From Syntrophotalea acetylenivorans (GTDB taxonomy: Bacteria > Desulfobacterota > Desulfuromonadia > Desulfuromonadales > Syntrophotaleaceae), in the NCBI RefSeq assembly GCF_001887775.1, contig NZ_CP015519.1:2728001-2792000 (forward strand): a DNA stretch of 64,000 nucleotides, written 5' to 3'. The notes below the pieces were generated by a model. That model was not told where the DNA came from. It worked only from the letters and a program-made list of their open reading frames with translations, and ran no database searches. This document shows, piece by piece, positions 1-64,000 of the stretch. A program made the translations under genes and the position numbers. The stretch's first letter is position 1, and each line of letters starts with the position of its first letter.

Positions 1-2
1 GT

Positions 3-695
3 ACCTTGCTCAATGTCGAAATGGATGCCTATATCTCCGGTTATGTGCGAGGGCTGGCGCGCCATTTCAGTGACCTTGCCAATCGCTGCCGATTTGCCGA
101 TACGGTGGTGGCAACCGCTTTCGATCTGCTCAAGGCCGATTGCGGCGAACAGACCATGGAAGAGCTTTTCCTTGATTTGCTCCAAGAGCGTCTCGGTATC
201 AACGCCGAGCTCTTTCGCGACCGATTGAACCAGTATTGTGACAATGGTTTGCACCGCCTGGCGCCCCTGGTGCGCCCCTTTCCCCTGGCCCGCAAAATCT
301 TACAGTATTGTTTCGACAGCGGTCTTCGGGTGATTATCGCTACCAACCCCGTTTTCCCTCTTCCGGTGGTTGAAGCGCGTCTGAAATGGGGCCAGCTGGA
401 TGATTTTCCTTTTGAGTTGATCACCAGTTATGAAAACAGTCGATATTGCAAGCCTCATCGTCAATATTTCATGGATATTCTCTATTCTCAGGACCTCACT
501 CCGCAGCAGACGATCATGGTTGGCAACGATACCGAATACGACCTGCCGGCCCAGCGGGCCGGGCTGACCACCTTTCTTCTGGACACCTGTCTGATTGACC
601 GGCAAAACCGGTTGGCTCATGCCGATTTTTGCGGTAGTCATCAAGACCTGCTGGAACTGGTCCGCTGTATCGTCGCAAACCGCCGAAACAATTGA
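3..695 (+). CDS. HAD-superfamily hydrolase (5' end outside window)
   Basis: Haloacid dehalogenase-type phosphohydrolase; substrate unknown. The reading frame is open from the first bases, so the N-terminus and HAD motif I (DxDx[TV]) lie upstream of the window. Visible motifs are motif II in IIATNP (Thr), motif III Lys in YCKPHRQYF, and motif IV in MVGNDTEYDLPAQRAGL. The helical cap domain lies between the missing motif I and motif II. The TTG at 6 is only an in-frame codon, not a supported start. The next gene, a lipoprotein HtrA, starts 64 bp downstream on the same strand. Family assignment is solid; specificity cannot be told from the sequence. Confidence 0.85.
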   Translation, partial: TLLNVEMDAYISGYVRGLARHFSDLANRCRFADTVVATAFDLLKADCGEQTMEELFLDLLQERLGINAELFRDRLNQYCDNGLHRLAPLVRPFPLARKILQYCFDSGLRVIIATNPVFPLPVVEARLKWGQLDDFPFELITSYENSRYCKPHRQYFMDILYSQDLTPQQTIMVGNDTEYDLPAQRAGLTTFLLDTCLIDRQNRLAHADFCGSHQDLLELVRCIVANRRNN

Positions 696-759
696 CACCG
701 GGGGCCTTTTTGGTTACTCTGCTGGTTGTTTTTCTCTGTTGAAAAAGGTTTTTTCCGTC

Positions 760-2187
760 ATGAGTATCTATCGCTTTGTCCTTCTGGCCTGCCTGCTGGC
801 AGGCGTCCTTCTGGGGGGCTGCCGAGAGCAGCGTCAGGAGGCCAGCATTCCCGTTTCGGTACGGGACAGCAAGGTCGCGCCTCCAGTAGAGAAGCCGCCG
901 AAGGAGTTGCTCACTACCCAACGGGCTTTTAGCGAGGTGTCGACGAAGGTTACCCCGGCGGTAGTCAATATTCAGGCGGCGCGGGTTCGCCGTGGGCCGC
1001 AGCTCGGCCCGATGTTCGAAGATTTTTTCGGAGAACTGTTCAAGCGTCATCCTCAGCGTCAGCAACAGACCAAGAGCCTTGGTTCCGGAGTCATCATCAG
1101 CGCCGCAGGTTTTATTTTGACCAACGAACATGTGGTCAAGGGAGCCGAAGAGATCAAGGTCAAGCTGGCCGACGGACGTGTTTTCGACGGCGAGTTGATC
1201 GGCACCGACCCCGATACGGATGTGGCGGTACTCAAGATTAAGGACAGCAACGAGCTGCCGGTAGCGGTGCTCGGCGATTCGGATGCTCTGCAGGTCGGCC
1301 AGTGGGCGCTGGCGATCGGCAATCCCTTCGGTCTCGACAGCACCCTGACCGTCGGCGTGATTTCGGCGACCGGTCGTACCGATGTCGGTATCGAGGCCTT
1401 TGAAGATTTTATTCAGACCGACGCCTCTATCAATCCCGGCAATTCGGGTGGGCCGTTGCTGAATATCTACGGCGAGGTGATCGGCATCAATACAGCCATC
1501 GTCGCTTCCGGTCAAGGTATCGGTTTTGCCATCCCTATTAATCTGGCGCGTCTTATCGCCGGTCAATTGATGGAGAAAGGCGAGGTTGTTCGCGGTTATC
1601 TGGGGGTCGGTATTCAGCCCCTCTCCCCCGCCTTGGCCGAGTCTTTTGGTCTGGATCGCCCTACCGGTGCATTGGTTAATCAGGTATTGGCCGGTTCGCC
1701 AGCCAGTGTGGCCGGGTTGCGCCGCGGCGATTTGTTGTTGACCTATAACGGCCGTGAGATCAGTGGGGTGCGTAGTCTGCAGTTGCTGGTTGCCAATACC
1801 CCCGCCGGCGGTACTGCCGAACTCGGCATTCTGCGGGACGGTGAGCGTATGCAGCTGACGGTGACCATTGTCAGCCGCGAAGAGCAAGCGGCCGCGAACG
1901 AAGCCACGGAGTCGGGCAAGATCCGGGACGGCCGCAAGACCGGTTTGGGGCTGACTGTGATTCCTGCCGAAGAGGGCGGGGTGAGGATCGAGGCTGTCGA
2001 CCCCGAGGGCGCCAGTGCCAAGGGCGGCGTACGTCCCGGGGACCTGGTTCTGGCTATCAACCAATATAAGATCACAGACCTGTCTTCTTTTGAACGGGCA
2101 GTGCAGGGTATCAAGCAGGCCAAGTATGTACGATTGCTGCTCAAAAGGGGCAGTGCGACACTCTACCTGGCCTTTCCGGCATCATGA
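760..2187 (+). CDS. HtrA/DegQ-family periplasmic serine protease, predicted lipoprotein
   Basis: Envelope protein quality-control protease of 475 aa. The catalytic triad is visible as His124 (TNEHVVKG), Asp154 (DPDTDVAVLK) and Ser229 (NPGNSGGPL). Two PDZ domains follow, one from about residue 255 with GYLGVGIQPLS and a second near 380-470. I chose ATG 760 because it begins a signal peptide ending in the lipobox LLGGC (Cys21). The open frame runs further upstream to 595 without a signal sequence. A lipobox is less usual than the cleavable signal of DegP/DegQ and suggests membrane anchoring; Arg at +2 argues for outer-membrane sorting. DegP versus DegQ cannot be separated here. Confidence 0.93.
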   Translation: MSIYRFVLLACLLAGVLLGGCREQRQEASIPVSVRDSKVAPPVEKPPKELLTTQRAFSEVSTKVTPAVVNIQAARVRRGPQLGPMFEDFFGELFKRHPQRQQQTKSLGSGVIISAAGFILTNEHVVKGAEEIKVKLADGRVFDGELIGTDPDTDVAVLKIKDSNELPVAVLGDSDALQVGQWALAIGNPFGLDSTLTVGVISATGRTDVGIEAFEDFIQTDASINPGNSGGPLLNIYGEVIGINTAIVASGQGIGFAIPINLARLIAGQLMEKGEVVRGYLGVGIQPLSPALAESFGLDRPTGALVNQVLAGSPASVAGLRRGDLLLTYNGREISGVRSLQLLVANTPAGGTAELGILRDGERMQLTVTIVSREEQAAANEATESGKIRDGRKTGLGLTVIPAEEGGVRIEAVDPEGASAKGGVRPGDLVLAINQYKITDLSSFERAVQGIKQAKYVRLLLKRGSATLYLAFPAS

Positions 2188-2288
2188 TCGGCACCGGGGC
2201 GGACGATTCTTCATCGCTGTCTCTCATCCAGTACATTTATCCGGAAGTTCAGGGCGGATGTAGCGTCCGTTTTACCTAGGGAGGTACC

Positions 2289-2558
2289 ATGGCCAGGGTT
2301 GTTGATAATCCTCAAATCGCTTTTCGATTGGCGCGCGCCATCGTTTCGGATGTCGCCCTTTATAACCAGAGCAAAGTCAAGGAAGGGATCGAAAACGATA
2401 CGATTTTCGATCTGTTGAACGAGGAACTGCAAGAAGGGCGAGAGCACTTTCTGACCCGGGTTTCACCGGAAATTGATAACAGGGATCAGCTCTTTGATCG
2501 AGCCATTGTCGACATTATGATTAAACAGGCCGGCAAAATAAAAAGCCCCATATGGTAA
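2289..2558 (+). CDS. small conserved-looking protein, unknown function
   Basis: An 89-aa soluble, mostly helical, charged protein beginning MARVVDNPQIAFRLARAIVS, with no signal peptide, Cys motif or membrane segment. A strong ribosome-binding site (GGGAGGT) lies directly before ATG 2289. Its stop codon at 2556-2558 abuts the ATG of rluD at 2559, so the two are almost certainly translationally coupled. I do not recognise the family. The coupling suggests, without proving, a job near ribosome or RNA maturation. Confidence 0.75.
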   Translation: MARVVDNPQIAFRLARAIVSDVALYNQSKVKEGIENDTIFDLLNEELQEGREHFLTRVSPEIDNRDQLFDRAIVDIMIKQAGKIKSPIW

Positions 2559-3536
2559 ATGGAGCAGGTGCAGCGTTTTATCTTTGACTATTCGCGTTCG
2601 CCCGAACGACTTGACTGTTTTCTGGCAGCGGCGCTGCCGGAACTATCCCGCTCGCAACTCAAGCGTCTCATTGATGAGGGGCGGGTCACTCTCAACAACG
2701 CGGTCGCCAAGCCCGGCACTAAGCTTAAGGGCGGCGAAGAAGTGACTGTTTCTCTGCCCGAGCCGGTGCCGACCGAAACCCTTTCGCAAGCCATTCCCCT
2801 TACTGTCCTGTATGAGGATTCCCAGCTGATTGTCATCGACAAGCCGGCCGGCATGGTTGTGCATCCGGCTCCCGGCCATTCCCAGGGGACCCTGGTCAAT
2901 GCCTTGCTGCATCATTGCCAGGATTTATCGGGAATCGGCGGCGAATTGCGACCAGGCATCGTGCATCGCCTCGATAAGGATACCTCGGGGGTTATGGTGG
3001 CGACCAAGACCGACGCTGCCCACCAGCACCTGGCTCAACAGTTCAAGGATCACAGCATCAATCGCCGCTATGTCGCCTTGGTCCACGGCTTGCTGCCGAC
3101 GGACAAGGGAACGGTCGATAAGCCTATCGGTCGTCATCCGACCCAGCGTAAGAAAATGAGCACCAGCAATCGCAACGGTCGGCAAGCCGTGACCCACTGG
3201 CGTGTGTTGCAAACCTACGAGGAGGACCGGCTAAGCCTGGTTGAGCTGCGCCTGGAAACGGGACGCACCCACCAAATTAGAGTTCACTTCGCCGATATGC
3301 AACACCCGGTTCTTGCGGACCCGGTGTACGGTGGGAATCGCATCAAAACCCTTAAGGACCCCGAGCTGCGCCGGTTGGCCGCAGATCTCGGTCGCCAGGC
3401 TCTGCACGCCAGACTGCTTGGTTTTATCCACCCGGTCAGTGGCGAGTATCTGGAATCTTCCAGTGCTGTTCCCGCAGATATGCAGACAATTATCGATTAT
3501 TTAGAAAACAAATATTCAGCGGCTTCTGCCGTTTGA
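2559..3536 (+). CDS. rluD: RluA/RluD-family 23S rRNA pseudouridine synthase
   Basis: Isomerises uridine to pseudouridine in large-subunit rRNA. The 325-aa protein has an N-terminal S4 RNA-binding domain (about residues 15-75, SQLKRLIDEGRVTLNN) followed by the PsiSynth catalytic domain with the signature HRLDKDTSGVMV, whose Asp is the nucleophile. RIRVHFADMQHPVLADPVYG-like C-terminal motifs are present. Length and domain order match RluD rather than the S4-lacking RluA. It starts immediately after the preceding 89-aa gene and is followed 22 bp later by pgeF, a pairing common in bacteria. Confidence 0.93.
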   Translation: MEQVQRFIFDYSRSPERLDCFLAAALPELSRSQLKRLIDEGRVTLNNAVAKPGTKLKGGEEVTVSLPEPVPTETLSQAIPLTVLYEDSQLIVIDKPAGMVVHPAPGHSQGTLVNALLHHCQDLSGIGGELRPGIVHRLDKDTSGVMVATKTDAAHQHLAQQFKDHSINRRYVALVHGLLPTDKGTVDKPIGRHPTQRKKMSTSNRNGRQAVTHWRVLQTYEEDRLSLVELRLETGRTHQIRVHFADMQHPVLADPVYGGNRIKTLKDPELRRLAADLGRQALHARLLGFIHPVSGEYLESSSAVPADMQTIIDYLENKYSAASAV

Positions 3537-3558
3537 TCATAACGGGAGTGCAACCATC

Positions 3559-4350
3559 ATGAAACAAGTACGACAGGGAAAAATCAGTTATCTGCAGCCT
3601 GCCTGGGCGCCACAACACAACCTGCAGGCCGGTTTCAGCACCCGCAACGGCGGCGTTAGCCGACCTCCCTTTAATTCGCTCAATCTGGGTTACAATACCG
3701 AAGATGCCCGCCATAACGTGGAGGGCAATCGTTCTACTCTGGCCCGCTCCTTCAATTTGCAGACCCATCAGCTGCTCACGGTTAATCAGGTTCATGGCAA
3801 CGATATCCTGGTGATCGATCAGGCGAATTACGATCTGTCGCATTTTCTGAGCATTGAAAGTGACGCCATCGTTACCAACCAGCCAGGTATAATGATCGGT
3901 GTATTGGTCGCCGACTGTTACCCTGTTTTGTTGTTCGATCCTCAGCAACGGGCCGCGGCAGTGGTTCATGTTGGCTGGCGGGGAGCCGCCAACGGGCTGT
4001 TGGGCAAGGCCGTTGCTTCTTTGCAGAGCGTCTTCGGCAGCCGCCCCGAGAATTTGCTGGCCGCGGTCGGTCCCGGTATTGCCGCTCACAGCTACACCGT
4101 CGATCGTCCGGTGCGGGACGCCTTCCAGGCCGGTAGCGGCCACTGGTCGCGTATCGCCGAGGAAACCGACCTTCACCAGTGGCAGCTCGATCTGCAAAAG
4201 AGTTGCCTGCTGCAACTCGAAGATGCCGGCCTTGCCGCCAACCAGGTCAGTGTCGTCGCCGAATGCACTTGTTGTCACCGCGAGCTGTTCTTCTCCTACC
4301 GGCGCGACCAAGGGCAGACCGGACGCCAGATGGGCTTTTTGTTGTTATAA
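3559..4350 (+). CDS. pgeF: PgeF/YfiH-family polyphenol oxidase-like protein (peptidoglycan editing factor)
   Basis: Laccase-domain protein of 263 aa. Members remove L-Ser wrongly built into UDP-MurNAc precursors (E. coli PgeF/YfiH) and some show purine-nucleoside activity. The three metal ligands are visible: His in VNQVHGNDIL, Cys in VADCYPVLLF and His in VVHVGWRGAA. The usual GPAIGxCxYEV motif reads GPGIAAHSYTV, so the Cys common there is absent. An RBS (CGGGAG) precedes ATG 3559. It sits 22 bp after rluD. Confidence 0.9.
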   Translation: MKQVRQGKISYLQPAWAPQHNLQAGFSTRNGGVSRPPFNSLNLGYNTEDARHNVEGNRSTLARSFNLQTHQLLTVNQVHGNDILVIDQANYDLSHFLSIESDAIVTNQPGIMIGVLVADCYPVLLFDPQQRAAAVVHVGWRGAANGLLGKAVASLQSVFGSRPENLLAAVGPGIAAHSYTVDRPVRDAFQAGSGHWSRIAEETDLHQWQLDLQKSCLLQLEDAGLAANQVSVVAECTCCHRELFFSYRRDQGQTGRQMGFLLL

Positions 4351-4391
4351 GCAGAGAGTCTAGTTATTCCGGTTACACCTCTAAGCGGCGC

Positions 4392-4498
4392 CTCACGCCC
4401 GCTCCTTGCAGTCGCTTAAGATGCAAAGAGAATCAATCCGGTTTTCTGCTTTTCTTTGCGCCTTTGCGGCTTGAGTGAGCGAAGCGAACGGGCGTGAG
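4392..4498. repeat. imperfect inverted repeat, hairpin element upstream of the HNH gene
   Basis: CTCACGCCCGCTC at 4392-4404 is mirrored by GAACGGGCGTGAG at 4486-4498. Inside these arms the sequence again pairs partly (ATGCAAAGAG near 4421 against CTTTGCG near 4454). The whole could fold into one long interrupted hairpin ending just before the RBS of the next gene. It resembles the GCGCCTTTGCGGC-type scattered repeats seen again at 63.8 kb. It could be a small non-autonomous repeat; no target-site duplication was identified. Confidence 0.6.
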
Positions 4499-4509
4499 CT
4501 AGGGGGTTG

Positions 4510-4839
4510 ATGTGTGTTTTTCTAGGAGCAGGTAATTTGGAATATTTCCCCGAGGTATCTGAAGAGCAGATTCGCCGCGAGCGGGAGAAAGCCCGCGAGC
4601 TGCGTCGCAGCCAGTGGTGGAAAAACCGCATTGCCACCGGTATCTGCTACTATTGTGGCAGTCAGGTAGCGCCTAAGGCGCTGACTCTTGACCATGTAGT
4701 ACCGGTGATTCGCGGCGGCCGTTCAACTCGTGGCAACTGCGTGCCCTGCTGCAAAGAATGCAACAACCAGAAAAAGCATATGCTGCCCGTTGAGTGGCAG
4801 TCCTACCTGGAGCGACTCGGCAAGGAACCAGCAGACTAA
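4510..4839 (+). CDS. HNH endonuclease domain protein
   Basis: 109-aa stand-alone HNH nuclease-type protein. Zinc-knuckle cysteines are visible in CYYCGSQ and CCKECNNQKKH. The HNH core is TLDHVVPVIRGG (His general base preceded by Asp), then NCVPCCKECNNQ with the Asn, then KKHMLPVEW. The basic N-terminal helix ERAKARELRRSQWW-like (about residues 20-40) may bind nucleic acid. ATG 4510 follows a purine-rich AGGGGG; TTG 4507 and GTG 4513 are alternatives. Such small HNH proteins occur both as housekeeping nucleases and as parts of mobile or defence modules. A terminator follows at 4868. Confidence 0.88.
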   Translation: MCVFLGAGNLEYFPEVSEEQIRREREKARELRRSQWWKNRIATGICYYCGSQVAPKALTLDHVVPVIRGGRSTRGNCVPCCKECNNQKKHMLPVEWQSYLERLGKEPAD

Positions 4840-4867
4840 GGTCAAAAAGAAAATAGGTTTTGTCACC

Positions 4868-4903
4868 GCCCCCTGTAGTCAGACAGCTGCAGGGGGCTTT
4901 TTT
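4868..4903 (+). terminator. rho-independent terminator after the HNH gene
   Basis: An 11-bp stem, GCCCCCTGTAG with CTGCAGGGGGC (one G-U pair), is followed by TTTTTT. It lies 28 bp after the HNH stop. Confidence 0.85.
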
Positions 4904-5013
4904 GCGCCTTCTTTACCCGATCTTTACCGAGTCTTTAATCGCTGGCAACAGGCCTGAGATAAGATGTGCCTCAAAGGAAACAAAGAGTTTTTCAACTTCC
5001 GGGAGGTAAAATC

Positions 5014-5172
5014 ATGAGAAAATCAGTAATGATGATGTTGACGGGGTTGATGGTTTTGGTGCTGGCTGGATGCGCCACTACCGGTAGCAAGATGGACGAT
5101 CACGGCATGATGGACAGCAAGGTCAAGTGCCCGGCCTGCGGTTTCGAATTCAACGAGCCGTCCGACGCCTGA
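5014..5172 (+). CDS. small lipoprotein with a CxxC metal-binding-like tail
   Basis: 52-aa protein. ATG 5014 is set by the RBS GGGAGGT seven bases upstream and by the signal peptide that begins there. The lipobox is LVLAGC. The mature part is only about 30 residues: a Met/His/Asp-rich linker (MDDHGMMDSK), then VKCPACGFEFNE, a single rubredoxin-like CPxCG knuckle. One knuckle would bind metal alone only poorly, so dimerisation or a redox/metal-chaperone role is possible (inference). It is closed by a bidirectional terminator at 5201. Family not recognised. Confidence 0.8.
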   Translation: MRKSVMMMLTGLMVLVLAGCATTGSKMDDHGMMDSKVKCPACGFEFNEPSDA

Positions 5173-5200
5173 TCGACTCTCTGAATTTAGGGTAGATACG

Positions 5201-5230
5201 AAAAAAGGCCGTCCCGCGACGGCCTTTTTT
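5201..5230. terminator. bidirectional terminator between the mini-lipoprotein and phhB
   Basis: Perfect stem AAAAAAGGCCGTC / GACGGCCTTTTTT with a 4-nt loop, between convergent genes ending at 5172 (+) and 5258 (-). Confidence 0.92.
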
Positions 5231-5257
5231 AATTATTTTTTGCGCCATAATCCGGGT

Positions 5258-5596
5258 TCAGCTCAGCAGGGCATCGGTCTTGGCGGCCATAATAAGGTCG
5301 TTGCGGTGCAGGCCCTTGATCTTGCGCGTGTACCAGCGCACCGTCACTTTACCCCATTCGGTAAGGATCTCCGGGTGATGCCCCTCAGCCTCGGCCAGGT
5401 CGCCGACTTGGTTGGTAAAGGCCAGAGCTTCGGCAAAATTGGTGAACTTGTAGTCCCGGCTCAACACCTCAATGCCGCAGACGGTCAGAATCTCCCACTC
5501 GGGAATCTGCGGCCGAAACTGCGCGATCTCCTCCGAAGTGGCCGGGGGGGCGCCTTTTCGACAAGCTTCGCACTTTAATTCGCATAAGTTTTCCAT
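5258..5596 (-). CDS. phhB: pterin-4-alpha-carbinolamine dehydratase
   Basis: Dehydrates 4a-hydroxytetrahydropterin so that the pterin cofactor of aromatic amino acid hydroxylases can be recycled. The 112-aa protein has the family signature EAEGHHPEILTEWGKVTVRW with the catalytic HH pair, followed by GLHRNDLIMAAKTD. The N-terminus carries an extra CELKCEACRKG segment common in this branch. No hydroxylase gene is in the window, so partner and exact role (including the dimerisation-cofactor function known elsewhere) remain open. Confidence 0.93.
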   Translation of the reverse strand: MENLCELKCEACRKGAPPATSEEIAQFRPQIPEWEILTVCGIEVLSRDYKFTNFAEALAFTNQVGDLAEAEGHHPEILTEWGKVTVRWYTRKIKGLHRNDLIMAAKTDALLS

Positions 5597-5870
5597 GCCC
5601 GACTCCTGTTTCCGCCGGTTTCGTTTTGGGTAGCCGGCATTCGTTAATGCTGCTTACTCTATCAGCATACCGGATATGAAGCCTAATGTACAAACCGGCG
5701 TGAGGTCGTTTGGTTGGGCAGGGTCTGATAGGTCAGGGATTTAAGCGAACACCTCCTAGAGCTCTTGCAAAACAATTGCACTTGGTTAGTATTTGAAAAA
5801 CAACATAAAAAAACAAAAAATATCAAACGAAATATTGGCAGCAAATTGCAAACCAGAACTGGGAGGTTCC

Positions 5871-6017
5871 ATGTTTAAGCTCTGCAGTTGGTGTCAATCT
5901 AAAATCGGCTGGGATATTAATCTTAAAGGTGAAAGTTATGGCATTTGCATAAAATGTTTACGGAAGTTTTTTCCGAAAGAGTGCTCGTCAATTATTGGAA
6001 AAATGAATCGAATCTAG
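5871..6017 (+). CDS. mini zinc-ribbon-like protein, unknown function
   Basis: 48-aa protein. ATG 5871 is preceded at 5861 by a perfect GGGAGG, whereas an upstream in-frame ATG at 5793 has no RBS and sits in A-rich non-coding-looking DNA. Two Cys pairs, LCSWCQSKIGW and GICIKCLRKFF, are spaced about 20 residues apart as in a treble-clef or ribbon fold. It opens a more A/T-rich accessory stretch. Similar tiny LCSWC...GIC..C proteins exist in sulfate and metal reducers, but I know no function for them. Confidence 0.7.
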   Translation: MFKLCSWCQSKIGWDINLKGESYGICIKCLRKFFPKECSSIIGKMNRI

Positions 6018-6069
6018 TTTTATAGAAACGCATAGCATGTATCCTGAATATCACCAATTCCAAAACACC

Positions 6070-6101
6070 AAAAGCCCCCGGTTGTCCAACCGGGGGCTTT
6101 T
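6070..6101. terminator. strong hairpin terminator
   Basis: Perfect 15-bp stem AAAAGCCCCCGGTTG / CAACCGGGGGCTTTT with a 2-nt loop, 52 bp after the mini zinc-ribbon gene. It can act on both strands. Confidence 0.9.
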
Positions 6102-6426
6102 CCACTATGTCAGAGGCTATAAGGTTCTGGTTTATGACCACATCTGGCCGCTGAAAACAATCTGGAACAATATGTTGGACACTTCTGCCCAGGAAGGATC
6201 CTTCATTCCAGAAGCCTTTTAGGAAACCAAGACCAATGCAAGGGATACAATCAATCCTAATTGCATGAAGTCAATAAGCAGTTTTGGGTCGGCAAAAGAC
6301 TATTTCATCCATAAACAGCCCTTTGCGAGACTTGCTCCGTAGTTGGTCTTTGTTAGCATAAAATTAGGTTCGGGCATAAATGCTTGGTGGACGGCTCAAC
6401 CCCACTGGCAGAAGGAAGTTGTCAAA
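6102..6426. other. 325-bp gene-poor stretch
   Basis: A/T-rich DNA after the terminator at 6070. A 61-codon frame spanning 6037-6222 runs through the terminator stem and is rejected. I see no RNA gene or repeat. The promoter for the following ankyrin/lipoprotein genes presumably lies here but could not be pinned down. Confidence 0.5.
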
Positions 6427-6645
6427 ATGAAATACAGGTTTAGTCAATGCTTGTTGGTTGCAGTGGTCATTATGTTTGCGGCTGGAGGCTCCATCGCGAA
6501 AAATGAACTGGTTCTAGCCACTCAGCAGGGCCAGGCCATAAGCATGAAGGTCTTGCTTGGGGAAGGCGCGAACATGAAGACTGAAACCACCGAAGATGAG
6601 GCTTCCATATGCGTTTTTTTAGCGGCCAAACGATCTGACCTTTAG
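6427..6645 (+). pseudogene. truncated ankyrin-repeat lipoprotein paralogue
   Basis: 72-aa frame starting MKYRFSQCLLVAVV, with GAAGGAAG as a plausible RBS. Its leader and first repeat match the intact ankyrin gene at 7762: QCLLVAVVIMFAAGG against QCLLVVCVLVLAAGC, then VLATQQGQAISMKVLLGEGAN against YNAALTGDNYSVKTLLSQGI. The lipobox Cys of the paralogue is Gly here. After one repeat the frame loses similarity and ends SICVFLAAKRSDL. I read it as a 3'-truncated duplicate; a small secreted protein is the alternative. The next gene starts 13 bp later. Confidence 0.6.
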
Positions 6646-6658
6646 AACGAGGTGGGCC

Positions 6659-7699
6659 ATGAAAATATTGGGATCTTTGTTTTGGGTAGCAGTAATAGTG
6701 TCGGTCGTATTAACAGGCTGCACAACGGCCGTAAAGATGGAAACGGCTCGATCACTGTCAAAGGAACAAGCCATTGTGTTTGGCAAAGTCAATGTCATTG
6801 TAGATGGCAAACGTATCGAGATGACTACCTCTGGCTTTAAAAGCTATTTGACCATTGAGTTCCGACAGAGGGGAAGTTCCACAATAATGGAATACAAGGT
6901 CGATAAGACCGGCTACTTTTATTGGCCCTTGGCACCGGGAGAGTACGAAGTCCTTGGCGTTTATGGTTTTTCGGCAGAGGTTGGTTTGTTTGAAATGAAG
7001 GTTCCGCTAGCACAGCCTGTTTATATACCGTTTACCGTAGGCCCTGAAATCGAGAGTTTGTACCTTGGCGATCTCACCTTAGAGTTGCGCAGGACTCGCC
7101 ACCTCGTGCAAAGGTTAGATGACAATTATCCGGAAGCCACCCAGGAGTTCCACAAGAGGTATCCGGACGCGCATAGCGATCCTCTGAATAGAGTAACAAA
7201 ACTCCAACCACTCAACCCCGGAACGTATACCAAAGAGACGTACATCTGCGGCGGCGCTTGGGGAATATATTGTTCATCCAAAAATATTGGTGTTACACCA
7301 TCATCTCCTGATCGTCTCCAAGATGTCGTCGTTGCGAGCACAACACCAACTTTGCGATGGGGGCCTTCGTCCATACCCGACATCAAATATGATGTAGCAA
7401 TATACGAAGCCTATGATTCAACCTGGCGGAAGATCAATTTAGATCTGTTGACGGGGAAAAAAAGGTGGCGCCGAGGGCGACTGCTGGCGTATGCGCAGGG
7501 CCTTACAGGGCCCACATTCAAACCAGATGTTGCACTCCAGCCTGACACGACATATTTATGGTCGGTGCGTCTGCGTCGCGGTGATACCGTATCAACTTGG
7601 TCACAAGTCAAAAATGCTCTTATCCATCCAGAAGCGTTTTGGTATTTCGCGGTTGAGCAATGGGAAACGTGGTTAAACTTCACTACGCCAAACAAATAA
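6659..7699 (+). CDS. large predicted lipoprotein with a C-terminal fibronectin-III-like region
   Basis: 346-aa protein with a signal peptide and lipobox VVLTGCTTA (Cys21). Residues about 40-130 alternate in beta-rich fashion and include GYFYWPLAPGEYEVLGVYGF, like a carboxypeptidase-regulatory or PEGA-type sandwich. The region from about 220 (TTPTLRWGPSSIPDIKYDVAIYE ... LQPDTTYLWSVRLRRGD, shown in part) looks like an Fn3 fold. The start has the RBS GAGGT. It lies between the two ankyrin-type paralogues. Surface or periplasmic location is predicted; function unknown. Confidence 0.78.
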   Translation: MKILGSLFWVAVIVSVVLTGCTTAVKMETARSLSKEQAIVFGKVNVIVDGKRIEMTTSGFKSYLTIEFRQRGSSTIMEYKVDKTGYFYWPLAPGEYEVLGVYGFSAEVGLFEMKVPLAQPVYIPFTVGPEIESLYLGDLTLELRRTRHLVQRLDDNYPEATQEFHKRYPDAHSDPLNRVTKLQPLNPGTYTKETYICGGAWGIYCSSKNIGVTPSSPDRLQDVVVASTTPTLRWGPSSIPDIKYDVAIYEAYDSTWRKINLDLLTGKKRWRRGRLLAYAQGLTGPTFKPDVALQPDTTYLWSVRLRRGDTVSTWSQVKNALIHPEAFWYFAVEQWETWLNFTTPNK

Positions 7700-7761
7700 C
7701 ATCTTTGGTGCTCCGTTGTTAAGACAAGGGGTTTAACTATTAGTAAGCAGAGAGGAATAAA

Positions 7762-8409
7762 ATGAGACATATAATCCGTCAATGCCTGCTCGTTGTGTGT
7801 GTGCTTGTCTTGGCCGCTGGGTGCACCACAACGCAAATGAAGTTGTATAATGCGGCATTAACTGGTGACAACTACTCTGTGAAGACTTTGCTTTCACAGG
7901 GAATTGACATCAATTCGGGGGGCCAAGGTGGCGCAACCCCCCTTATGGCTGCTTCACAGAATGGCCATATTGAAACCGTCAAGATTCTGCTTGCAAAAGG
8001 CGCAAATGTCGACGCACAAAGAGACCAGGGAGAAACAGCCCTTTCATATGCTACAGATCATCCCGATATCGTAAATCTTCTGCTTGCTGCTGGTGCGAAT
8101 ACTGAGTTGAAAGATATTTTAGGTCAGACTGTTCTCATATATGCTTCGATGGAAGGCAAAACTGAGACTGTAATGGCCCTCATTGAAGGTGGTGCCAATA
8201 TTAATGCGATAGGTGCTAGCCCGGATTTTACCGCTCTTATATCTGCCTCAATGAACGGTCATGCCGAGATTGTAAGAGCTCTCATTGATGCGGGAGCAGC
8301 TGTCAATATTAGGAGCGAGAATTTAAACATAACAGCACTATCGATAGCTATCCATAATGACCATACAGAAATAGTCTCTTGGCTCCAGAAGGCTGGAGCA
8401 ACAAAGTGA
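7762..8409 (+). CDS. ankyrin-repeat lipoprotein
   Basis: 215-aa protein with signal peptide and lipobox VLAAGCTTT. It then carries about five ankyrin repeats: YNAALTGDNYSVKTLLSQG, TPLMAASQNGHIETVKILLA, TALSYATDHPDIVNLLLAAG, TVLIYASMEGKTETVMALIE and TALISASMNGHAEIVRALID. It ends after a partial sixth repeat. Ankyrin arrays mediate protein binding; a periplasmic, membrane-anchored scaffold is inferred. RBS AGAGAGGAA precedes ATG 7762. The truncated gene at 6427 is a paralogue. Confidence 0.88.
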   Translation: MRHIIRQCLLVVCVLVLAAGCTTTQMKLYNAALTGDNYSVKTLLSQGIDINSGGQGGATPLMAASQNGHIETVKILLAKGANVDAQRDQGETALSYATDHPDIVNLLLAAGANTELKDILGQTVLIYASMEGKTETVMALIEGGANINAIGASPDFTALISASMNGHAEIVRALIDAGAAVNIRSENLNITALSIAIHNDHTEIVSWLQKAGATK

Positions 8410-8822
8410 GGGGGCCTTGCTTCCTTTTTGGATTTTGTCGGGAATAGCAAGTATGCAGGAAGGCCAGAGGGGCAGGCTTCCAAGACGCTAAGTTCAGGCA
8501 TTCAGGCTTCCCTATGTGCCAGGATAGTTGTCCCAAAACCCGAAACACCTTTTCAGCCATATTGATCTTGACCTTCGCCGGTGGGTGTCAAATCACGACT
8601 TCTCAGGCACCGAAATGGCCTACCCTGAAAACAGGGTGGCCGATCTCATTTTGCGGCAGCTATAAGAACCTGAAAATGCTCCTTGAAACATCCAATAGAA
8701 CGGGCTAACGTGTCCTTGGCTGTGTATGCACACAGGCCTGCTGACGCGACCCCTAGGGATTGGCCTCAGGAGCCGCTTTTTATGTCCGAAATTCTTGAGT
8801 AAGAGGTAACTGCAAAATTAAT
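8410..8822. other. 413-bp stretch without a convincing gene
   Basis: Contains a 64-codon frame (8514-8708) whose N-terminus looks weakly like a lipoprotein leader (LILTFAGGC) but has no RBS. It could be a decayed member of the neighbouring small-lipoprotein cluster. The final part is the leader of the membrane protein at 8823. No RNA gene or terminator was identified. Confidence 0.4.
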
Positions 8823-9038
8823 ATGAAAAATTTACTCAGCTACCCGCTCCTCATTCCCTTGGCCTTGTTTCTCGGATTGGCACCTGTGCATCCACAGCCC
8901 CATCTAGTCGAGAAGCTGGGAATGCTGATGGAGGGTGCTCTAAAGAAGCCTATCGATATTTTCGACCTGGCTTGGCATACATGGCCCTTTGCACTTCTGA
9001 TTGTTCGGTTAGGAAAGGATGCAAAGAGAACCAAGTAA
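8823..9038 (+). CDS. small inner-membrane protein, unknown function
   Basis: 71-aa protein with two predicted membrane segments: PLLIPLALFLGLAPV near the N-terminus and HTWPFALLIVRLG near the C-terminus. They flank the amphipathic stretch PHLVEKLGMLMEGALKKPID. The pattern P.PHL.EKL.ML..G.L..PIDIFDL..H is typical of a short proteobacterial family sometimes labelled RND transporter in databases, a label not justified by its size. A terminator at 9084 closes the unit. Confidence 0.78.
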   Translation: MKNLLSYPLLIPLALFLGLAPVHPQPHLVEKLGMLMEGALKKPIDIFDLAWHTWPFALLIVRLGKDAKRTK

Positions 9039-9083
9039 TTTTTGCGGTGGCTCTCAAAATGCACCACCTGTCAGACATGAAAG

Positions 9084-9110
9084 GCCCGCCAGGCGATTTG
9101 GCGGGCTTTT
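9084..9110 (+). terminator. terminator after the small membrane protein
   Basis: Stem GCCCGCCA / TGGCGGGC with a 7-nt loop, followed by TTTT. Confidence 0.85.
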
Positions 9111-9481
9111 CCATTATGTCAGAGACTGGGGGAATTCTTCATCTCTACCAAAAACCAATGTTCAAAACTAGATGTAAGAATATAGACAAGACCCTACCCA
9201 TTTGACCCTAATTTCCGACTGGGTTAAATTGGTTAAGTCTTATTTATGCAGATTTCTGAAAATTTCCAGAAAGGAATAATGAAAGAAAGTGAAAACCACC
9301 TATAGTGATGAAGGTGTCTGTTTTTGTTTTATGTGGATCACTTGGGATTCCGTTTCAGAACTCATGAGTGCCTTGAAGACTAAGGACTAGTCAATCTCTA
9401 TTCACCAGCCATGTGATAGGTGCAAAGGTCTATGGGATTTGATGAAATATCCATCGTACGTTAACGGATAAGGAGCCAATC
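9111..9481. other. 371-bp intergenic stretch before the RelA/SpoT gene
   Basis: A/T-rich, with no frame or structured RNA I can support. It should hold the promoter of the RelA/SpoT-domain gene, whose AAGGAG RBS lies at 9470-9475. Confidence 0.4.
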
Positions 9482-10564
9482 TTGGCCTCTCTGAACTTTG
9501 AAAAGGAAAAAGACTCCTTCCGGAAATTCTACGACAGCAACTCGAAACACTTCGAGAAGGCCAAGAAGGCCTATATCCGCATCATCAGTTCCTTGCTCAA
9601 GGGGGCTGATATCGGCGAGGTGACGAAAATCGAAGGCCGGGTCAAGGACAAAGAGGAGTGTATTAAAAAATTTAACCGTAAATATCAAAGCAAGCTCGAA
9701 GCGGATGACCAGCCATACGAGATCAAGGACTACCTTTCCGACCTGATCGGCATCCGTATTATCTGCCTCTATGAGGACCAGATTGAAGTAGTGGCTGAGG
9801 TATTGAAACAACACTTCAAAATTATCGATGTCACCGACAAGATCTCGGCTGTTGAGAGTACCGAGGATTCGTTTGGCTACAAAGGCCTGCACATGGATCT
9901 TGCCCTGAACGATCAGATGATCTCCCTGCCGAAATACCAGCAGTATGCCGACTATCCCTTCGAAGTGCAGATCAGGTCTTTGATACAGGATGCCTGGAGT
10001 GTTCTTGACCACAAAATTAAATACAAAAAATCGATTCCTACAGATCTCAAACGCAGGATCAATGCTCTATCCGCCCTTTTTGAGTTGGCCGACCGTGAGT
10101 TCAAAGAGATCCGCAACGCCACCACCGAGCTCATCCATCAAGCCACGGTGGCTCCGATCAGCGACGCCTTTGATGACAGTAGGGAGACTGCAGATCAGCC
10201 ATCGACGGTGACCAGCGAAAAGACAGTCAATGCTTTTAACTTTCTGCGTGTCGCGGGACATTTTTTCAGAGATTTCGAATTCGAAGACTATAAAGTTGAT
10301 GACTTCGTCCAGGACATCCTAAAGCTGGACGGTGGCTTTAAAAAGTCGGAGCTACACAAAAGCTTGAACACGAATCTTAAAACCGTCAGAGAGTATAGCG
10401 ATTATTTCATGGCCAAAAATCCTGGTAACACCTTCAGCCCCTACACCGCGATCCGGCATTGTCTGTATCTCTACGACCAGGAAACCTTCAGCCGGATTTT
10501 ATCCAAGGGACCCAAAGATCGCTTCGAAGGGTGGCTGAGAGAGTTCCGGGGGGACTATACCTAA
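9482..10564 (+). CDS. RelA/SpoT synthetase-domain protein with C-terminal extension
   Basis: 360-aa protein carrying a stand-alone (p)ppGpp-synthetase-type domain over about residues 1-200. Visible motifs are KIEGRVKDKEECIKKFNRKY (donor site), DLIGIRIICLY, FGYKGLH at 131-137 and FEVQIRSLIQDAWSVLDHKI with Glu161, Gln163 and His177. No HD hydrolase domain and no TGS/ACT domain are present. After a linker at about 210-235, residues 236-360 form a separate helical region. TTG 9482 is chosen because of AAGGAG six bases upstream. Small alarmone synthetase, or a toxic SAS with fused regulator, are the options. Confidence 0.85.
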   Translation: MASLNFEKEKDSFRKFYDSNSKHFEKAKKAYIRIISSLLKGADIGEVTKIEGRVKDKEECIKKFNRKYQSKLEADDQPYEIKDYLSDLIGIRIICLYEDQIEVVAEVLKQHFKIIDVTDKISAVESTEDSFGYKGLHMDLALNDQMISLPKYQQYADYPFEVQIRSLIQDAWSVLDHKIKYKKSIPTDLKRRINALSALFELADREFKEIRNATTELIHQATVAPISDAFDDSRETADQPSTVTSEKTVNAFNFLRVAGHFFRDFEFEDYKVDDFVQDILKLDGGFKKSELHKSLNTNLKTVREYSDYFMAKNPGNTFSPYTAIRHCLYLYDQETFSRILSKGPKDRFEGWLREFRGDYT

Positions 10565-10660
10565 TTCACCATTTGAAGGCGCAGTGAATCGCCACGTTTA
10601 TCTTAGACGGTTTCAATTTACCCCCATGTCAACTCATAAATTACAAAACATAAGACCTAT

Positions 10661-10695
10661 AAAAGGCTCACCTGATTCCTCAGGTTGGGCCTTTC
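10661..10695. terminator. probable terminator hairpin after the RelA/SpoT gene
   Basis: AAAAGGCTCACCTGA pairs with TCAGGTTGGGCCTTT with one mismatch, loop TTCC. The rest of 10565-10844 holds no supportable gene. A minus-strand frame there reads through this hairpin and is doubtful. Confidence 0.7.
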
Positions 10696-10844
10696 CTATA
10701 TATTGATTGAAGACCTGCCCAGCTTTGCCAAAGGCATAATAGGGCACGCCAGTGGTCTTGAACCAGCCGGCTGAGCGGGTAGACTGAAACCTGAAGCCGA
10801 AAAATCGCCGGTTACTATTCATCTTGAACAACAGGCAGGCCACC

Positions 10845-13598
10845 ATGCAGGAACTCTATTGGAAAGTCGATAACCCTTTAGCCCGCCTGGCGGAGTTGAC
10901 CAGCTTTTCCGGTGATTTATGGGAGCGGCCTTTGCGGCGGGATGTACGGTCCCTGGGTAAGTTGCTCGGCACCGTGATTCGCGAGCAGTCCGGCGAGGAG
11001 ATCTACCGGCTGGAAGAGGAGTTGCGCCAAGGCGCCATTGCTCATCGCCGGAGATTGTATCATGCTCAAGGGGATGCCGGCATCTGGCAGGACGATCCCC
11101 AGTTGCAGGTGGCGGTGGAATTGATTCGCGGGTTGTCGCTGACCGACGCCGGGCAGATCGTCAAGGCCTTCTCGACCTTTTTTGAATTGGTCAACCTGGC
11201 GGAAACCCAGCATCGCAAGCGCAGACTGAGGGCGGTGCGGCTGGCAGCGGAGGCGGAGGACAAGCCTGGTTCGCTGCGCGGCACTTTGGTTCGCCTGCGC
11301 GATAAGGGCTTCAGCGCCGAGCAGGTTTTTGAGGGCTTGCGCCACATCGAAGTGATGCCGGTGTTCACCGCTCACCCGACCGAGGTGGCTCGACGGGTGA
11401 CCCGAACCAAACGCCAGCGCATCGCCGGGGCTCTGGAGCAGCTCAACCGGCCGCTGCTGTTCGATGCCGAGGCGGCCCGTCATCAACAGGCGATTTTGTG
11501 CGAGATTACCGCGCTGTGGCAGACCGAAGAGATTCGCAGCCACAACCCAACAGTAGAAAACGAAATCGATATGGGGCTCGACCCCTATGCCCCTTATCTG
11601 ATCCCCGCCCTGGACGATTTCTACCCTGATCTGGCGGCGGCTTTGGACGAGGTCTTTGAGTCCCGTGTTGCACCCGGCGAAATGTCGCCGGTGGTCCGCT
11701 TCGGTTCCTGGATCGGCGGCGATCGGGATGGCAATCCGAAGGTGAGCCCGGAATCGACGGAAACGGCGTTGATAAAAGCCCGCCATGTGATTCTCGACAG
11801 TTACCTGAAGGATGTGGCGCAACTTAAGGAGTTGCTTACTCCGTCCGGTTGCCGAGTGCCCACCAGCCCGGCCTTTCGCCAGGTTCTGCAGGGGTATCGG
11901 CAGACCCTGCCTGCCGCCGCCGAGGCCATGGCCGCCTTTCCTGAATGCGAGCTCTATCGCCAGTTTTTAGCGGCCGTCGGTTACCGTCTGGCCTGTTGCC
12001 GGCACTCGCCGCAGTCGGCCGAGGGCTATCGCTCCGCCGCTGAGTTCGAAACAGATTTGCGCCTGTTGCGGGACAGCCTGGAGCATCACCGCGCCCGGCG
12101 CCTGGTCTGCGAGTACCTCGATCCCTTGTTGCGCAAGGTGTCCACCTGTGGTTTCCACTTGCAGGTACTCGATATCCGCCAGCATGCGCGGCTGCACGAA
12201 GAGGCCGAAGCCGCCCTGGCTCGGGGACTATGTGATGATCAGTCGGTGGTCACGGTGATGGAAACTTTGCGGGGGGTGGCGCAGTTGAAACGGCTGCATG
12301 CTCCGCAGGCCATCAGCCGCTATGTGATCAGTGGTACGAGTTGTGCCGAGGACATGAAACGCTGGCTACGGCTGGCGGAGCGAGCCGGAGTGCGGGTGGC
12401 GGCGGATGAAAAAAGAGGTGATCCGGGGCTGATGCCGGTGCCCTTGTTCGAGTCCATTGACGATCTGCGCCATGGGGCGAGCATCTGTCGCGAGCTGTGG
12501 AGCTCCGCTGACTACGGGGCGCTGCTCGATTCCTGGGGCCGCAGTCAGGAGGTTATGCTCGGATATTCCGATTCCAACAAAGACGGCGGCATGTTTACCA
12601 GTACTTGGGAAATTCACAAGGCGCAACGGGCTCTGCAGCAAGCCGCACGGGAGTGCAACATCCACCTGCGTCTGTTCCACGGCCGGGGGGGTACCGTCGG
12701 CCGTGGTGGCGGTCCCACCCATCGCGCGATCCTCAGCCAGCCAGGGGACGGTTTCTCCGGAGCGTTGAAGATCACCGAGCAGGGGGAAGTTATTAACTGG
12801 AAGTACGCTGATGTCGAGCTGGCACGGCGCACCTTTGAGCTGACCGTGGCCGCCAGCCTGGAGAGTTTGCTGTGCCCCGAGTACGGCGACACGACCGCCC
12901 AACCTCGCTGGGAGGAGGCTCTGGAGGAGATGTCCGCCAGTGCTCTGGACTTCTACCGCGCGCATATCGCCGATAACCCCGATCTGGTGGGCTATTTCGA
13001 ACAGGCGACGCCGGTGCTTGAATTTGAACTGGCTAAGATCGGTTCGCGACCGGCGCGGCGTAAGACGGCCGGTGGTTTAGAGGATTTGCGTGCGATTCCC
13101 TGGGGCTTCGGCTGGATACAGAGCCGCCATGTGCTGCCCGGCTGGTTCGGCGTCGGTCAGGCGCTGACCGCCTTTGCCGACAAGGGGCTGCAGGCTCGGC
13201 GGCTGCTCTGCGAGATGATGGAGGACTGTCCTTTCTTCGCCGACCTGATTCGCAACGTAGAGTTGGCTTTGACCAAGGTCGATCTGCCTATCGCGCGGCG
13301 CTATGCCGAACTGGTCGGCGATGCGGCGTTGCGGGAGCGCTTCTTTGGCCTGGTGGTTGCCGAGCACCAGCGGACCCTGGCGTCAGTGCTCGAGGTCACC
13401 GGCCAGAGTCGCCTGATGGAACATCAACCGAGCCTGGCCCGGTCCCTGCGTCTGCGCACTCCTTACGTTGATCCCTTGAGCCTGATGCAGATCGAGTTGT
13501 TGCGGCGCAAGCGGGCCGGGGAAGAGAGCAGTGAACTCAACTACCTGTTGGCCGCCACCATTCATGGCATCGCCGCCGGGCTGCGCAATACCGGTTGA
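10845..13598 (+). CDS. ppc: phosphoenolpyruvate carboxylase
   Basis: Carboxylates PEP to oxaloacetate, an anaplerotic step. Full-length, 917 aa from ATG 10845; the in-frame TTG at 10824 has no RBS. Signature residues are catalytic His177 in VFTAHPTEVARR, the GYSDSNKDGG motif, the Arg/Gly loop FHGRGGTVGRGGGPTHRAIL, and the invariant C-terminus ending LRNTG. It is a single-gene unit, convergent with the small minus-strand gene 15 bp downstream. Confidence 0.97.
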   Translation: MQELYWKVDNPLARLAELTSFSGDLWERPLRRDVRSLGKLLGTVIREQSGEEIYRLEEELRQGAIAHRRRLYHAQGDAGIWQDDPQLQVAVELIRGLSLTDAGQIVKAFSTFFELVNLAETQHRKRRLRAVRLAAEAEDKPGSLRGTLVRLRDKGFSAEQVFEGLRHIEVMPVFTAHPTEVARRVTRTKRQRIAGALEQLNRPLLFDAEAARHQQAILCEITALWQTEEIRSHNPTVENEIDMGLDPYAPYLIPALDDFYPDLAAALDEVFESRVAPGEMSPVVRFGSWIGGDRDGNPKVSPESTETALIKARHVILDSYLKDVAQLKELLTPSGCRVPTSPAFRQVLQGYRQTLPAAAEAMAAFPECELYRQFLAAVGYRLACCRHSPQSAEGYRSAAEFETDLRLLRDSLEHHRARRLVCEYLDPLLRKVSTCGFHLQVLDIRQHARLHEEAEAALARGLCDDQSVVTVMETLRGVAQLKRLHAPQAISRYVISGTSCAEDMKRWLRLAERAGVRVAADEKRGDPGLMPVPLFESIDDLRHGASICRELWSSADYGALLDSWGRSQEVMLGYSDSNKDGGMFTSTWEIHKAQRALQQAARECNIHLRLFHGRGGTVGRGGGPTHRAILSQPGDGFSGALKITEQGEVINWKYADVELARRTFELTVAASLESLLCPEYGDTTAQPRWEEALEEMSASALDFYRAHIADNPDLVGYFEQATPVLEFELAKIGSRPARRKTAGGLEDLRAIPWGFGWIQSRHVLPGWFGVGQALTAFADKGLQARRLLCEMMEDCPFFADLIRNVELALTKVDLPIARRYAELVGDAALRERFFGLVVAEHQRTLASVLEVTGQSRLMEHQPSLARSLRLRTPYVDPLSLMQIELLRRKRAGEESSELNYLLAATIHGIAAGLRNTG

Positions 13599-13613
13599 AT
13601 AGAGGGCAGGGGT

Positions 13614-13781
13614 TTATTCATTCTCCTCTTCCGCAAAGTCTTCATCGAAAAAAGTCTCAAGAAAGCGCTGGTTAGCGCGAAGTTGCCGGGCTATACCCAG
13701 GCGTAATTTTTCGAATTCATCGATCGGTTCCACATCTGATTGTTCTTGTTCTGTTTCTGGCGGTTGAGCTGGTTCAGTCAC
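13614..13781 (-). CDS. small acidic protein, paralogue of the glgA-linked gene at 18187
   Basis: About 55 aa from GTG 13781. Its C-terminal half, EFEKLRLGIARQLRANQRF, then an acidic tail, aligns with ELERLCRDIERQIRSNQRF of the gene after glgA at 18187-18339. It overlaps the 3' end of a decayed glgA copy, mirroring the arrangement at 18.3 kb. The upstream coding remnant is broken, but this small frame stays open. Function unknown; translational coupling to glycogen synthase suggests a role beside it (inference). Confidence 0.6.
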   Translation of the reverse strand: MTEPAQPPETEQEQSDVEPIDEFEKLRLGIARQLRANQRFLETFFDEDFAEEENE

Positions 13782-13985
13782 CTTTACCCTCCTGAGCTCG
13801 TTGATAAATCTCCACATAGCGGCCGGCCGACTGTTCCAAAGAAAAGTATCCACTCACATGGCCCGTTGCATCAGACACGTCCAGTCGTCGTGGTTTTGAA
13901 AGCGTTTCAGGGCCCGATCCAGGATTTTTATGAGGGCCTTGACCGCCGGGGTCTCGGCGCTGTAGGGGATGCAGGGCGGGACAAT
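13774..13985 (-). pseudogene. glgA (glycogen synthase) 3' remnant with internal deletion
   Basis: The minus strand encodes LEQSAGRYVEIYQRAQEGKG then stop, matching the C-terminus WEQSAGRYVEIYQRAQECKG of the intact glgA at 18344. Nucleotide similarity runs through about 13774-13952. At about 13953-13981 the sequence TCGGCGCTGTAGGGGATGCA resembles an internal glgA segment at about 18978-19008. About 450 bp are therefore deleted between the two homologous blocks, and the reading frame is also broken. This is the relic of a second glgA copy. Confidence 0.8.
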
Positions 13986-13996
13986 CAAAAAAAATC

Positions 13997-14025
13997 TTGC
14001 TATATCCGAAAAACCGGATTAAGCT
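13997..14025 (+). promoter_or_regulatory. arsR promoter with ArsR-type operator
   Basis: TTGCTA at 13997-14002 and TAAGCT at 14020-14025 are spaced 17 bp. The spacer holds ATCCG-N6-CGGAT (14004-14019). The same operator, in the same position between -35 and -10, lies in front of gapdh-arsJ at 39400-39428. With this -10, transcription would start at about the A of ATG 14032. Confidence 0.7.
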
Positions 14026-14031
14026 TTGCCT

Positions 14032-14370
14032 ATGCAAGCAACCACGGAAATATTCAAAGCCCTGGCCCACCAGACACGATTGCAGATCCTTTGCTTGTTG
14101 TTCGACGGCGAGGTGTGCGTCTGTAAACTCATGGCGATTCTCGATCTACCGCAATCAACGGCCTCCCGGCATCTTGCGATCCTGAAAAATGCCGGGCTGG
14201 TAGAAGACCGTCGTGACGGCACCTGGTCTCACTATTCCCTGGCCAGTGAGAGCAGCCTATTGGCCGACAGCTTGCTGAAGGTGCTTCAAGAGTATCTGCC
14301 GGCCACCGTGGAAGGAGCGACCTACCGCCAACGCCTCTCGGAGGCTCTGCACAAAGAAAAGTACGTTTGA
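14032..14370 (+). CDS. arsR: ArsR-family arsenic-responsive repressor
   Basis: Winged-helix metalloregulator of 112 aa. The alpha-3 metal site reads FDGEVCVCKLMAILDLPQS, with the Cys-Val-Cys pair used by As(III)/Sb(III)-sensing ArsR proteins. The recognition helix follows as QSTASRHLAILKNAGLVEDR and the wing is RRDGTWSHYSL. There is no RBS before ATG 14032 or TTG 14026; the predicted promoter would give a leaderless mRNA. Autoregulation is supported by the operator at 14004. A second operator follows the stop codon at 14388. Confidence 0.92.
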   Translation: MQATTEIFKALAHQTRLQILCLLFDGEVCVCKLMAILDLPQSTASRHLAILKNAGLVEDRRDGTWSHYSLASESSLLADSLLKVLQEYLPATVEGATYRQRLSEALHKEKYV

Positions 14371-14387
14371 GTTTTTTTTTAGAATAT

Positions 14388-14403
14388 ATCCGAATTTACG
14401 GAT
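14388..14403. promoter_or_regulatory. second ArsR-type operator, downstream of arsR
   Basis: ATCCG-AATTTA-CGGAT, the same half-sites and 6-bp spacing as at 14004 and 39405. No clear -35/-10 pair frames it. It may control the Fe-S/permease/thioredoxin operon, whose first ATG is 553 bp downstream, or a lost gene. Confidence 0.6.
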
Positions 14404-14955
14404 GCATGCCTTTTGGGCTGATAGCCTGTATAGCTAATTCCAGGAGCGTGAAAACGAACAAAAAGATTTTGCAGGTGATTGCTAGAGAATACCGTTGTTT
14501 TTCCATGGGTTAAGCGGAAACAAGCCAAGAGGGAAGTAACCTGGTCGATAACGAAAAGGCTGTGAACGTAAAAAGCGCGAAGCTGATAGCTGTGGGGGTA
14601 GCAGTAGCCACGTGCTGCATTCCCAGCCTCGAATGCCAGATCAATGCGGTCGGGGAGCAGGGGCAAGCCCAATAGAACTTGATACAGCTGTCAAAATAAG
14701 AAAAACGATACTTCAAGCGCCTATGGAGAATATAGATTAAAAGTGTGAACAACTAGGTACTTGAGGGGTGTCGCATCCAAGGTAAGGGTAAACCTGTTTT
14801 GCTGCGACGGTATTCCTCTGGATTTTTTCGCCAGAGAAAGTTCAGAGCAATACAAATCCCTTTGGGTAAGAGAAAGTCCTTTTCGTGCAAGCGAATTACT
14901 GAAGTGATACAGGCCCCTAGGCATGAACTACGTTTAGCAAAAGGAAGGTGACCCA
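14404..14955. other. 552-bp stretch without a recognisable gene
   Basis: Frames of 60-97 codons exist on the minus strand (for example 14379-14672), but none has an RBS or a recognisable motif, and they overlap each other. The block lies between arsR with its second operator and the Fe-S gene, so it may be a decayed gene of the arsenic locus or a long leader. No terminator was seen. Confidence 0.4.
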
Positions 14956-16359
14956 ATGGATGCACCGGACAAACGGAAAGAACCGACGCCGCAGGAACTG
15001 TTACGGGATGTACTGACTCTCTGTGCTGACTGCGACACCTGCCGTACCATGATGGAAGAGGACTGCGCCTTTTTCATCGAGCTCTACCGTCTGCAAGATC
15101 AGGAACGGGAAGACGGGGTACCGATCAGCGAGGAGCAGTTTCGCTACCTGGCTGAGCTCTGCACCTTTTGCGGCCTGTGCCCCTGCCCCAAGGTGCCGAT
15201 GGACGTGATGGAGGCCAAGAGCCGTTATATCGAGAAGGAAGGCATGCCATTGGCGACCCGCCTGCTCAACGATGTACCGCTGATGGCCCGACTGTGCGGC
15301 ACCTTTCCCAAACTGACCCAGGCCCTGCAGTCAAATCGACTTAGCGGATCGCTGCTTCGAAAGGCGACCCGCCTGCACCCCGACCGGCAGCTCCCCACCT
15401 TCCCCAAAGACAATTTTTTCTCCTGGGCGGCCAAGCGTGGTCTGGACCGGCCGCAGAAAGGGGAGCACCGGGTCGCCTATTTCGCCGGCTGCACCGCCGG
15501 CTACCTGTTTCCTGCCATAGCTCGCAGCGTGGTGGAGATTCTGCAGCACCACGACGCCACGGTCTACGTACCGCCCCAGCAGTGCTGCGGCATGCCCTTT
15601 CTGGTGGAGGGAGGCCGTAAGCGCACCCTGAAACTGAGTCAGGCTAACATGGAAAACCTGCTCGGAACATTGGAGGATGGTCACGATCTGGTCTATTCCT
15701 GCCCCACCTGCGGCTTCTTCCTCAAGAGCCTGCTCAAGGAACGAGCTTACTATTCGGACACCTACCAGCAGTCGGTCGATGCAAAGGAAGGGCAAATAAA
15801 GGTTCCCGCTCCGGAAAAAGGCGAAAATCAGTTCTGGACTCTGCACAAGATCATGTACCGGCATATCCTCAAAGACGACGGCTACTTCTCCTCCCTCGAC
15901 CCTCTGGCCCGGGTCAAGCTTTCCGAAAATCTGCTCGATTTTGCACTCTATCTGACCCGCATGCAGACCGAAGGCCGGCTTAAGACCGACTTCCAGCCTT
16001 TGCCCGAGCGCATGGTCTATTTTGCTCCCTGTCATCTGCGTGAGAAGAAAATAGGTCGCCCCTACCTTGATCTGCTAAAACTGGTTCCGCAGCTGGATAT
16101 CGGGGAGGTAGGTAGCGACTACGACTGCTGCGGCATGGGTGGGGTGTTCGGTTTCAAGGAGCACTTTCACCAGAAGTCCCTCGACCTGGGTGGACCGCTG
16201 ATGGACAAGATCCGCGCCCAGGACCCCCAGGCCATTGTCACCGACTGCATGAGCTGCCGGCTGCAGTTCAACCACTGCCTGCCCTATCCGGTGTACCATC
16301 CGGTGGAGGTGCTGGCCCGGGCCTATGGCGTGGCGCTAATGGAAGAGGGCGGCAGGTAG
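14956..16359 (+). CDS. (Fe-S)-binding CCG-domain protein (GlpC/HdrD-like)
   Basis: 467-aa cytoplasmic iron-sulfur protein. Two ferredoxin-type clusters are near the N-terminus: CADCDTCRTMMEEDC at about residues 23-37 and CTFCGLCPCPKVP at about 71-83. Two cysteine-rich CCG domains follow, one with QCCGMPF and CPTCG, the other with APCHL, DCCGMGG and CMSC. This is the architecture of GlpC and HdrD, which pass electrons between quinones or thiols and partner proteins. No flavin subunit is adjacent. It heads an operon with a permease and mini-thioredoxin; electron delivery to an arsenic-related reduction is an inference. RBS AAGGAAGG. Confidence 0.88.
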   Translation: MDAPDKRKEPTPQELLRDVLTLCADCDTCRTMMEEDCAFFIELYRLQDQEREDGVPISEEQFRYLAELCTFCGLCPCPKVPMDVMEAKSRYIEKEGMPLATRLLNDVPLMARLCGTFPKLTQALQSNRLSGSLLRKATRLHPDRQLPTFPKDNFFSWAAKRGLDRPQKGEHRVAYFAGCTAGYLFPAIARSVVEILQHHDATVYVPPQQCCGMPFLVEGGRKRTLKLSQANMENLLGTLEDGHDLVYSCPTCGFFLKSLLKERAYYSDTYQQSVDAKEGQIKVPAPEKGENQFWTLHKIMYRHILKDDGYFSSLDPLARVKLSENLLDFALYLTRMQTEGRLKTDFQPLPERMVYFAPCHLREKKIGRPYLDLLKLVPQLDIGEVGSDYDCCGMGGVFGFKEHFHQKSLDLGGPLMDKIRAQDPQAIVTDCMSCRLQFNHCLPYPVYHPVEVLARAYGVALMEEGGR

Positions 16360-16439
16360 CGAGATTTTCTGTCGGCCATTCCGTGCCGGCTGTCGTCCCG
16401 CGCATTGAACTTGATGATCCTTCAAACAAGGAAACTGCT

Positions 16440-17752
16440 ATGAACTGGAAAAAGGAATGGAAAGCGCTGGCGGTGATCGTAGCCGGTTTTCTGCTTTGTT
16501 ACTACCTGCCGGTTGACTGGCTTAAGAGTCTCGAGCGCCTGCAGAACGCTCTCTGGGAGTCCCTCTACCTGGTCAAATGGTACGCCCGCGAACATGTGCT
16601 GTTGTGTCTGGTGCCGGCGTTTTTTATCGCCGGGGCGGTGGGGGTGTTCATCAGCCAAGCCTCGGTGATGAAGTACCTCGGCGCCAGGGCCAACAAGGTG
16701 CTGGCTTACGGGGTGGCCGCGGTTTCGGGTTCGGTACTAGCGGTGTGCTCCTGCACCATTCTGCCCCTGTTCGCCGGCATCTATCGCATGGGAGCGGGGC
16801 TCGGACCGGCCTGTGCCTTTCTTTACTCGGGACCGGCCATCAACATCCTGGCCATCGTTCTCACTGCCCGGGTCCTCGGGCCAGAGATCGGCATTGCCCG
16901 CGCCATTGGCGCGGTTCTATTCAGCATTGTCATCGGCCTTTGCATGCACTTCTTTTTCCGCAAGGAGGAATTGGAGAAGATCGATGCCCAGGGTATGATG
17001 CCTGAACCGGAAGTGTCCCGCCCCTTATGGCAAAACGCCGGCTATTTTGCCGCTATGGTTGGTATCCTGGTATTTGCCAATTGGGGACGCCCTGCCAGCG
17101 ACAGCGGTCTGTGGCACGCCATCTATTTTCACAAATGGGCCATTGCCGGCGGGTTCGCCATCGCCCTAGCGCTGATCCTGATCGGTTGGTTTCGGGTCTG
17201 TTGGTGGAAGATCGCCCTGGTCGGCCTGCCGACCCTGGTTCTGTCCCTGTTGTTGCCGACAATGCCGCAGGTGGCCTTCGTGGTCGGGGTGCTCGGATTG
17301 TCGCTGGTCATCAACACCGAACGGGGCGAAATGCAGGAATGGTTCTCCTCCTCCTGGGGCTTCGCTAAGCAGATCCTGCCGCTGTTGCTGATCGGCGTGG
17401 TGATTGCCGGTGCCCTGCTCGGCCAGCCCGGCTCCGAAGGCCTGATCCCTTCGGCCTGGGTGGCCAATTCGGTGGGCGGCAATTCCCTGGGGCCAACCTG
17501 TTCGCCTCGGTGGCCGGAGCCTTTATGTATTTTGCCACCCTGACCGAAGTGCCGATTCTCGAGGGGCTGCTCGGCGCCGGCATGGGCAAGGGCCCGGCAC
17601 TGGCGTTGCTGCTGGCCGGACCGGCCCTCAGTCTGCCAAATATGCTGGTCATACGCAGCGTCATGGGTACCAAGAAAACCCTGGTGTTTGTTTGTCTGGT
17701 GGTGGCCATGGCAACTATCAGCGGTCTTATTTTCGGCGCCTTCTGGGGCTGA
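16440..17752 (+). CDS. permease (DUF318/ArsP-type), frameshifted
   Basis: Integral membrane permease of the PF03773 type, about 437 aa if the frame is restored. Features include SGSVLAVCSCTILPLFAGIY with the conserved Cys pair, and YSGPAINILA. The frame from ATG 16440 breaks near 17489-17492, where a run of four G should be five. Continuing in the other frame gives the expected NLFASVAGAFMYFATLTEVP and the C-terminus to 17752. As read, translation stops at 17543 after an unrelated tail. Relatives export trivalent organoarsenicals or act in heavy-metal resistance. It lies 80 bp after the Fe-S gene and 60 bp before the thioredoxin. Confidence 0.85.
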
Positions 17753-17812
17753 GCGGCAGGCTGACAAACCTTACTTCAATACTATTGCAAGTGTAAAAGA
17801 AAGGAGAGCGCG

Positions 17813-18046
17813 ATGAAAAAACTTCAGATCCTGGGTACGGGCTGCGCCAAATGCCAGAAACTGGCGGAAAATACTCGCCTGGCCGCCGATGAACTTGGCA
17901 TCGATTACCAGCTGGTGAAGGTGACGGACATCAAGGAGATTGCGACCTTCGGCGTCATGATGACCCCGGCCCTGGCCGTCGACGGCGCGGTCAAGCTGGT
18001 GGGCAAGGTGCCGGAAGCCGGGGAGTTGAAAAAGTACCTGGACTGA
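17813..18046 (+). CDS. mini-thioredoxin (redox-active disulfide protein 2 type)
   Basis: 77-aa thioredoxin-fold protein of the MTH895 type. The active site GTGCAKCQKL (CxxC) sits at the N-terminus, and the cis-Pro loop is VMMTPALAVDG. RBS AAAGGAGAG. These small thioredoxins are often the last gene of arsenic or permease operons like this one. The likely partner is the adjacent permease or Fe-S protein (context inference). The perfect palindromic terminator at 18106 ends the operon. Confidence 0.92.
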   Translation: MKKLQILGTGCAKCQKLAENTRLAADELGIDYQLVKVTDIKEIATFGVMMTPALAVDGAVKLVGKVPEAGELKKYLD

Positions 18047-18105
18047 ACTCCGACTTCTCTGCGAGTAAAGACTGCGACGATCATGCCTCGATGGCAGACA
18101 ATTCC

Positions 18106-18147
18106 ATAGCAAAGGCCCGCAGGAAATTTCCTGCGGGCCTTTGCTAT
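18106..18147. terminator. 42-bp perfect palindrome, bidirectional terminator
   Basis: ATAGCAAAGGCCCGCAGGAA followed by its exact reverse complement (21-bp arms, no spacer). It serves the convergent thioredoxin (+) and glycogen (-) operons. Confidence 0.88.
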
Positions 18148-18186
18148 TTGGCACTTCAAGACTTCAGCGGTTGTTTCAACCGCAGG

Positions 18187-18339
18187 CTATTCTTCCTCGT
18201 CCTCTAAATTCTCGTTCATAAACCCTTCCAGAAAGCGTTGGTTGCTGCGGATCTGCCGCTCGATATCGCGGCACAACCGCTCAAGTTCGCCCTCCGATTC
18301 CGGTTCCGGGGTTGCCACGTTCAATTTTTCGTCTGACAT
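18187..18339 (-). CDS. small acidic glgA-linked protein, unknown function
   Basis: 50 aa from ATG 18339, four bases after the glgA stop codon, with AAAGGTGAG at the end of glgA as RBS. It has an acidic N-terminus, a helix ELERLCRDIERQIRSNQRFL, then an EE-rich tail. A paralogue follows the glgA remnant at 13614. The tight coupling to glycogen synthase and its persistence next to a dead glgA suggest a partner protein. No known family recognised. Confidence 0.7.
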   Translation of the reverse strand: MSDEKLNVATPEPESEGELERLCRDIERQIRSNQRFLEGFMNENLEDEEE

Positions 18340-18343
18340 TGAC

Positions 18344-19795
18344 TCACTCACCTTTACACTCCTGAGCTCGTTGATAAATCTCCACATAGCGGCCGGCCGA
18401 CTGTTCCCAGGAAAAGTCCTCGGCCATGGCCCGCTGTACCAGACACGCCCAATCATCATGGTCATGGTAGCGTTTAAGGGCCCGATTGAGGGTTTTTATG
18501 AGGGCCTTGGCGGTCGGGGCCGTGAAGACAAAGCCATTGCCTAGCGGGTTTTTGTCGACATCGGATACCGTGTCGGCCAGGCCGCCGGTACGTCGCACCA
18601 GAGGGATAGCACCATAACGCAGGGCGATGAGCTGGCCGAGGCCACAGGGTTCGTAATGGCTTGGCATTAAGAACAGGTCGCTGCCGGCGTAGATGCGTCG
18701 GGCCAATGAGTCATCAAAACTCAAGGTAATGGAGACCAGTTCCGGGTGTTTGTCTTGTAAGCGACGGAAGAAGGCCATATGTTTTTCCTCGCCGTCGCCG
18801 AGCAGGACGAATTGCAGGGGGCGGCGAATCAGTTGAGGCCAGGCCGCTTCTAGAATATCCAGGCCTTTCTGGGTGGCGAGGCGGGTGACCATGGCCACTA
18901 TCGGCAGGTGGCTGTCCCGTGCCAGTCCCAATCTGTGCTGCAAATCGAGTTTATTTTGTATCTTGGCCTTCGGATTTTCGGCGCTGTACGGGGTATGCAA
19001 GGCGGCATCGGTGGCCGGGTTCCACTGTTGGCAATCGATCCCGTTAAGGATGCCGATCAGCTCCTTGCGTCGTTTATGAAGAATGCCTTCGAAGCCGTGA
19101 CCGAATTCAGGGGTTTGAATCTCCCGACAGTAACTGGGAGAAACGGTGGTGACCAGGTCGGAGAAGAACAGCCCCCCTTTGAGGAAGGAAAGCTGGCCGT
19201 AATATTCCAGTCCTTCCATGTGAAAAAGGCCCGGGTCGAGACCGATCTCGGTCAGGGCTTCCGGGGGAAACAGTCCCTGATAGCCGAGGTTGTGAATGGT
19301 CATCACGGTGCCGGTGCGGGTGTAAAAAGGGTCGGCCGCCCGTTCACTGTGCAACAGCACTGGAATCAACCCCGTTTGCCAGTCGTTGAGGTGCAGCACG
19401 TCGGGGCGAAAGTCGAGTTGCGGCAGGGCTTCGAGCACCGCTCGACAAAAGAGCCCGAAACGCTGGGCGTTGTCTGGATAGTCGCCAGCGGCTGTGCCGT
19501 ATAATCCCTGACGCTGAAAGAATTCGGGATAGTCGAGAAAATAGACAGGAACTTCCCCAAGCCGCCCCAGGTAAATACCGACGCTGCGGAGGGCACCGGC
19601 GATCTCCACTTCAACAGTCACTTCGAGTCGTTTGGTGACGAAGGGTTTTTCGCTGATGCTACGGTAATAGGGCATACAGATTCGAACGTCGTGGCCGAGA
19701 TGAGCCAGGGCTTGCGGCAAGGCGCCGGCGACATCAGCCAGCCCACCGGTTTTGGCAAAGGGAGTCACTTCGGAAGCGACAAGCAGAATGTTCAT
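18344..19795 (-). CDS. glgA: glycogen (starch) synthase, GT5
   Basis: Transfers glucose from ADP- or UDP-glucose to alpha-1,4-glucan. 483 aa, full length. The N-terminus MNILLVASEVTPFAKTGGLA contains the KTGGL sugar-nucleotide loop. The C-terminal Rossmann domain holds LATQKGLDILEAA and PSHYEPCGLGQLIALRYGAI with the catalytic Glu. RBS GTGAGGT precedes ATG 19795. It is the sixth gene of the minus-strand glycogen operon, 35 bp after the GH13 gene. A degraded second copy lies at 13.8 kb. Confidence 0.97.
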   Translation of the reverse strand: MNILLVASEVTPFAKTGGLADVAGALPQALAHLGHDVRICMPYYRSISEKPFVTKRLEVTVEVEIAGALRSVGIYLGRLGEVPVYFLDYPEFFQRQGLYGTAAGDYPDNAQRFGLFCRAVLEALPQLDFRPDVLHLNDWQTGLIPVLLHSERAADPFYTRTGTVMTIHNLGYQGLFPPEALTEIGLDPGLFHMEGLEYYGQLSFLKGGLFFSDLVTTVSPSYCREIQTPEFGHGFEGILHKRRKELIGILNGIDCQQWNPATDAALHTPYSAENPKAKIQNKLDLQHRLGLARDSHLPIVAMVTRLATQKGLDILEAAWPQLIRRPLQFVLLGDGEEKHMAFFRRLQDKHPELVSITLSFDDSLARRIYAGSDLFLMPSHYEPCGLGQLIALRYGAIPLVRRTGGLADTVSDVDKNPLGNGFVFTAPTAKALIKTLNRALKRYHDHDDWACLVQRAMAEDFSWEQSAGRYVEIYQRAQECKGE

Positions 19796-19830
19796 CGATA
19801 GACCTCACAGAAGTAGCAGTCGAAAAAAAC

Positions 19831-22800
19831 TTATCGTAAGCTTTGCAGGCGGTCAAGGCGATAACCGGCATGTTTCCCGGCGGCGACCAGCTTTTGCGCC
19901 TGTTCCCATAGGCGCTCAAGGCGCAGATTCAGGGCTGCTCCGGTCTCTTGAGTTGCGGCAACCAGGGCCGATATGGCGAACAGGCCCGAAGCCAGCTCGC
20001 TAAGTCGCTCGGCACACATCCATTGATGGCCTTCGTATTCATGCACCTGAAGAAAATCACGAACCGTGTCGTCAGTGACCAGATCACTTAGCGAAAACTC
20101 CTTCGCCAACAGGTCTTGCCAGCGGATCAGGGCGATCAACAGCAACTGATCTTTGTTGATAAGGCATTGAACCAAGGGCTCGCGCAGCAGGTAATCATCG
20201 AGCCAGGCGATGACGCGAGTCGGGTCGTTGTCGCCGGGTGTGAGGTCGCCAAGGCGATGGAGAAGCAGATAGGCTGGTAGTACCTCGTTTAGCGATTCAG
20301 CCAGGATACGGCAAAGCTCGCGGCGGATAGAGATCTTATCGGGTTTTCTGCCTGTGGAGGCTGAAAACTTGCTTAGCGCTTGAAGCTCAGAGGCCAGCCC
20401 TGCCACCAACTCAGTGCTGTCCCCATGCGGACCGGTGAGAGGCTGCAATTGGCCGATAAACGCCTCGAAGCCCCCCAGCAACGGTTCGGTCTTTAGTCCG
20501 CTCAACTCCGCAGTGGCTTCTTCGGTGGCTGTCGAAGGGAGTAGCCGGTCCCAAAACGGGTCTTGCAGCAGTCGATCAAAGGCGCTCAGCAGGGGTTCTA
20601 GATGAAGACGCTTGAGTTCCAAATCAAGATCACTTACCGGTTGACCGTTGAGTTGCCTGCATAAGCGGCTCCAGCTGCCGTCGGTATCGATCAGCTCACA
20701 AAAATCAACAAAGACCTGGTACTGATAGCCTTCCAGCTGGAAGAACAGACCCTTTTCTTCCAACTCAGCACCAGAGCGCAGGTAGTGTTGCCCGCTATGC
20801 TGATCGCGAAAGCGATAGTAATGGCGGCTGTCGCTGTTTACCCCGAGAGCGGCGGTCAGGGTGGTGGTCGATGGCTGGCGACCGCCGTGGGCGCCAAGCC
20901 GGGCTTTAGGTACGCTGTGGCGAACCCAGCCAGCTGCAGACCCGGATCGGTTGTGATAGACCACCAGTGCCCGCTGCTGCCCGCAGCCGTTGGAATAGGC
21001 GAAGACGTCATTATTGACCCCGTGGGCCGTTTCGAAGGGATAGAGTTCAAAAAGCTCGGCTTCGCTGAATAGGTGGCGTTGATGGAGCAGAGGAAATATC
21101 TGGGTTTCGTGATGGGCGACGAAGCCCTCATCGACCGTCTCTTCCCAGTAGGCACGCCGGTACTCCATGCCGTACTTTTCGGCAAAACCCTCGATCTGAC
21201 CGTGGCCGAACATGGGCAGACCGGGCAGGGTGACCAGTATGACCGCCACCCCGAAGTATTTATCTCCCCTGCCGAATTGCTCCACCGCAGTGGCCTCGTC
21301 GGGATTATTCATGAAATTGACGAAGCGCTTGAGGATTTCCGGGTTGAACTCCAGAGTATTGCGCAGCAGTTGCTGATATTTACCGTTGTCCTCGTTCTTG
21401 AACATGTGCATGAAGGCACTGTTGTAGACCCGGTGCATGCCCAGGGTACGAACGAAAAATCCCTCCATCAGCCAGAAGGCCTCGGCCAGCAGCAGGGTGT
21501 CGGGGACCTCGGCAGCGACCCGGTCGACCACCTCGCGCCAGAACTCCACGGGAAAGATCCGGTCGAATTCTTCGGCTTCCATCCAGTGTTCGGCCCGGGA
21601 AGGGACTCCGGCGCCGCCGCCGGGGCGAGGAAACCATAGGCGCTGGTAGTGTTTTTTTGCCAGGGTCATGGCGGCATCAAAGCGGATCACCTTGAAGGTC
21701 CGGGCCACCTGCAAGATGGTCTGAATCATCGCTTCGCGCACTTCGGCCATCAGAAAATTGAGCTGCGCGGTATCGTTCCAGGGGGTATGGGTGCCGTCGT
21801 TGCCGTGGTAGATGTAGCGGACCCGGCCGCTGGTCCGGTCGATGTGCTGGAACACCACCGCCGCATCGCTGTGGTCGAAGTAGCCGTTCTCGATCTGCAG
21901 GGTGACGTCATCTCTGCTGGAGAGGTCGGGGCCGTCGAATCGGTAGCAGGGGAAGGGCGGATAGTCGAGTTGCACGAACCAGTCGGGGTGCTCTTCCATC
22001 CAACGGGAAACGATGCCGGTATGGTTGGGGACTACGTCGCAGGCCAGTCGCAGCCCCCTCTGCCAGCAGCGGTCATGGAGTTCATCCAGATCCTGCTGAC
22101 CGCCGAGATCCTCGGCTACGGTGTAGTCGTAGAGGGAGTAGGCCGACGCTTCGGCCTCGGGGTTGCCCATGATGCGCTTGATCTGCTTTGAGGCCGGCGA
22201 GCGCTCCCAGAGGCCGATCAGCCACAGGGCGGTAAAGCCGCGCTTTGCCAGCAGGTCGAGTTCGGCGTCGGGGATCTGGCTCAGACGGTGTATGGGCCGG
22301 CCGTACTGGCTGGAGAGCTGATCGAGCCAGACATAGATGGTTTTGGCGATCAGAACCGTCCGGGGCATCCAGTCGGTATCGGGGGAAAAGCGTTCGGCCT
22401 CCGGTTCGGTCCTGGTTGCCGCCGGGTAGTGGGGCACCGGCACCTGCGGTTTCCCCCAGCCCCTTTGCTGCTCTTCGCTGGCAAGCACGTCAAAGGCACT
22501 GTCGATGCTTAGCAGTAAATCTGCCGGCAGAAACTCCGCCCAGTGGAGCCTCACGTAGTTTAACTGGTCGGCCAGAGAATGGGGCGAAGCCTTGATGGGC
22601 GCCCACAACAGGGCGGTGAGGGAGGTTCCCAAAGAACCTATACCTTCTTCATCCGTCAGCAGGGTATCGAGCCGGGATAGTAGCTGGCGGTAGTCGCAGC
22701 GTTGTTGCAGACCCGTGTCATCGAATAACGAGCGCAGGTCCGTTGTGGCTGGATTGTCATTTTGTACGGCGAGCAGAAACAACTCCAGTAGAGTTTTTCG

Positions 22801-23181
22801 ATAACCGTCCGATGTGACCGACAGATATTTCGCCAAAGGTTCGCCGCTCAATACCGTGTGTGGCGGAAACAGCTCAATGAGTGTTTGCAGGCTTGGTTGC
22901 AGTCCGGCAAGATCAAAGCAAAGCCCTTCGCTGATCCTTTGGGAGAGAAACCGCTCGCCGAGCTTGCGCAGAGCCCGGTTCAGTTGCGCCAGCAGATTGA
23001 GTTGTGCCCCGCCACCGACCGTAGTCGGCAGTTTTGCACCAGCCAGTCGCAAATAATAGAGGGCTTCGGCGGAGGAGGGGCGGGGCGGCTCAAGGACCAG
23101 CTCGTAGCGTTTCCGCGCCAGGGCGGAAAAAGGCACCGAGAGGGGAAAGTAGGGTGTCCGGTCAATAGAAACAGAAGACAT
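19831..23181 (-). CDS. GH13 alpha-amylase-family protein with long N- and C-terminal extensions
   Basis: 1116 aa, about twice the length of a simple amylase. The GH13 core spans about residues 280-760. Region I is CDVVPNHTG at 381-389, region II is VIRFDAAMT with nucleophile Asp502, region III is LLLAEAFW with acid/base Glu567, and region IV ends at Asp628 in NFMNNPDEA. The usual His before that Asp is Pro. The N-terminal 270 and C-terminal 300 residues are helical and of unknown role. It lies in a glycogen operon, so alpha-glucan hydrolysis or transfer is likely; no signal peptide is present. Confidence 0.88.
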   Translation of the reverse strand: MSSVSIDRTPYFPLSVPFSALARKRYELVLEPPRPSSAEALYYLRLAGAKLPTTVGGGAQLNLLAQLNRALRKLGERFLSQRISEGLCFDLAGLQPSLQTLIELFPPHTVLSGEPLAKYLSVTSDGYRKTLLELFLLAVQNDNPATTDLRSLFDDTGLQQRCDYRQLLSRLDTLLTDEEGIGSLGTSLTALLWAPIKASPHSLADQLNYVRLHWAEFLPADLLLSIDSAFDVLASEEQQRGWGKPQVPVPHYPAATRTEPEAERFSPDTDWMPRTVLIAKTIYVWLDQLSSQYGRPIHRLSQIPDAELDLLAKRGFTALWLIGLWERSPASKQIKRIMGNPEAEASAYSLYDYTVAEDLGGQQDLDELHDRCWQRGLRLACDVVPNHTGIVSRWMEEHPDWFVQLDYPPFPCYRFDGPDLSSRDDVTLQIENGYFDHSDAAVVFQHIDRTSGRVRYIYHGNDGTHTPWNDTAQLNFLMAEVREAMIQTILQVARTFKVIRFDAAMTLAKKHYQRLWFPRPGGGAGVPSRAEHWMEAEEFDRIFPVEFWREVVDRVAAEVPDTLLLAEAFWLMEGFFVRTLGMHRVYNSAFMHMFKNEDNGKYQQLLRNTLEFNPEILKRFVNFMNNPDEATAVEQFGRGDKYFGVAVILVTLPGLPMFGHGQIEGFAEKYGMEYRRAYWEETVDEGFVAHHETQIFPLLHQRHLFSEAELFELYPFETAHGVNNDVFAYSNGCGQQRALVVYHNRSGSAAGWVRHSVPKARLGAHGGRQPSTTTLTAALGVNSDSRHYYRFRDQHSGQHYLRSGAELEEKGLFFQLEGYQYQVFVDFCELIDTDGSWSRLCRQLNGQPVSDLDLELKRLHLEPLLSAFDRLLQDPFWDRLLPSTATEEATAELSGLKTEPLLGGFEAFIGQLQPLTGPHGDSTELVAGLASELQALSKFSASTGRKPDKISIRRELCRILAESLNEVLPAYLLLHRLGDLTPGDNDPTRVIAWLDDYLLREPLVQCLINKDQLLLIALIRWQDLLAKEFSLSDLVTDDTVRDFLQVHEYEGHQWMCAERLSELASGLFAISALVAATQETGAALNLRLERLWEQAQKLVAAGKHAGYRLDRLQSLR

Positions 23182-23196
23182 GGCGATTCCGATAGC

Positions 23197-24237
23197 TTAA
23201 GAAGGAAGGTTCAGGGGGGCATCACGGAGAAACGCGGCGGCTTCTTCAGGAGCTGTAGGGTTACAGTAAAAACCGGTACCCCATTCCAGGCCGATGGGGC
23301 GGGCCAGGTGCGGCGCCAGTTCGATATGCCAATGATAATCGTATGCCAGGGAACTCCAGTAGTGGGGTTTTCCCGGCCGCCGATGGGGCAGTGGGGCGCT
23401 GTACAGAACAAAGTTGTAGGCTGGGTCACGTAGTACCTGCCGCTGACGGCGCAGCAGATCACCCAGGGTTTCAGCCAGGCGAGCCAAGCCGCTGTGGTCA
23501 AGCTGGGCGAAGTCGTGACTGTGCCGTTGCGGGGCGATCATGATCTCGAAAGGCCGTCGCGAGGCATAAGGAGCAAAGGCCAGAAACTCGCCGTCGTTAC
23601 GCACGATGCGGCGGCCGTCGGTGATCTCCTGGGCGAGAATGTCGCACAACAGGCAGCGCTCCTTGCGCGCAAAATAGCTTTGGCTCGAGACTAAGGTTGC
23701 CCTCACCTCTGGTGGAATGATCGGCAGGGCCAAAATCTGTAAATAGGCATGGGGGATGGTGGCGCCAGCTTCCACCCCGTGGCTCTTGAAGGGTAAAATA
23801 CAACTGAAGCGCTGGTCCCGACGCAGGTCGATCAGACGGGTTTGCACGGCATGCAGCACATCGGCCAATTCTGTGGTGGAAAGGTCGGCGGTGCTTCGGT
23901 CATGGTCGGGAGTTTCAATAATCACCTCGTGAGCGCCGATTCCGTTCATGGCATCGTAGAGTCCCTCGCCGCGCTGGCCCAACTCTCCTTCAATACCGAG
24001 CATGGGATATTTATTCGGTACTACCCTTACCCGCCAGCCCGGTTGGTTGGGCAAACTGCCATCGGGGCGCAGGGCAAAGATTTCAGCGGGGGTCTTGCTT
24101 TCCTGGCCATAGCAGAAGGGGCAGGCGGTAGTGGTCAGTTTCTGGCGTTCCAGAAAAAAGTCCTTCGGGCCTCGGCCCCGCTTGTCAGCTACGGCAACCC
24201 AGATGTTTTTCAGCGGGTCCCAGCGCATTTCGGACAC
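23197..24237 (-). CDS. galT: GalT-like nucleotidyltransferase (HIT superfamily), catalytic His replaced
   Basis: 346 aa from GTG 24237, preceded by AAGGAGA. It is galactose-1-phosphate uridylyltransferase-like: zinc Cys pair CPFCYG, HEVIIETPDH, and the second HIT half with YDYHWHIELAP. The active-site HPHxQ motif reads IPHAYLQ, so the zinc-ligand His163 is kept but the nucleophile position 165 is Tyr (TAT, one base from CAT). Canonical uridylyl transfer should fail. In this operon, relatives may act on ADP-sugars or as phosphorylases. It is followed 15 bp later by the GH13 gene. Confidence 0.85.
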   Translation of the reverse strand: MSEMRWDPLKNIWVAVADKRGRGPKDFFLERQKLTTTACPFCYGQESKTPAEIFALRPDGSLPNQPGWRVRVVPNKYPMLGIEGELGQRGEGLYDAMNGIGAHEVIIETPDHDRSTADLSTTELADVLHAVQTRLIDLRRDQRFSCILPFKSHGVEAGATIPHAYLQILALPIIPPEVRATLVSSQSYFARKERCLLCDILAQEITDGRRIVRNDGEFLAFAPYASRRPFEIMIAPQRHSHDFAQLDHSGLARLAETLGDLLRRQRQVLRDPAYNFVLYSAPLPHRRPGKPHYWSSLAYDYHWHIELAPHLARPIGLEWGTGFYCNPTAPEEAAAFLRDAPLNLPS

Positions 24238-24291
24238 GGCATATCTCCTTCCGACAGATTGTTGCAGCATGTTCCTGTAGAAACTGAGGGC

Positions 24292-26406
24292 TCAGACGAA
24301 CCAGTGTTGTGCTTCCAGTTCGGTGCCCCGGTAGCAGAGCCTGATTGTCCCCTGATCGGGCCAGCGGGCTGTTTCGCCGCCGGTCCGGTAGAGGTGGCAG
24401 GATAACGCAAAATTGTCCATCGCTGCCAGCCCCAAAGGTTTTAAGGCCAAGGCCAGCTCGAAGATCGAGTGGTAGGCTGCCCGGCCGGCATTAGTCATCG
24501 GTTTATCATCGGCTGATTTGATGGTCAGCACTCCGCTGGAAGGCACAAAATGCGCTTGTAAATCCCGTGGTCCTGAAATGCGAATCTCCAGGATCGCATC
24601 TTTGGCGACAAGTTCTTCCTGCCAGGTACCGAAATCGATGCGCAGATAAAAGTTATTTTCGTCATAGCCGAAGAAAATATTGGTCAGTTCCTGCGAAACG
24701 GCGTGCATCGCCCCGCCCGATTGCAGCTCAACGCTGCCGGCTGCCAGCCATTCGAAATAGTCGCTGACGTGGCCATCGATTTGAGGGCTGATGAGCGCGA
24801 TCGGCTCGTGAATGCGACTGTGCCGCAACGGCTCTTTGATGGGATGGTGCAAAAAGCCGGGCACGGTCAGACCGGTGTTTTGATATACAGCCTGTAGTTG
24901 ATGGCGGAACAGGCGGTCAAAGGTCGCGGCCTGGGCAGTGGGGTGATGGTCGCCAAACCACCAGAACCAGTCGCTCCCTTCGGCTCTCAGCAGATGCAGC
25001 AGCGGCTTGGGCAGGTCCTGACCATAGTCATTATTGATTCCTTCGACGATGGTTTCCCGCCGTACGCGATGCAGCCATTCCCAGGCGGTGTTCTCTTCGT
25101 TGTGGCCGATCCAGACATCAAAATCGCCGTTGATCCAGGACCCCGGTGCCAGGCTTGGCAACGCTGTTGCCTTCCGATCGGTCAGAGCTTCGCCGACGGT
25201 GACCATTTTCAGGGTGGCATCCTTCTGTAGACCGCGATAAAAAGCATTTAAAAATGGATAGCCGTTGTCAGCATAACTTTCCCAGCAATTTTCACCGTCC
25301 AGAATCAGAGTAACCAGACCTCCCGGTACCTGTTTGGCAATGGCCCGCAGGCGGTCCAGCAGATCCTTCGCTGCCGCCTGAGGATCCCAGCGGGCATAGA
25401 CGAACCCAATGCGGTCGGAAAGCTCCCGATCGCGAAAGAGCAGGGGGAACCCTTGATAATGATAGGGCCGGTAGAGTTGTTTCCGGTCCCGCAAGCCGTC
25501 TGCCAGGCTGTTGGCTAGAATCGCCTCGTCCGAAGCAGCCCACAGGGCCCCCTCTTGTTGCAGAATAGTCAACGCTGCGGCGCTAACTGCCCCCTCTGCC
25601 GGCCACACTCCCCTGGGCTGCTCGCCGAGATACCGGGAGGCGATCTGTTGGCCGTAGCGAACCTGTTGTCGGGCGTCTTCCGGAAACCGAAAGGGTTTGG
25701 TTGGCAACAGGGCATCCTTGCGGGCGCTACGGGCTATCTCGCTGTCGCACAGCAAGGGCAGGATGGGGTGAGCATAAGGACTGATCGACAGTTCGATGGT
25801 GCCGTCCTGTTCGGACTGACGATAGGCTTGCAGCACTTCGGCCACAACTTGGTCGTAACAATCCAGCAGGGCCTGTTTGTCCCCTTCGCTAAAGGACGCG
25901 CCTTTTCGCAACAACGCACTTACCGTGTTTGATTCCCGGCGCAGGTAATGTCCGGACCAGGCCAGCAGGAACAAGACCTGCAAATCACGCAGGTCCTGGG
26001 TTTTAAAGCGTCTGGCCGATTCCGGAGCGCTGTCGTCATTCCGCAACCGGGCCAGTTCGCGATAGCGGCGATGGGGTTGAATATGCCGTTCGTTATGAAC
26101 GGAAAAAAAGGAGTTCACCGCGAAGATGCGCTCCCCGTCCGTCATTTCCTCCGGGTTCATGCGTGCCGTTTCCAGCCATAAATCCTTTGCTCTGCCGGCT
26201 TGATAGTCCGCCAGCTGCTCCAACAGGGTCGGTACCAGGTTGAAGGTCATTCTGGCGCCCGGTACCTCCCGGGCGGTGCGCAGCATCTCGCTGTAGTCCT
26301 TGACGGCATGTAAATAGGTCCAGGGCAACAGAACTCGACTGCTGGCCGGGTCACGATAGTCTGGCTGGTGCATATGCCATATCAAGGCCACTTGCAGGGA
26401 TTGCAT
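24292..26406 (-). CDS. GH57 family glycoside hydrolase
   Basis: 704 aa from ATG 26406 (GGAGG four bases upstream; the earlier in-frame ATG would include the RBS). The GH57 barrel starts LQVALIWHMHQPDY, with nucleophile Glu271 in GVWPAEGAVS and acid/base Asp370 in LILDGENCWE. The C-terminal 200 residues look like a beta-rich carbohydrate domain. GH57 members are alpha-amylases, 4-alpha-glucanotransferases, branching enzymes or amylopullulanases. Context supports glycogen remodelling; the exact activity is open. No signal peptide, hence cytoplasmic. Confidence 0.93.
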   Translation of the reverse strand: MQSLQVALIWHMHQPDYRDPASSRVLLPWTYLHAVKDYSEMLRTAREVPGARMTFNLVPTLLEQLADYQAGRAKDLWLETARMNPEEMTDGERIFAVNSFFSVHNERHIQPHRRYRELARLRNDDSAPESARRFKTQDLRDLQVLFLLAWSGHYLRRESNTVSALLRKGASFSEGDKQALLDCYDQVVAEVLQAYRQSEQDGTIELSISPYAHPILPLLCDSEIARSARKDALLPTKPFRFPEDARQQVRYGQQIASRYLGEQPRGVWPAEGAVSAAALTILQQEGALWAASDEAILANSLADGLRDRKQLYRPYHYQGFPLLFRDRELSDRIGFVYARWDPQAAAKDLLDRLRAIAKQVPGGLVTLILDGENCWESYADNGYPFLNAFYRGLQKDATLKMVTVGEALTDRKATALPSLAPGSWINGDFDVWIGHNEENTAWEWLHRVRRETIVEGINNDYGQDLPKPLLHLLRAEGSDWFWWFGDHHPTAQAATFDRLFRHQLQAVYQNTGLTVPGFLHHPIKEPLRHSRIHEPIALISPQIDGHVSDYFEWLAAGSVELQSGGAMHAVSQELTNIFFGYDENNFYLRIDFGTWQEELVAKDAILEIRISGPRDLQAHFVPSSGVLTIKSADDKPMTNAGRAAYHSIFELALALKPLGLAAMDNFALSCHLYRTGGETARWPDQGTIRLCYRGTELEAQHWFV

Positions 26407-26427
26407 GAAACCTCCGGGCATAGCCGG

Positions 26428-28944
26428 TTAGCTTTGCAGAAGCTCCTGTTTCCATTCCTCAATCCGCTGGCAGTAGACCTCCAACAGGGTGTCGGCCCGA
26501 TTCGCAACGACCGATTCGGCAATAATATGCATTACCGGACGATGCTGGTCGGGAAGGACCAATACCCAATCGTTGTCGATGCGCACTTTGACGCCATCCA
26601 GGAATGAGGCTTCCAGATCAACGGAATGTTCACTCATCTTACGCATCAGGCCGCCTTTAAGCTCCCAGGAACAGGGTATCTGGGCCTGACGGTAGCTCCG
26701 TGTCGGCAGAGTCTGGCGTATGCCGCCGAGAGTTTGTTCGGTGCGGGCCAGCAACTCAAGGATCTTGGCGATGCTGAACAGGCCGTCGAAATGGGGCTGG
26801 AAGGGCGGAAAGGCCAGTCGGCCATCCATGGCAGCCACCAGTTGTACCTGTCGTTCGCTACCCGCTTCTACAAGGGAACGGGCGTTGTTTTTAGTGCGCT
26901 TGACCGTCATGCTCCAGTCGCCGGCAAGCTGTTCCACTGTTTCCGGGGCCGCCACCGGCATGACCAGCACGCCGTTGTGCTCGGCTCGGCAGACCAACGC
27001 CGTAACGCAGTTGAGCAGGTCGATCTCGGATAGGATGACTCCGGTTTCGTCTACCAGTTGCAACCGCTCACCGGAGGGGCAGATCCGGCAGCCGATGGTC
27101 GCACCGAGGCAAGTGACGATGCGTGAGAGCTGATCCAGGGCTTGTTCGATATCCTCAGGCGAGTTGCCGGTGACACTCTCATCGACGTTGGAATTAAGTT
27201 CAATGACGTTGCAGCCGAGTTGGGTTAGCAGTCTGGGCAGCAGTTCGCCGGCCGGCGAATGATTGAGGTCAAGGACCACCTTGAGCCCTTTGCTCCGTAG
27301 CAAATTGCCGTCCAGCGCGCGTAGAAAACCCTCGCAATAGTAGTCGAAAATCTGCGGGATTTCCTTGATGGCTCCAGGCTCGCTGAAATGAACCCGGCGG
27401 AAATTCTCTTTAAAAAAGACTCGCTCAATGCCCTTGGCCATACCCGAGGAGAGCTCCATTCCGTCAGCATCGTGAAAGATAATTTCCGTTGCTGCCAGGT
27501 CTTCCCGCGCCTGGCGAAAGTGTACACCGCCAACTTCACCGAAGGTGGTGAGTTTGTAGCGCAATACCGGCAAAGGGATGCGTTTGGTATCCCGCACGTT
27601 GACGCCGGCCGACAGCAGGCCACCGACGAAGGCTCGTTTGAGCATGCGCGATGAACGAATCACGTCGCGGCCTGCCAGTACATAGGAATCCCGAGGCAGA
27701 GTCGAACCGTAGGCGGCGCCGAGTTTAGCGCAGAATTCCGGTGTCAGCTCGATGTTGGTCAGCCCTCCGACCTTGGCCCCTTCGAAGAGCATCTTGCGCC
27801 ACTTTTCACCCCAGATCATATTGGCGGTGACGATGGAGCCCCCTTCGATGATCTTGCTGGGCCAGACCTTGACGTCCTTTTTAATATAGACTTCGTCGCC
27901 AACGGTGGTGTCGTCACCGAGAATGACGCCTTCCTCGATGACCACCCCGCGTCCCATGCGAATGCGGTGACAGAGACCCGCCCCTTGAACGCGGCTGTCC
28001 CGCTTGAGGTAGACGTTGTCCCAGACCACGGTGTTTTCAAGCTCGACGCCGTCTTCAATGATACAGTTACGGCCGATGATACAGTTTTTCAACCGGGCTC
28101 GGCCCTTGATTTGAGTGTTGCTGCCAATCACGACCATGCCTTCCAGCAGGGCCGGTTGACCGTCGCTGAGAAGGGTCTCCTCGCCCAGATAAATCCGCTC
28201 AAGCCCGGGTGCCGGGCTTTCGTCGATATGCACGTCTACCTTGCCTTGCAAAATGTCCTGGCTGGCCTCCAGGTAGGCGTCGGTGTTGCCGATGTCGGCC
28301 CAGTATCCGGTCTGGTTGCAGCCGAATAAGGGTGCCTGGTCGGCCAGCATCTGCGGAAAGACGTCTTTGGACCAGTCGCGATTCTCGCCTTCGGGGATCA
28401 AATCGAGAACCTCTGGCTCCAAGACGTAGATGCCGGTATTAATCGTATCGGAAAAGACTTCCCCCCATCCCGGTTTTTCCAGAAATTTGGTGATGCGGCC
28501 CTGTTTGTCGGTGATGACTACGCCGAATTGCAGGGGGTCGGTAACCGGGGTTAAGGTGATGGTCGCTTTGGCTTGCTTCTGTTCATGGAAGTCTACAATG
28601 GCCGACAGGTCGAAATCGGTCAGCAGATCACCGCTGATGAGCATAAATCGTTCGTCGAGATAGGCAGCGGCGGCCTTGACGGCCCCGGCCGTTCCCAGGT
28701 CTTCCAGGGGGGTGACATAGGTGATGCGCACACCGTATTCGCTGCCATCACCAAAATAGTGCTTGATGACTTCCGGTTGATGGTAGAGCAGCATGATGAG
28801 TTCGGAGATGCCGTGTTGTTTCAACAGTTCGACGATATGCAGCATGATCGGCCGATTCACCAGGGGAATCATTGGTTTCGGCATGTTGATGGTGAGTGGT
28901 TGAATACGGGTGCCGAAGCCCCCGGCCATGATGACTGCCTTCAT
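26428..28944 (-). CDS. bifunctional-type NDP-sugar pyrophosphorylase / phosphomannomutase-like fusion
   Basis: 838 aa. The N-terminal nucleotidyltransferase domain starts MKAVIMAGGFGTRIQPLTIN, with PKPMIPLVNRP. A left-handed beta-helix of hexapeptide repeats spans about 250-370. A phosphohexomutase-like region spans about 380-830. The mutase phosphoserine loop (TASHNP in active enzymes) is replaced by GGVHFRQAREDL, so mutase activity is doubtful. Its ATG overlaps the response regulator stop (ATGA). Likely makes GDP-mannose or another NDP-hexose; substrate cannot be fixed from sequence. Confidence 0.9.
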   Translation of the reverse strand: MKAVIMAGGFGTRIQPLTINMPKPMIPLVNRPIMLHIVELLKQHGISELIMLLYHQPEVIKHYFGDGSEYGVRITYVTPLEDLGTAGAVKAAAAYLDERFMLISGDLLTDFDLSAIVDFHEQKQAKATITLTPVTDPLQFGVVITDKQGRITKFLEKPGWGEVFSDTINTGIYVLEPEVLDLIPEGENRDWSKDVFPQMLADQAPLFGCNQTGYWADIGNTDAYLEASQDILQGKVDVHIDESPAPGLERIYLGEETLLSDGQPALLEGMVVIGSNTQIKGRARLKNCIIGRNCIIEDGVELENTVVWDNVYLKRDSRVQGAGLCHRIRMGRGVVIEEGVILGDDTTVGDEVYIKKDVKVWPSKIIEGGSIVTANMIWGEKWRKMLFEGAKVGGLTNIELTPEFCAKLGAAYGSTLPRDSYVLAGRDVIRSSRMLKRAFVGGLLSAGVNVRDTKRIPLPVLRYKLTTFGEVGGVHFRQAREDLAATEIIFHDADGMELSSGMAKGIERVFFKENFRRVHFSEPGAIKEIPQIFDYYCEGFLRALDGNLLRSKGLKVVLDLNHSPAGELLPRLLTQLGCNVIELNSNVDESVTGNSPEDIEQALDQLSRIVTCLGATIGCRICPSGERLQLVDETGVILSEIDLLNCVTALVCRAEHNGVLVMPVAAPETVEQLAGDWSMTVKRTKNNARSLVEAGSERQVQLVAAMDGRLAFPPFQPHFDGLFSIAKILELLARTEQTLGGIRQTLPTRSYRQAQIPCSWELKGGLMRKMSEHSVDLEASFLDGVKVRIDNDWVLVLPDQHRPVMHIIAESVVANRADTLLEVYCQRIEEWKQELLQS

Positions 28945-29321
28945 GCATTGCCTCCGTTGGTTTTACTTCCTCTCTTTGCCAAAACTCTTTCGATCTCCGC
29001 CTTTAAGGCTGAGGTGTCGGAACTTTTGACCACATAGCCATCGGCCAGCCAGGACGAAAAATCCTCTTTGTAGCAGCTGTAGGCGCTGCAGAGGATTACC
29101 GGTAAATCCTTTCTTTCCTGGACAATATCCTGAAGGATATCAAGACCACTTTCGTTGCCCATATGGATATCGAGCACCACCAGGTCAAAAGTAAAACGAT
29201 TGAGCAATTCTGCTGCCGCAGCGCCGCTTTCGGCCGTATCGACCTGATAACCGGCATCTTGCAGGTCGGCGGCGTAGAGATGGCGAATGTTCTTTTCATC
29301 GTCCACGATCAATAAACGCAT
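28941..29321 (-). CDS. CheY-like single-domain response regulator
   Basis: 126-aa receiver domain without an output domain. Acidic pocket is in LIVDDEKN, the phosphoacceptor Asp in VVLDIHMGNESG, the Ser/Thr switch in LCSAYS, and the Lys in YVVKSSD. It is the first gene of the glycogen operon and overlaps the next gene by four bases. This suggests phosphorylation-dependent protein-protein control of glycogen metabolism rather than DNA binding. No cognate kinase is adjacent; the hybrid-free kinase at 32.9 kb is a distant candidate. Confidence 0.93.
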   Translation of the reverse strand: MRLLIVDDEKNIRHLYAADLQDAGYQVDTAESGAAAAELLNRFTFDLVVLDIHMGNESGLDILQDIVQERKDLPVILCSAYSCYKEDFSSWLADGYVVKSSDTSALKAEIERVLAKRGSKTNGGNA

Positions 29322-29804
29322 CAGCTGTCTCCCGGATTTTCATGCCTGGTATCAGGGCCCAAATTGGTCACCACCGGAATTTATTTAAAATCAGGCAACT
29401 TATCTCCGGTGCCAGGCTCAGTTAAAAATGCAAGAACAACGCTTAAAAAGCGGTGAAAGTGAGTGTGTATGCAACGCAGCAGGTTCATAACCGTTAGATG
29501 GGATGTCACACGTCAACTTAATGAAGCCTATACAAAAGCCCGGAAAGTATAACAACCATTTCCCGAATTTCAACGGTCCGGCAAAGAGATTTTGGGAAGC
29601 CCCAGAGTCATCGGTCGATTGCCCGCAGCGCGTTGTCTGGCTGGTAACCGGTAGGAGATTATGAAGAACATTCTCGTCCTAGGTTTATCCTCCAGAAGTC
29701 TGTTGCCGTCAACAGCGATGCGGCTTATACTCGCTGATAACCGATTAATGAGGTGTGCATCCAAATCGTATACCCTGCAGATCAGGGTAAAGAATGATGA
29801 CCTT
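29322..29804. other. 483-bp divergent intergenic region
   Basis: Lies between the divergent glycogen operon and PBP1b gene and should hold the glycogen-operon promoter. A 74-codon frame at 29661-29885 has a good RBS (GTAGGAGATT) but runs into the dispersed repeat at 29805 and lacks recognisable features, so I do not call it. Confidence 0.4.
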
Positions 29805-29950
29805 GCAAAAAAATGCCGCCCTACGGCGTTATGGCGTTTTGTCTGGACCTCGACATACTTGATGTATGCCTTCATCCCTGGATAAACACCAGGCCTTGTA
29901 GTTCGGAATTTTTGCTTAGCCATCCTGCAAGTTTTTACGAGTGCATTAAG
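29805..29950. repeat. dispersed ~145-bp repeat, copy 1
   Basis: Matches 44652-44793 over almost its whole length. Shared blocks include CTACGGCGTTA, GGACCTCGACAT, GTATGCCTTC, GGCCTTG and TTTGCTTAGCCAT. Both copies end 10-30 bp before the start codon of a plus-strand gene (PBP1b here, yggT there). The minus strand could encode MAKQKFRTTRPGVY and onward in this copy, but that frame is broken in copy 2. Confidence 0.82.
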
Positions 29951-29960
29951 GGATACTTTT

Positions 29961-32303
29961 GTGAAAGTTTTCAATTTTCTGAAATTCGGGAAAAAGACCC
30001 GTCGCAAAAAGAACACCAGGAACAGCCGACGTCTGACAAAACGAAAGTTTTTGCTGACGGCTTTGCTTGCCGTGTTGTTGCTGGTTGTTATGTATGTTGT
30101 CTGTCTCGACTATACGGTACGGACCCGTTTTGAAGGCCGCCGTTTCGCCCTGCCGGCCCGGGTCTATGCCCGCCCTCTAGAGCTCTATGCAGGTCTTAAA
30201 TTGACGCCGGCAAAACTGGTTGCCGAACTGGAGTTGCTCGGTTATCGGGAGGCGGGGCTTCCCCGTGAGCCGGGTAGCTATCGCTGGCGAAACCAGCAGG
30301 TGGACCTGGTGACGCGGCCCTTTACCCATGGGGACGGTCCTCAGGAGTCGATTTCTCTGAGAGTGACTTTTTCCGGTGGTCAGGTGGAGGCTCTGCAGGG
30401 ACGGAAAGACAATGCCGTCATTGAACTGTTACGTCTTGATCCGGCCCTGATCGGCGGGATTTATCCGGGGAATAATGAAGATCGGGTATTGGTGCGTCTC
30501 GAGGAGGTGCCACAACGGCTGGTCGATGCTTTGATCGCAGTGGAAGATGTGCGTTATTTTTCACATCGGGGCATCGATCCGCGGGGCATCGCCCGGGCTC
30601 TTGTCATGACCGTCAGCGGCAAGAGCGTGCAAGGGGGCAGTACTCTGACCCAGCAGCTGGTCAAGAACTTTTTTCTGACTGCTGAGCGCACCGTGCGTCG
30701 CAAGCTCAATGAAATGATCATGGCACTATTGCTCGAGATGCATTACAGCAAGGAGGAGATCCTCGAGACCTATCTTAACGAGGTCTACCTTGGCCAGGAT
30801 GGTAACCGGGCCATTCACGGTTTTGGCCTGGCCAGTTCCTTTTTTTTCGATAAGCCGCTGATGCAGATCGATCTGACCGAAGCGGCCTTGCTGGTGGGAA
30901 TGCTCAAAGGGCCCGCCTATTACAGCCCTCGGCGTCATCCGCAACGGGCTCTGGATCGGCGCAACCTGGTGCTGGGGGAGATGGCGGAGGCCGATTTTAT
31001 AACCGATCAGGAGTTGCTGGCCGGTCGCATCATGCCGTTAGGGGTGGTCGAACGCCCGCCGCGGGGAACTTCGCCCTATCCGGCCTTTTTAAGTTTAATT
31101 CATCGCCAGTTACGTCGTGACTATCGCGACGAAGATTTGCGCTCGGAAGGCCTGCAGATTTTTACCACCCTCGATCCCTGGGTGCAGCGGGCTGCCGAGA
31201 ATGCCTTAAACAAGCAGCTGAAGCGGTTGGAGCAGGGCCGTGGCATTGCGGCGGATAGTCTGCAAGGCGCGCTGCTGGTGACCGATGCGCAAAATGGCGA
31301 GGTACAAGCGGTGGTTGGCGGACGTGATCCCCGATTCGAAGGATTCAACCGGGCTCTCGATGCTCAACGTCCCATCGGTTCATTGATTAAACCGGTAGTT
31401 TTTCTCACCGCCTTGCAGCAACCCCAAAAATACACCCTGGCCACCTTGCTGGACGATAGTCCCTTATTGCTGCAACAACCGGGCACCGAGGACTGGCAGC
31501 CTCAGAACTACGATAAAGAGTTTCATGGGCAGGTGCCGCTGCACACGGCTCTGGCTCATTCTTATAATGTCTCCACCGCCCGCCTTGGCCTTGAACTCGG
31601 AGTGCCGTCGGTGATGGACAATCTGCGTCGGCTTGGCGTCGACCGGGAACAGCCGGGCTATGCTGCCAGCCTGCTCGGTGCCGACACTTTTTCTCCTTTG
31701 GAGGTGGCGCAGCTCTACCAAACCCTGGCCAGTGGTGGCTTCCGCACCCCGCTGCGAGCGATTCGCGAAGTGTTGACCTTTACCGGTCAGCCGTTACAGC
31801 GTTATCCGCTGGACGTCGAGCAGGTCGTTGATGCATCTTCCAATTACCTGGTAACGGCAGCCCTGCAGGAAGTGGTGCAGAAGGGCACGGCTAAAGGTTT
31901 GCATCGTTATCTGCCGAAGGATTTGGGTATTGCCGGCAAGACCGGTACCACCGATGATTTTCGGGATAGCTGGTTCGCCGGCTTCAGTGGCGATCGGTTG
32001 GGGGTGGTTTGGGTCGGTCGCGACGACAATGAGCCGGCTGGTCTGACCGGAGCCAGCGGTGCGATGACTGTCTGGGCGGAGATGATGGCCGGTCTGGGTC
32101 TTGAGCCGCTGCTTCTTCCGGTGCCGGATAATATAGAGAGAGTCTGGGTTGAGTCCTCGTCGGGCCTGCGCAGTGCCGCCGGCTGCCCCGATGCCATCGA
32201 GCTGCCTTTTATCGTCGGATCGGCGCCTACCGAATCGGCCCCATGCGGGCCGGGTTCAGGCGGCAATTCAATCAAAAGCTGGTTTGAAAGGATCTTTAAA
32301 TAA
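29961..32303 (+). CDS. mrcB: bifunctional class A penicillin-binding protein (PBP1b type)
   Basis: Polymerises and crosslinks peptidoglycan. 780 aa: cytoplasmic basic N-terminus, one membrane segment (about 32-50), and a UB2H-like domain (ARPLELYAGLKLTPAKLVAE). The GT51 domain contains EDVRYFSHRGIDPRGIARA, QGGSTLTQQLVKNFFL and EIYLNEVYLG-type motifs. The transpeptidase has PIGSLIKP (SxxK), HSYNVST (SxN) and GKTGTTDD (KTG). The GTG start has AAGGGA upstream. The UB2H domain makes PBP1b more likely than PBP1a. The TPR lipoprotein that follows overlaps by one base and may be its activator, as LpoB is in E. coli (inference). Confidence 0.95.
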   Translation: MKVFNFLKFGKKTRRKKNTRNSRRLTKRKFLLTALLAVLLLVVMYVVCLDYTVRTRFEGRRFALPARVYARPLELYAGLKLTPAKLVAELELLGYREAGLPREPGSYRWRNQQVDLVTRPFTHGDGPQESISLRVTFSGGQVEALQGRKDNAVIELLRLDPALIGGIYPGNNEDRVLVRLEEVPQRLVDALIAVEDVRYFSHRGIDPRGIARALVMTVSGKSVQGGSTLTQQLVKNFFLTAERTVRRKLNEMIMALLLEMHYSKEEILETYLNEVYLGQDGNRAIHGFGLASSFFFDKPLMQIDLTEAALLVGMLKGPAYYSPRRHPQRALDRRNLVLGEMAEADFITDQELLAGRIMPLGVVERPPRGTSPYPAFLSLIHRQLRRDYRDEDLRSEGLQIFTTLDPWVQRAAENALNKQLKRLEQGRGIAADSLQGALLVTDAQNGEVQAVVGGRDPRFEGFNRALDAQRPIGSLIKPVVFLTALQQPQKYTLATLLDDSPLLLQQPGTEDWQPQNYDKEFHGQVPLHTALAHSYNVSTARLGLELGVPSVMDNLRRLGVDREQPGYAASLLGADTFSPLEVAQLYQTLASGGFRTPLRAIREVLTFTGQPLQRYPLDVEQVVDASSNYLVTAALQEVVQKGTAKGLHRYLPKDLGIAGKTGTTDDFRDSWFAGFSGDRLGVVWVGRDDNEPAGLTGASGAMTVWAEMMAGLGLEPLLLPVPDNIERVWVESSSGLRSAAGCPDAIELPFIVGSAPTESAPCGPGSGGNSIKSWFERIFK

Positions 32304-32719
32304 TGAGAGCGTTGCGCCCTGTTGTTCCCATGGTTTTGGTTCTGCTATTGGCCAGTTGTGCGGTGGTGCCGCAGACCCGGACCCGGCCAGTTGCTTCCAG
32401 TAACCCGGCGGTCCTATCCCTGCTGGACAGAGCCCATAAACAGAGTGCAGCCGGTGAGTTAGAGCAGGCCGGAGCCAGTCTCGAACGAGCCCTTCGCATC
32501 GAGCCGCGTAATGCTTTGCTTTGGCAGGAACTGGCCCGGGTTCGCCTTGATCTTGGCCTCTACCGGCAGGCGGAGAGTTTAGCCGCTAAATCGAACGGCT
32601 TTGCCGCTGATAACCGTACCCTGCGGGGAGAAAACTGGCGCATCATCGGACAGGCACGAAGCGGCCAGGGAGACTATCGCGGAGCTCAAGATGCTTTTGA
32701 TCGGGCTGAAAAGCAATAA
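32303..32719 (+). CDS. TPR-containing lipoprotein coupled to PBP1b
   Basis: 138 aa. Signal peptide and lipobox VLLLASCAVV. Then two tetratricopeptide repeats: LLDRAHKQSAAGELEQAGAS and LWQELARVRLDLGLYRQAES, plus a partial third. The ATG overlaps the PBP1b stop codon (TAATG). Membrane-anchored TPR proteins next to PBP1b suggest a synthase regulator analogous to the Lpo proteins, although LpoA/LpoB sequence motifs are not visible. Confidence 0.85.
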   Translation: MRALRPVVPMVLVLLLASCAVVPQTRTRPVASSNPAVLSLLDRAHKQSAAGELEQAGASLERALRIEPRNALLWQELARVRLDLGLYRQAESLAAKSNGFAADNRTLRGENWRIIGQARSGQGDYRGAQDAFDRAEKQ

Positions 32720-32905
32720 TTTCTTTCGCTGAAAACTGAATTTTTCGGGTCTACAAAGGCCCCAAGGCCACCCCGTTAAGAGAATGTCTTGGGTATGCCG
32801 GGGCAGTGTCTTGTGGAAATAGGGCCGCCCCGACCCGGGAGGGCAGGCTTCTTCCTGTAAGGTCACGGGGATGGTAGATTATTGGAACTCCTGCTTGGCA
32901 GCCGC

Positions 32906-35884
32906 TTATTTGTCAGGGGTATCCGTAGGAGGATCGATTATCTCCGCCCAGAAGGTGCTGCCGCCGCCTGGAGTTTCTTCTACCCAGGCTCGCCCGTCGA
33001 AAGTTCTAGCAATCTTCTGTACCGTGGCCAAGCCAATCCCTGTGCCTTTTTCATTCTTTCTTGTTGTTCCTCGATAGAAGACCTCAAAGATCCGACTACG
33101 CTCCTCTTCCGGAATTCCCGGGCCGTAATCGCGAACGTAGAGACGCACTTTTTTGCCCATTCTCTCGCCTCCCACCTCGATAATGTCTCCCGGTTTAGAT
33201 CCGTATCGCATCGCATTGCCTATGAGGTTGTGAAAAATTTGAGCCAAAAGCGTCCTCGGCACCCGCAGCGCCGGGAGTTCATCAACCGTCACGGACACTC
33301 CTGTTTCGGTGGTTAACTCGCCGAGGCCGCACACCACATCACTGACGACCTCTTCCGTGTTGACAGGTTTGGCGGGCCGCTCGATTTGCCCCGCCCTGGC
33401 TAAGGCGAGAAGATCTTCCATCAACTCCACCATTTTAGTCCCTGACTCATAGATTAAGGCCAAACCTTTGAGTTCCTGCTCTTCCAGTCGATCTTGTAAG
33501 CTTTTTTGTAAAAGTTCAGCGAAACCTAGAATGACGGTCAAGGGAGTGCGCAGGTCATGACTTACGGTATAGGCGAAGGCTTCCAGCTCCCCGTTGGCCT
33601 CCCTCAATTTTTCCTCGCTTTGCCGCAAGCTACTCTCGGCCTTCTTTCGGTCCGTGATGTCGTGTACGATGGAAAAAAGCAGTTTTTTGCCACGTATGGT
33701 ATGTGGACTGCTGAACACTTCCACATCGCGGATTGTTCCATTGGCAAGGCGGTGGCAAAAATGAAAACAGCGCTGCTGTCCCGAGTTGATGCTTTCCATT
33801 GCCTGAAAAACCTGGTCCGGGGGCAGAGCGTTGATATCGGAAATCTTCATTCGTGACAGTTCCTTCTTGCTATAACCATAGAAGGAACATGCAGCCGAAT
33901 TAGCAGCCACGATGGCGCCGCTCTCCGGGTCTATTAAAAGCATAACCGCACAATTGTTCTCAAAGAATGCTCGATATTGTTGATCTCGCTCTTCTGTCAA
34001 TTTGCGTTCGGTGATGTCCTCGTAGGTGCCTAGAATACCGACCACCTGGCCTTTGCCGTTGCGCAAAGGAATCTTGTTGGTGTCTATCCATACTTGCTTG
34101 CCATTTGCCTGCAGCTGTGATTCGGCAATATGAAGCTCGGGGGTCTCGGATTCAATAACCCGGTGGTCGCACTCCCGGTAGAAATCGGCTTCTTCTTTTG
34201 TCCAGGGCAAGTCATAGTCGGTTTTGCCGACCAGTTCCTGGGGGGTCTCAACCCCCGCGGCTCGGGCGAAGTTGCGATTGCAGCCGAGGTAGACGGAATC
34301 ACAGTCTTTCCAGAAGACGTACTGGGGAATGTAGTCGAGGACCAGCTGCAGCATTTGCTGCGATTCCCGTAACAGGCCCTCGGCCTCCTCGCGCAGCATG
34401 ATGTCCTGCTGCAGGCGTTGGTTTGTCTGATTAAGCTCGGTTGTTCGTTCGGCTACCAGCTCTTCGAGATGATCTTTGTATCTTTTCAGCTTCGTTTCGC
34501 TGAGCTTACGCTCGATGATTTCATGATTCAGTTCATCGCGCGAAGCCGTCACCTCTTTGAGATTGACCACCATCTGGTTGAAGGAGCGGGAGAGCTGGCC
34601 GATTTCATCCTGGCCAGCGACATTGAGCTGCTGGTTAAGTTGGCCCTGGCCAATACGATCAAAAACCGCCACCGCCTCATCCAACGGCCGGACAATGCCG
34701 CGGGTGACATAATAACCGATCAGCAGCGACAGGACGATAACGACCGCCGCTACCCAGGCAATCCATTCGATCATATGGGCCAAAGGACTGGCCATGCGCT
34801 GCCGGATGTCGGCATAGTCATCGTTATAAGCGGTGACCATAATGACCCAGTCCCAAGGCTCGAAGTAGGCAATAGTTGCGCTTTTACGCCGAGGCTGGGT
34901 TTCGCCGGGGTTTTGCCAGGGGTATTTATAATACAGGGTGGGGATCGCCTTGCCGGGCTGATCGCTGCCAAGGTTGGGAGCTTTGTCGATAATCGACCGA
35001 AAAGACTTGAGACTCAGGTCGTCTCCTTTGAAAACATCTTCCCCGTCCCGCTGTCCGCCCTTGGAAATGAGGTACTTTCCGCGCTGCTCGCCCTTTGCCC
35101 CAATGGCTGCCACATAGCCGCTTTTGCCGATGACGATATCCTGAATAACGCGCCTGAGGCTGGCAACGCTGTCATGCTTTTTACCTACATACAAGGCACC
35201 GATAACCCTGCTTTCGCTGGCATCCCAGAGAGGTTGATAGCCGGTTTGATACCAGTTGTTGACGACATAGGCGCGCCCGGAAAACACCTCCCCCCGCAAC
35301 AGCGTTTCGATTACCGGATTGGACGAACCGTCAGGATTGTAGCGGGGAATATATGTGCCTATGGCGCGACTGCCGTCCAGGTTGGGAACCGTGGTGGCGA
35401 CACGCAGCATGTCCCCCGTTTCGTTAATGCGCTGAAACACGGTACAGGTTACCCCTTGAAGCTCAGACACCTCGTCAACAAGGGGAGTCGGCATAGCAAA
35501 GTCTGTATTGTATCCAAGCCAATGGCCGTTGTAACGTACCTTCGGCAATGCCACCTGATGGCTTTCCCCGGAAAATTGATTGACCGCCTGCCATGTGAAT
35601 GAAACAGTGTCATCGAAGGCTAAATGTCCCCGGCGGACAGCGAGTTCCATGGCCACCTTTAGTCCCTGGGTGATCATCTGGTCCAGAGATTCTTCAATGG
35701 CCCGGCACATGAAATAAACATCCTGGGCCACCCTTTTGGTTTCGCTGCGCACGAATTGCTCGACTTCCGTGCCGACATTCCGCGCTAGAATCTTTTTTTG
35801 ATATAATGCGACACCGAAAATGGAGATAGCAGTCAAAAGGACCAACAGCATCGCCATTCCGGTTATTTTTGTCCTGATCTTCAT
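32906..35884 (-). CDS. sensor histidine kinase, Cache-HAMP-PAS-PAS-HisKA-HATPase
   Basis: 992-aa membrane kinase. TM1 at about 8-28. A large periplasmic Cache-type sensor spans about 30-365 and includes [29 protein letters not shown] and [11 protein letters not shown], a Cache3/Cache2 arrangement. TM2 at about 372-392, then HAMP ([16 protein letters not shown]) and coiled coil. PAS1 holds [19 protein letters not shown], and PAS2 holds [16 protein letters not shown]. The H-box is [19 protein letters not shown], the N-box is [10 protein letters not shown], and the G boxes are DYGPGIP and GTGIGLATV. No response regulator is adjacent. Signal unknown; a small molecule in the periplasm is likely. 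Confidence 0.95.
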
Positions 35885-36280
35885 ACGGCATCCTTGTGGT
35901 GAATTACCGATTAAGTTGATGCTCGACTTCCGTAAGTCCCTATTTCACCAAGCAAAGTTAAAGCGTATCAATGGGCCCTTACGCTTTGTCCGAGGAAAAA
36001 GCGCAATATAGCGTGCCCGGTTCCTTGGACGCAAGTCTGGCTTATGCCGGCAGATGATTTTTAGCAGTTTGAGTTTGGCTTCTGTGGTGTATAACCGAGG
36101 TTTATTCCAGCGGTAAGATTCGTTTGGTCAAGTCAACACCCACAACAATAGCTGTGAGTTAGTAAAGCTCTCAATTAAAAAGATAGAAAATTAAGGTTTC
36201 GAATTTTTATATAAACAAGCCCCGCCTTGGCAAGGCGAGGCTTGTTTGTGTTTTGGCCTGGTTTTCGCCAGACAGGCTTG
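35885..36280. other. 396-bp intergenic region containing a terminator
   Basis: Between the histidine kinase start and a small minus-strand gene. It contains the hairpin ACAAGCC(C)CGCCTTG / GCAAGGCG(A)GGCTTGT at 36215-36246, flanked by T runs, which can terminate the minus-strand gene. No gene or known RNA motif is seen in the rest. Confidence 0.5.
36215..36246. terminator. terminator hairpin downstream of the 77-aa gene
   Basis: Near-perfect 15-bp inverted repeat with essentially no loop. It is followed on the minus strand by TTTATATAAAAATTC and lies 35 bp after the minus-strand stop codon at 36281. Confidence 0.75.
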
Positions 36281-36514
36281 TCAGGCAGGAGGCATCTCCT
36301 GCCAGGCATGCAGGTGACCTATCGGCATTTCCCGTCCTTCGATACGGTCGAGAACATGAACCGCCGCCTTGAATTTGCGGAATAACATGTCGATATCGTC
36401 GTGATAGCCGGGGTAATGATAGGGGCCGGACATGCGTCTTTCAATGGTGCGGGAAATTTCCTCCAGATGCTCCAATGCCGCCAGGCGTTCCTGGCTAATC
36501 ATGGTAGTCGTCAT
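36281..36514 (-). CDS. small protein, unknown function
   Basis: 77 aa from ATG 36514, with AAAGGAGCG as RBS. A helical N-terminus SQERLAALEHLEEISRTIER is followed by a Tyr/His-rich patch, SGPYHYPGYHDDIDMLFRKF, and a C-terminus GHLHAWQEMPPA. Cytosolic, no Cys. I do not recognise the family. It is transcribed alone, divergent from the MoaD-like gene. Confidence 0.7.
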   Translation of the reverse strand: MTTTMISQERLAALEHLEEISRTIERRMSGPYHYPGYHDDIDMLFRKFKAAVHVLDRIEGREMPIGHLHAWQEMPPA

Positions 36515-36753
36515 GGCCGTCGCTCCTTTCGGTTGATGTCTTCCTCTATTATAGGGACGAGGCTGCCATCGGCACAAGGCCCGGCCTCAGCAAGTTGGAA
36601 TAGTTGGTAGAAAAGAGGGCCGTTGAAATCCTGCAATAGGCAGGTTAAGGTCTTGAATTATCGCATAAATACTTCTTCGTGGACTTGCTAGGATGTTCCA
36701 GGAAGTGCTACAGTCATATTGTAAACACAATAAGTAGAAAGGGGGATCAAGGC

Positions 36754-36978
36754 ATGCGAGTCAACGTTAGATGTTTCGGAACTCTAGAGAAGTTTCAAAA
36801 AGGGACCAAGCCTTGGGAAATGCCGCTCGGTGCAACAGTCAATGAGATCACTCAGATTATGGGAGTCAAGCCCGACGAAGTGAAGATCGCTTTCGTCAAC
36901 CACAGAGAAGTGCCGTTGAACACCCTGCTTCACGAAGGGGATGAAGTGGGCCTTTCGCCCAAGACCGGCGGTATGTAG
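36754..36978 (+). CDS. MoaD/ThiS-family ubiquitin-like sulfur carrier
   Basis: 74 aa beta-grasp protein. RBS AAAGGGGGAT, ATG 36754. The fold is indicated by MRVNVRCFGTLEKF, LGATVNEITQIMGV, the KIAFVNHREV strand and LHEGDEVGLSPKTGGM. The C-terminus reads GGM rather than the bare GG needed for adenylation and thiocarboxylation, so one residue would have to be trimmed or the protein acts differently. No E1-like or MoaE/ThiG partner is adjacent. Confidence 0.85.
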   Translation: MRVNVRCFGTLEKFQKGTKPWEMPLGATVNEITQIMGVKPDEVKIAFVNHREVPLNTLLHEGDEVGLSPKTGGM

Positions 36979-37038
36979 AGGTTGTTTCTATGCAGGCATT
37001 TTCTGGAAATAGAAATTGCCGGTAGTTGATGGTTTAAT

Positions 37039-37072
37039 CAAGAAGGGCATCCTGGAATGGATGCCCTTCTTG
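37039..37072. terminator. bidirectional terminator between the MoaD-like gene and arsJ
   Basis: Stem CAAGAAGGGCATCC / GGATGCCCTTCTTG between convergent genes. Confidence 0.88.
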
Positions 37073-37093
37073 TATTTGAATGGCAGAAAAAAG

Positions 37094-38317
37094 TTATCCG
37101 GTTTGGGATGATCTCAATCTTCGCGGCAGTGCCAGGGATAATAGACCGGCGGTAAAAACCAGGGCTACGGAAGCCCACAGGCAACCGGGCAGACCACCGA
37201 TTTGGTAGAGTAATCCGGAAAGCAAGGTGCCGAGCAGGCGCCCGGCGGCGTTGGCCATGTAGTAGAAACCGACATTGAGGGCAACCTGGTCCCTTTCGGT
37301 GTAGGCCAGAATGAGATAGCTGTGGACCGAAGAATTGACGGCGAATACCAGACCGAAAAGGGCCAGTCCGGCCACCACCGTCAACCAGGGGGAAAGGTCA
37401 GCCTGCACTCCCAAGGATATCAGGGCGGTAAGCGCCGCCAGGGAAAAGGCCCCCGCTGCTGCCGTGCCTCCCTGTGGTGTGCCGCCAGCCAGACCGCGTC
37501 GCAGCAGGTGAGGGGCAAAGGCCTGCACGCCACCGTAGCCGATCACCCACAGGGCAAGAAAACCGCCGACCTGGGTATGGCTCCAGCCGAGGTTAGCGGC
37601 GAAAAAGAGTGGTAACCCAACTACAAACCAGACGTCCCGCGAGCCGAAGAGAAACAGACGGGCCGCAGAAAGCAGATTGATGTTGCGGCTTTTCGCAAAG
37701 ATGTGGAAAAATTTCACTTTTGTCTTGGCACGGCCTATGTCTTTTGGCAGGGCAAGGATCGCTGCCAACAGCACCAGCGCCAGAGCGGCGGCCATGGCCA
37801 GCAACGAAGCGCGAAAGCCGAGCCAGCTCAGCAACACCCCGCCGAGAAAGAAGCCGGCTCCCTTAAGGGCGTTTTTTGAACCAGTCAAAATAGCAACCCA
37901 CTTGAACAGGGTGCTTTCTTCGCCTTCCGGCAGCAGAACCTTGATGGCGCTTTTGGAGCTCATTTTAGTCAGGTCTTTGGCGACGCCTGACAGGGCCTGG
38001 GCAGTCATCACATAGGCCACCGAAAGGGCTGCCGGCCAGTCAGGCTGCAGCCCGGCAAGGGCCGAGAGAGCCACGACCTGCAAGGCCAGACCGGAAAAAA
38101 GGGTGACCTTCAGCCCAAAATGGATGCCGATCCAGCCGCCTACCAGGTTGGTGACCACCCCGCAGAGCTCGTAGAGCAGAAACAGCAGGGCGATTTGCAT
38201 GGCGCTGTAACCCAGAGCATGGAAGTGCAGCAGCACCAACATGCGCAAAGCGCCATCAGTAAGGGTGAACCCCCAATAGGCACCCGTTACCAAACTATAG
38301 TTGCGGAGGGCCGTCAT
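37094..38317 (-). CDS. arsJ: ArsJ, MFS exporter of 1-arseno-3-phosphoglycerate
   Basis: 407-aa, about 12-TM major facilitator protein. The N-terminus [20 protein letters not shown] is the ArsJ signature, followed by [18 protein letters not shown] and [16 protein letters not shown]. In characterised systems (Pseudomonas), a dedicated GAPDH makes 1-arseno-3-phosphoglycerate and ArsJ exports it, giving arsenate resistance. That GAPDH is directly upstream here, overlapping by four bases (ATGA). Its promoter at 39400 carries the ArsR-type operator. Confidence 0.93.
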
Positions 38318-39324
38318 TTTAATGTGTTGGCCACCTTGCGGCACAGCTCCATCATGCGGTGGGCGTAGCCCATTTCATTATCGTACCAGATGTAGAGTTT
38401 GAGTTGCGTGTCGTTGACCACCATGGTGCTCAGAGCGTCGACGATGGCCGAACGGGGGTCGCTTTTAAAGTCGATGGAGACCAGGGGGCGATACTCGATG
38501 CCGAGAATCCCTTTCAGGTAAGAGTCCGCCGCGTCTTGAAACAGATCATTGACCTCTTCGGCGGTGACCGGTCGCTGCATTTCGAAGACGGCGTCGGTGA
38601 TCGATCCGGTGAGCAGCGGGACGCGCACTGCATGACCATTCAGTTTGCCTTTTAGTTCAGGATAAATATAGGTTATGGCGGTGGCCGATCCGGTGCTGGT
38701 AGGGATCAGGGACATGCTCGCAGCCCGCGCTCGGCGAAGATCTTTGTGGGGGGCGTCAACCACGATCTGGGTGTTGGTCATGTCATGAATGGTGGTAATG
38801 ACGCCGTGACTTATACCGACCTGCTCATGCAGCACCTTGACCACCGGTGCCAGACAGTTGGTGGTGCAAGAGGCGGCGGTGAGCAGATGGTGTTGTTGCG
38901 GGTCGTAAAGATGGTCGTTGACGCCCATGACGATATTCAACGCTCCTTCTTTGACCGGCGCTGCAACGATGACTTTCTGTGCGCCTTTGTCGAAGTAGGG
39001 CTGCAGCAGTTGCGGGGTGCGGAACTGACCCGACGATTCGATAACCACATCGACTCCGTAGTCGGCCCAGGGGACCTCGCCGGGGGTCGACTTTTCGCTG
39101 AAGCTGATGGGCTGACCGTCGATGCACAGCCCATTGTCGGTGACATCTATCTCATGCGGCCAGCGGCCATGTACCGAATCGAATTCCAGCAGGTGAGCGG
39201 CTGCTTCGGCGCCACCGGCAATTTCGTTGATATGGACGATTTCCAACTCGGGCCAGTCCCAGGCCGCGCGCAGGGCCAGCCGACCCATGCGGCCAAAGCC
39301 GTTAATGCCGATGCGAATGCTCAT
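38314..39324 (-). CDS. ArsJ-associated glyceraldehyde-3-phosphate dehydrogenase
   Basis: 336-aa GAPDH. NAD-binding start [20 protein letters not shown], catalytic Cys in [14 protein letters not shown] with His in HDMTNTQ, and C-terminal [15 protein letters not shown]. The CysTTNCLAP motif and overlap with arsJ identify it as the arsenate-linked GAPDH that forms 1-arseno-3-phosphoglycerate rather than the main glycolytic enzyme. RBS AGGAGAA. The ArsR-like operator upstream supports arsenic-inducible expression. Confidence 0.94.
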
Positions 39325-39399
39325 GATGAAGTTCTCCTGAACTGTAAGATTGTCTGGATGAGCCCCTTGCGGAGGTGCAGGTCCGATGATGAGAAATTG

Positions 39400-39428
39400 A
39401 ATTTATCCGCGTAAGCGGATATTGTCAA
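39400..39428 (-). promoter_or_regulatory. gapdh-arsJ promoter with ArsR-type operator in the spacer
   Basis: On the minus strand, TTGACA (39428-39423), a 17-bp spacer and TAAATT (39405-39400). The operator TATCCGC-GTAA-GCGGATA occupies 39404-39421, i.e. the ATCCG-N6-CGGAT pattern found twice around arsR at 14 kb. Repressor bound here would block RNA polymerase directly. Confidence 0.82.
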
Positions 39429-39583
39429 ACTGGAATCATTGCGGAAGTCCTCTGCATGAAGAGAGCTGTTGCTCTTTATTAAAAAGCTTGCTTTTTGCCA
39501 GTTACCCGTGATAGAAGGGCCTTACTTAAAGAAGGTTGTGTAGTTTTTCGTTGCCGAACAGATTGATCGTCAGTCAGTTTTTG

Positions 39584-39620
39584 GAGCCGCGCAGACCTTA
39601 AGGAATGAGCGGCTCTTTTT
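39584..39620 (+). terminator. hairpin plus T run in the cold-shock leader (attenuator-like)
   Basis: GAGCCGC (39584-39590) pairs with GCGGCTC (39609-39615) and is followed by TTTTT, about 70 bp before the csp start codon. It could terminate or pause transcription in the long leader. Confidence 0.6.
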
Positions 39621-39654
39621 GGTGCAAGCGGAAATAACGCACAACAATCAACAT

Positions 39655-39670
39655 GTTCCCAGTTGGGAAC
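39655..39670. promoter_or_regulatory. short palindrome before the csp start
   Basis: GTTCCCA-GT-TGGGAAC, a 7-bp arm dyad ending 20 bp before ATG 39691. It may be an operator or an mRNA hairpin near the ribosome site. Confidence 0.45.
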
Positions 39671-39690
39671 CAAAAGAAAGAAGAACAAAA

Positions 39691-39891
39691 ATGGTACAAG
39701 GAACTGTAAAGTGGTTTAATGACGCCAAGGGATTCGGTTTTATCGAGCAGGACAACGGCCCCGACGTTTTCGTTCACTTCTCCGCTATCGAAGGCGATGG
39801 ATTCAAATCCCTTGCTGAAGGTGACCGGGTTGAATTTGAAGTGACTGAAGGCCAGAAAGGTCCCCAGTCCGCCAACGTCCGTAAGATCTAA
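39691..39891 (+). CDS. cold-shock-domain protein
   Basis: 66-aa CspA-type nucleic-acid chaperone: [20 protein letters not shown] (RNP1), then DVFVHFSAI (RNP2) and [23 protein letters not shown] 39691 gives the usual length and AGAAAGAAG is the RBS; the open frame upstream belongs to the leader. The preceding 300 bp are gene-free and carry hairpins at 39584 and 39655, as expected for temperature- or growth-controlled csp leaders. Confidence 0.95.
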
Positions 39892-40002
39892 TAGCGGCCG
39901 AATCCGGCTTTTTATTTAGATCTAAACCCCGCCTGTTCTTTAGGGATCAGGCAGGGCACAGTTAGTGAGTTTACCGTATCGTCGGCAAGCTTCAGTACTG
40001 GC

Positions 40003-40034
40003 AAGCCCCGCTTCTAAGGAAGCGGGGCTTTTGT
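40003..40034 (+). terminator. terminator after the cold-shock gene
   Basis: Stem AAGCCCCGCTTC / GAAGCGGGGCTT with a short loop, followed by TTTG and TTTTTT. Confidence 0.85.
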
Positions 40035-40099
40035 TTTTTGAACATATGCACGCTGATTGAAAAATGATCAGCAAGTTTGCAGGGTTTAGCTGTTCGCTC

Positions 40100-41245
40100 T
40101 TAAGGTTGGCCAACCTGATCAATTAGTGCGGCTAGCAGGGTTTCGATGTCTCGTTCGGTGTTGAACCAACCGGGGCTGATGCGCACCGTGCCCTGGGGAA
40201 AGGTTCCGAGACTGCGATGGGCCTCGGGGGCGCAGTGCAGGCCGGCGCGGGTGCAGATATCGTAGTCGCGATCAAGGGCGAAAGCAATAGCGGCAGGATC
40301 CTGGCCGGTGATCGTGAAGGACAGGGCAGCTCCCTGGCGGTCCATAGTGGCGGCGCCGTGGACGCATAGGCCGGTAATGGACGACAGTTCCCGGCGCAGG
40401 ATTTTGACCAGGGCCAGTTCGTGCCTGCGAATGGTGTCAAGGCCGGTTTCCAACAGGAACTCAATGCCGGCTTTCAGGCCGGCCAGGCCCGGGGTGTTGG
40501 CGGTGCCGCTTTCGAGGCCTTCTGGAAGTTGTTCCGGTGGCAGGGGCAAAGTGGAGTCGCCTCCGGTGCCGCCGACCATCAGCGGCCGCAGCTGCAGGCC
40601 ATCTCGTACATAGAGTAGTCCGGTGCCGGGGGGACCGAACAGTCCCTTGTGGCCGGGCACGGCGAGCAGGTCGATGGCCATCGCCTCGACGTCGAGATCG
40701 AACAGGCCGGCGCTCTGTGCCCCATCGACCAGCAGCAGAATGCCCTGTTGCCGGCACCAGGGCCCTATTTCTTCGACGGCCTGGCGGGTGCCGCTGACGT
40801 TGGAACAGTGACCGATCACCAGCAGCCTTGTTTCACGCGTACAGGCATTCTTAAGCTTTGCCGGTTCGACGAAGCCGTCAGCATTGGCGGAAGCCTTGAT
40901 CACCTCAACGCCATTGCGGCGCAGTTGCTCGAGGGGACGCAACACGGCATTGTGTTCCATGGTGGTGGTTACCACCCGGTCGCCGGGGTTAAGTAGGCCC
41001 AAAAGAGCCAGATTGAGAGATTCGGTAGCGGAGGCGGTAAACACGATGCGCGAAGAATCGCTTATCCCGAACAGCTTGGCAGCCGCCAGACGAGTTTCAA
41101 ACAACAGCCTGCTCGCATCAATGGCGGCCCGATAGCTTCCCCGCCCCGGGCTGGCGCCAAGTTCCCGCAGAGTCTGGTCTGCGGCCAGGTAGACCGCCTC
41201 GGGCTTTGGATGAGAGGTGGCAGCGTTGTCGAGGTAGATGGTCAT
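40100..41245 (-). CDS. cysteine desulfurase / selenocysteine lyase family protein
   Basis: 381-aa PLP enzyme that takes sulfur (or selenium) from cysteine (or selenocysteine). The N-terminus is IYLDNAATSHPKPEAVYLAA. The PLP Lys200 is in AVPGHKGLFGPPG, and the catalytic Cys338 is in RAGLHCAPEAHR. The sequence is of the CsdA/SufS-like rather than IscS-like branch. It lies 11 bp after a DUF3343 gene and shares a unit with nadA. Supplying sulfur to a carrier, or to the Fe-S enzyme NadA, is suggested by context. Confidence 0.92.
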   Translation of the reverse strand: MTIYLDNAATSHPKPEAVYLAADQTLRELGASPGRGSYRAAIDASRLLFETRLAAAKLFGISDSSRIVFTASATESLNLALLGLLNPGDRVVTTTMEHNAVLRPLEQLRRNGVEVIKASANADGFVEPAKLKNACTRETRLLVIGHCSNVSGTRQAVEEIGPWCRQQGILLLVDGAQSAGLFDLDVEAMAIDLLAVPGHKGLFGPPGTGLLYVRDGLQLRPLMVGGTGGDSTLPLPPEQLPEGLESGTANTPGLAGLKAGIEFLLETGLDTIRRHELALVKILRRELSSITGLCVHGAATMDRQGAALSFTITGQDPAAIAFALDRDYDICTRAGLHCAPEAHRSLGTFPQGTVRISPGWFNTERDIETLLAALIDQVGQP

Positions 41246-41256
41246 AGCGGCAGTAT

Positions 41257-41508
41257 TTAGAGTTTGCGGAAACCAGCTCCATCGCGGACGAAAAGTTCAG
41301 CGGGCGTCAAATCTGCATCGGATAAAATACTTCCGATTTCAAGGGCCAGTTCCGGCGCAAAGCGAATGGCCAGGCCGCAAGCCGAGCTTAATTCACTGGG
41401 GGCGGGAATAAGAAGAAAATCGACAGATTGCTCCTTAAGTATTTTTTCCGCCGCCAAAACCTTATGTATGGAGTGAAAAAGGGCAACGTAGTCCTGTTCC
41501 CGAATCAT
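41257..41508 (-). CDS. DUF3343 putative Se/S carrier protein
   Basis: 83 aa. DUF3343 (Se_S_carrier) pattern: AEKILKEQSVDFLLIPAPSE followed by LSSACGLAIRF with the conserved Cys that is thought to hold persulfide or selenide. It sits directly before the cysteine desulfurase, its expected donor. Start ATG 41508 lies eight bases after the nadA stop. Function inferred from family and neighbours. Confidence 0.88.
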   Translation of the reverse strand: MIREQDYVALFHSIHKVLAAEKILKEQSVDFLLIPAPSELSSACGLAIRFAPELALEIGSILSDADLTPAELFVRDGAGFRKL

Positions 41509-41516
41509 TGTTTCCT

Positions 41517-42434
41517 TCAGTCTCTGGGTACGTCCAGCATACGGTCGAGCGAGGTCTTGGCCCGCGTGCGAATCTCTTCCGGTACGGTGATCACCGGCGT
41601 AAGGGTTTTGAGGCTGGCGTGCAGGTCCTCAAGCGAGATCAATTTCATATTGGGACAGATCAGTGCCTCGCTGGCCAGAATGAATTCCTTATCCGGGTTT
41701 TCCTTGCGCATGCGGTAGAGGATACCCATTTCTGTGCCGATGATGAACTTTTTCGAGGGGAAAGTGTTTACATACTCGTACATGCCGCTGGTTGAACAGA
41801 TATGGTCGGCCAGTTCCAGTACCTCGGGGCTGCACTCGGGATGAGCGATAAAGGGTGCATCGGGGTGTTCGGCCTTGGCCTTCTTGACATCTTCTACCAG
41901 CAGATTTTCGTGGCTGGGGCAGAACCCCTGCCAGAGATGGAAAGTTTTTTCCGGAACGAAAGAGGCCACATAGCGTCCCAGGTTACGGTCGGGAGCGAAG
42001 ATGATTTCCTTGGCGTCCAAGGACTTGACCACCTTGACCGCGTTGGCGCTGGTGCAGCAGATGTCTGTTTCGGCCTTGGTCGCCGCGGTACTGTTGACGT
42101 AGCTCACTACGGTGGCGTCGGGAAAGCGCTGCTTCATCTTCCTCAGCCCTTCGGCGGTGATCATGTCCGCCATGGGGCAGCCGGCGTCGGCACGGGGCAG
42201 CAATACGGTTTTGTCGGGGGCAAGGATGGCAGCGCTTTCGGCCATAAAATGGACGCCGCAGAAGACTATGACATCTTTGTCGGTGCGGGCGGCTTCCATG
42301 GACAACCCCAGGGAGTCGCCGGTAATGTCGGCGATTTCCTGGATTTCATCCCGTTGGTAGTTGTGGGCCAGGATCAGAGCGTTGCGTTCGGCCGCCAGTT
42401 GACGGATTTCTTGTTTGAGGGTTTCCTGATTCAT
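41517..42434 (-). CDS. nadA: quinolinate synthase A
   Basis: Condenses iminoaspartate with dihydroxyacetone phosphate to quinolinate for NAD synthesis using a [4Fe-4S] cluster. 305 aa from ATG 42434; a TTG nine bases earlier lies closer to AGGGGAT and is the alternative start. Three cluster cysteines are in [18 protein letters not shown] and ICPNMKLI; other motifs are [12 protein letters not shown] and AHPECSPEV. nadB and nadC are not in the window. The downstream desulfurase and DUF3343 genes may help cluster assembly. Confidence 0.96.
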
Positions 42435-42690
42435 CGCGTACAATATCCCCTGTTGCGGTTAGGTTGTTTGGGTTTCCAGTTTTTATTATAAAAGCCGCTT
42501 GACGTTATGAGTGCACTATTGATTTTTCTATTTCCGACAAAATTTGTCAAGTATGAAATGGTGAACGGGCTTCCTGCCGCCCCTTGTCGTATGATGATTG
42601 TCTGTTGCGGCAAAGGTCTGTATACTTCGGACGGAGCCTTGGAATGGGCTATTTAGTGCAGTTACAGTTAGCAACGAAGGGAATGCAGGG

Positions 42691-43011
42691 ATGAATATAT
42701 CGGATCGTTACCGAGAATTGACCGATGATGTGCAATTACTGTTGGATTCTCCAGTGGATGCTTCCGGCGATGAGGTGCTGAAAGCCCAGCGAATCATCGA
42801 ACAGGCCGCCCAGGAGATGGAGGAGCTGGAAGAGTTGGTCGGCGAGATTCCGCAGATGAAGTTGGAGTCCAAACTGACCCCGGTGTTGTTGAAAAGCCAC
42901 AGCCAACTTGACCGGGCTCGGCTGTTGCTGGTAGAGCAGGGAGCCGAGGACCGCGCGGCGGCTGTTTGGGAGCTGGAGCAGAAGATTTATCGTTTGCTCA
43001 ATGCCCTCTAG
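42691..43011 (+). CDS. small helical protein, unknown function
   Basis: 106 aa, acidic and predicted almost entirely helical with coiled-coil character (IIEQAAQEMEELEELVGEIP). No Cys and no membrane segment. ATG 42691 has a nearby purine-rich AAGGGAATGCAGGG. The open frame extends upstream to 42598 but without RBS. I do not recognise a family. It stands alone, 116 bp before the MerR-like mini-regulator. Confidence 0.7.
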   Translation: MNISDRYRELTDDVQLLLDSPVDASGDEVLKAQRIIEQAAQEMEELEELVGEIPQMKLESKLTPVLLKSHSQLDRARLLLVEQGAEDRAAAVWELEQKIYRLLNAL

Positions 43012-43127
43012 GCGGTGGGGCTGTCGCCTCTGTGACCTTGCATGGTGGGCAATCTTGTTTAGAGTTGTAACAGGGATGATATTACTCTATTAACAAGGCC
43101 AATCAGGTCTCGAAAGGAGGCGTATCC

Positions 43128-43313
43128 ATGTCGCTGGGAAAAACCTGGTTTACTCCGAAAGAGGCGGCGTCCATGTTCGGCATCGATGAAAAGCTGATTC
43201 TTGAATGGGTCGAGGAAGGTCTGGTGCGCTGCGAAAGGCTTGAGGGCAAGGTTGCGCAGGTCAATCTCGATGATCTTAAGCTGGAGGTCGAGGCCTTTCT
43301 CAAAAGCTCCTGA
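43128..43313 (+). CDS. MerR/excisionase-type mini HTH protein
   Basis: 61-aa protein that is essentially one winged-helix DNA-binding domain: WFTPKEAASMFGIDEKLILE is the HTH, then WVEEGLVRCERLEGKVAQVN the wing, DDLKLEVEAFL the last helix. A strong RBS (GAAAGGAGG) precedes ATG 43128. Such HTH_17 proteins act as excisionases or small regulators; no integrase is adjacent, so a regulator is more likely. Confidence 0.85.
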   Translation: MSLGKTWFTPKEAASMFGIDEKLILEWVEEGLVRCERLEGKVAQVNLDDLKLEVEAFLKSS

Positions 43314-43347
43314 GGATGGAAGAAGGTTTTATCAGGTCGTAGAATGA

Positions 43348-43384
43348 CCAATGCGCCCGGCTTTAGCCGGGCGCATTGGTTTTT
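43348..43384. terminator. bidirectional terminator between the mini HTH gene and aroF
   Basis: Perfect 14-bp stem CCAATGCGCCCGGC / GCCGGGCGCATTGG, loop TTTA, then TTTTT. Confidence 0.92.
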
Positions 43385-43385
43385 G

Positions 43386-44453
43386 TTAGGCGATAGGGCG
43401 ACCGCCCATCTTTTTCAAGCTGGCATGGGCCTGGCGAAGCAGGCGTTCGGTGTCCGGCCAGTCGATGCACTTGTCGGTGACGGACATTCCGTACTGCAAC
43501 TCGTCGATATCGTCCTTTAACGGCTGATTGCCCGCTTCGATGTTACTCTCCACCATCAGGGAGTTTATGGAGCGATTGCCCTGGGATATTTGCTCGATAA
43601 CGTTGTTCAGCACTTCTTCCTGACGGGCATGATCTTTATAGGAATTGGCGTGGCTGCAGTCGACCATTATGGATGGTTGCAGGCCGGCCTTAGATAGCAG
43701 GGCTTCGGCATGGGCAATGCTTTCGGCATCGTAGTTGGGCTTGCCGCCACCTCCGCGCAGGACCATGTGCCCGTCGGGGTTGCCGCAAGTCTCGACGATG
43801 GCGGTGCGCCCTTCGCGGTCGATGCCGAGGAAATTGTGGGAGTGAGTCGCAGCATCAATGGCATGAACGGCGATCAGCAGATTGCCATCCGTGCCGTTTT
43901 TGAATCCGATGGGAAAAGACAGTCCGCTGGCCATTTCCCGGTGAGGTTGGGATTCGGTGGTGCGAGCACCGATCGCGCCCCAGCTGACCATGTCGGACAG
44001 GTATTGCACGGTGATCGGATCGAGCATTTCGCAGGCGATGGGCAAGCCAAGGTTTGTCACTGTGCAGAGCAGATTGCGGGCTACACCGAGGCCCTTGGAT
44101 ATCTGATGGGAGCCGTTGAGATCAGGGTCATTGATCAGCCCTTTCCAGCCGATGGTGGTACGGGGCTTTTCAAAATAGACGCGCATCACCAGCAGCAGCT
44201 GGTCGGATAGCTCCTGATTCAGTTTTGCCAGGCGCCGGGCGTAATCGATGGCGGCCTGAGGATCATGAATCGAACACGGGCCGACGACGACCATCAAGCG
44301 GCTGTCGTGATTATGAATGATATCCTTGACCTGTTGTCGCGACTGGGTCACAAATTCTGCGGCCTGCTCCGACAGGGGAAAAACCTGCTTCAGGTCGGTA
44401 GGAGCGATGATCGGGGTCATGGAGCGGACATTTAAGTTGGTCGTGCGCTTCAT
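43386..44453 (-). CDS. aroF: 3-deoxy-7-phosphoheptulonate synthase (DAHP synthase, type I)
   Basis: First enzyme of the shikimate pathway, PEP plus erythrose-4-phosphate to DAHP. 355 aa of the AroF/G/H class: VVVGPCSIHDPQAAIDYARR, VMRVYFEKPRTTIGWKGLIN, GARTTESQPHREMASGLSFP and MVDCSHANSYKDHARQ with metal ligands. AroF, AroG and AroH feedback types cannot be separated here. RBS AGAGAGGCC. The promoter region downstream of 44453 borders dispersed repeat copy 2. Confidence 0.95.
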   Translation of the reverse strand: MKRTTNLNVRSMTPIIAPTDLKQVFPLSEQAAEFVTQSRQQVKDIIHNHDSRLMVVVGPCSIHDPQAAIDYARRLAKLNQELSDQLLLVMRVYFEKPRTTIGWKGLINDPDLNGSHQISKGLGVARNLLCTVTNLGLPIACEMLDPITVQYLSDMVSWGAIGARTTESQPHREMASGLSFPIGFKNGTDGNLLIAVHAIDAATHSHNFLGIDREGRTAIVETCGNPDGHMVLRGGGGKPNYDAESIAHAEALLSKAGLQPSIMVDCSHANSYKDHARQEEVLNNVIEQISQGNRSINSLMVESNIEAGNQPLKDDIDELQYGMSVTDKCIDWPDTERLLRQAHASLKKMGGRPIA

Positions 44454-44651
44454 TGAAGGCCTCTCTGCTGCGGTTGTTGTTTCGATGCCGTATGCAAACG
44501 GCAGATCAAGCAGTCACTTTAGCGATTTTTCAGAAGAAAGTCAAAGTTTAGCGCCCATCCAAATGTACGGAAAGGTTTGACACTGTGCTGCCCGATTCGG
44601 TATAAGTTGAAGGCTAATTGTTGAATATGACAAACTAAACTTGATGGCGTC

Positions 44652-44793
44652 GCAAAAATTCCGTCCTACGGCGTTAAGGCGTTTTTTCAGGACCTCGACA
44701 TGCTTAGGTGTATGCCTTCGCCCCTGAAAATACATCTGGCCTTGCAGGTCGAAATATTTGCTTAGCCATTCTGGAAGTTTTCGAGAGTGTATC
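44652..44793. repeat. dispersed ~145-bp repeat, copy 2
   Basis: Partner of 29805-29950, with the shared blocks listed there. Small indels break the short minus-strand frame that is open in copy 1. It fills the divergent space between aroF and yggT. Confidence 0.82.
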
Positions 44794-44820
44794 AATCTGG
44801 TTGGGAAAGGAGAAAGCATT

Positions 44821-45108
44821 GTGGCGATCCTCAATGATCTTTTGATCGTATTCGGTGAAATGGTTCTGATGCTCTTGCAGATCTATATCTTCATCGTCGT
44901 TGCCCGGGCGGTGATTTCCTGGGTAGGGCCCGATCCCTACAATCCGATTGTGCGCTTTCTCTACAATGCTACCGATCCGGTTTTGCAGCGTATCCGGCGA
45001 GTTTTGCCCCTGCAGTTCAGCGGTGTCGATCTTTCCCCTATGGCCCTGCTGTTTGCCCTCTTTTTTATTCAGAACCTGATCCGGCGTTTGCTGTTGCGCC
45101 TCGGCTGA
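44821..45108 (+). CDS. yggT: YggT-family inner-membrane protein
   Basis: 95 aa with two membrane helices. GTG 44821 follows AAAGGAG. The YggT pattern is IYIFIVVARAVISWVGPDPY, then NPIVRFLYNATDPVLQRIRR. YggT proteins are linked to osmotic stress and to the cell-division/envelope cluster; a divIVA gene starts 10 bp downstream, a common pairing. Confidence 0.92.
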   Translation: MAILNDLLIVFGEMVLMLLQIYIFIVVARAVISWVGPDPYNPIVRFLYNATDPVLQRIRRVLPLQFSGVDLSPMALLFALFFIQNLIRRLLLRLG

Positions 45109-45118
45109 GGAGCCCACC

Positions 45119-45667
45119 ATGACTATTACTCCCATCGATATTCAACAGCATCAGTTCAAAACCCGGCCCATCGGTTATGAAAAGAGTGGCGTCGATCACT
45201 ATCTGGAGCAGATCGCCGAGGAACTGGAGAACTACCATCGTCAGGTTCAAGAGCTGAAAGAGGAGCTGGCTCATACCAAAGCGGCTCTGCAGGAGATGCG
45301 GCAGCGGGAAGCTGCGGTTAAAGAGACCCTGCTGACCGCTCAGCAGATCACCGAGGAGATCAAGGCCAACGCTCATAAAGAGGCGGAGATTTCAATGGCC
45401 GAGGCAGAGCTGGAAGCGGAAAGGATTATCTACGACGCTACGAAACGACGTTCGGAGCTGCTGAACGAGATTCAGGAGATTCGCCGACAGAAGGTTTCCT
45501 TCGAGTCGTCTCTACGTGGTCTGGTCGAAGGTCATCTGCGAATGCTCGATATCGAGGCCTTGCCGTCGGAAGAGGGTGCTTCGGTGGCACAAATAAGTTC
45601 TGAAGTCGAGCCGTCGGCTAGAGAAATGTTGCCCGAGCAGAACGATGAGGATTCGCAGGGCCGATGA
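45119..45667 (+). CDS. DivIVA-domain protein
   Basis: 182 aa. The membrane-targeting N-terminus TPIDIQQHQFKTRPIGYEKS followed by GVDHYLEQIAEELE is the DivIVA start. A long coiled coil runs over about 30-140 and a disordered acidic tail follows. DivIVA marks curved membranes or poles and recruits division and envelope factors. Between yggT and a DUF167 gene; its stop overlaps the next start (ATGA). Confidence 0.92.
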   Translation: MTITPIDIQQHQFKTRPIGYEKSGVDHYLEQIAEELENYHRQVQELKEELAHTKAALQEMRQREAAVKETLLTAQQITEEIKANAHKEAEISMAEAELEAERIIYDATKRRSELLNEIQEIRRQKVSFESSLRGLVEGHLRMLDIEALPSEEGASVAQISSEVEPSAREMLPEQNDEDSQGR

Positions 45668-45954
45668 GTCCCTATCTGCAAGGCTGTGAGGATGGTGTCG
45701 TCATCAGCATCTATGTGCAGCCGCGAGCCAGCAAAAACGAAGTGGTCGGTTTGCTGGGTGAAGAACTTAAATTACGCCTTACCTCGCCTCCCGTAGAAGG
45801 AGCGGCAAACAAGCTGTGCCGTGAATTTCTAGCCAAGCTACTGGGGGTGGCCAAGGGTCAGGTCAGTCTGGTGTCTGGCGAAAAATCCCGTCATAAACGG
45901 CTCCTGGTCCGAGGCCTCACTTCGGACCGGGCCCGTCATATCCTGGAAGGTTGA
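45664..45954 (+). CDS. DUF167 (YggU) family protein
   Basis: 96 aa, DUF167 fold: GVVISIYVQPRASKNEVVGL, LKLRLTSPPVEGAANKLCRE and GEKSRHKRLLVRG. Function unknown in all bacteria. It overlaps the divIVA stop by four bases and belongs to the yggT-divIVA unit. A C/T-rich 100-bp tract without a gene follows at about 45966-46065. Confidence 0.93.
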   Translation: MSPYLQGCEDGVVISIYVQPRASKNEVVGLLGEELKLRLTSPPVEGAANKLCREFLAKLLGVAKGQVSLVSGEKSRHKRLLVRGLTSDRARHILEG

Positions 45955-46113
45955 TCTTTTTAGATACTTCCTTCCCGTCCCTCTCCTCTGGTCCCAGTCC
46001 TTCCTGCTCTCCGATGATTTCTGACCTGTGTTTGTCTGTTCCTTATCTCTAAGGTAAAATTTTAAAAAGCTGAATTAACGAGAAGAGAGAACTTTCTCGC
46101 CCGAGGTGGTGCC

Positions 46114-46350
46114 ATGAATAAAATCATCCAAGCCGAGCGCTATGCCAAGTATGTCGATGAGATTCGCAAGCTTAAAGACCGGAATGCCGACTTGGAGAGC
46201 CTCAACCAGCGCCTTTCCAGGCAACTGGATGAGTTGCATGGAGAATACCTGGAGTTGCGCTACGCAATGAAAGGCATGGCATCGCAGGCCGAGGTGCTCG
46301 TTTTGCGTAAGAAGGTTCTCGAGTTGCAGAACAAGCTCCAACTCAAATAA
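46114..46350 (+). CDS. coiled-coil mini-protein, unknown function
   Basis: 78 aa, predicted to be one coiled coil (EIRKLKDRNADLESLNQRLS and onward, leucine heptads). RBS GAGGTGG. No signal or membrane segment. Placement after the DivIVA cluster hints at a division or envelope scaffold role but this is inference. Family not recognised. Confidence 0.72.
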   Translation: MNKIIQAERYAKYVDEIRKLKDRNADLESLNQRLSRQLDELHGEYLELRYAMKGMASQAEVLVLRKKVLELQNKLQLK

Positions 46351-46458
46351 TCTGCTTGCCACACGTATTGAGGGTGGATTCCCAGGCCCAGTCATATTTG
46401 CTGGTGCTCAACCGATGTGTTCCGGCAGTGGAATCGCCGGAGTCGGGCTGAACAAAGA

Positions 46459-46941
46459 TCAGTGCTGGGGGTTAAGGGTTGAAAAGGCCGCCAGAGGAAT
46501 AATCCCCTCCTCCTCGAAACTCACGGTTCGGGACAGTACACCAAATCCTCCTAGGGTGACTTGACCATTAATGGCAAAAGGGATGTCCGTTTGTTCCTGG
46601 CGGTTGCGGCCGATGCGCAGCAAATTGAGATAGCTGCTCGACAAGCGTAAGGTCAGGCTGCCTGTGTCATGAGCGGCGATATGGACCTCTTGGGCTGTTT
46701 GACCTTGTGCCACCTTAATGTCATCCAGGCTCAGAGCGTAGACGGCCCGTTGGATTTTCAGAGGAAAGTCATTGGGGTTATACAGGCTCAAGTCAGCACT
46801 CATGATGGCATGACTGAGCGTCAGGTTCTCCAGTTGCAGGCTGAGCAGGCTGACTTCTGGCGGTATCGGTCGAATACTGGCGCAGGCGGTGAGCAGCAGG
46901 GCGATGCCGGCGAACAGAAACGTCTTGATGATGCGTCTCAT
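46459..46941 (-). CDS. LEA type 2 (WHy-domain) lipoprotein
   Basis: 160 aa from ATG 46941. Signal peptide and lipobox ALLLTACASI. The single beta-sandwich domain is recognisable as a water-stress/LEA-14 type: LENLTLSHAIMSADLSLYNP, NDFPLKIQRAVYALSLD and FAINGQVTLGGFG. Such proteins stabilise envelopes under desiccation or are of unknown use in bacteria. 25 bp after the DUF362 gene on the same strand. Confidence 0.87.
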   Translation of the reverse strand: MRRIIKTFLFAGIALLLTACASIRPIPPEVSLLSLQLENLTLSHAIMSADLSLYNPNDFPLKIQRAVYALSLDDIKVAQGQTAQEVHIAAHDTGSLTLRLSSSYLNLLRIGRNRQEQTDIPFAINGQVTLGGFGVLSRTVSFEEEGIIPLAAFSTLNPQH

Positions 46942-46966
46942 GGCAAATCCTTTCGGGAAGGAGAAC

Positions 46967-48106
46967 TCAGCGGCGCTGCAGGAAGCGTCCAAGGCGCAGC
47001 AGCAGGCCCTGGCGGGTTTGCAGGGCGCCATGGGGGCATAGCTCCTGGCAGCAAAAGCAACCGATGCAGCGACGGTAATCGATGCGTAGCCGACCCTTTT
47101 CGATGGTCATGATCTCTGGTGGACAGTGTTTGACGCACAGACCGCAGAGTGCGCAACTCTGGCGATCAACCTGGGGTCGGGCACTGAGAGATTGTTTGAG
47201 AGGGGTTCGCAGCCAACCTGGCAGGCCGAAGTTGACGTCGGTGGTTTTTGCTGGTCGAAAGTTGCGGCAGCGCAATTCCTCCGGGGGGATGCCGCACAGT
47301 TCGATCTGGCTGAGTTGGCTTCCCGGACGATGACTGGCTGCCGCTACCCGCTGAGTCCAGACTTCCTGTGGGCGCATTCCGGCCAGCTGGCAGGCCACCG
47401 TATCCAGGGCCAGCGGGTTGCTGCTGGCCAAGAGAGCTCCCATGTGGATGGGGTCACCGCTGCCGGGCCCGTCCCCTTCCATGGCGGTTACGGCATCAGC
47501 GATGGTCAGACTCGGGGCGATGTGTTCGGCCAGTTCCAGAAGCATCAGGGCGAAAAAAGCCTTGTCGGAACCCGCTTGCAAATGAAGCCTCGGTTTGCGC
47601 ATACCGACCACGGCCCCAAACAGGTTTTTCACCCCACAGGTCAGGCCCATCATCTGGTGGGTTTTAAGTTTCGGCAGGTTGATGATCACATCGGCATCGA
47701 GGATGTCGCGGGCAATCTCCAGTTGATGAAAAGTCGATCCCTGAGGTCGAACGGAAACCGATTCGCTGAAAGGGGCGAATTTTGCACCGGTCTCTTCGAT
47801 CATGGCCAGGATGCCGCAACGCCTGGCCACTTGCAGCGGGCTACCGATACCGGGAGAATCGCCAACCGCCACCTTGCCGCCGACTTTCTGCACCATGCGA
47901 ATCACGGCCCGCACAATTTCCGGATGGGTGGTGACCGCCAGGTCCGGGTCTTTGGCTGCCAGCATGTTCGGTTTGAGAAGTACCCGTTGTCCGGGGCTGA
48001 CGAAAGCGGCCATCCCCCCTGCCGGCGCCAGAAGGAGTTCCAGAGCCTGTTCTACTTCGGCTCGTCGATAGCTCGAACATCGGCCGAGGCTTACCTGTGT
48101 TTTCAT
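46967..48106 (-). CDS. DUF362 protein with C-terminal 2[4Fe-4S] ferredoxin domain
   Basis: 379 aa. DUF362 domain at about 1-290: RVLLKPNMLAAKDPDLAVTT, GDSPGIGSPLQVA, INLPKLKTHQMMGLTCGVKN. A bacterial-type ferredoxin domain follows with CALCGLCVKHCP and CIGCFCCQELCP. The DUF362 function is unknown; the ferredoxin implies electron transfer. It is in a four-gene minus-strand unit and its start overlaps the stop of the YjbQ gene. Confidence 0.92.
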   Translation of the reverse strand: MKTQVSLGRCSSYRRAEVEQALELLLAPAGGMAAFVSPGQRVLLKPNMLAAKDPDLAVTTHPEIVRAVIRMVQKVGGKVAVGDSPGIGSPLQVARRCGILAMIEETGAKFAPFSESVSVRPQGSTFHQLEIARDILDADVIINLPKLKTHQMMGLTCGVKNLFGAVVGMRKPRLHLQAGSDKAFFALMLLELAEHIAPSLTIADAVTAMEGDGPGSGDPIHMGALLASSNPLALDTVACQLAGMRPQEVWTQRVAAASHRPGSQLSQIELCGIPPEELRCRNFRPAKTTDVNFGLPGWLRTPLKQSLSARPQVDRQSCALCGLCVKHCPPEIMTIEKGRLRIDYRRCIGCFCCQELCPHGALQTRQGLLLRLGRFLQRR

Positions 48107-48498
48107 CCGGCCAAGACCTTGATGTGCATTTTTCGCTGTCTTGGGCCGTCAAATTCGCAGAAGTAGATTCCTTGCCAGGTGCCGAGTACCGGCTTCCCTT
48201 TTTCAACGATGAGCAGTTCGCCGGCTCCGACCAGAGAGCTTTTGATGTGGGCGGCGCTATTGCCTTCCCCGTGCTGATAACGGTCTTCAAAGGGAATCAC
48301 TTTGTTGAGTTCCATCGTGATGTCTCTGGTGACGTCAGGGTCGGCGTTTTCGTTGATGGTCACCGCGGCGGTGGTGTGGGGGACTTGCAGCAGGGCCAGT
48401 CCCGAGTCGATGCCTGTGGCGGCAATGACCCGGCAGATCTCGCGGGTGATATCGATCATTTCCACCCTTTGCCGGGAAACAATTTCGATGCTGGTCAT
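48103..48498 (-). CDS. YjbQ/UPF0047 family protein
   Basis: 131 aa, full length. Family signature LALLQVPHTTAAVTINENAD and VGAGELLIVEKGKPVLGTWQ then GIYFCEFDGPRQRKMHIKVL. Homologues include the E. coli YjbQ, reported to have weak thiamine-phosphate synthase activity and probably another native role. Four-base overlaps with both neighbours show translational coupling. Confidence 0.93.
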   Translation of the reverse strand: MTSIEIVSRQRVEMIDITREICRVIAATGIDSGLALLQVPHTTAAVTINENADPDVTRDITMELNKVIPFEDRYQHGEGNSAAHIKSSLVGAGELLIVEKGKPVLGTWQGIYFCEFDGPRQRKMHIKVLAG

Positions 48499-49325
48499 AG
48501 GCGCTCCTCTTTCAGTTGATCAACGATAGTGCGCAAAACCCGTCGCCGGAACAACAGGCTGGTGTGGCCGCTGCCGGATAGTTCGATGTTGTGGGCGCCG
48601 TCGAGGCGGGCATGTTCATAGGGCAGCACCATGTTGTCGTGACGGCTGTAAATGGTGCTGATGCGGGCTTCAGGCGGTAAGGGCGTTGTGGCCAGCCGCT
48701 GCAGGAAAGGGGAGCCTGGCATGAGCAAACGACCCAGTGAAGAGAGAGCGAAGGGGGCCAGCTTTGAACCGCCGTTGGGAGTGGCGATGAGCAGGCACCG
48801 ATCGACTTTTTGGGCGCCGCCGCGAATTTGCAGGTAGTTGCGGGCAATGATGCCGCCCATGGAATGCCCGATCAAGTGGACTTTCTTCCGACCGTTGGTC
48901 TGGCGCAGTTCATCCACCCGATTGGCCAGCCGTTCGGTCAGAATCTCCACATCTTTCCAGGGAGGCAAAGCGATAGTATGCAGGTTGGAAAATCCCTGGC
49001 GGTGAAGACAAAACTTGAGCCATAGCCAGCAGGCGGGTGACTGAAACAGGCCGTGCAGGAAAATAATCGGTTGTTGCTCGCCCGTAGAGACCTTCTCTTT
49101 ACGGTTGAGCCAGCCGAGAGGCTGCAGTAGGATGGTCAGGGTCAGGCAGGTGGTTTCGACGGCAATCAGGGCCATGCTAAACAACAGGCGGCGTAGCGCC
49201 AGACGATTGTTCAGCAGCTGCGGATCGCGGTTGGCGTATTCGTACCAGGCCATGGCAAAGGTCAGGCTCACCACCCCTGCCACAAGACCAATAAACAGAG
49301 CTAACAGACTAAAAAAAGTGGCCAA
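48495..49325 (-). CDS. membrane-anchored alpha/beta hydrolase (esterase/lipase type)
   Basis: 276 aa. Two N-terminal hydrophobic segments (about 3-25 and 45-70) then a hydrolase fold: PIIFLHGLFQSPACW, nucleophile Ser in HLIGHSMGGIIARNYL, Asp near IYSRHDNMVLPYEH and His in LSGSGHTSLL. Triacylglycerol lipase or esterase type; substrate unknown. First gene of the minus-strand unit that continues with YjbQ, DUF362 and the LEA lipoprotein. Confidence 0.9.
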   Translation of the reverse strand: MATFFSLLALFIGLVAGVVSLTFAMAWYEYANRDPQLLNNRLALRRLLFSMALIAVETTCLTLTILLQPLGWLNRKEKVSTGEQQPIIFLHGLFQSPACWLWLKFCLHRQGFSNLHTIALPPWKDVEILTERLANRVDELRQTNGRKKVHLIGHSMGGIIARNYLQIRGGAQKVDRCLLIATPNGGSKLAPFALSSLGRLLMPGSPFLQRLATTPLPPEARISTIYSRHDNMVLPYEHARLDGAHNIELSGSGHTSLLFRRRVLRTIVDQLKEERL

Positions 49326-49440
49326 TGTCCCTCCTCAAAGAAAGTATTATTACACGCACATCGAGAGGCGTCAACGGCTTTGGCGGAGGCTATGATGGAG
49401 ATTTTTAAGAGGTTTTGTCATAGGTCTTTGTGAGGTGCAT

Positions 49441-50334
49441 ATGCAGCAATTGATGGCCGATTTTGAGCAACATCTCGCCGTTGAGCGGAATCTTTCCGCC
49501 CATACCCGGCGGGCCTATAGCCAGGACCTTGAAGAGTTTCGGGTATTTTTAGAACAGGATTCATCGCCCTCTGCCGCAATAAGGGTGACGGATGTCGACA
49601 CCCTGCTTTTGCGCCGTTATCTGGCCTATTTGCATCGCAAAAACAGTCGTTCTACCATCGCCCGCAAGCTTTCCGCTCTGAGAAGTTTTTTTGCCTATTT
49701 GGTGCGTCAGGGGGTGTTGACCACCAATCCCGGTGAACTGATCTCGACCCCGAGACAGAAAAAGTATCTGCCCAAGACTCTGACCGTCGATGAGGTCTTC
49801 GCGTTTATTGAACGGCAGGGAGGCTCCGAAGTTCTGGTGTGTCGGGACCGGGCCATTCTTGAGGTTTTTTATTCCTGTGGCTTACGGGTCGGTGAGTTGA
49901 CGGCCCTGGATATCGGTAGTATCGATCTGGAGCAGGGACTGGTTCGGGTTCTCGGCAAAGGCGGGAAGGAACGGTTGGTGCCCCTTGGTCAGAAAGCCCG
50001 CGTTGCCCTGGTGCGTTATCTCGATGTGCGAAGCACGGGGCAAGACGAAGAGGCTCTGTTTCTCAATTATCGCGGTGGCCGCTTGAGCGCCCGCAGTATC
50101 GAACGCAATTTCAAGAAGTTGTTGCTTCAAGCCGGTCTGGTCAAGGACGCCACTCCCCATAGCCTGCGCCATTCTTTCGCCACCCATCTCCTCGATGGCG
50201 GCGCCGACCTGCGTGCCATACAGGAACTGCTCGGTCACGCCTCCCTTTCCACGACCCAGAAATATACTCAGGTCAGTCTAGATCGTTTGATGGAGGTCTA
50301 CGATAAGGCCCATCCTCGGGGCCGGAAGAAATAG
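49441..50334 (+). CDS. xerC: tyrosine recombinase XerC/XerD type
   Basis: 297 aa from ATG 49441 (GAGGTG five bases upstream; GTG 49435 is part of that RBS). The SAM-like core-binding domain (HLAVERNLSAHTRRAYSQDL) is followed by the catalytic domain. Arg is in YSCGLRVGELTALD, Lys in GKGGKERLVPL, HxxR in TPHSLRHSFATHLL, His in LLGHASLSTTQKYT with the nucleophile Tyr. Acts on dif to resolve chromosome dimers. Chromosomal context without phage genes favours XerC/D over an integrase. Confidence 0.93.
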   Translation: MQQLMADFEQHLAVERNLSAHTRRAYSQDLEEFRVFLEQDSSPSAAIRVTDVDTLLLRRYLAYLHRKNSRSTIARKLSALRSFFAYLVRQGVLTTNPGELISTPRQKKYLPKTLTVDEVFAFIERQGGSEVLVCRDRAILEVFYSCGLRVGELTALDIGSIDLEQGLVRVLGKGGKERLVPLGQKARVALVRYLDVRSTGQDEEALFLNYRGGRLSARSIERNFKKLLLQAGLVKDATPHSLRHSFATHLLDGGADLRAIQELLGHASLSTTQKYTQVSLDRLMEVYDKAHPRGRKK

Positions 50335-50429
50335 TGTTGAAATCACTTCGGAACACCATTGTGTGGGCCCTTTTTCCGTCTGATAAACCCTTGATAATCC
50401 GATAATCAATCTGAGAAAAAATATAAGAT

Positions 50430-50458
50430 GGCCCAACCTATCAATATAAGGTTGGGCC
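50430..50458 (+). terminator. terminator after xerC
   Basis: GGCCCAACCT / AGGTTGGGCC stem around ATCAATATA, followed by GTTTGGTTTT. Lies 96 bp after xerC and between convergent genes. Confidence 0.85.
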
Positions 50459-50547
50459 GTTTGGTTTTCTGTAAATCGTGAGTCGTGAGACAGGCCATTT
50501 CAACAAGTTCATATGCCGTTTGAACAACTAGCTGTTGTGGATGTTCA

Positions 50548-51318
50548 TCAGAGCGGGTTTCTTGCAATCACGTATCCGAAGCTGACCCAACGACCTCTGT
50601 CAATTTCGAGTGTCTTAGGGTCTTCATCAGGTTTTGCTTTGCAGAAAGGGTCGTGCTTGGCATATTCGAGCCACCAATCTCTGGAATCTGGAGCATATGC
50701 AGACTCAATCACTTCAAAACCAGCCTTCTTAACTGACTCGACCGTGGTGGACAAATCGGAAAAACATTCTTTCCACGGATATTCGCTTTGCGACACGTAT
50801 GGTTCGAGGTCCGCGGGGATATCGACATCGAGATGCATCGGTTCCCCCAGGCCGAAGGTGCCGCCTGGCTTAAGAACCCGGCTAATTTCTTTAAGACAGG
50901 CAATATAACCCTCCTCGCCATTCATAACGCGTAACATTTCCAGCGCGGTGGTCGAATAGACGAAGTCAAAGGAAGACGTAGCAAAGCCGGTCTCTGGAAC
51001 GCCTGTTTTAAGCGCCAAAAAAGCATTGGCAACGCCCCAAATTTCGGCATTCTCCCGGGCATGGTCGATCATCGGTCTGCCATCCATGCGGTCGTCCCAG
51101 GGGTCGATTCCTGTGACCGAAAGGCCATATTCTTTTGCCAGAAAACAACTCTGGTAACCCCGATTACAGCCAACGTCAAGAAGGCGCTTGCTCTTGCTCA
51201 GTCCCATCTTCTCGGCGATAAATTCTGCCACCTTGAGGCCGCCAGGGCCGCTGCACTGAGCGTAAATGGTATCGAGATCCGTGTATTTGGACGCTTTTGG
51301 ATAGTCTTGTTTTTCCAT
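50548..51318 (-). CDS. class I SAM-dependent methyltransferase
   Basis: 256 aa. SAM site KRLLDVGCNRGYQSCFLAKE, motif II DFVYSTTALEMLRVMNGEEG and motif III RVLKPGGTFGLGEPMHLD. Substrate unknown; no Cys pattern of arsenite methyltransferase. It starts 30 bp after the MerR-methyltransferase fusion and shares that promoter, so the two methyltransferases may act in one pathway. This stretch is lower in G+C than flanking genes. Confidence 0.87.
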   Translation of the reverse strand: MEKQDYPKASKYTDLDTIYAQCSGPGGLKVAEFIAEKMGLSKSKRLLDVGCNRGYQSCFLAKEYGLSVTGIDPWDDRMDGRPMIDHARENAEIWGVANAFLALKTGVPETGFATSSFDFVYSTTALEMLRVMNGEEGYIACLKEISRVLKPGGTFGLGEPMHLDVDIPADLEPYVSQSEYPWKECFSDLSTTVESVKKAGFEVIESAYAPDSRDWWLEYAKHDPFCKAKPDEDPKTLEIDRGRWVSFGYVIARNPL

Positions 51319-51348
51319 CGCTATTTCCTGGTCGGTATTTATTGAGTT

Positions 51349-52563
51349 TTATGGTTTTTGTAGCAACAAGCAAACGTAGGAAAATTCATCGCCATAGAGT
51401 TGGCCGATCCGAATCTCTTTCTGCATATCTTCAAAGGCCTTGCTTGGGCCATACTTTTTGATCGCGGCTTCACACTGTTGCTGCATATCGCTGTAGAAAT
51501 TTGTCCAGTCTTCACGAGGCAGAAGAAAAGAATCAAGGACCTGATATCCAAGCTCTTCAGCAAGTTTCCAACGATTATCTGGGGTTGTCATAGCGGGGTA
51601 GCCTGATTCCCAGAACTGAGCGCACTCTGGTGACAGTTGGTCTGTGAGCAGTACAGCATCGCTGAAGAAAAGAGACCCTCCCTTCCGGAGAAGTCTCTTC
51701 CAGTCGCGAAGAGCTTTCTCAACCCCCATGATGTAGGCACTTCCTTCAGCCCAGAGCAGATCGAAGCTATGATCGGGGAAGGGCAGCTCGAACATGCTGG
51801 CGTGAACCGTTGTAATCCGCCCCGAAACACCTAGATTTTCGGATTTTTGCTTCAGGCTTTTCAAAAACGGATCATGGTTGTCGACGGAGGTTATTTGTGC
51901 TTCGCAAGCATCCGCCAGAGCCAGGCTGGCAGAGCCATTTCCACAGCCAATATCCAGAATCGTTTTAATTTCAGCCGGCTGAGGAATCGACTTGAACGCT
52001 CTTAGGGTTGATTCGGTGCTGCCCGGTCCAGGCCGATCCATCTGTTCATAAACGGCAAAAAAGTGTTCCATATATTCCTTGTTCGCGACAATGTCACGGG
52101 AGACACAACGGATATGGAGGGCTTCTTTTTCACTGAAACCAAGCTGTTGCAGCCATTGGATATGTGCGGCTGAAGATTGCTTGTCAAACTGATTGTGCCA
52201 TTCATAAAGCCGCTTGCTAAAGGTTTCACTTTCGATTGACCGGCCGGTGACTTTGCTGTAAAGGGCAGCAAGGACATCCCGAGCCGTCTCCATCTCCTTT
52301 AGCTCCTGTTCAAGGCTGAAAAGCCTCTGTTCAAGGAGACTCGCATCGACTTGCCCTGCTAAAAAGCTTTTGCATTCCTGAAGGGTCAGGCCGGCTTTCT
52401 GAAGCTGACGAATCAAGATCAACTGGTTGAAGTCCTGTTCGGAATATTGGCGATAGCCATTGGTCGAGTCGCGAGTCGGTTGGATCAGCCCAATCCTTTC
52501 GTAATAAAGGAGTGTTGAACGGGCAATACCGACCCTTTCGCATAGATCTGCAACTCTGTACAT
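51349..52563 (-). CDS. MerR regulator fused to a SAM methyltransferase
   Basis: 404 aa, two fused halves. Residues 1-110 are a MerR family DNA-binding and dimerisation unit: MYRVADLCERVGIARSTLLY, YYERIGLIQPTRDSTNGYRQ, then a long helix LLEQRLFSLEQELKEMETAR. Residues about 185-404 are a class I methyltransferase with TILDIGCGNGSASLALADA and LLRKGGSLFFSDAVLL. A MerR-type promoter with a 19-bp spacer lies upstream. The fusion suggests that methyl-acceptor or SAM binding is read out as transcription. RBS AGGAGC. Confidence 0.92.
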   Translation of the reverse strand: MYRVADLCERVGIARSTLLYYERIGLIQPTRDSTNGYRQYSEQDFNQLILIRQLQKAGLTLQECKSFLAGQVDASLLEQRLFSLEQELKEMETARDVLAALYSKVTGRSIESETFSKRLYEWHNQFDKQSSAAHIQWLQQLGFSEKEALHIRCVSRDIVANKEYMEHFFAVYEQMDRPGPGSTESTLRAFKSIPQPAEIKTILDIGCGNGSASLALADACEAQITSVDNHDPFLKSLKQKSENLGVSGRITTVHASMFELPFPDHSFDLLWAEGSAYIMGVEKALRDWKRLLRKGGSLFFSDAVLLTDQLSPECAQFWESGYPAMTTPDNRWKLAEELGYQVLDSFLLPREDWTNFYSDMQQQCEAAIKKYGPSKAFEDMQKEIRIGQLYGDEFSYVCLLLQKP

Positions 52564-52611
52564 AAGGCTCCTGACTTGAATTAAAGCGGAGATAACGGAA
52601 GTTTCTCTCCT

Positions 52612-52642
52612 AAGCTAACCTATGAACCTTTAGACAGGTCAA
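52612..52642 (-). promoter_or_regulatory. MerR-type promoter with 19-bp spacer
   Basis: Minus strand TTGACC (52642-52637), 19-bp spacer, TAGCTT (52617-52612). The spacer region carries an ACCT-N14-AGGT dyad. An overlong spacer is typical of promoters untwisted by MerR activators, and supports autoregulation of the fusion gene. Confidence 0.7.
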
Positions 52643-52904
52643 GGAATTTTGAGGCGAATTTTCCAATGGGGGCGAATTTTCGAAATGCCTCAGTCCAACC
52701 ATTTGAAAGGAGTGTGGGGGATAGGTGATTACTGCAGATCTCGCATTGTGGTAACGGAGGATGATGGAGTGTTGAAATTCGTCCCCAAAAGAGAGACCGA
52801 ATGCCCGATATGTTGAGATATCAAAATTCGAAGTTCTCCAGAAAACGTGAGTCTAACATCTCGATAAAGCCTGACACAGGGGGGCGCCGTTCTTGCGATA
52901 TGAG

Positions 52905-52936
52905 ACAAGCCCACCAAACGATCTTGGTGGGCTTGT
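52905..52936. terminator. terminator hairpin
   Basis: Perfect 13-bp stem ACAAGCCCACCAA / TTGGTGGGCTTGT, loop ACGATC. It lies between the MerR-type promoter and the SYLF gene, downstream of the latter on the minus strand. The rest of 52643-53011 shows no gene. Confidence 0.85.
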
Positions 52937-53011
52937 TTTGCCAGATATGGGGTGCTTGGCAGGAAAGGCCAACCCAAGCCAATCTGGCCCTCACAGTTGA
53001 TGATGAGGACT

Positions 53012-53575
53012 CTAATTCAGAGAATCATCCTTCCAATATTTCGTACCCGTGACTGTTGCCTGGAGGGCCAATCCGGACTCTGTTAGCTGGTATATGGTTA
53101 TATTGTCGATGACTGCTTCACCGCCGACAGCAGCTCCTTTGTCACTGGCTTTGGCGGCAGCATCGGCTTGACCGCCAAAAGCCCAACCTTTTTCTGTAAA
53201 GCGGTTCATAGTTTCCGTGTCGTGAAAGACAAAAACGGCGCGAAAATCTTTAACGCCTAGTCCCAAGCCGATGCCAACTTCCCCCATTTTCATGAAAGTT
53301 TGCTTCCCTGTCCTGTTATTTATCACCACACCGTGGCCGCCACCAACACTGGCAAAAATAATGTAAACATTTGCGTTGCTGAAGACAGCATATCCCGGAG
53401 CTTTGGAAATTTGGGATCTTACATCCGGCTTTACTTTGTAGAGATCGGTAAGAACATCATTTTTCATGTTGAGGATTGCTTGGCGTTTTTCCGCCTTGCT
53501 GTTCCCGGCTGTGGTTGCACAACCACTAATACTCAATATTAGAACTATTCCCAATGATACCAAAATCCGAGTCAC
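53012..53575 (-). CDS. SYLF-domain (Ysc84-type) lipoprotein
   Basis: 187 aa from GTG 53575, with AGGGAGG upstream. Signal peptide and lipobox ILSISGCATT. The SYLF domain is recognisable: VRSQISKAPGYAVFSNANVY, FASVGGGHGVVINNRTGKQT, MKMGEVGIGLGLGVKDFRAV. SYLF proteins bind lipids or actin in eukaryotes; bacterial members are envelope lipoproteins of unknown role. Divergent from the ClC gene. Confidence 0.88.
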   Translation of the reverse strand: MTRILVSLGIVLILSISGCATTAGNSKAEKRQAILNMKNDVLTDLYKVKPDVRSQISKAPGYAVFSNANVYIIFASVGGGHGVVINNRTGKQTFMKMGEVGIGLGLGVKDFRAVFVFHDTETMNRFTEKGWAFGGQADAAAKASDKGAAVGGEAVIDNITIYQLTESGLALQATVTGTKYWKDDSLN

Positions 53576-53994
53576 GATTGGCCTCCCTATCCTAATGGTT
53601 TGAGGTGTCAGGCATCCAGATAGCGCTTTACAGGTGCCGAATGTATCAAAAATCGACATTTGTAGGTACCGATAAATTTATTAAGGTGGCTGATGCCCTG
53701 TTGAACGACAATTGTCTTAAACTTTTTTTATTTATCAATGAATCTAAAAGTATCCCGATTTCAGGATTGTCTCTGCCCCCCTGACATATTGGAAGATCCA
53801 GCCAGGTTTCTTAGGTTCGCTGTTTGGTCTTGCCAATATTCCTGACCGTGAGGTAGGTTATGAAAATCTTTCATGAGACAGTTTATTCTCGCATCTAAGC
53901 AGAGTCAGGTGTTTCGGGGGGGACTGATAGGGTTCTTGCCAAGATGGGGAGTTGGAACGTTCGTTAGCTGATCAGATCGGAGTATTAAAATATC
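53576..53994. other. 419-bp divergent intergenic region
   Basis: A/T-rich, between the divergent SYLF and ClC genes. I looked for a fluoride riboswitch before the ClC gene: GATGGGGAG and AGCTGATCAG near 53943-53975 recall parts of that motif, but the expected pseudoknot pairing is not there, so I do not call it. Confidence 0.4.
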
Positions 53995-55343
53995 ATGCCG
54001 ATACGTTGGGATTTCAAGGAGCATCTTTCGCTGGGCAAGTATGTCCTGCGCTGGTTTTTGCTGGTTTTGCCCATGTCCGCCCTGGTCGGGTCGGCTGTGG
54101 CTCTTTTTTTATGGATGCTGCACGAGGCGACGGTGCTGCGCTGGGAACATCCCTGGTTGGTCTTTCTTCTTCCCCTGGCCGGGGTCGTCATTGTCGTCAG
54201 CTATTCGCGTTACGGCAAGAATGCCGAAGGGGGCAACAATCTGGTCATGGAGCAGATCCATGAGCCGGGGGGCGGCGTTCCCTTACGCATGGCGCCGCTG
54301 GTGTTGCTGGGCACGGTAGTGACTCACCTGTTCGGTGGTTCGGCTGGTCGGGAGGGGACTGCGGTGCAGATGGGCGGTAGCATCGCCCAGGTCTTTACTG
54401 GGCCGTTGAAGCTCGATGAGGGCGATACGCGTATTCTGCTGACGGCGGGGGTTGCAGCGGGATTCGGCGCGGTATTCGGTACTCCTCTGACCGGGGCCGT
54501 CTTCGCCCTGGAGGTATTGGCTCTGGGCAGCATGCGCTATAACGCCTTGATCCCCTGCCTGATGGCGAGTGTTATGGGCGACTTTTTCTGTACCGCCTGG
54601 GGATTGGCCATACCCCTTATCACATCAGCGGCGCGGCCATGCAGATTTCGCTGCCGGAGTTCCGCATCGACCCGCTTTTGGCGGCAAAGATCGCTATCGC
54701 ATCGGTGGCCTTCGGCCTGGCAGGATTCCTGTTTGCTGAATTGACCCACTCCTTTCAGAAACTGTTCAAACGCTTTGTTCCCGCCTACTGGGTACGGCCG
54801 ATTATCGGTGCCGCCCTGGTGCTGGGGATCAGTTGGCTGCTCGGCACTCGGGACTACCTGGGAATCGGTGTTACTACCGCCACGGGCGAAGGGGTGTCGA
54901 TCGTCAACGCCTTCACCGGCGGTGTGACGTCCTGGAGCTGGTTCTGGAAACTGCTGCTGACGGCCATCACTCTCAGTGCCGGTTTCAAGGGCGGCGAGGT
55001 GACGCCGCTGTTTTTCGTCGGTGCGACTCTGGGCGCGGCGTTGGCAGGGGTACTCGGCGTGCCGGTCGATCTGCTGGCCGGGGTCGGTTTCATTGCGGTC
55101 TTTGCCGGTGCCACCAACACGCCATTGGCCTGCACCATTATGGGAGTGGAGCTCTTTGGTTCCCAGTATCTGATCTATTTTGCCACGGGCTGTTTTCTCG
55201 CCTATCTGTTCAGCGGCCATTCGGGTATCTACTTGTCTCAACGCATCGGCATCGCCAAGGGTAATCACCTGGATCACGATGACAAGACATCGTTGCGCAA
55301 TGTTCGTGAGGAGCGCCGGGGGCTGTTCGATCGGTTTTTTTAG
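53995..55343 (+). CDS. ClC-family anion/H+ antiporter, possibly fluoride type, frameshifted
   Basis: About 449 aa if restored. The frame from ATG 53995 covers [20 protein letters not shown] (gating Glu) and [16 protein letters not shown], then breaks near 54606 where GG should be GGG. The second frame continues with [14 protein letters not shown] and [18 protein letters not shown] to 55343. Thr after [16 protein letters not shown] in place of the GSGIP motif and GGEVTP in place of GxFxP fit the fluoride-exporting CLC-F branch rather than chloride ClCs. As read, the protein would end at 54744. Confidence 0.85.
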
Positions 55344-55391
55344 GAGGGTGTTGGTTTTTCGTGGCGACAGGCCTTAATTTTATCGGCAAAC

Positions 55392-55431
55392 AAAAGAAGA
55401 GCCCATCCGTTTTCGGATGGGCTCTTCTTTT
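55392..55431. terminator. bidirectional terminator between ClC and CoA-transferase genes
   Basis: Perfect 18-bp stem AAAAGAAGAGCCCATCCG / CGGATGGGCTCTTCTTTT, loop TTTT. Confidence 0.94.
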
Positions 55432-55453
55432 GCTACTGTTATGTATGCTGGGG

Positions 55454-57013
55454 TCAATCCCAGTTTTTGACCTTCATGGTGCCGTGCTCGGCCAGGTGTT
55501 GCTGCATGCGGAATACTTTGTCGAGCATGTGCGGTTCGTGGCCGCAGCCTTTGGCCAGGCAGATGCTGCTGGCCCGGTCCAGGTACTCCTGCAGGATCGG
55601 CCGGTAATCGGGGTGAGCGCAGCGATAGATGATGGTCTCGGCCCGTTCGCGGGGAGCGAGGCCGCGCAGGTCGGCGAGGCCCTGTTCGGTGACGACCACG
55701 TCGAGGTCGTGCTCGGTGTGGTCGACGTGGGGCACCATGGGCACCACGCAGCTGATACCGGTCGGGTCGGTTTTGCTGGGGCGCACCGAGGGGGTGTGCA
55801 TGATCGACAAAAAGGCGTTGCGCAGGAAATCTCCGGAGCCGCCGATGCCATTGATCATGCGGCTGCCGCCGACCAGAGTCGAATTGGCGTGGGCGTAGAT
55901 GTCGAATTCCACCGGGGTGTTCATGGCGATGACGCCGAGACGGCGGATGATTTCCGGATTGTTCGCCAGTTGTTGGGGGCGCAGTACGATTTTGCTGGTG
56001 TACTCGTCCCACTTGTCGTAGAGCCTCTGGAATCCGCCCTCGCTAAGGGACAGGGAGGTGGCGGAAGCAAAGTTCAATTTGCCCGAGTCGAAGAAGTCGA
56101 GCATGGTGTCCTGCAGTACCTCGGTGTAGACGGTCAGGTCGGAAAAGGGGCCGTTAACCAGGCCGCCGACCACGGCATTGGCGATGTTGCCAACCCCCGA
56201 TTGCAAGGGCAGCAGGTTGGACGGCAGGCGCCCGGCGCGTACTTCGGATTCGAAGAAGTCGAGTATGTGTCCGGCGATACGCTCCGAGACGTGATCGGTG
56301 TTGCCCAGCGGTCGGCCGTTGTCCGGTTCGCGGGATTCGACGATGGCCACGACTTTGTTCGGATCGCAGGGCACCCAGGGTTGGCCTATGCGGTCGCAAA
56401 CCTTGCTGATGAGAAACGGCTGCCGGTTGGGCGGCAGATCCGGAATGATGATGTCGTGCAGCCCCTCGTGGGAGGGGATGGCGGTGTTGAGTTCGATGAT
56501 CAGTCGTTCCGCAGTCTGAATGATCTCGCTGGCGATGCCGACGGAGCCGGCCAGAATGATGTTGCCTTCGGGGGTGATGGCCGAGGCCTCGATGATGCCG
56601 ATATCGAGCTTGCCCCCCAGGTCTTTGGTGTAAAAGCCGTAAAGCAGGTCTTGGGCGAACATGGAGAGGTGTTTGTCGTTCATCAGAATGCGGCCGCTGT
56701 TGATGCCTTTCTGAATGTTCTTGCCGCTCTGGTAGGGCCAGCGCCTGGAGATCATGTCGAGGGATGCCCAGCGGTCTTCCGTTTCGGTGCCGACGGAAGC
56801 GCCGACCAGCAGGTTGAAGCGCAGCTTTCCTTGCAGGTTGTTGGCTTCGACATGGTTGGCTAGCGCCTTGGGTATGGCCTTGGGGTAACCCACGGGGGTG
56901 AAGCCTGACCATCCCAGGTTCATGCCGTCCTTGAACAGCGGAAGGACCTCTTCAACAGTTTTGACCCGGTTGCGCAGGATAGGGCAGCCGATTCGGCTTT
57001 CTAGGGTGGACAT
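55454..57013 (-). CDS. acetyl-CoA hydrolase/transferase family protein (succinyl-CoA:acetate CoA-transferase type)
   Basis: 519 aa from ATG 57013. CoA transferase family I fold: NLGWSGFTPVGYPKAIPKAL, QSGVGNIANAVVGGLVNGPF, catalytic Glu in TVYTEVLQDTMLDFFDSG, and GIGGSGDFLRNAF. In acetate-oxidising Desulfuromonadales this enzyme activates acetate with succinyl-CoA and replaces succinyl-CoA synthetase in the TCA cycle. Hydrolase activity cannot be excluded from sequence. Monocistronic, terminator at 55392. Confidence 0.92.
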   Translation of the reverse strand: MSTLESRIGCPILRNRVKTVEEVLPLFKDGMNLGWSGFTPVGYPKAIPKALANHVEANNLQGKLRFNLLVGASVGTETEDRWASLDMISRRWPYQSGKNIQKGINSGRILMNDKHLSMFAQDLLYGFYTKDLGGKLDIGIIEASAITPEGNIILAGSVGIASEIIQTAERLIIELNTAIPSHEGLHDIIIPDLPPNRQPFLISKVCDRIGQPWVPCDPNKVVAIVESREPDNGRPLGNTDHVSERIAGHILDFFESEVRAGRLPSNLLPLQSGVGNIANAVVGGLVNGPFSDLTVYTEVLQDTMLDFFDSGKLNFASATSLSLSEGGFQRLYDKWDEYTSKIVLRPQQLANNPEIIRRLGVIAMNTPVEFDIYAHANSTLVGGSRMINGIGGSGDFLRNAFLSIMHTPSVRPSKTDPTGISCVVPMVPHVDHTEHDLDVVVTEQGLADLRGLAPRERAETIIYRCAHPDYRPILQEYLDRASSICLAKGCGHEPHMLDKVFRMQQHLAEHGTMKVKNWD

Positions 57014-57245
57014 GATTCTACTCCTTGATCTGATAATGCGGACTGCTTCCCTGTCGCCATAGGTTTTCGAGCCAGTAGTTTTACGCAGGTTGCGCAACTA
57101 TGGGCAATGGCAGAGCGAATATCCAGGGCTTTCGACGGGAGAGTTAATGACCCGATGGGGTCTGATGCCGGAGAACTGCCCGGAATATACGGCGGGTTGT
57201 TTACGGTGATGCTGAACTATAAAAGTGCCGTATACGGACGTCAAG

Positions 57246-57278
57246 AGAAAACCCGGCTGAAAATAAGCCCGGTTTTCT
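57246..57278. terminator. terminator downstream of the BamD-like gene
   Basis: AGAAAACCCGGCT pairs with AGCCCGGTTTTCT with a small internal mismatch, A-rich loop; 13 bp after the stop at 57292 on the minus strand. Confidence 0.75.
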
Positions 57279-57291
57279 TAGTGAAGCGAAG

Positions 57292-58032
57292 TCAGAGTTC
57301 TTCCCGAAGCAGTTTTTCTGCCTGGGCGTAGTATTCGCTGCCCGGATAATCCTGCAGCATTTTTTCCAGGGTTTTTACTGCCAGGGCAGGGTGGCCGTTG
57401 TCCAGATAAGCTTGACCAAGATAGAAAGCGACCTGGTCCAGTCCCGAAAAATCCGGGAAGTCTTCGTAAATGGCGATCAGGCGGTTGATGGCCGAACGGT
57501 GCTCACCGGTTTTAAGGTAAAAGCGACCGACGTAGAGTTCGTGTTGGGCCAGATGGTCACGGCAATAGCGAATAATCTCCGGAGCTTCTTTGGCTCGCCA
57601 GTCGTCAGGGTAGAGACGTTGCAGGCTTTCAAAGGTGACAATGCTGTTACGGGTTGCCGTCTGATCGCGGTCAATGGCCAGAACCTGATTGAAATAAGAC
57701 ATGCCCAGGCGACTCAATACCCGGGCTGTTTCAGGGTGTCCCGGATGCTGCTTGAGAAAAGTTTCGTAGGCGCTGGCAGCTTCGGGATAGTCCTCTGCCG
57801 CAAAATGGGTGTCAGCCAGCAGTAGTTCGGCTTTGGTGTTAATCTCGGCCGATTCATAAATTTCTCGGGCTTTTTCCAGCGAGGTGACAGCTTCCATGTA
57901 GTTGCCGTCATCGAATTGGGTTTTGCCCTGGAGGTAATAATCTTCAGCGCTTTTAGGTTGGGGGGGGGCGCCGCCTAGGCAGGCCGCAAGAAAAAAACAA
58001 GACAGTAAGACACACAAAAAAGCCGGTTTCAT
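57292..58032 (-). CDS. bamD: BamD/YfiO-type TPR lipoprotein of the outer-membrane assembly complex
   Basis: 246 aa. Signal peptide and lipobox FFLAACLGG. Five TPR-like repeats, including YYLQGKTQFDDGNYMEAVTS, AASAYETFLKQHPGHPETAR and AFYLGQAYLDNGHPALAVKT, in the BamD pattern. BamD supports insertion of beta-barrel proteins by BamA. Other TPR lipoproteins (CpoB-like) are an alternative, but repeat spacing favours BamD. Minus strand, next gene upstream is rpoH. Confidence 0.82.
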   Translation of the reverse strand: MKPAFLCVLLSCFFLAACLGGAPPQPKSAEDYYLQGKTQFDDGNYMEAVTSLEKAREIYESAEINTKAELLLADTHFAAEDYPEAASAYETFLKQHPGHPETARVLSRLGMSYFNQVLAIDRDQTATRNSIVTFESLQRLYPDDWRAKEAPEIIRYCRDHLAQHELYVGRFYLKTGEHRSAINRLIAIYEDFPDFSGLDQVAFYLGQAYLDNGHPALAVKTLEKMLQDYPGSEYYAQAEKLLREEL

Positions 58033-58141
58033 ATATCTAGAACCTCAACATTGGATGATTGATAAAAGCTGCGGTAGAGGTTAAGGGATTTGCTGTTGTT
58101 TGTCAAACAAACAGGCGTTGTCTGAAAGGCAACAAGCGGGA

Positions 58142-58987
58142 TCAACTGTGAGTGAGGGCGAGTTTCCCTTTGAGTTTTTCTAGCGCGGCTTTTTCGATCT
58201 GACGAATGCGCTCGCGACTGACACTGTAATGGTCGGCGAGCTCTTGCAGGGTCTGGGGAGTATCGCAGAGGATGCGTTGCTGAATGATGTGACGCTCTCG
58301 TTCCTTGAGTACCGCCAGTGCATCTTCCACCTGGTTGGAAAGAACTTGAGTTTCTTCCTGTTCCAAGAGCAGTGTTTCCTGGTTTTCGCGCTCATCAGCA
58401 AGAGAGTCCAACAAGGTATAATCGCTGCCCTCTGTTAGTTTCAGGTCGAGGGATGCGTCCCGGGCGGCCATGCGCAGAGCCATTTCCTCGACTTCGTTGT
58501 CGCGCACCGCCAATTCACTGGCAATATCCTGAGGTTCTTCGCGGCCGGTCAAACGCCGCAGAGCGCGCCGGGTCTGGTTGAGTTTGAAAAAGAGTTTCTT
58601 CTGAGCCTGAGTCGTTCCGATTTTCACCAGAGACCAGTTTTTCATGATGAAATTATTGATGTAGGCCCGAATCCACCACACGGCATAGGTGATGAATTTA
58701 AGTCCCCGCTCAGGATCGAATTTCCTCAACGCCATCATCATGCCGATGTTGCCCTCTTGAATAAGGTCAAGAGTTTTTAGCCCATAGCCTCGATATTCAT
58801 GTGCGATTTTGACTACGAAACGAAGATTTGCACAGATCAGACGGTGGGCGGACTGCCGGTTGCCATGGTTTTTGTAGGACGTAGCCAGGCGATATTCTTC
58901 TTCGCGGCTAAGCAGGTCGAATTTTTTGATCTGGGCAATATATAGGTCAAGGGTGTCGGTAACGACGGGCAGGTAGAGGGTGCTCAT
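58142..58987 (-). CDS. rpoH: RNA polymerase heat-shock sigma factor RpoH
   Basis: 281-aa sigma-70 family factor. Region 2 includes LRFVVKIAHEYRGYGLKTLD, LIQEGNIGMMMALRKFDPER and FITYAVWWIRAYI. The RpoH box is represented by QAQKKLFFKLNQ. Region 4 is LADHYSVSRERIRQIEKAAL. No region 1.1. RBS GGGAGGCC. A perfect CIRCE element 41 bp upstream of the start indicates repression by HrcA, coupling rpoH to the chaperone-titrated heat-shock circuit. Confidence 0.95.
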   Translation of the reverse strand: MSTLYLPVVTDTLDLYIAQIKKFDLLSREEEYRLATSYKNHGNRQSAHRLICANLRFVVKIAHEYRGYGLKTLDLIQEGNIGMMMALRKFDPERGLKFITYAVWWIRAYINNFIMKNWSLVKIGTTQAQKKLFFKLNQTRRALRRLTGREEPQDIASELAVRDNEVEEMALRMAARDASLDLKLTEGSDYTLLDSLADERENQETLLLEQEETQVLSNQVEDALAVLKERERHIIQQRILCDTPQTLQELADHYSVSRERIRQIEKAALEKLKGKLALTHS

Positions 58988-59027
58988 TGAAAAGGCCTCC
59001 CTGGAATTGAACTTTGTTTGAGTTTTG

Positions 59028-59054
59028 TTAGCACTCTGATGCTTAGAGTGCTAA
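59028..59054. promoter_or_regulatory. CIRCE element (HrcA operator) upstream of rpoH
   Basis: TTAGCACTC (59028-59036), 9-nt spacer, GAGTGCTAA (59046-59054): an exact match to the CIRCE consensus, 41 bp from the rpoH start. The rest of 58988-59394 shows no gene; a short frame at 59162-59350 is not supported. Confidence 0.95.
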
Positions 59055-59394
59055 TACATATAGCAAATCATATTTAATGTTGCAAGCAAAAAGATCTGCT
59101 TGCCTTTAACTCCTCTTGCGACATTCATTTTGATGGTGCTTCGGTCTTTGCTTGAAGTCTGTTGAAGGTGTTGACGTGGCAGGGTCGGCTTCCGCTTCAA
59201 AGTGCGACCAGATGCGCGTTGACTATCTGCAAGGGGCATATGATAATGAAGGACCATTCGGCCCCCATTGTTTTGTTGGGGCTTCAATGTGGCCTGATCT
59301 GGCGTGATTCATGCCGGAGATACTCACGTGATCCGCTATCGCAAAGATGATATGTCTTGCGGCGGCGGGGTGTTCTTTATTCAGGGGCTAGTTC

Positions 59395-60012
59395 ATGACT
59401 CTTCCTGCTGGTTTGTTACGTATGGCACCTTGGGCCCATGCCCTGCTGACCGAGGTTCTGCAGCCCGGTGGTCTGGCGGTGGATCTTACTGCCGGAAACG
59501 GCCGGGATACTGATTTTTTATTTCGACTGGTGGGCGAGCATGGCAGGGTGCTGGCTTTCGATGTTCAAGAAGAGGCTTTGCAGGCGACGGCCAGCCTGTT
59601 GGAGCAGCAGGGGGCAAAGATTCGGTCCGGCAGCCTGAAGGCCGGTGAACCATACGCGGAGTCAGGCATTTATCTGGTGCACGATTGCCATAGCCGTTTG
59701 ACCAGTTACCTGAGCGAACCGGTTCCTGCCATAATCGCTACTCTCGGTTGCTTGCCCGATAGTGACACCGCTTTTGCCACTGCGTCCCCTTCGACTCTTT
59801 CGGCATTGCGGGCAGCTCTTGAATTGCTCCTTCCCGGTGGCCGTCTGGCAGTGATTTGTTATGTCGATCCTTCGGGGCGCGCCACGGAAGCGGAAAAGGT
59901 CCAGCAGCTCTTTGCCGGATTGCCGCCTGAATATTGGGATGTATTGCATTTTTCCGTGCCCAACCGCCAAGTTGCGCCGACCCTGTTGGTCGTTGAACGA
60001 CGGCCGCGATAG
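59395..60012 (+). CDS. MnmM/YtqB-type class I methyltransferase
   Basis: 205 aa. The rRNA_methylase/YtqB family (tRNA mnm5s2U34 methyltransferase MnmM in B. subtilis): SAM motif LAVDLTAGNGRDTDFLFRLV, HDCHSRLTSYL, then IIATLGCLPDSDTAF and LLLPGGRLAVICYVDPSGR. Its glycine-rich GNGxDT pattern is diagnostic. AGGGG lies eight bases before ATG 59395. 28 bp before recQ; the two may be co-transcribed. Confidence 0.82.
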   Translation: MTLPAGLLRMAPWAHALLTEVLQPGGLAVDLTAGNGRDTDFLFRLVGEHGRVLAFDVQEEALQATASLLEQQGAKIRSGSLKAGEPYAESGIYLVHDCHSRLTSYLSEPVPAIIATLGCLPDSDTAFATASPSTLSALRAALELLLPGGRLAVICYVDPSGRATEAEKVQQLFAGLPPEYWDVLHFSVPNRQVAPTLLVVERRPR

Positions 60013-60040
60013 CGGGTTTCTTTCCTTTAGCGAGTCGTGA

Positions 60041-61840
60041 ATGTCAGTATTGAAACGGGATCCTCTGGATACCCTGCATAGCGTCTTCGGATACCGATCC
60101 TTCCGCCCCTTTCAACAGCAGATTGTCGATGGCTTGATCGCCGGGCAGAGTGCCTTTGTGTTGATGCCCACAGGTGGTGGCAAGTCGATCTGTTACCAGT
60201 TGCCTGCATTGCATCGCCCTGGAACCGCCATCGTCGTTTCTCCCTTGATCAGCCTGATGAAAGATCAGGTCGACGCCCTGCGGGTCAACGGCGTCCGCGC
60301 GGCATTTTATAATTCATCGCTTCGTAGCGCCGAGGCCCGTCAGGTTCTGGCACAGCTCCACGACGGTCAGTTCGACTTGCTCTATGTCGCTCCAGAGCGA
60401 TTGATGAGTGAAGGCTTCCTGGAGCGCTTGCGGCAGGTGCCAGTGGCCCTATTCGCTATCGATGAGGCCCATTGCGTCTCTCAATGGGGCCATGATTTCC
60501 GCCCGGAGTACGTCCAGCTGGGTAATTTGCGCATGCTTTTTCCCGAAGTGCCGTTGATCGCATTAACGGCTACGGCGGATGCCCAGACCCGGGAAGAGAT
60601 TCTGCAACGCCTTGGTTTGAACAATGCCGCCAGTTTTATCGCCGGCTTTGACCGGCCTAATATTCGCTATTCGGTGGTGGAAAAGAGTAAGCCGGCTCGC
60701 CAATTAATGGACTTTCTCGGTCGGCAGAAGAATCAGTCCGGTATTGTCTATGCGCTAAGCCGCAAGCGGGTCGAAGAGGTAACGAAAAAGCTTCAGCAGG
60801 CAGGATTATCCGCCGCGGCTTATCATGCCGGCCTTGGTGATGAAGAGCGGCGGCGGGTGCAGGAGGAGTTTCTGCAGGACGATCTGCAGGTGGTGGTGGC
60901 GACTGTCGCTTTCGGTATGGGGATCGACAAGTCCAACGTCCGTTTCGTGGTCCATTACGATCTGCCCAAAAACATTGAAAGTTACTACCAGGAGACCGGC
61001 CGAGCCGGGCGCGACGGGCTGCCGGCCGAGGCGCTGCTGTTATTCGGCTACGGCGACATCGCCATCAGTCGAGGACTGATCGAACAGGGCCGCAATGAGC
61101 GCCAGAAGCGCATCGACCTGCATAAGCTTAATTCCATGGTGGCTTTTGCCGAGGCGCAGCTCTGTCGCCGGCGTGTGCTGCTTGGATATTTCGGCGAGCA
61201 ATTGGAGGCCGATTGCGGCAATTGCGATATTTGCCTTGATCCCCCTGAACTCTATGATGCTACCGAAGATGCCCAAAAAGCTCTGTCCTGCGTCTTCCGG
61301 GTCGGTCAGCGTTTCGGGGCCGGCCATGTCATCGACGTGTTGCGAGGTGCAAAGAATCAGCGCGTCGGGCAACTGGGGCACGATAAGCTATCGACTTACG
61401 GAATCGGTCGCGACCATAGCCAGGAGGCCTGGGGCAGCCTGTTGCGTCAGCTGATTCATCTCGGTTATCTGGAACAGGATGTAGGCAACTATTCGATCCT
61501 CAAGCTGACAGCCACCGCCCGCCCTTTGTTGCGCGGCGAAGAAGTGTTGAATCTGGCCCGACCGCGGGTACGGGTTGGCGGGACGAAAAAGCCGTCCAGC
61601 AAGAGGGCGGAGGAGTATCAGCCCGATCCGAAGCTGTTCGAGGCCTTGCGGACCTTGCGCAAGAGCTTAGCGGAGCGCGACCATGTGCCGCCCTTCGTGG
61701 TCTTCAGCGATGCCACCCTGGCAGAGATGGCCAGTGTTCGTCCTACTCATGACTCGGCCCTGCTGGAAATAAACGGGGTAGGGCGGCGCAAGTTGGAGCG
61801 CTACGGCACCGAATTTCTTGACCTGATTCGTTCCCATTGA
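60041..61840 (+). CDS. recQ: ATP-dependent DNA helicase RecQ
   Basis: 3'-5' helicase, 599 aa. Walker A MPTGGGKS (43-49), DEAH box at 141-144 with the aromatic loop AHCVSQWGHDFRPEY. The RQC zinc site shows CRRRVLLGYFGEQLEADCGN then CDIC. An HRDC domain closes the protein (PPFVVFSDATLAEMASVRPT, then GVGRRKLERYGTEFLDLI). Full-length RecQ of the E. coli type. Starts 28 bp after the methyltransferase; xthA follows. Confidence 0.96.
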   Translation: MSVLKRDPLDTLHSVFGYRSFRPFQQQIVDGLIAGQSAFVLMPTGGGKSICYQLPALHRPGTAIVVSPLISLMKDQVDALRVNGVRAAFYNSSLRSAEARQVLAQLHDGQFDLLYVAPERLMSEGFLERLRQVPVALFAIDEAHCVSQWGHDFRPEYVQLGNLRMLFPEVPLIALTATADAQTREEILQRLGLNNAASFIAGFDRPNIRYSVVEKSKPARQLMDFLGRQKNQSGIVYALSRKRVEEVTKKLQQAGLSAAAYHAGLGDEERRRVQEEFLQDDLQVVVATVAFGMGIDKSNVRFVVHYDLPKNIESYYQETGRAGRDGLPAEALLLFGYGDIAISRGLIEQGRNERQKRIDLHKLNSMVAFAEAQLCRRRVLLGYFGEQLEADCGNCDICLDPPELYDATEDAQKALSCVFRVGQRFGAGHVIDVLRGAKNQRVGQLGHDKLSTYGIGRDHSQEAWGSLLRQLIHLGYLEQDVGNYSILKLTATARPLLRGEEVLNLARPRVRVGGTKKPSSKRAEEYQPDPKLFEALRTLRKSLAERDHVPPFVVFSDATLAEMASVRPTHDSALLEINGVGRRKLERYGTEFLDLIRSH

Positions 61841-61942
61841 TTACAGAACATGGCTGGATTTTATCCGGAAGCGGCTTTTTTCCGTCCTGGCGGCGTCAAT
61901 CTGCGGCCTGCCACTAATGATAGCGATCAGAGGAGTCTTGTA

Positions 61943-62779
61943 GTGAAAATCGTATCCTTCAATGTCAACGGGATTCGTGCCCGACTGCACCAGCTGCAAG
62001 AGCTGGTCGAGCGGCAGCGGCCTGATATTATCGGATTGCAGGAAACCAAAGCGCAAGATGCAGATTTTCCCCTGGCTGCCGTACAGGAACTCGGCTACCA
62101 GGTTCAGTATCACGGCCAGAAAAGCCACTACGGTGTGGCCCTGATGTCTCGCTGTGAACCTCTTGAGGTGCAGAAGGGATTTCCCGATGACACTGAGGAC
62201 GATCAGCGTCGATTGTTGGCGGCTTCCTTTGCTTTGGATGATGGTGGCAAGCTGTGGGTCCTTAACGGATATTTCCCCCAGGGTGAAAGCCGCAGCCATC
62301 CGACCAAGTTTTCTGCCAAAGAGCGTTTTTATACAAAATTGCACCATTTTTTGCAGCATCGCTTTGATCCGTCCGACCGGCTGGTGGTGACGGGGGATCT
62401 CAACGTGGCACCGGACGATCTCGATGTCGGCATCGGCGCCGACAACGCCAAGCGCTGGCTGCGAACCGGTAAATGCAGTTTTCTGCCGGAAGAGCGCCAG
62501 TGGCTGCAGAACCTTCAGGAGTGGGGTCTGGTCGATACCTTCCGTGCTAAAAAGCCTTTGGCGGATAACCGCTTCAGCTGGTTCGACTATCGTAGCCGGG
62601 GTTTCGACCGGGAGCCTAAACGGGGTTTGCGCATCGATCTCTTATTGGCCAGTCAGCCCTTGGCCGAATGTTGCAGTAATGTCGGAATCGACTATGATAT
62701 TCGTGCCATGGAGCGTCCGTCGGATCACTGCCCGGTTTGGGCAGAGTTCAATCTGGACGTATTTAAGAAGGCCGAATAA
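61943..62779 (+). CDS. xthA: exodeoxyribonuclease III (AP endonuclease)
   Basis: 278 aa from GTG 61943, with AGGAG seven bases upstream; the frame is open further upstream without support. Exonuclease III signature: [20 protein letters not shown], Glu in [24 protein letters not shown], and the final [11 protein letters not shown]. Repairs abasic sites. Likely in one operon with recQ, 102 bp apart. Confidence 0.94.
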
Positions 62780-62872
62780 AACTAGTAGCTTATGAAATAA
62801 TGGGGCTTTTCGTGGGCCTTTGGTTGGCTCTTTTTGAATGTCGAGGGCACGGCAGGCAAGTGCGATAAAAGG

Positions 62873-62902
62873 TTGACAGTTCAACTATAAAACTGGTATT
62901 AG
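62873..62902 (+). promoter_or_regulatory. candidate sigma-70 promoter of ompW
   Basis: TTGACA (62873-62878), 18-bp spacer, TATTAG (62897-62902), about 130 bp before the ompW start. Only the -35 box is a perfect match. Confidence 0.45.
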
Positions 62903-63029
62903 CCTATGGGTTATTCTGACAGAACACGGTTAGTGTCATGTTAGAAATTCATTTGAAATCTGTTGTGTGAAGCGGCAGGGGGTCGCTTCATTTTGTTCAA
63001 CAAGTTGATGGAAGTTTTGGGAGGTAAAT

Positions 63030-63674
63030 GTGAACCGGAGCAAATTTGCAGTATTGGTTGGCGCCCTGTGCGCCGTAGTATTCGCTTTCTCCATGGTGTC
63101 TACCGCCATGGCGGCTGAAGATTTCAAGCGCTGGAGTCTGAGCACTCAGATCATGTACCTTGACGTGGATCTCGGTGCCGATGATCTTGATGCTTATGGC
63201 AAAATTAGTGCCGAAGACACCATGACCGGCGGTCTGGTGGTGGAATACTTCTTCACCCCCAACGTCAGCGCCGAGCTGGTGGCTGCTATCGCCCATGTCG
63301 ATATCGATCTTGGTAGCGCTGTTGCTAACGGTGACACCTGGGTGCTGCCCCCTTCTTTGTACGCCAAGTACCACTTCATGCCGGAATCAAGAATCAGCCC
63401 TTATGTTGGTGCTGGCATTAACTGGATGTTCTTCTGGGGTGAAGGCATGACTGTGAATGCATTGGGTAACGCCGACGCCGAACTGCAGATCGATAACAGC
63501 TTTGGTTGGAACGCCAAGATCGGTGCCGACATCAAGATCACCGAGAACGTTTATGCCAATGTCGATATCATGTACCTCAACAACGAAACCGAGCTCGACA
63601 CTGCTATAGCCAGAAACGTCGATCTCGACGTCGAAGTTTGGAGCTACAATGTTGGTCTGAAGTACCGTTTCTAA
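63030..63674 (+). CDS. ompW: OmpW-family outer-membrane beta-barrel protein
   Basis: 214 aa, GTG start after GGGAGGT. A classical signal peptide ends ...STAMAAEDFKRW. The barrel alternates aromatic and charged residues: IMYLDVDLGADDLDAYGKIS, EYFFTPNVSAELVAAIAHVD, PSLYAKYHFMP, PYVGAGINWMFFWGEG and the C-terminal WSYNVGLKYRF ending in Phe, the BamA signal. OmpW forms an eight-strand barrel for small hydrophobic molecules. Terminator follows at 63696. Confidence 0.9.
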   Translation: MNRSKFAVLVGALCAVVFAFSMVSTAMAAEDFKRWSLSTQIMYLDVDLGADDLDAYGKISAEDTMTGGLVVEYFFTPNVSAELVAAIAHVDIDLGSAVANGDTWVLPPSLYAKYHFMPESRISPYVGAGINWMFFWGEGMTVNALGNADAELQIDNSFGWNAKIGADIKITENVYANVDIMYLNNETELDTAIARNVDLDVEVWSYNVGLKYRF

Positions 63675-63695
63675 GATTTAAACATAGAAACATCC

Positions 63696-63727
63696 AAAGG
63701 GTCTGCTTCGGCAGGCCCTTTTTTTGT
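63696..63727 (+). terminator. terminator after ompW
   Basis: Stem AAAGGGTCTGC / GCAGGCCCTTT with loop TTCG and a long T run. Confidence 0.9.
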
Positions 63728-63802
63728 TCCATATTTGAGAAATATTTCACAGCAGGTATGGGGCGCAGGGACGGTTGGACCCTCTGGCTTCTCGAAATGA
63801 TT

Positions 63803-63958
63803 CACCGCCAAGAGCGCAAGGAGCGCAGAGAAAAATCAATAGTTGTTGGCTAGCTGGGCTATGCCGTCCTTGACGTTGAGGGAGGGAGATATTGTCAGTA
63901 GCCCCACTTCTTTCTCTGATATGTGTCTTTCCTCTGCGCTCTCGGCGTCCTTGGCGGT
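63803..63958. repeat. imperfect long inverted repeat (CACCGCCAAG type)
   Basis: The left arm CACCGCCAAGAGCGCAAGG.. (63803-63835) is the reverse complement, with a few differences, of TTTCCTCTGCGCTCTCGGCG.. (63928-63958). The spacer is about 92 bp. CGCCAAGGNCGC/GCAGAGAAA-type repeats are scattered in many deltaproteobacterial genomes. The surrounding 63728-64000 has no gene I can support. Confidence 0.7.
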
Positions 63959-64000
63959 AAGATGCTTTTAACCGCTATTCAATTTGCCGCAGGGCGCAAT

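Follow-up and report, generated by a model that had tools for sequence, protein, structure and literature searches.

Arsenic-resistance systems close to the locus

Several arsenic-resistance systems related to the locus considered here have been described. In a survey of ArsP permeases (PMC4435449), cluster 1 is characterised by the motif Hv(L/I)XClvPAfFIAG and by LAV preceding C(S/T)C; the terms 'Fe-S', 'iron-sulfur', 'thioredoxin' and 'ferredoxin' do not occur in the main text of that survey. The gapdh-arsJ genes are known as an arsenate-resistance pair (PMC6205960), and the account of the arsenic islands of Geobacter sp. OR-1 lists unnamed ORFs without mentioning an Fe-S protein there (PMC4319506). 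For Fusibacter 3D3 it has been hypothesised that a low-potential ferredoxin serves As(V) reduction (PMC9751042); GlpC, CCG and heterodisulfide have no occurrence in the main text of that paper. No CCG protein inside an ars operon was found in the literature searched, which likewise held no counterexample to the view, expressed in an earlier note on this DNA, that known ars operons do not include a CCG Fe-S carrier. The arsenic-resistance clusters of this sediment bacterium and its relatives include an Fe-S electron-transfer protein for which no earlier description from clusters of this kind was found.

The window, that is, the whole stretch of 64,000 nt that was analysed, comes from Syntrophotalea acetylenivorans (GCF_001887775.1, NZ_CP015519.1, positions 2,728,001 to 2,792,000). 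It carries on the plus strand, in this order, arsR, a gene for a double-CCG Fe-S protein (hereafter the CCG protein), an ArsP-type permease gene and an ArsE-type mini-thioredoxin gene; the four genes lie where the earlier note had placed them, and profile searches support the family of each. The features are as follows.

14004..14019, palindrome ATCCG-N6-CGGAT found by pattern scan, candidate ArsR operator before arsR
14026..14370, plus strand, arsR, ArsR/SmtB repressor with a CVC box (FDGEVCVCKLM); HTH_5, HTH_metalloreg
14388..14403, second palindrome ATCCG-N6-CGGAT, in the arsR-CCG interval, candidate operator of the downstream genes
14451..14755 (approximate), plus strand, decayed AhpD/carboxymuconolactone-decarboxylase-like gene with stops and a frame change
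14956..16359, plus strand, double-CCG Fe-S protein, 467 aa; PF02754
16440..17752, plus strand, DUF318/ArsP_1 permease with the cluster-1 motif; PF03773; one frame change as sequenced
17813..18046, plus strand, ArsE/MTH895-family mini-thioredoxin, 77 aa, CAKC active site; PF13192, TIGR00412
18106..18147, 21-bp perfect inverted repeat from the inverted-repeat listing, possible terminator after arsE
37094..38344, minus strand, arsJ, MFS efflux transporter; NF033734, 575.2 bits (cut-off 400)
38314..39324, minus strand, ArsJ-associated glyceraldehyde-3-phosphate dehydrogenase gene (gapdh); NF033735, 564.2 bits (cut-off 450)
39405..39420, third palindrome of the window, from the pattern scan, 80 bp before the gapdh start

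The arsR product matches HTH_5 (68.8 bits) and HTH_metalloreg (101.9 bits, cut-off 55); a TTG start is listed at 14026, the ATG at 14032 being the likelier one. The cysteine-pair metal box is present (GEVCVCKLM), and As(III) binding by such a box is known from E. coli ArsR. An arsR gene, an operator-like sequence and an efflux permease thus occur together, as in a predicted ArsR-regulated ars operon. The inverted repeat at 18106..18147 is absent from the output of the terminator scan, and the promoter and terminator scan gave matches no more numerous than in shuffles. On either side of the module lies a copy of the glgA 3' end, and further along the window the gapdh-arsJ pair at 37094-39324 is complete, its two genes side by side and each over its cut-off.

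The proteins of the module

The CCG protein contains two PF02754 stretches (82.4 bits), preceded at the N-terminus by the motifs CX2CX2CX7C and CX2CX2CXCP, which in the window read CADCDTCRTMMEEDC and CTFCGLCPCP. The four motif groups hold 18 cysteines; an alignment of 24 members shows 16 of them to be invariant throughout and the remaining two to be almost so. The best sequence match is HdrB, and the fold matches are LutA (Z 19.9), EtfD (Z 17.9) and HdrB (Z 16.1-16.8). By its paired-cysteine motifs, domains and fold the protein is a member of the CCG-domain superfamily (HdrB/LutA/EtfD), and it reached no cut-off among the listed NCBIfam models. Identity with GlpC was rejected on two grounds: the scores lie below the equivalog cut-offs (222.5 of 278 and 144.2 of 279.9), and the two canonical CX2CX2CX3CP motifs that GlpC possesses are lacking. 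Each of the paralogs L004 and L005, unlike the window protein, has two such canonical motifs. The same genome carries a second module, in which the CCG gene is frame-broken; a selenocysteine-containing protein was considered for it and discarded, the '2 TGA' being out of frame after the frame change.

For the permease, PF03773 (ArsP_1, cut-off 32.3) scores 164.6 bits over the part from 16440 and 73.4 bits over 17510-17749. The first reading had overlooked that the permease gene is interrupted: compared with an intact relative (L064), the frame changes at a G homopolymer near 17489-17493, a break of about one base that reflects either a mutation or a sequencing error. With HVLLCLVPAFFIAG and LAVCSC the window permease has the cluster 1 motif; the ArsP of the sister module in the same genome belongs to cluster 2. 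SaoE or SO_0444-type Cu-Zn efflux identities were rejected (the first part scores 74.8 against a cut-off of 325 and 72.9 against one of 300), the intact relatives in L068 and L029 likewise falling under the NCBIfam equivalog cut-offs. Also overlooked at first was the AhpD/CMD-like remnant in the 585 bp gap between arsR and the CCG gene (translated score 120, against 46 for the best of 300 shuffles). The second module of the genome has an intact copy at the corresponding position (L059:7163-7498); a small AhpD-like gene lies between arsR and the CCG gene in the window (decayed), L059, L066 and L068, and between the CCG gene and arsP in L064.

The mini-thioredoxin scores 89.8 bits with PF13192 and 101.7 bits (cut-off 62) with TIGR00412, whose NCBI name is MTH895/ArsE, so that the MTH895 type proposed in the earlier note is upheld. 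The arsEFG genes of Shewanella putrefaciens 200 were reportedly described by Chen, Zhang and Rosen in 2019. No arsF or arsG was found beside the window arsE. Among the 18 loci of the window's GTDB family, four continue with ArsF and ArsG, three of them with arsE (L061, L066 and L068) and one without it (L077); both also occur in L048. The succession of ArsE, ArsF and ArsG in some relatives would fit reduction before export. The idea that ArsM provides ArsP with its substrate locally was rejected: 1 of 14 family genomes exceeds the NF008823 cut-off, and the window's own genome has sub-cut-off matches alone.

Candidate operators and conservation of the module

The pattern ATCCG-N6-CGGAT occurs three times in the window against 0.09 expected, and the sites at 14004 and 14388 provide candidates for the ArsR operators that the earlier note had supposed. 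In the 3.2-Mb genome the T-led palindrome has five distinct sites, two at each of the two CCG modules and one before gapdh-arsJ, and the reversed-pattern control gave no match genome-wide. The 14388 site is also listed as a hairpin, in a scan whose hairpin total is no higher than in shuffles. Among relatives of the family, several have the palindrome at the equivalent place before arsR, and the arsR-CCG interval carries it in 7 of the 12 loci having that gene pair. Across 14 family genomes, 53 strand matches compare with 7 for the control. Of the 42 distinct sites, 24 are located at an arsenic or CCG gene, a linkage counted by hand that includes the orphan CCG gene of genome G012 (L069), which has a palindrome 383 bp upstream; the other 18 are at no labelled arsenic gene. 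The palindrome is also found at ACR3 or arsR-ACR3-arsP in relatives, including G011 and G013, which have arsR-ACR3-arsP without CCG within the 6 kb read, and it precedes or adjoins gapdh-arsJ in G002 (L144), G004 (L145, with arsR) and G008 (L154). Because the palindrome recurs at CCG modules and at gapdh-arsJ, the CCG gene is predicted to belong to an ArsR regulon together with ACR3 and gapdh-arsJ, the window's own gapdh-arsJ pair being a predicted member of the regulon shared with the CCG module.

The CCG protein is present in 13 of the 14 genomes of the window's GTDB family. The co-occurrence check proposed in the earlier note was run within this family, and the non-conservation that would have spoken against the module was not observed: allowing for a small AhpD-like gene between arsR and CCG or between CCG and arsP, the four genes occur together in 9 of 18 CCG loci (among the 18, L078 is cut by its contig end), arsP follows CCG in 12, and the full order arsR-CCG-arsP-arsE is kept in 8. 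In 14 genomes, picked by hand from the 26 of the class carrying the CCG family once neighbourhoods had been seen, ArsP_1 or ACR3 stands no more than 10 kb from the CCG gene at 14 of 17 loci, and at 0 of 65 for the other PF02754 proteins among the matches listed. A less selected set of 46 loci was obtained by merging duplicate records and leaving out the remote matches L049-L058; the arsenic labels rest on phmmer hits to a small number of example proteins rather than on curated cut-offs, and the 'ArrA' label in L122 and L133 may denote other molybdopterin enzymes. At least one labelled arsenic gene lies within 8.5 kb in 26 of these 46 loci, and one other than arsR in 25; the remaining 20 have none, some of their contigs being short. 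Outside the family, ACR3 is found within 4 kb of CCG in L074, L075, L122, L123, L134, L137 and L141, and ArsC, ArsR and ArsM near it in L125. The CCG gene of Geobacter sp. OR-1 lies on contig BAZF01000002 (L039); in G529, where it is positioned as in OR-1, ACR3 lies ~16 kb before and ArsP_1 ~18 kb after it.

The proposal that the CCG protein belongs to an arsenic module stands as a conserved, arsenic-linked association; several observations speak against a strict four-gene unit. Cassettes of arsP-arsE without CCG occur in G002, G006 and G010 (three extra family cassettes read), therefore ArsP and ArsE can do without it; arsR-CCG-arsP loci without arsE (L062, L065, L077) indicate that ArsE is not an obligate partner, and the 20 loci lacking a labelled arsenic neighbour also speak against such a unit. 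On the CCG tree, from which four short sequences were dropped (L078, L143, L047, L048), the arsenic label switches 13 times, where shuffled labels average 14.1 switches (183 of 500 shuffles as low), so the tree gives a single origin of the arsenic link no support. The distant members L129-L131 have neighbours without arsenic signal; members at E<=1e-90 are therefore not all arsenic proteins.

Possible roles and comparison with known systems

It is suggested, with a probability of about 0.4, that the locus is an ArsR-controlled arsenic-detoxification module with the conserved Fe-S protein as its electron-supply component. The apparently common arsenic-sensing switch of CCG and the arsenic pumps makes it probable that the CCG protein supplies electrons for detoxification. 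Arsenite or a trivalent organoarsenical would release ArsR, and the cytoplasmic CCG protein would take electrons from an anaerobic donor pool (ferredoxin or menaquinol), passing them from its N-terminal clusters to the CCG-domain clusters and on to a thiol partner, often ArsE and sometimes ArsC or another thioredoxin. This partner would convert pentavalent arsenicals into trivalent ones, of which ArsP would export the organic and ACR3 the inorganic; where a locus has arsF-arsG or CcdA, thiol electrons could be passed to the periplasm by a membrane protein of the DsbD type. Several observations weigh against this reading: the arsP-arsE cassettes and the arsR-ACR3-arsP loci that lack CCG, the CCG-arsP loci that lack arsE, the 20 of 46 CCG loci with no labelled arsenic neighbour and the 7 near molybdenum-cofactor genes, the palindromes away from labelled arsenic genes, the label changes on the tree, and the frame breaks in the window permease and in the CCG gene of the second module. 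A more far-reaching version, which we regard as rather doubtful, makes the CCG protein the founding member of a family of Fe-S thiol/arsenical reductases dedicated to arsenic. Driven by ferredoxin or quinol, the protein would be an anaerobic equivalent of NADPH-thioredoxin reductase; it would power ArsE, ArsC or ArsF-type reduction, or reduce the arsenical at its own HdrB-like cluster, as an unrecognised ars component across Desulfuromonadia.

It seems unlikely that the CCG protein is instead the electron partner of a Mo/W enzyme (AOR, ArrAB or other), hosted like such enzymes in arsenic islands and only later fused into arsR-CCG-arsP. Labelled MobA, MobB, ModE or MoeA lies within 8.5 kb in 7 of the 46 loci, an aldehyde ferredoxin oxidoreductase gene (Pfam) is directly upstream in L136 with a look-alike in L138, and an ArrA fragment is ~8 kb away in L135/L038; none of the 18 family loci, however, has a labelled Mo-cofactor gene within that distance, 12 have arsP after CCG, and the palindrome between arsR and CCG in 7 of 12 also speaks against this origin. 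About equally improbable is a general redox or stress protein acting on another substrate (thiol stress, sulfur, selenium) and merely co-induced with arsenic genes. Such a role would agree with the genes close to CCG in L122 (rhodanese, MauE/DoxX, DGC-domain), with the sulphur-transport gene of L040 and with the want of labelled arsenic neighbours in L060, L063, L069, L073 and L076; the predicted regulon membership and the contrast of 14/17 with 0/65 (among the matches listed) argue against it, and even the L069 orphan keeps its upstream palindrome.

Somewhat less probable again is that the CCG protein acts as arsenical or arsenic-thiol reductase in its own right, its HdrB-like cluster directly taking thiol-bound As(V) or an As-thiol disulfide; the carrier would then be ArsE, or there would be none. 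In sequence the protein is most like HdrB, an Fe-S subunit that reduces disulfides and that also ranks among the top fold matches, L062 joins CCG directly to arsP without arsE and with no arsC labelled nearby, and the N-terminal signature differs from that of L004 and L005; yet fold likeness is silent on substrate, non-arsenic CCG loci exist, and LutA and EtfD, likewise among the best matches, serve in electron transfer. A passenger gene of arsenic islands, with no arsenic role, is very improbable: such islands hold mixed genes, the window module sits between the two glgA 3' end copies, its permease is frame-broken and its AhpD gene decayed, but gene order is common to several genera, operator positions recur in relatives, and nearly every family genome (13/14) has the protein. 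If the CCG protein is an electron supplier, the presence of a conserved electron-transfer protein within a predicted arsenic regulon would point to a way of driving detoxifying reduction under anoxic conditions, a claim that the palindrome and the cysteine signature open to tests by ordinary mutants and by binding assays.

Compared with ars operons containing ArsP (Campylobacter-type arsP), the module is alike in ArsR and in an ArsP_1 permease with the CSC motif; it differs in having an Fe-S protein, which the main text of the survey does not describe (PMC4435449). OR-1 does carry the CCG gene, although the paper on its arsenic islands names no Fe-S protein (PMC4319506). The idea of a ferredoxin as electron source is shared with the Fusibacter 3D3 hypothesis, of which, in the main text, a CCG protein is not part (PMC9751042). 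Relative to the gapdh-arsJ system, the window pair is complete and stands behind the palindrome of the CCG module, but it forms a separate operon ~19-21 kb away, the predicted operator alone being common to both. With GlpC, LutA, EtfD and HdrB the CCG protein shares the double CCG domain and the fold; its N-terminal motifs are CX2CX2CX7C and CX2CX2CXCP rather than two CX2CX2CX3CP, and its neighbours are arsR and arsP instead of the GlpAB or LutBC of GlpC and LutA. As regards arsEFG, the window thioredoxin belongs to the MTH895/ArsE family, and the module, while lacking ArsF and ArsG, adds the CCG protein and ArsP.

The two modules of the genome

The genome consists of one contig of 3.22 Mb, of which the window represents bases 2,728,001-2,792,000. 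The four genes that the earlier note had placed together, namely arsR and those coding for a double-CCG Fe-S protein (the CCG protein), an ArsP_1 permease and an ArsE-family thioredoxin, were all found in the order and direction claimed. As sequenced, the permease gene is split by a frame change near 17489-17493 and would thus not be translated as one protein. A decayed AhpD/CMD-like gene (score 120, against 46 for the best of 300 shuffles) separates arsR from the CCG gene; an intact copy of it occupies the equivalent position in L059, the second CCG module of the same genome. In L059, with the gene order ACR3-arsR-AhpD-CCG-arsP(cluster 2)-arsE, it is the CCG gene that is broken, by a frame change at L059:8820-8830, near the last 50 codons, so that each module carries one frame-broken gene. 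The modules are not recent duplicates of each other, since their CCG genes have separate sister relations: the window copy is sister to one without arsenic neighbours in genome G006 (100/99), and that of L059 is sister to the copy of G002 (97/99).

On either side of the window module (13592-13951 and 18168-18519) stands a copy of the glgA 3' end with its downstream small ORF; the copies agree in 256 of 363 aligned columns, with 95% identity in one 74-nt block, and the module looks as though it had been inserted beside, or had replaced part of, a duplicated glgA.

Occurrence and gene neighbourhoods

The CCG protein is present in 13 of the 14 genomes of the family Syntrophotaleaceae (E<=1e-90) and, more widely, in 16/136 genomes of the order, 26/277 of the class and 15/395 of the phylum sample. 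Among the 18 family loci whose neighbourhoods were examined, arsR lies ahead of the CCG gene in 12, and ArsP_1 follows it in 12, with a small AhpD-like gene intervening in L064. Co-occurrence of the four genes in relatives, which the earlier note had proposed as a check, was observed in nine of these loci: the full order is conserved in eight (the window, L059, L061, L064, L066, L068, L071 and L072), and L070 has all four genes, but in a different order.

An ArsP_1 or ACR3 gene lies within 10 kb at 14 of 17 CCG-family loci versus 0 of 65 other CCG-domain proteins among the matches listed (14 genomes), a difference for which the Fisher p of 3e-13 is only indicative, since the genomes were chosen with neighbourhoods already known and the comparison covers the listed domain matches. 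Conversely, a CCG-family gene is found within 10 kb of 12 of 28 ArsP_1 genes and of 8 of 12 over-cut-off ACR3 genes. Within 8.5 kb of 46 dereplicated CCG loci, a labelled arsenic gene occurs at 26, a non-arsR arsenic gene at 25 and none at 20. On the CCG tree the arsenic label changes 13 times, about as often as in shuffles (mean 14.1), so the link to arsenic has likely been gained and lost repeatedly.

Other neighbours were also observed. Molybdenum-cofactor genes occur at 7 of the 46 loci (8.5 kb); varying sets of MobA, MobB, ModE and MoeA genes lie near CCG-family genes in L136, L138, L143, L075 and L134, and an aldehyde ferredoxin oxidoreductase adjoins the CCG gene in L136, with a look-alike in L138. 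Elsewhere in the phylum the CCG gene is accompanied by rhodanese, MauE/DoxX and DGC-domain genes (L122) and by CcdA and thioredoxin genes (L122, L123); ACR3 or ArsC is also nearby in L122, L123 and L125, and the neighbours of these three loci hint that sulfur or thioarsenic compounds may be involved. Separately, a domain resembling arsenite methyltransferase (G000:C1:38591-39202), which scores under the family cut-off, was seen in a 1022-aa open frame; long frames (897-1065 aa) with matches of this kind occur in 9 of the 14 family genomes, G000 included.

A predicted arsenic regulon

The palindrome ATCCG-N6-CGGAT, a candidate ArsR operator found inside a direct repeat of the window, occurs there three times (0.09 expected). 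Its T-led form has five distinct sites genome-wide, and the reversed control has 0. At each of the two modules one site precedes arsR and another separates it from the CCG gene; the fifth, at window position 39405, is 80 bp upstream of an ArsJ-associated GAPDH/ArsJ pair:

37094-39420, complete gapdh-arsJ operon with upstream palindrome, both genes over cut-offs

Passages of PMC6205960 describe gapdh-arsJ as an arsenate-resistance system. Across the 14 family genomes, 24 of 42 distinct palindrome sites are located at arsenic or CCG genes, and strand matches number 53 versus 7 for the reversed pattern; the remaining 18 sites, with no labelled gene, may be background. Besides CCG loci, the site-linked arsenic genes are gapdh-arsJ (the window's genome, G002, G004, G008), ACR3 (G005) and arsR-ACR3-arsP (G011 and G013, with no CCG gene within the 6 kb examined). 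The exact palindrome lies between arsR and CCG in 7 of the 12 family loci having that pair, and 383 bp upstream of the orphan CCG gene L069 (G012). A response of the CCG gene to arsenic, presumably through ArsR binding, is best supported by this pattern.

A fixed CCG-ArsE-ArsP unit is argued against by three arsP-arsE cassettes without CCG (L168 to L170, from the genomes G002, G006 and G010 taken together), where the palindrome was not found in the stretches examined and two of which (L169 and L170; genomes G002 and G006) stand under a different ArsR. It is also argued against by L062, L065 and L077, which hold CCG-arsP without arsE, and by the CCG-free arsR-ACR3-arsP loci of G011 and G013 described above. 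The CCG protein therefore looks more like an addition to the arsenic regulon than like a part indispensable to ArsP or ArsE.

Proposed role and comparison with known systems

Searches of an open-access library, with most subscription papers outside their reach, turned up no description of a CCG-type Fe-S protein as part of an ars operon. PMC4319506 describes none, nor do the portions covered of PMC4435449, PMC6205960, PMC9751042, PMC9144182 and PMC13188914. What appears new is a redox component in an ars operon, which we could not find reported in the literature searched.

In the best reading, ArsR would sense arsenic and allow synthesis of the CCG protein, a soluble Fe-S oxidoreductase, which would supply electrons to thiol chemistry yielding an exportable trivalent arsenical. 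ArsE would be the obvious partner because it is close to CCG in 10 of the 18 family loci. ArsF and ArsG, whose NCBI family names refer to nitrophenyl-compound nitro-reduction and aminobenzylarsenical efflux, come after ArsE in L061, L066 and L068; both ArsG of L068 and a CcdA-like protein in L122 match Pfam DsbD_TM, which points to a possible relay of thiol electrons to the periplasm.

The CCG protein has 20 cysteines, and its N-terminal motifs, CX2CX2CX7C (41/42 long members) and CX2CX2CXC (42/42), are unlike the canonical CX2CX2CX3CP found twice in its paralogs L004 and L005 of the same genome. It scores below the cut-off of all eight NCBIfam families listed at E<=0.01. Its predicted structure (mean pLDDT 79.9, pTM 0.81; 24 sequences) resembles LutA (an integrative-model entry; Z 19.9 over 231 residues), EtfD (Z 17.9 over 353 residues) and HdrB (Z 16.1-16.8 over 245-248 residues), proteins of types that exchange electrons with quinones, flavins or disulfides.
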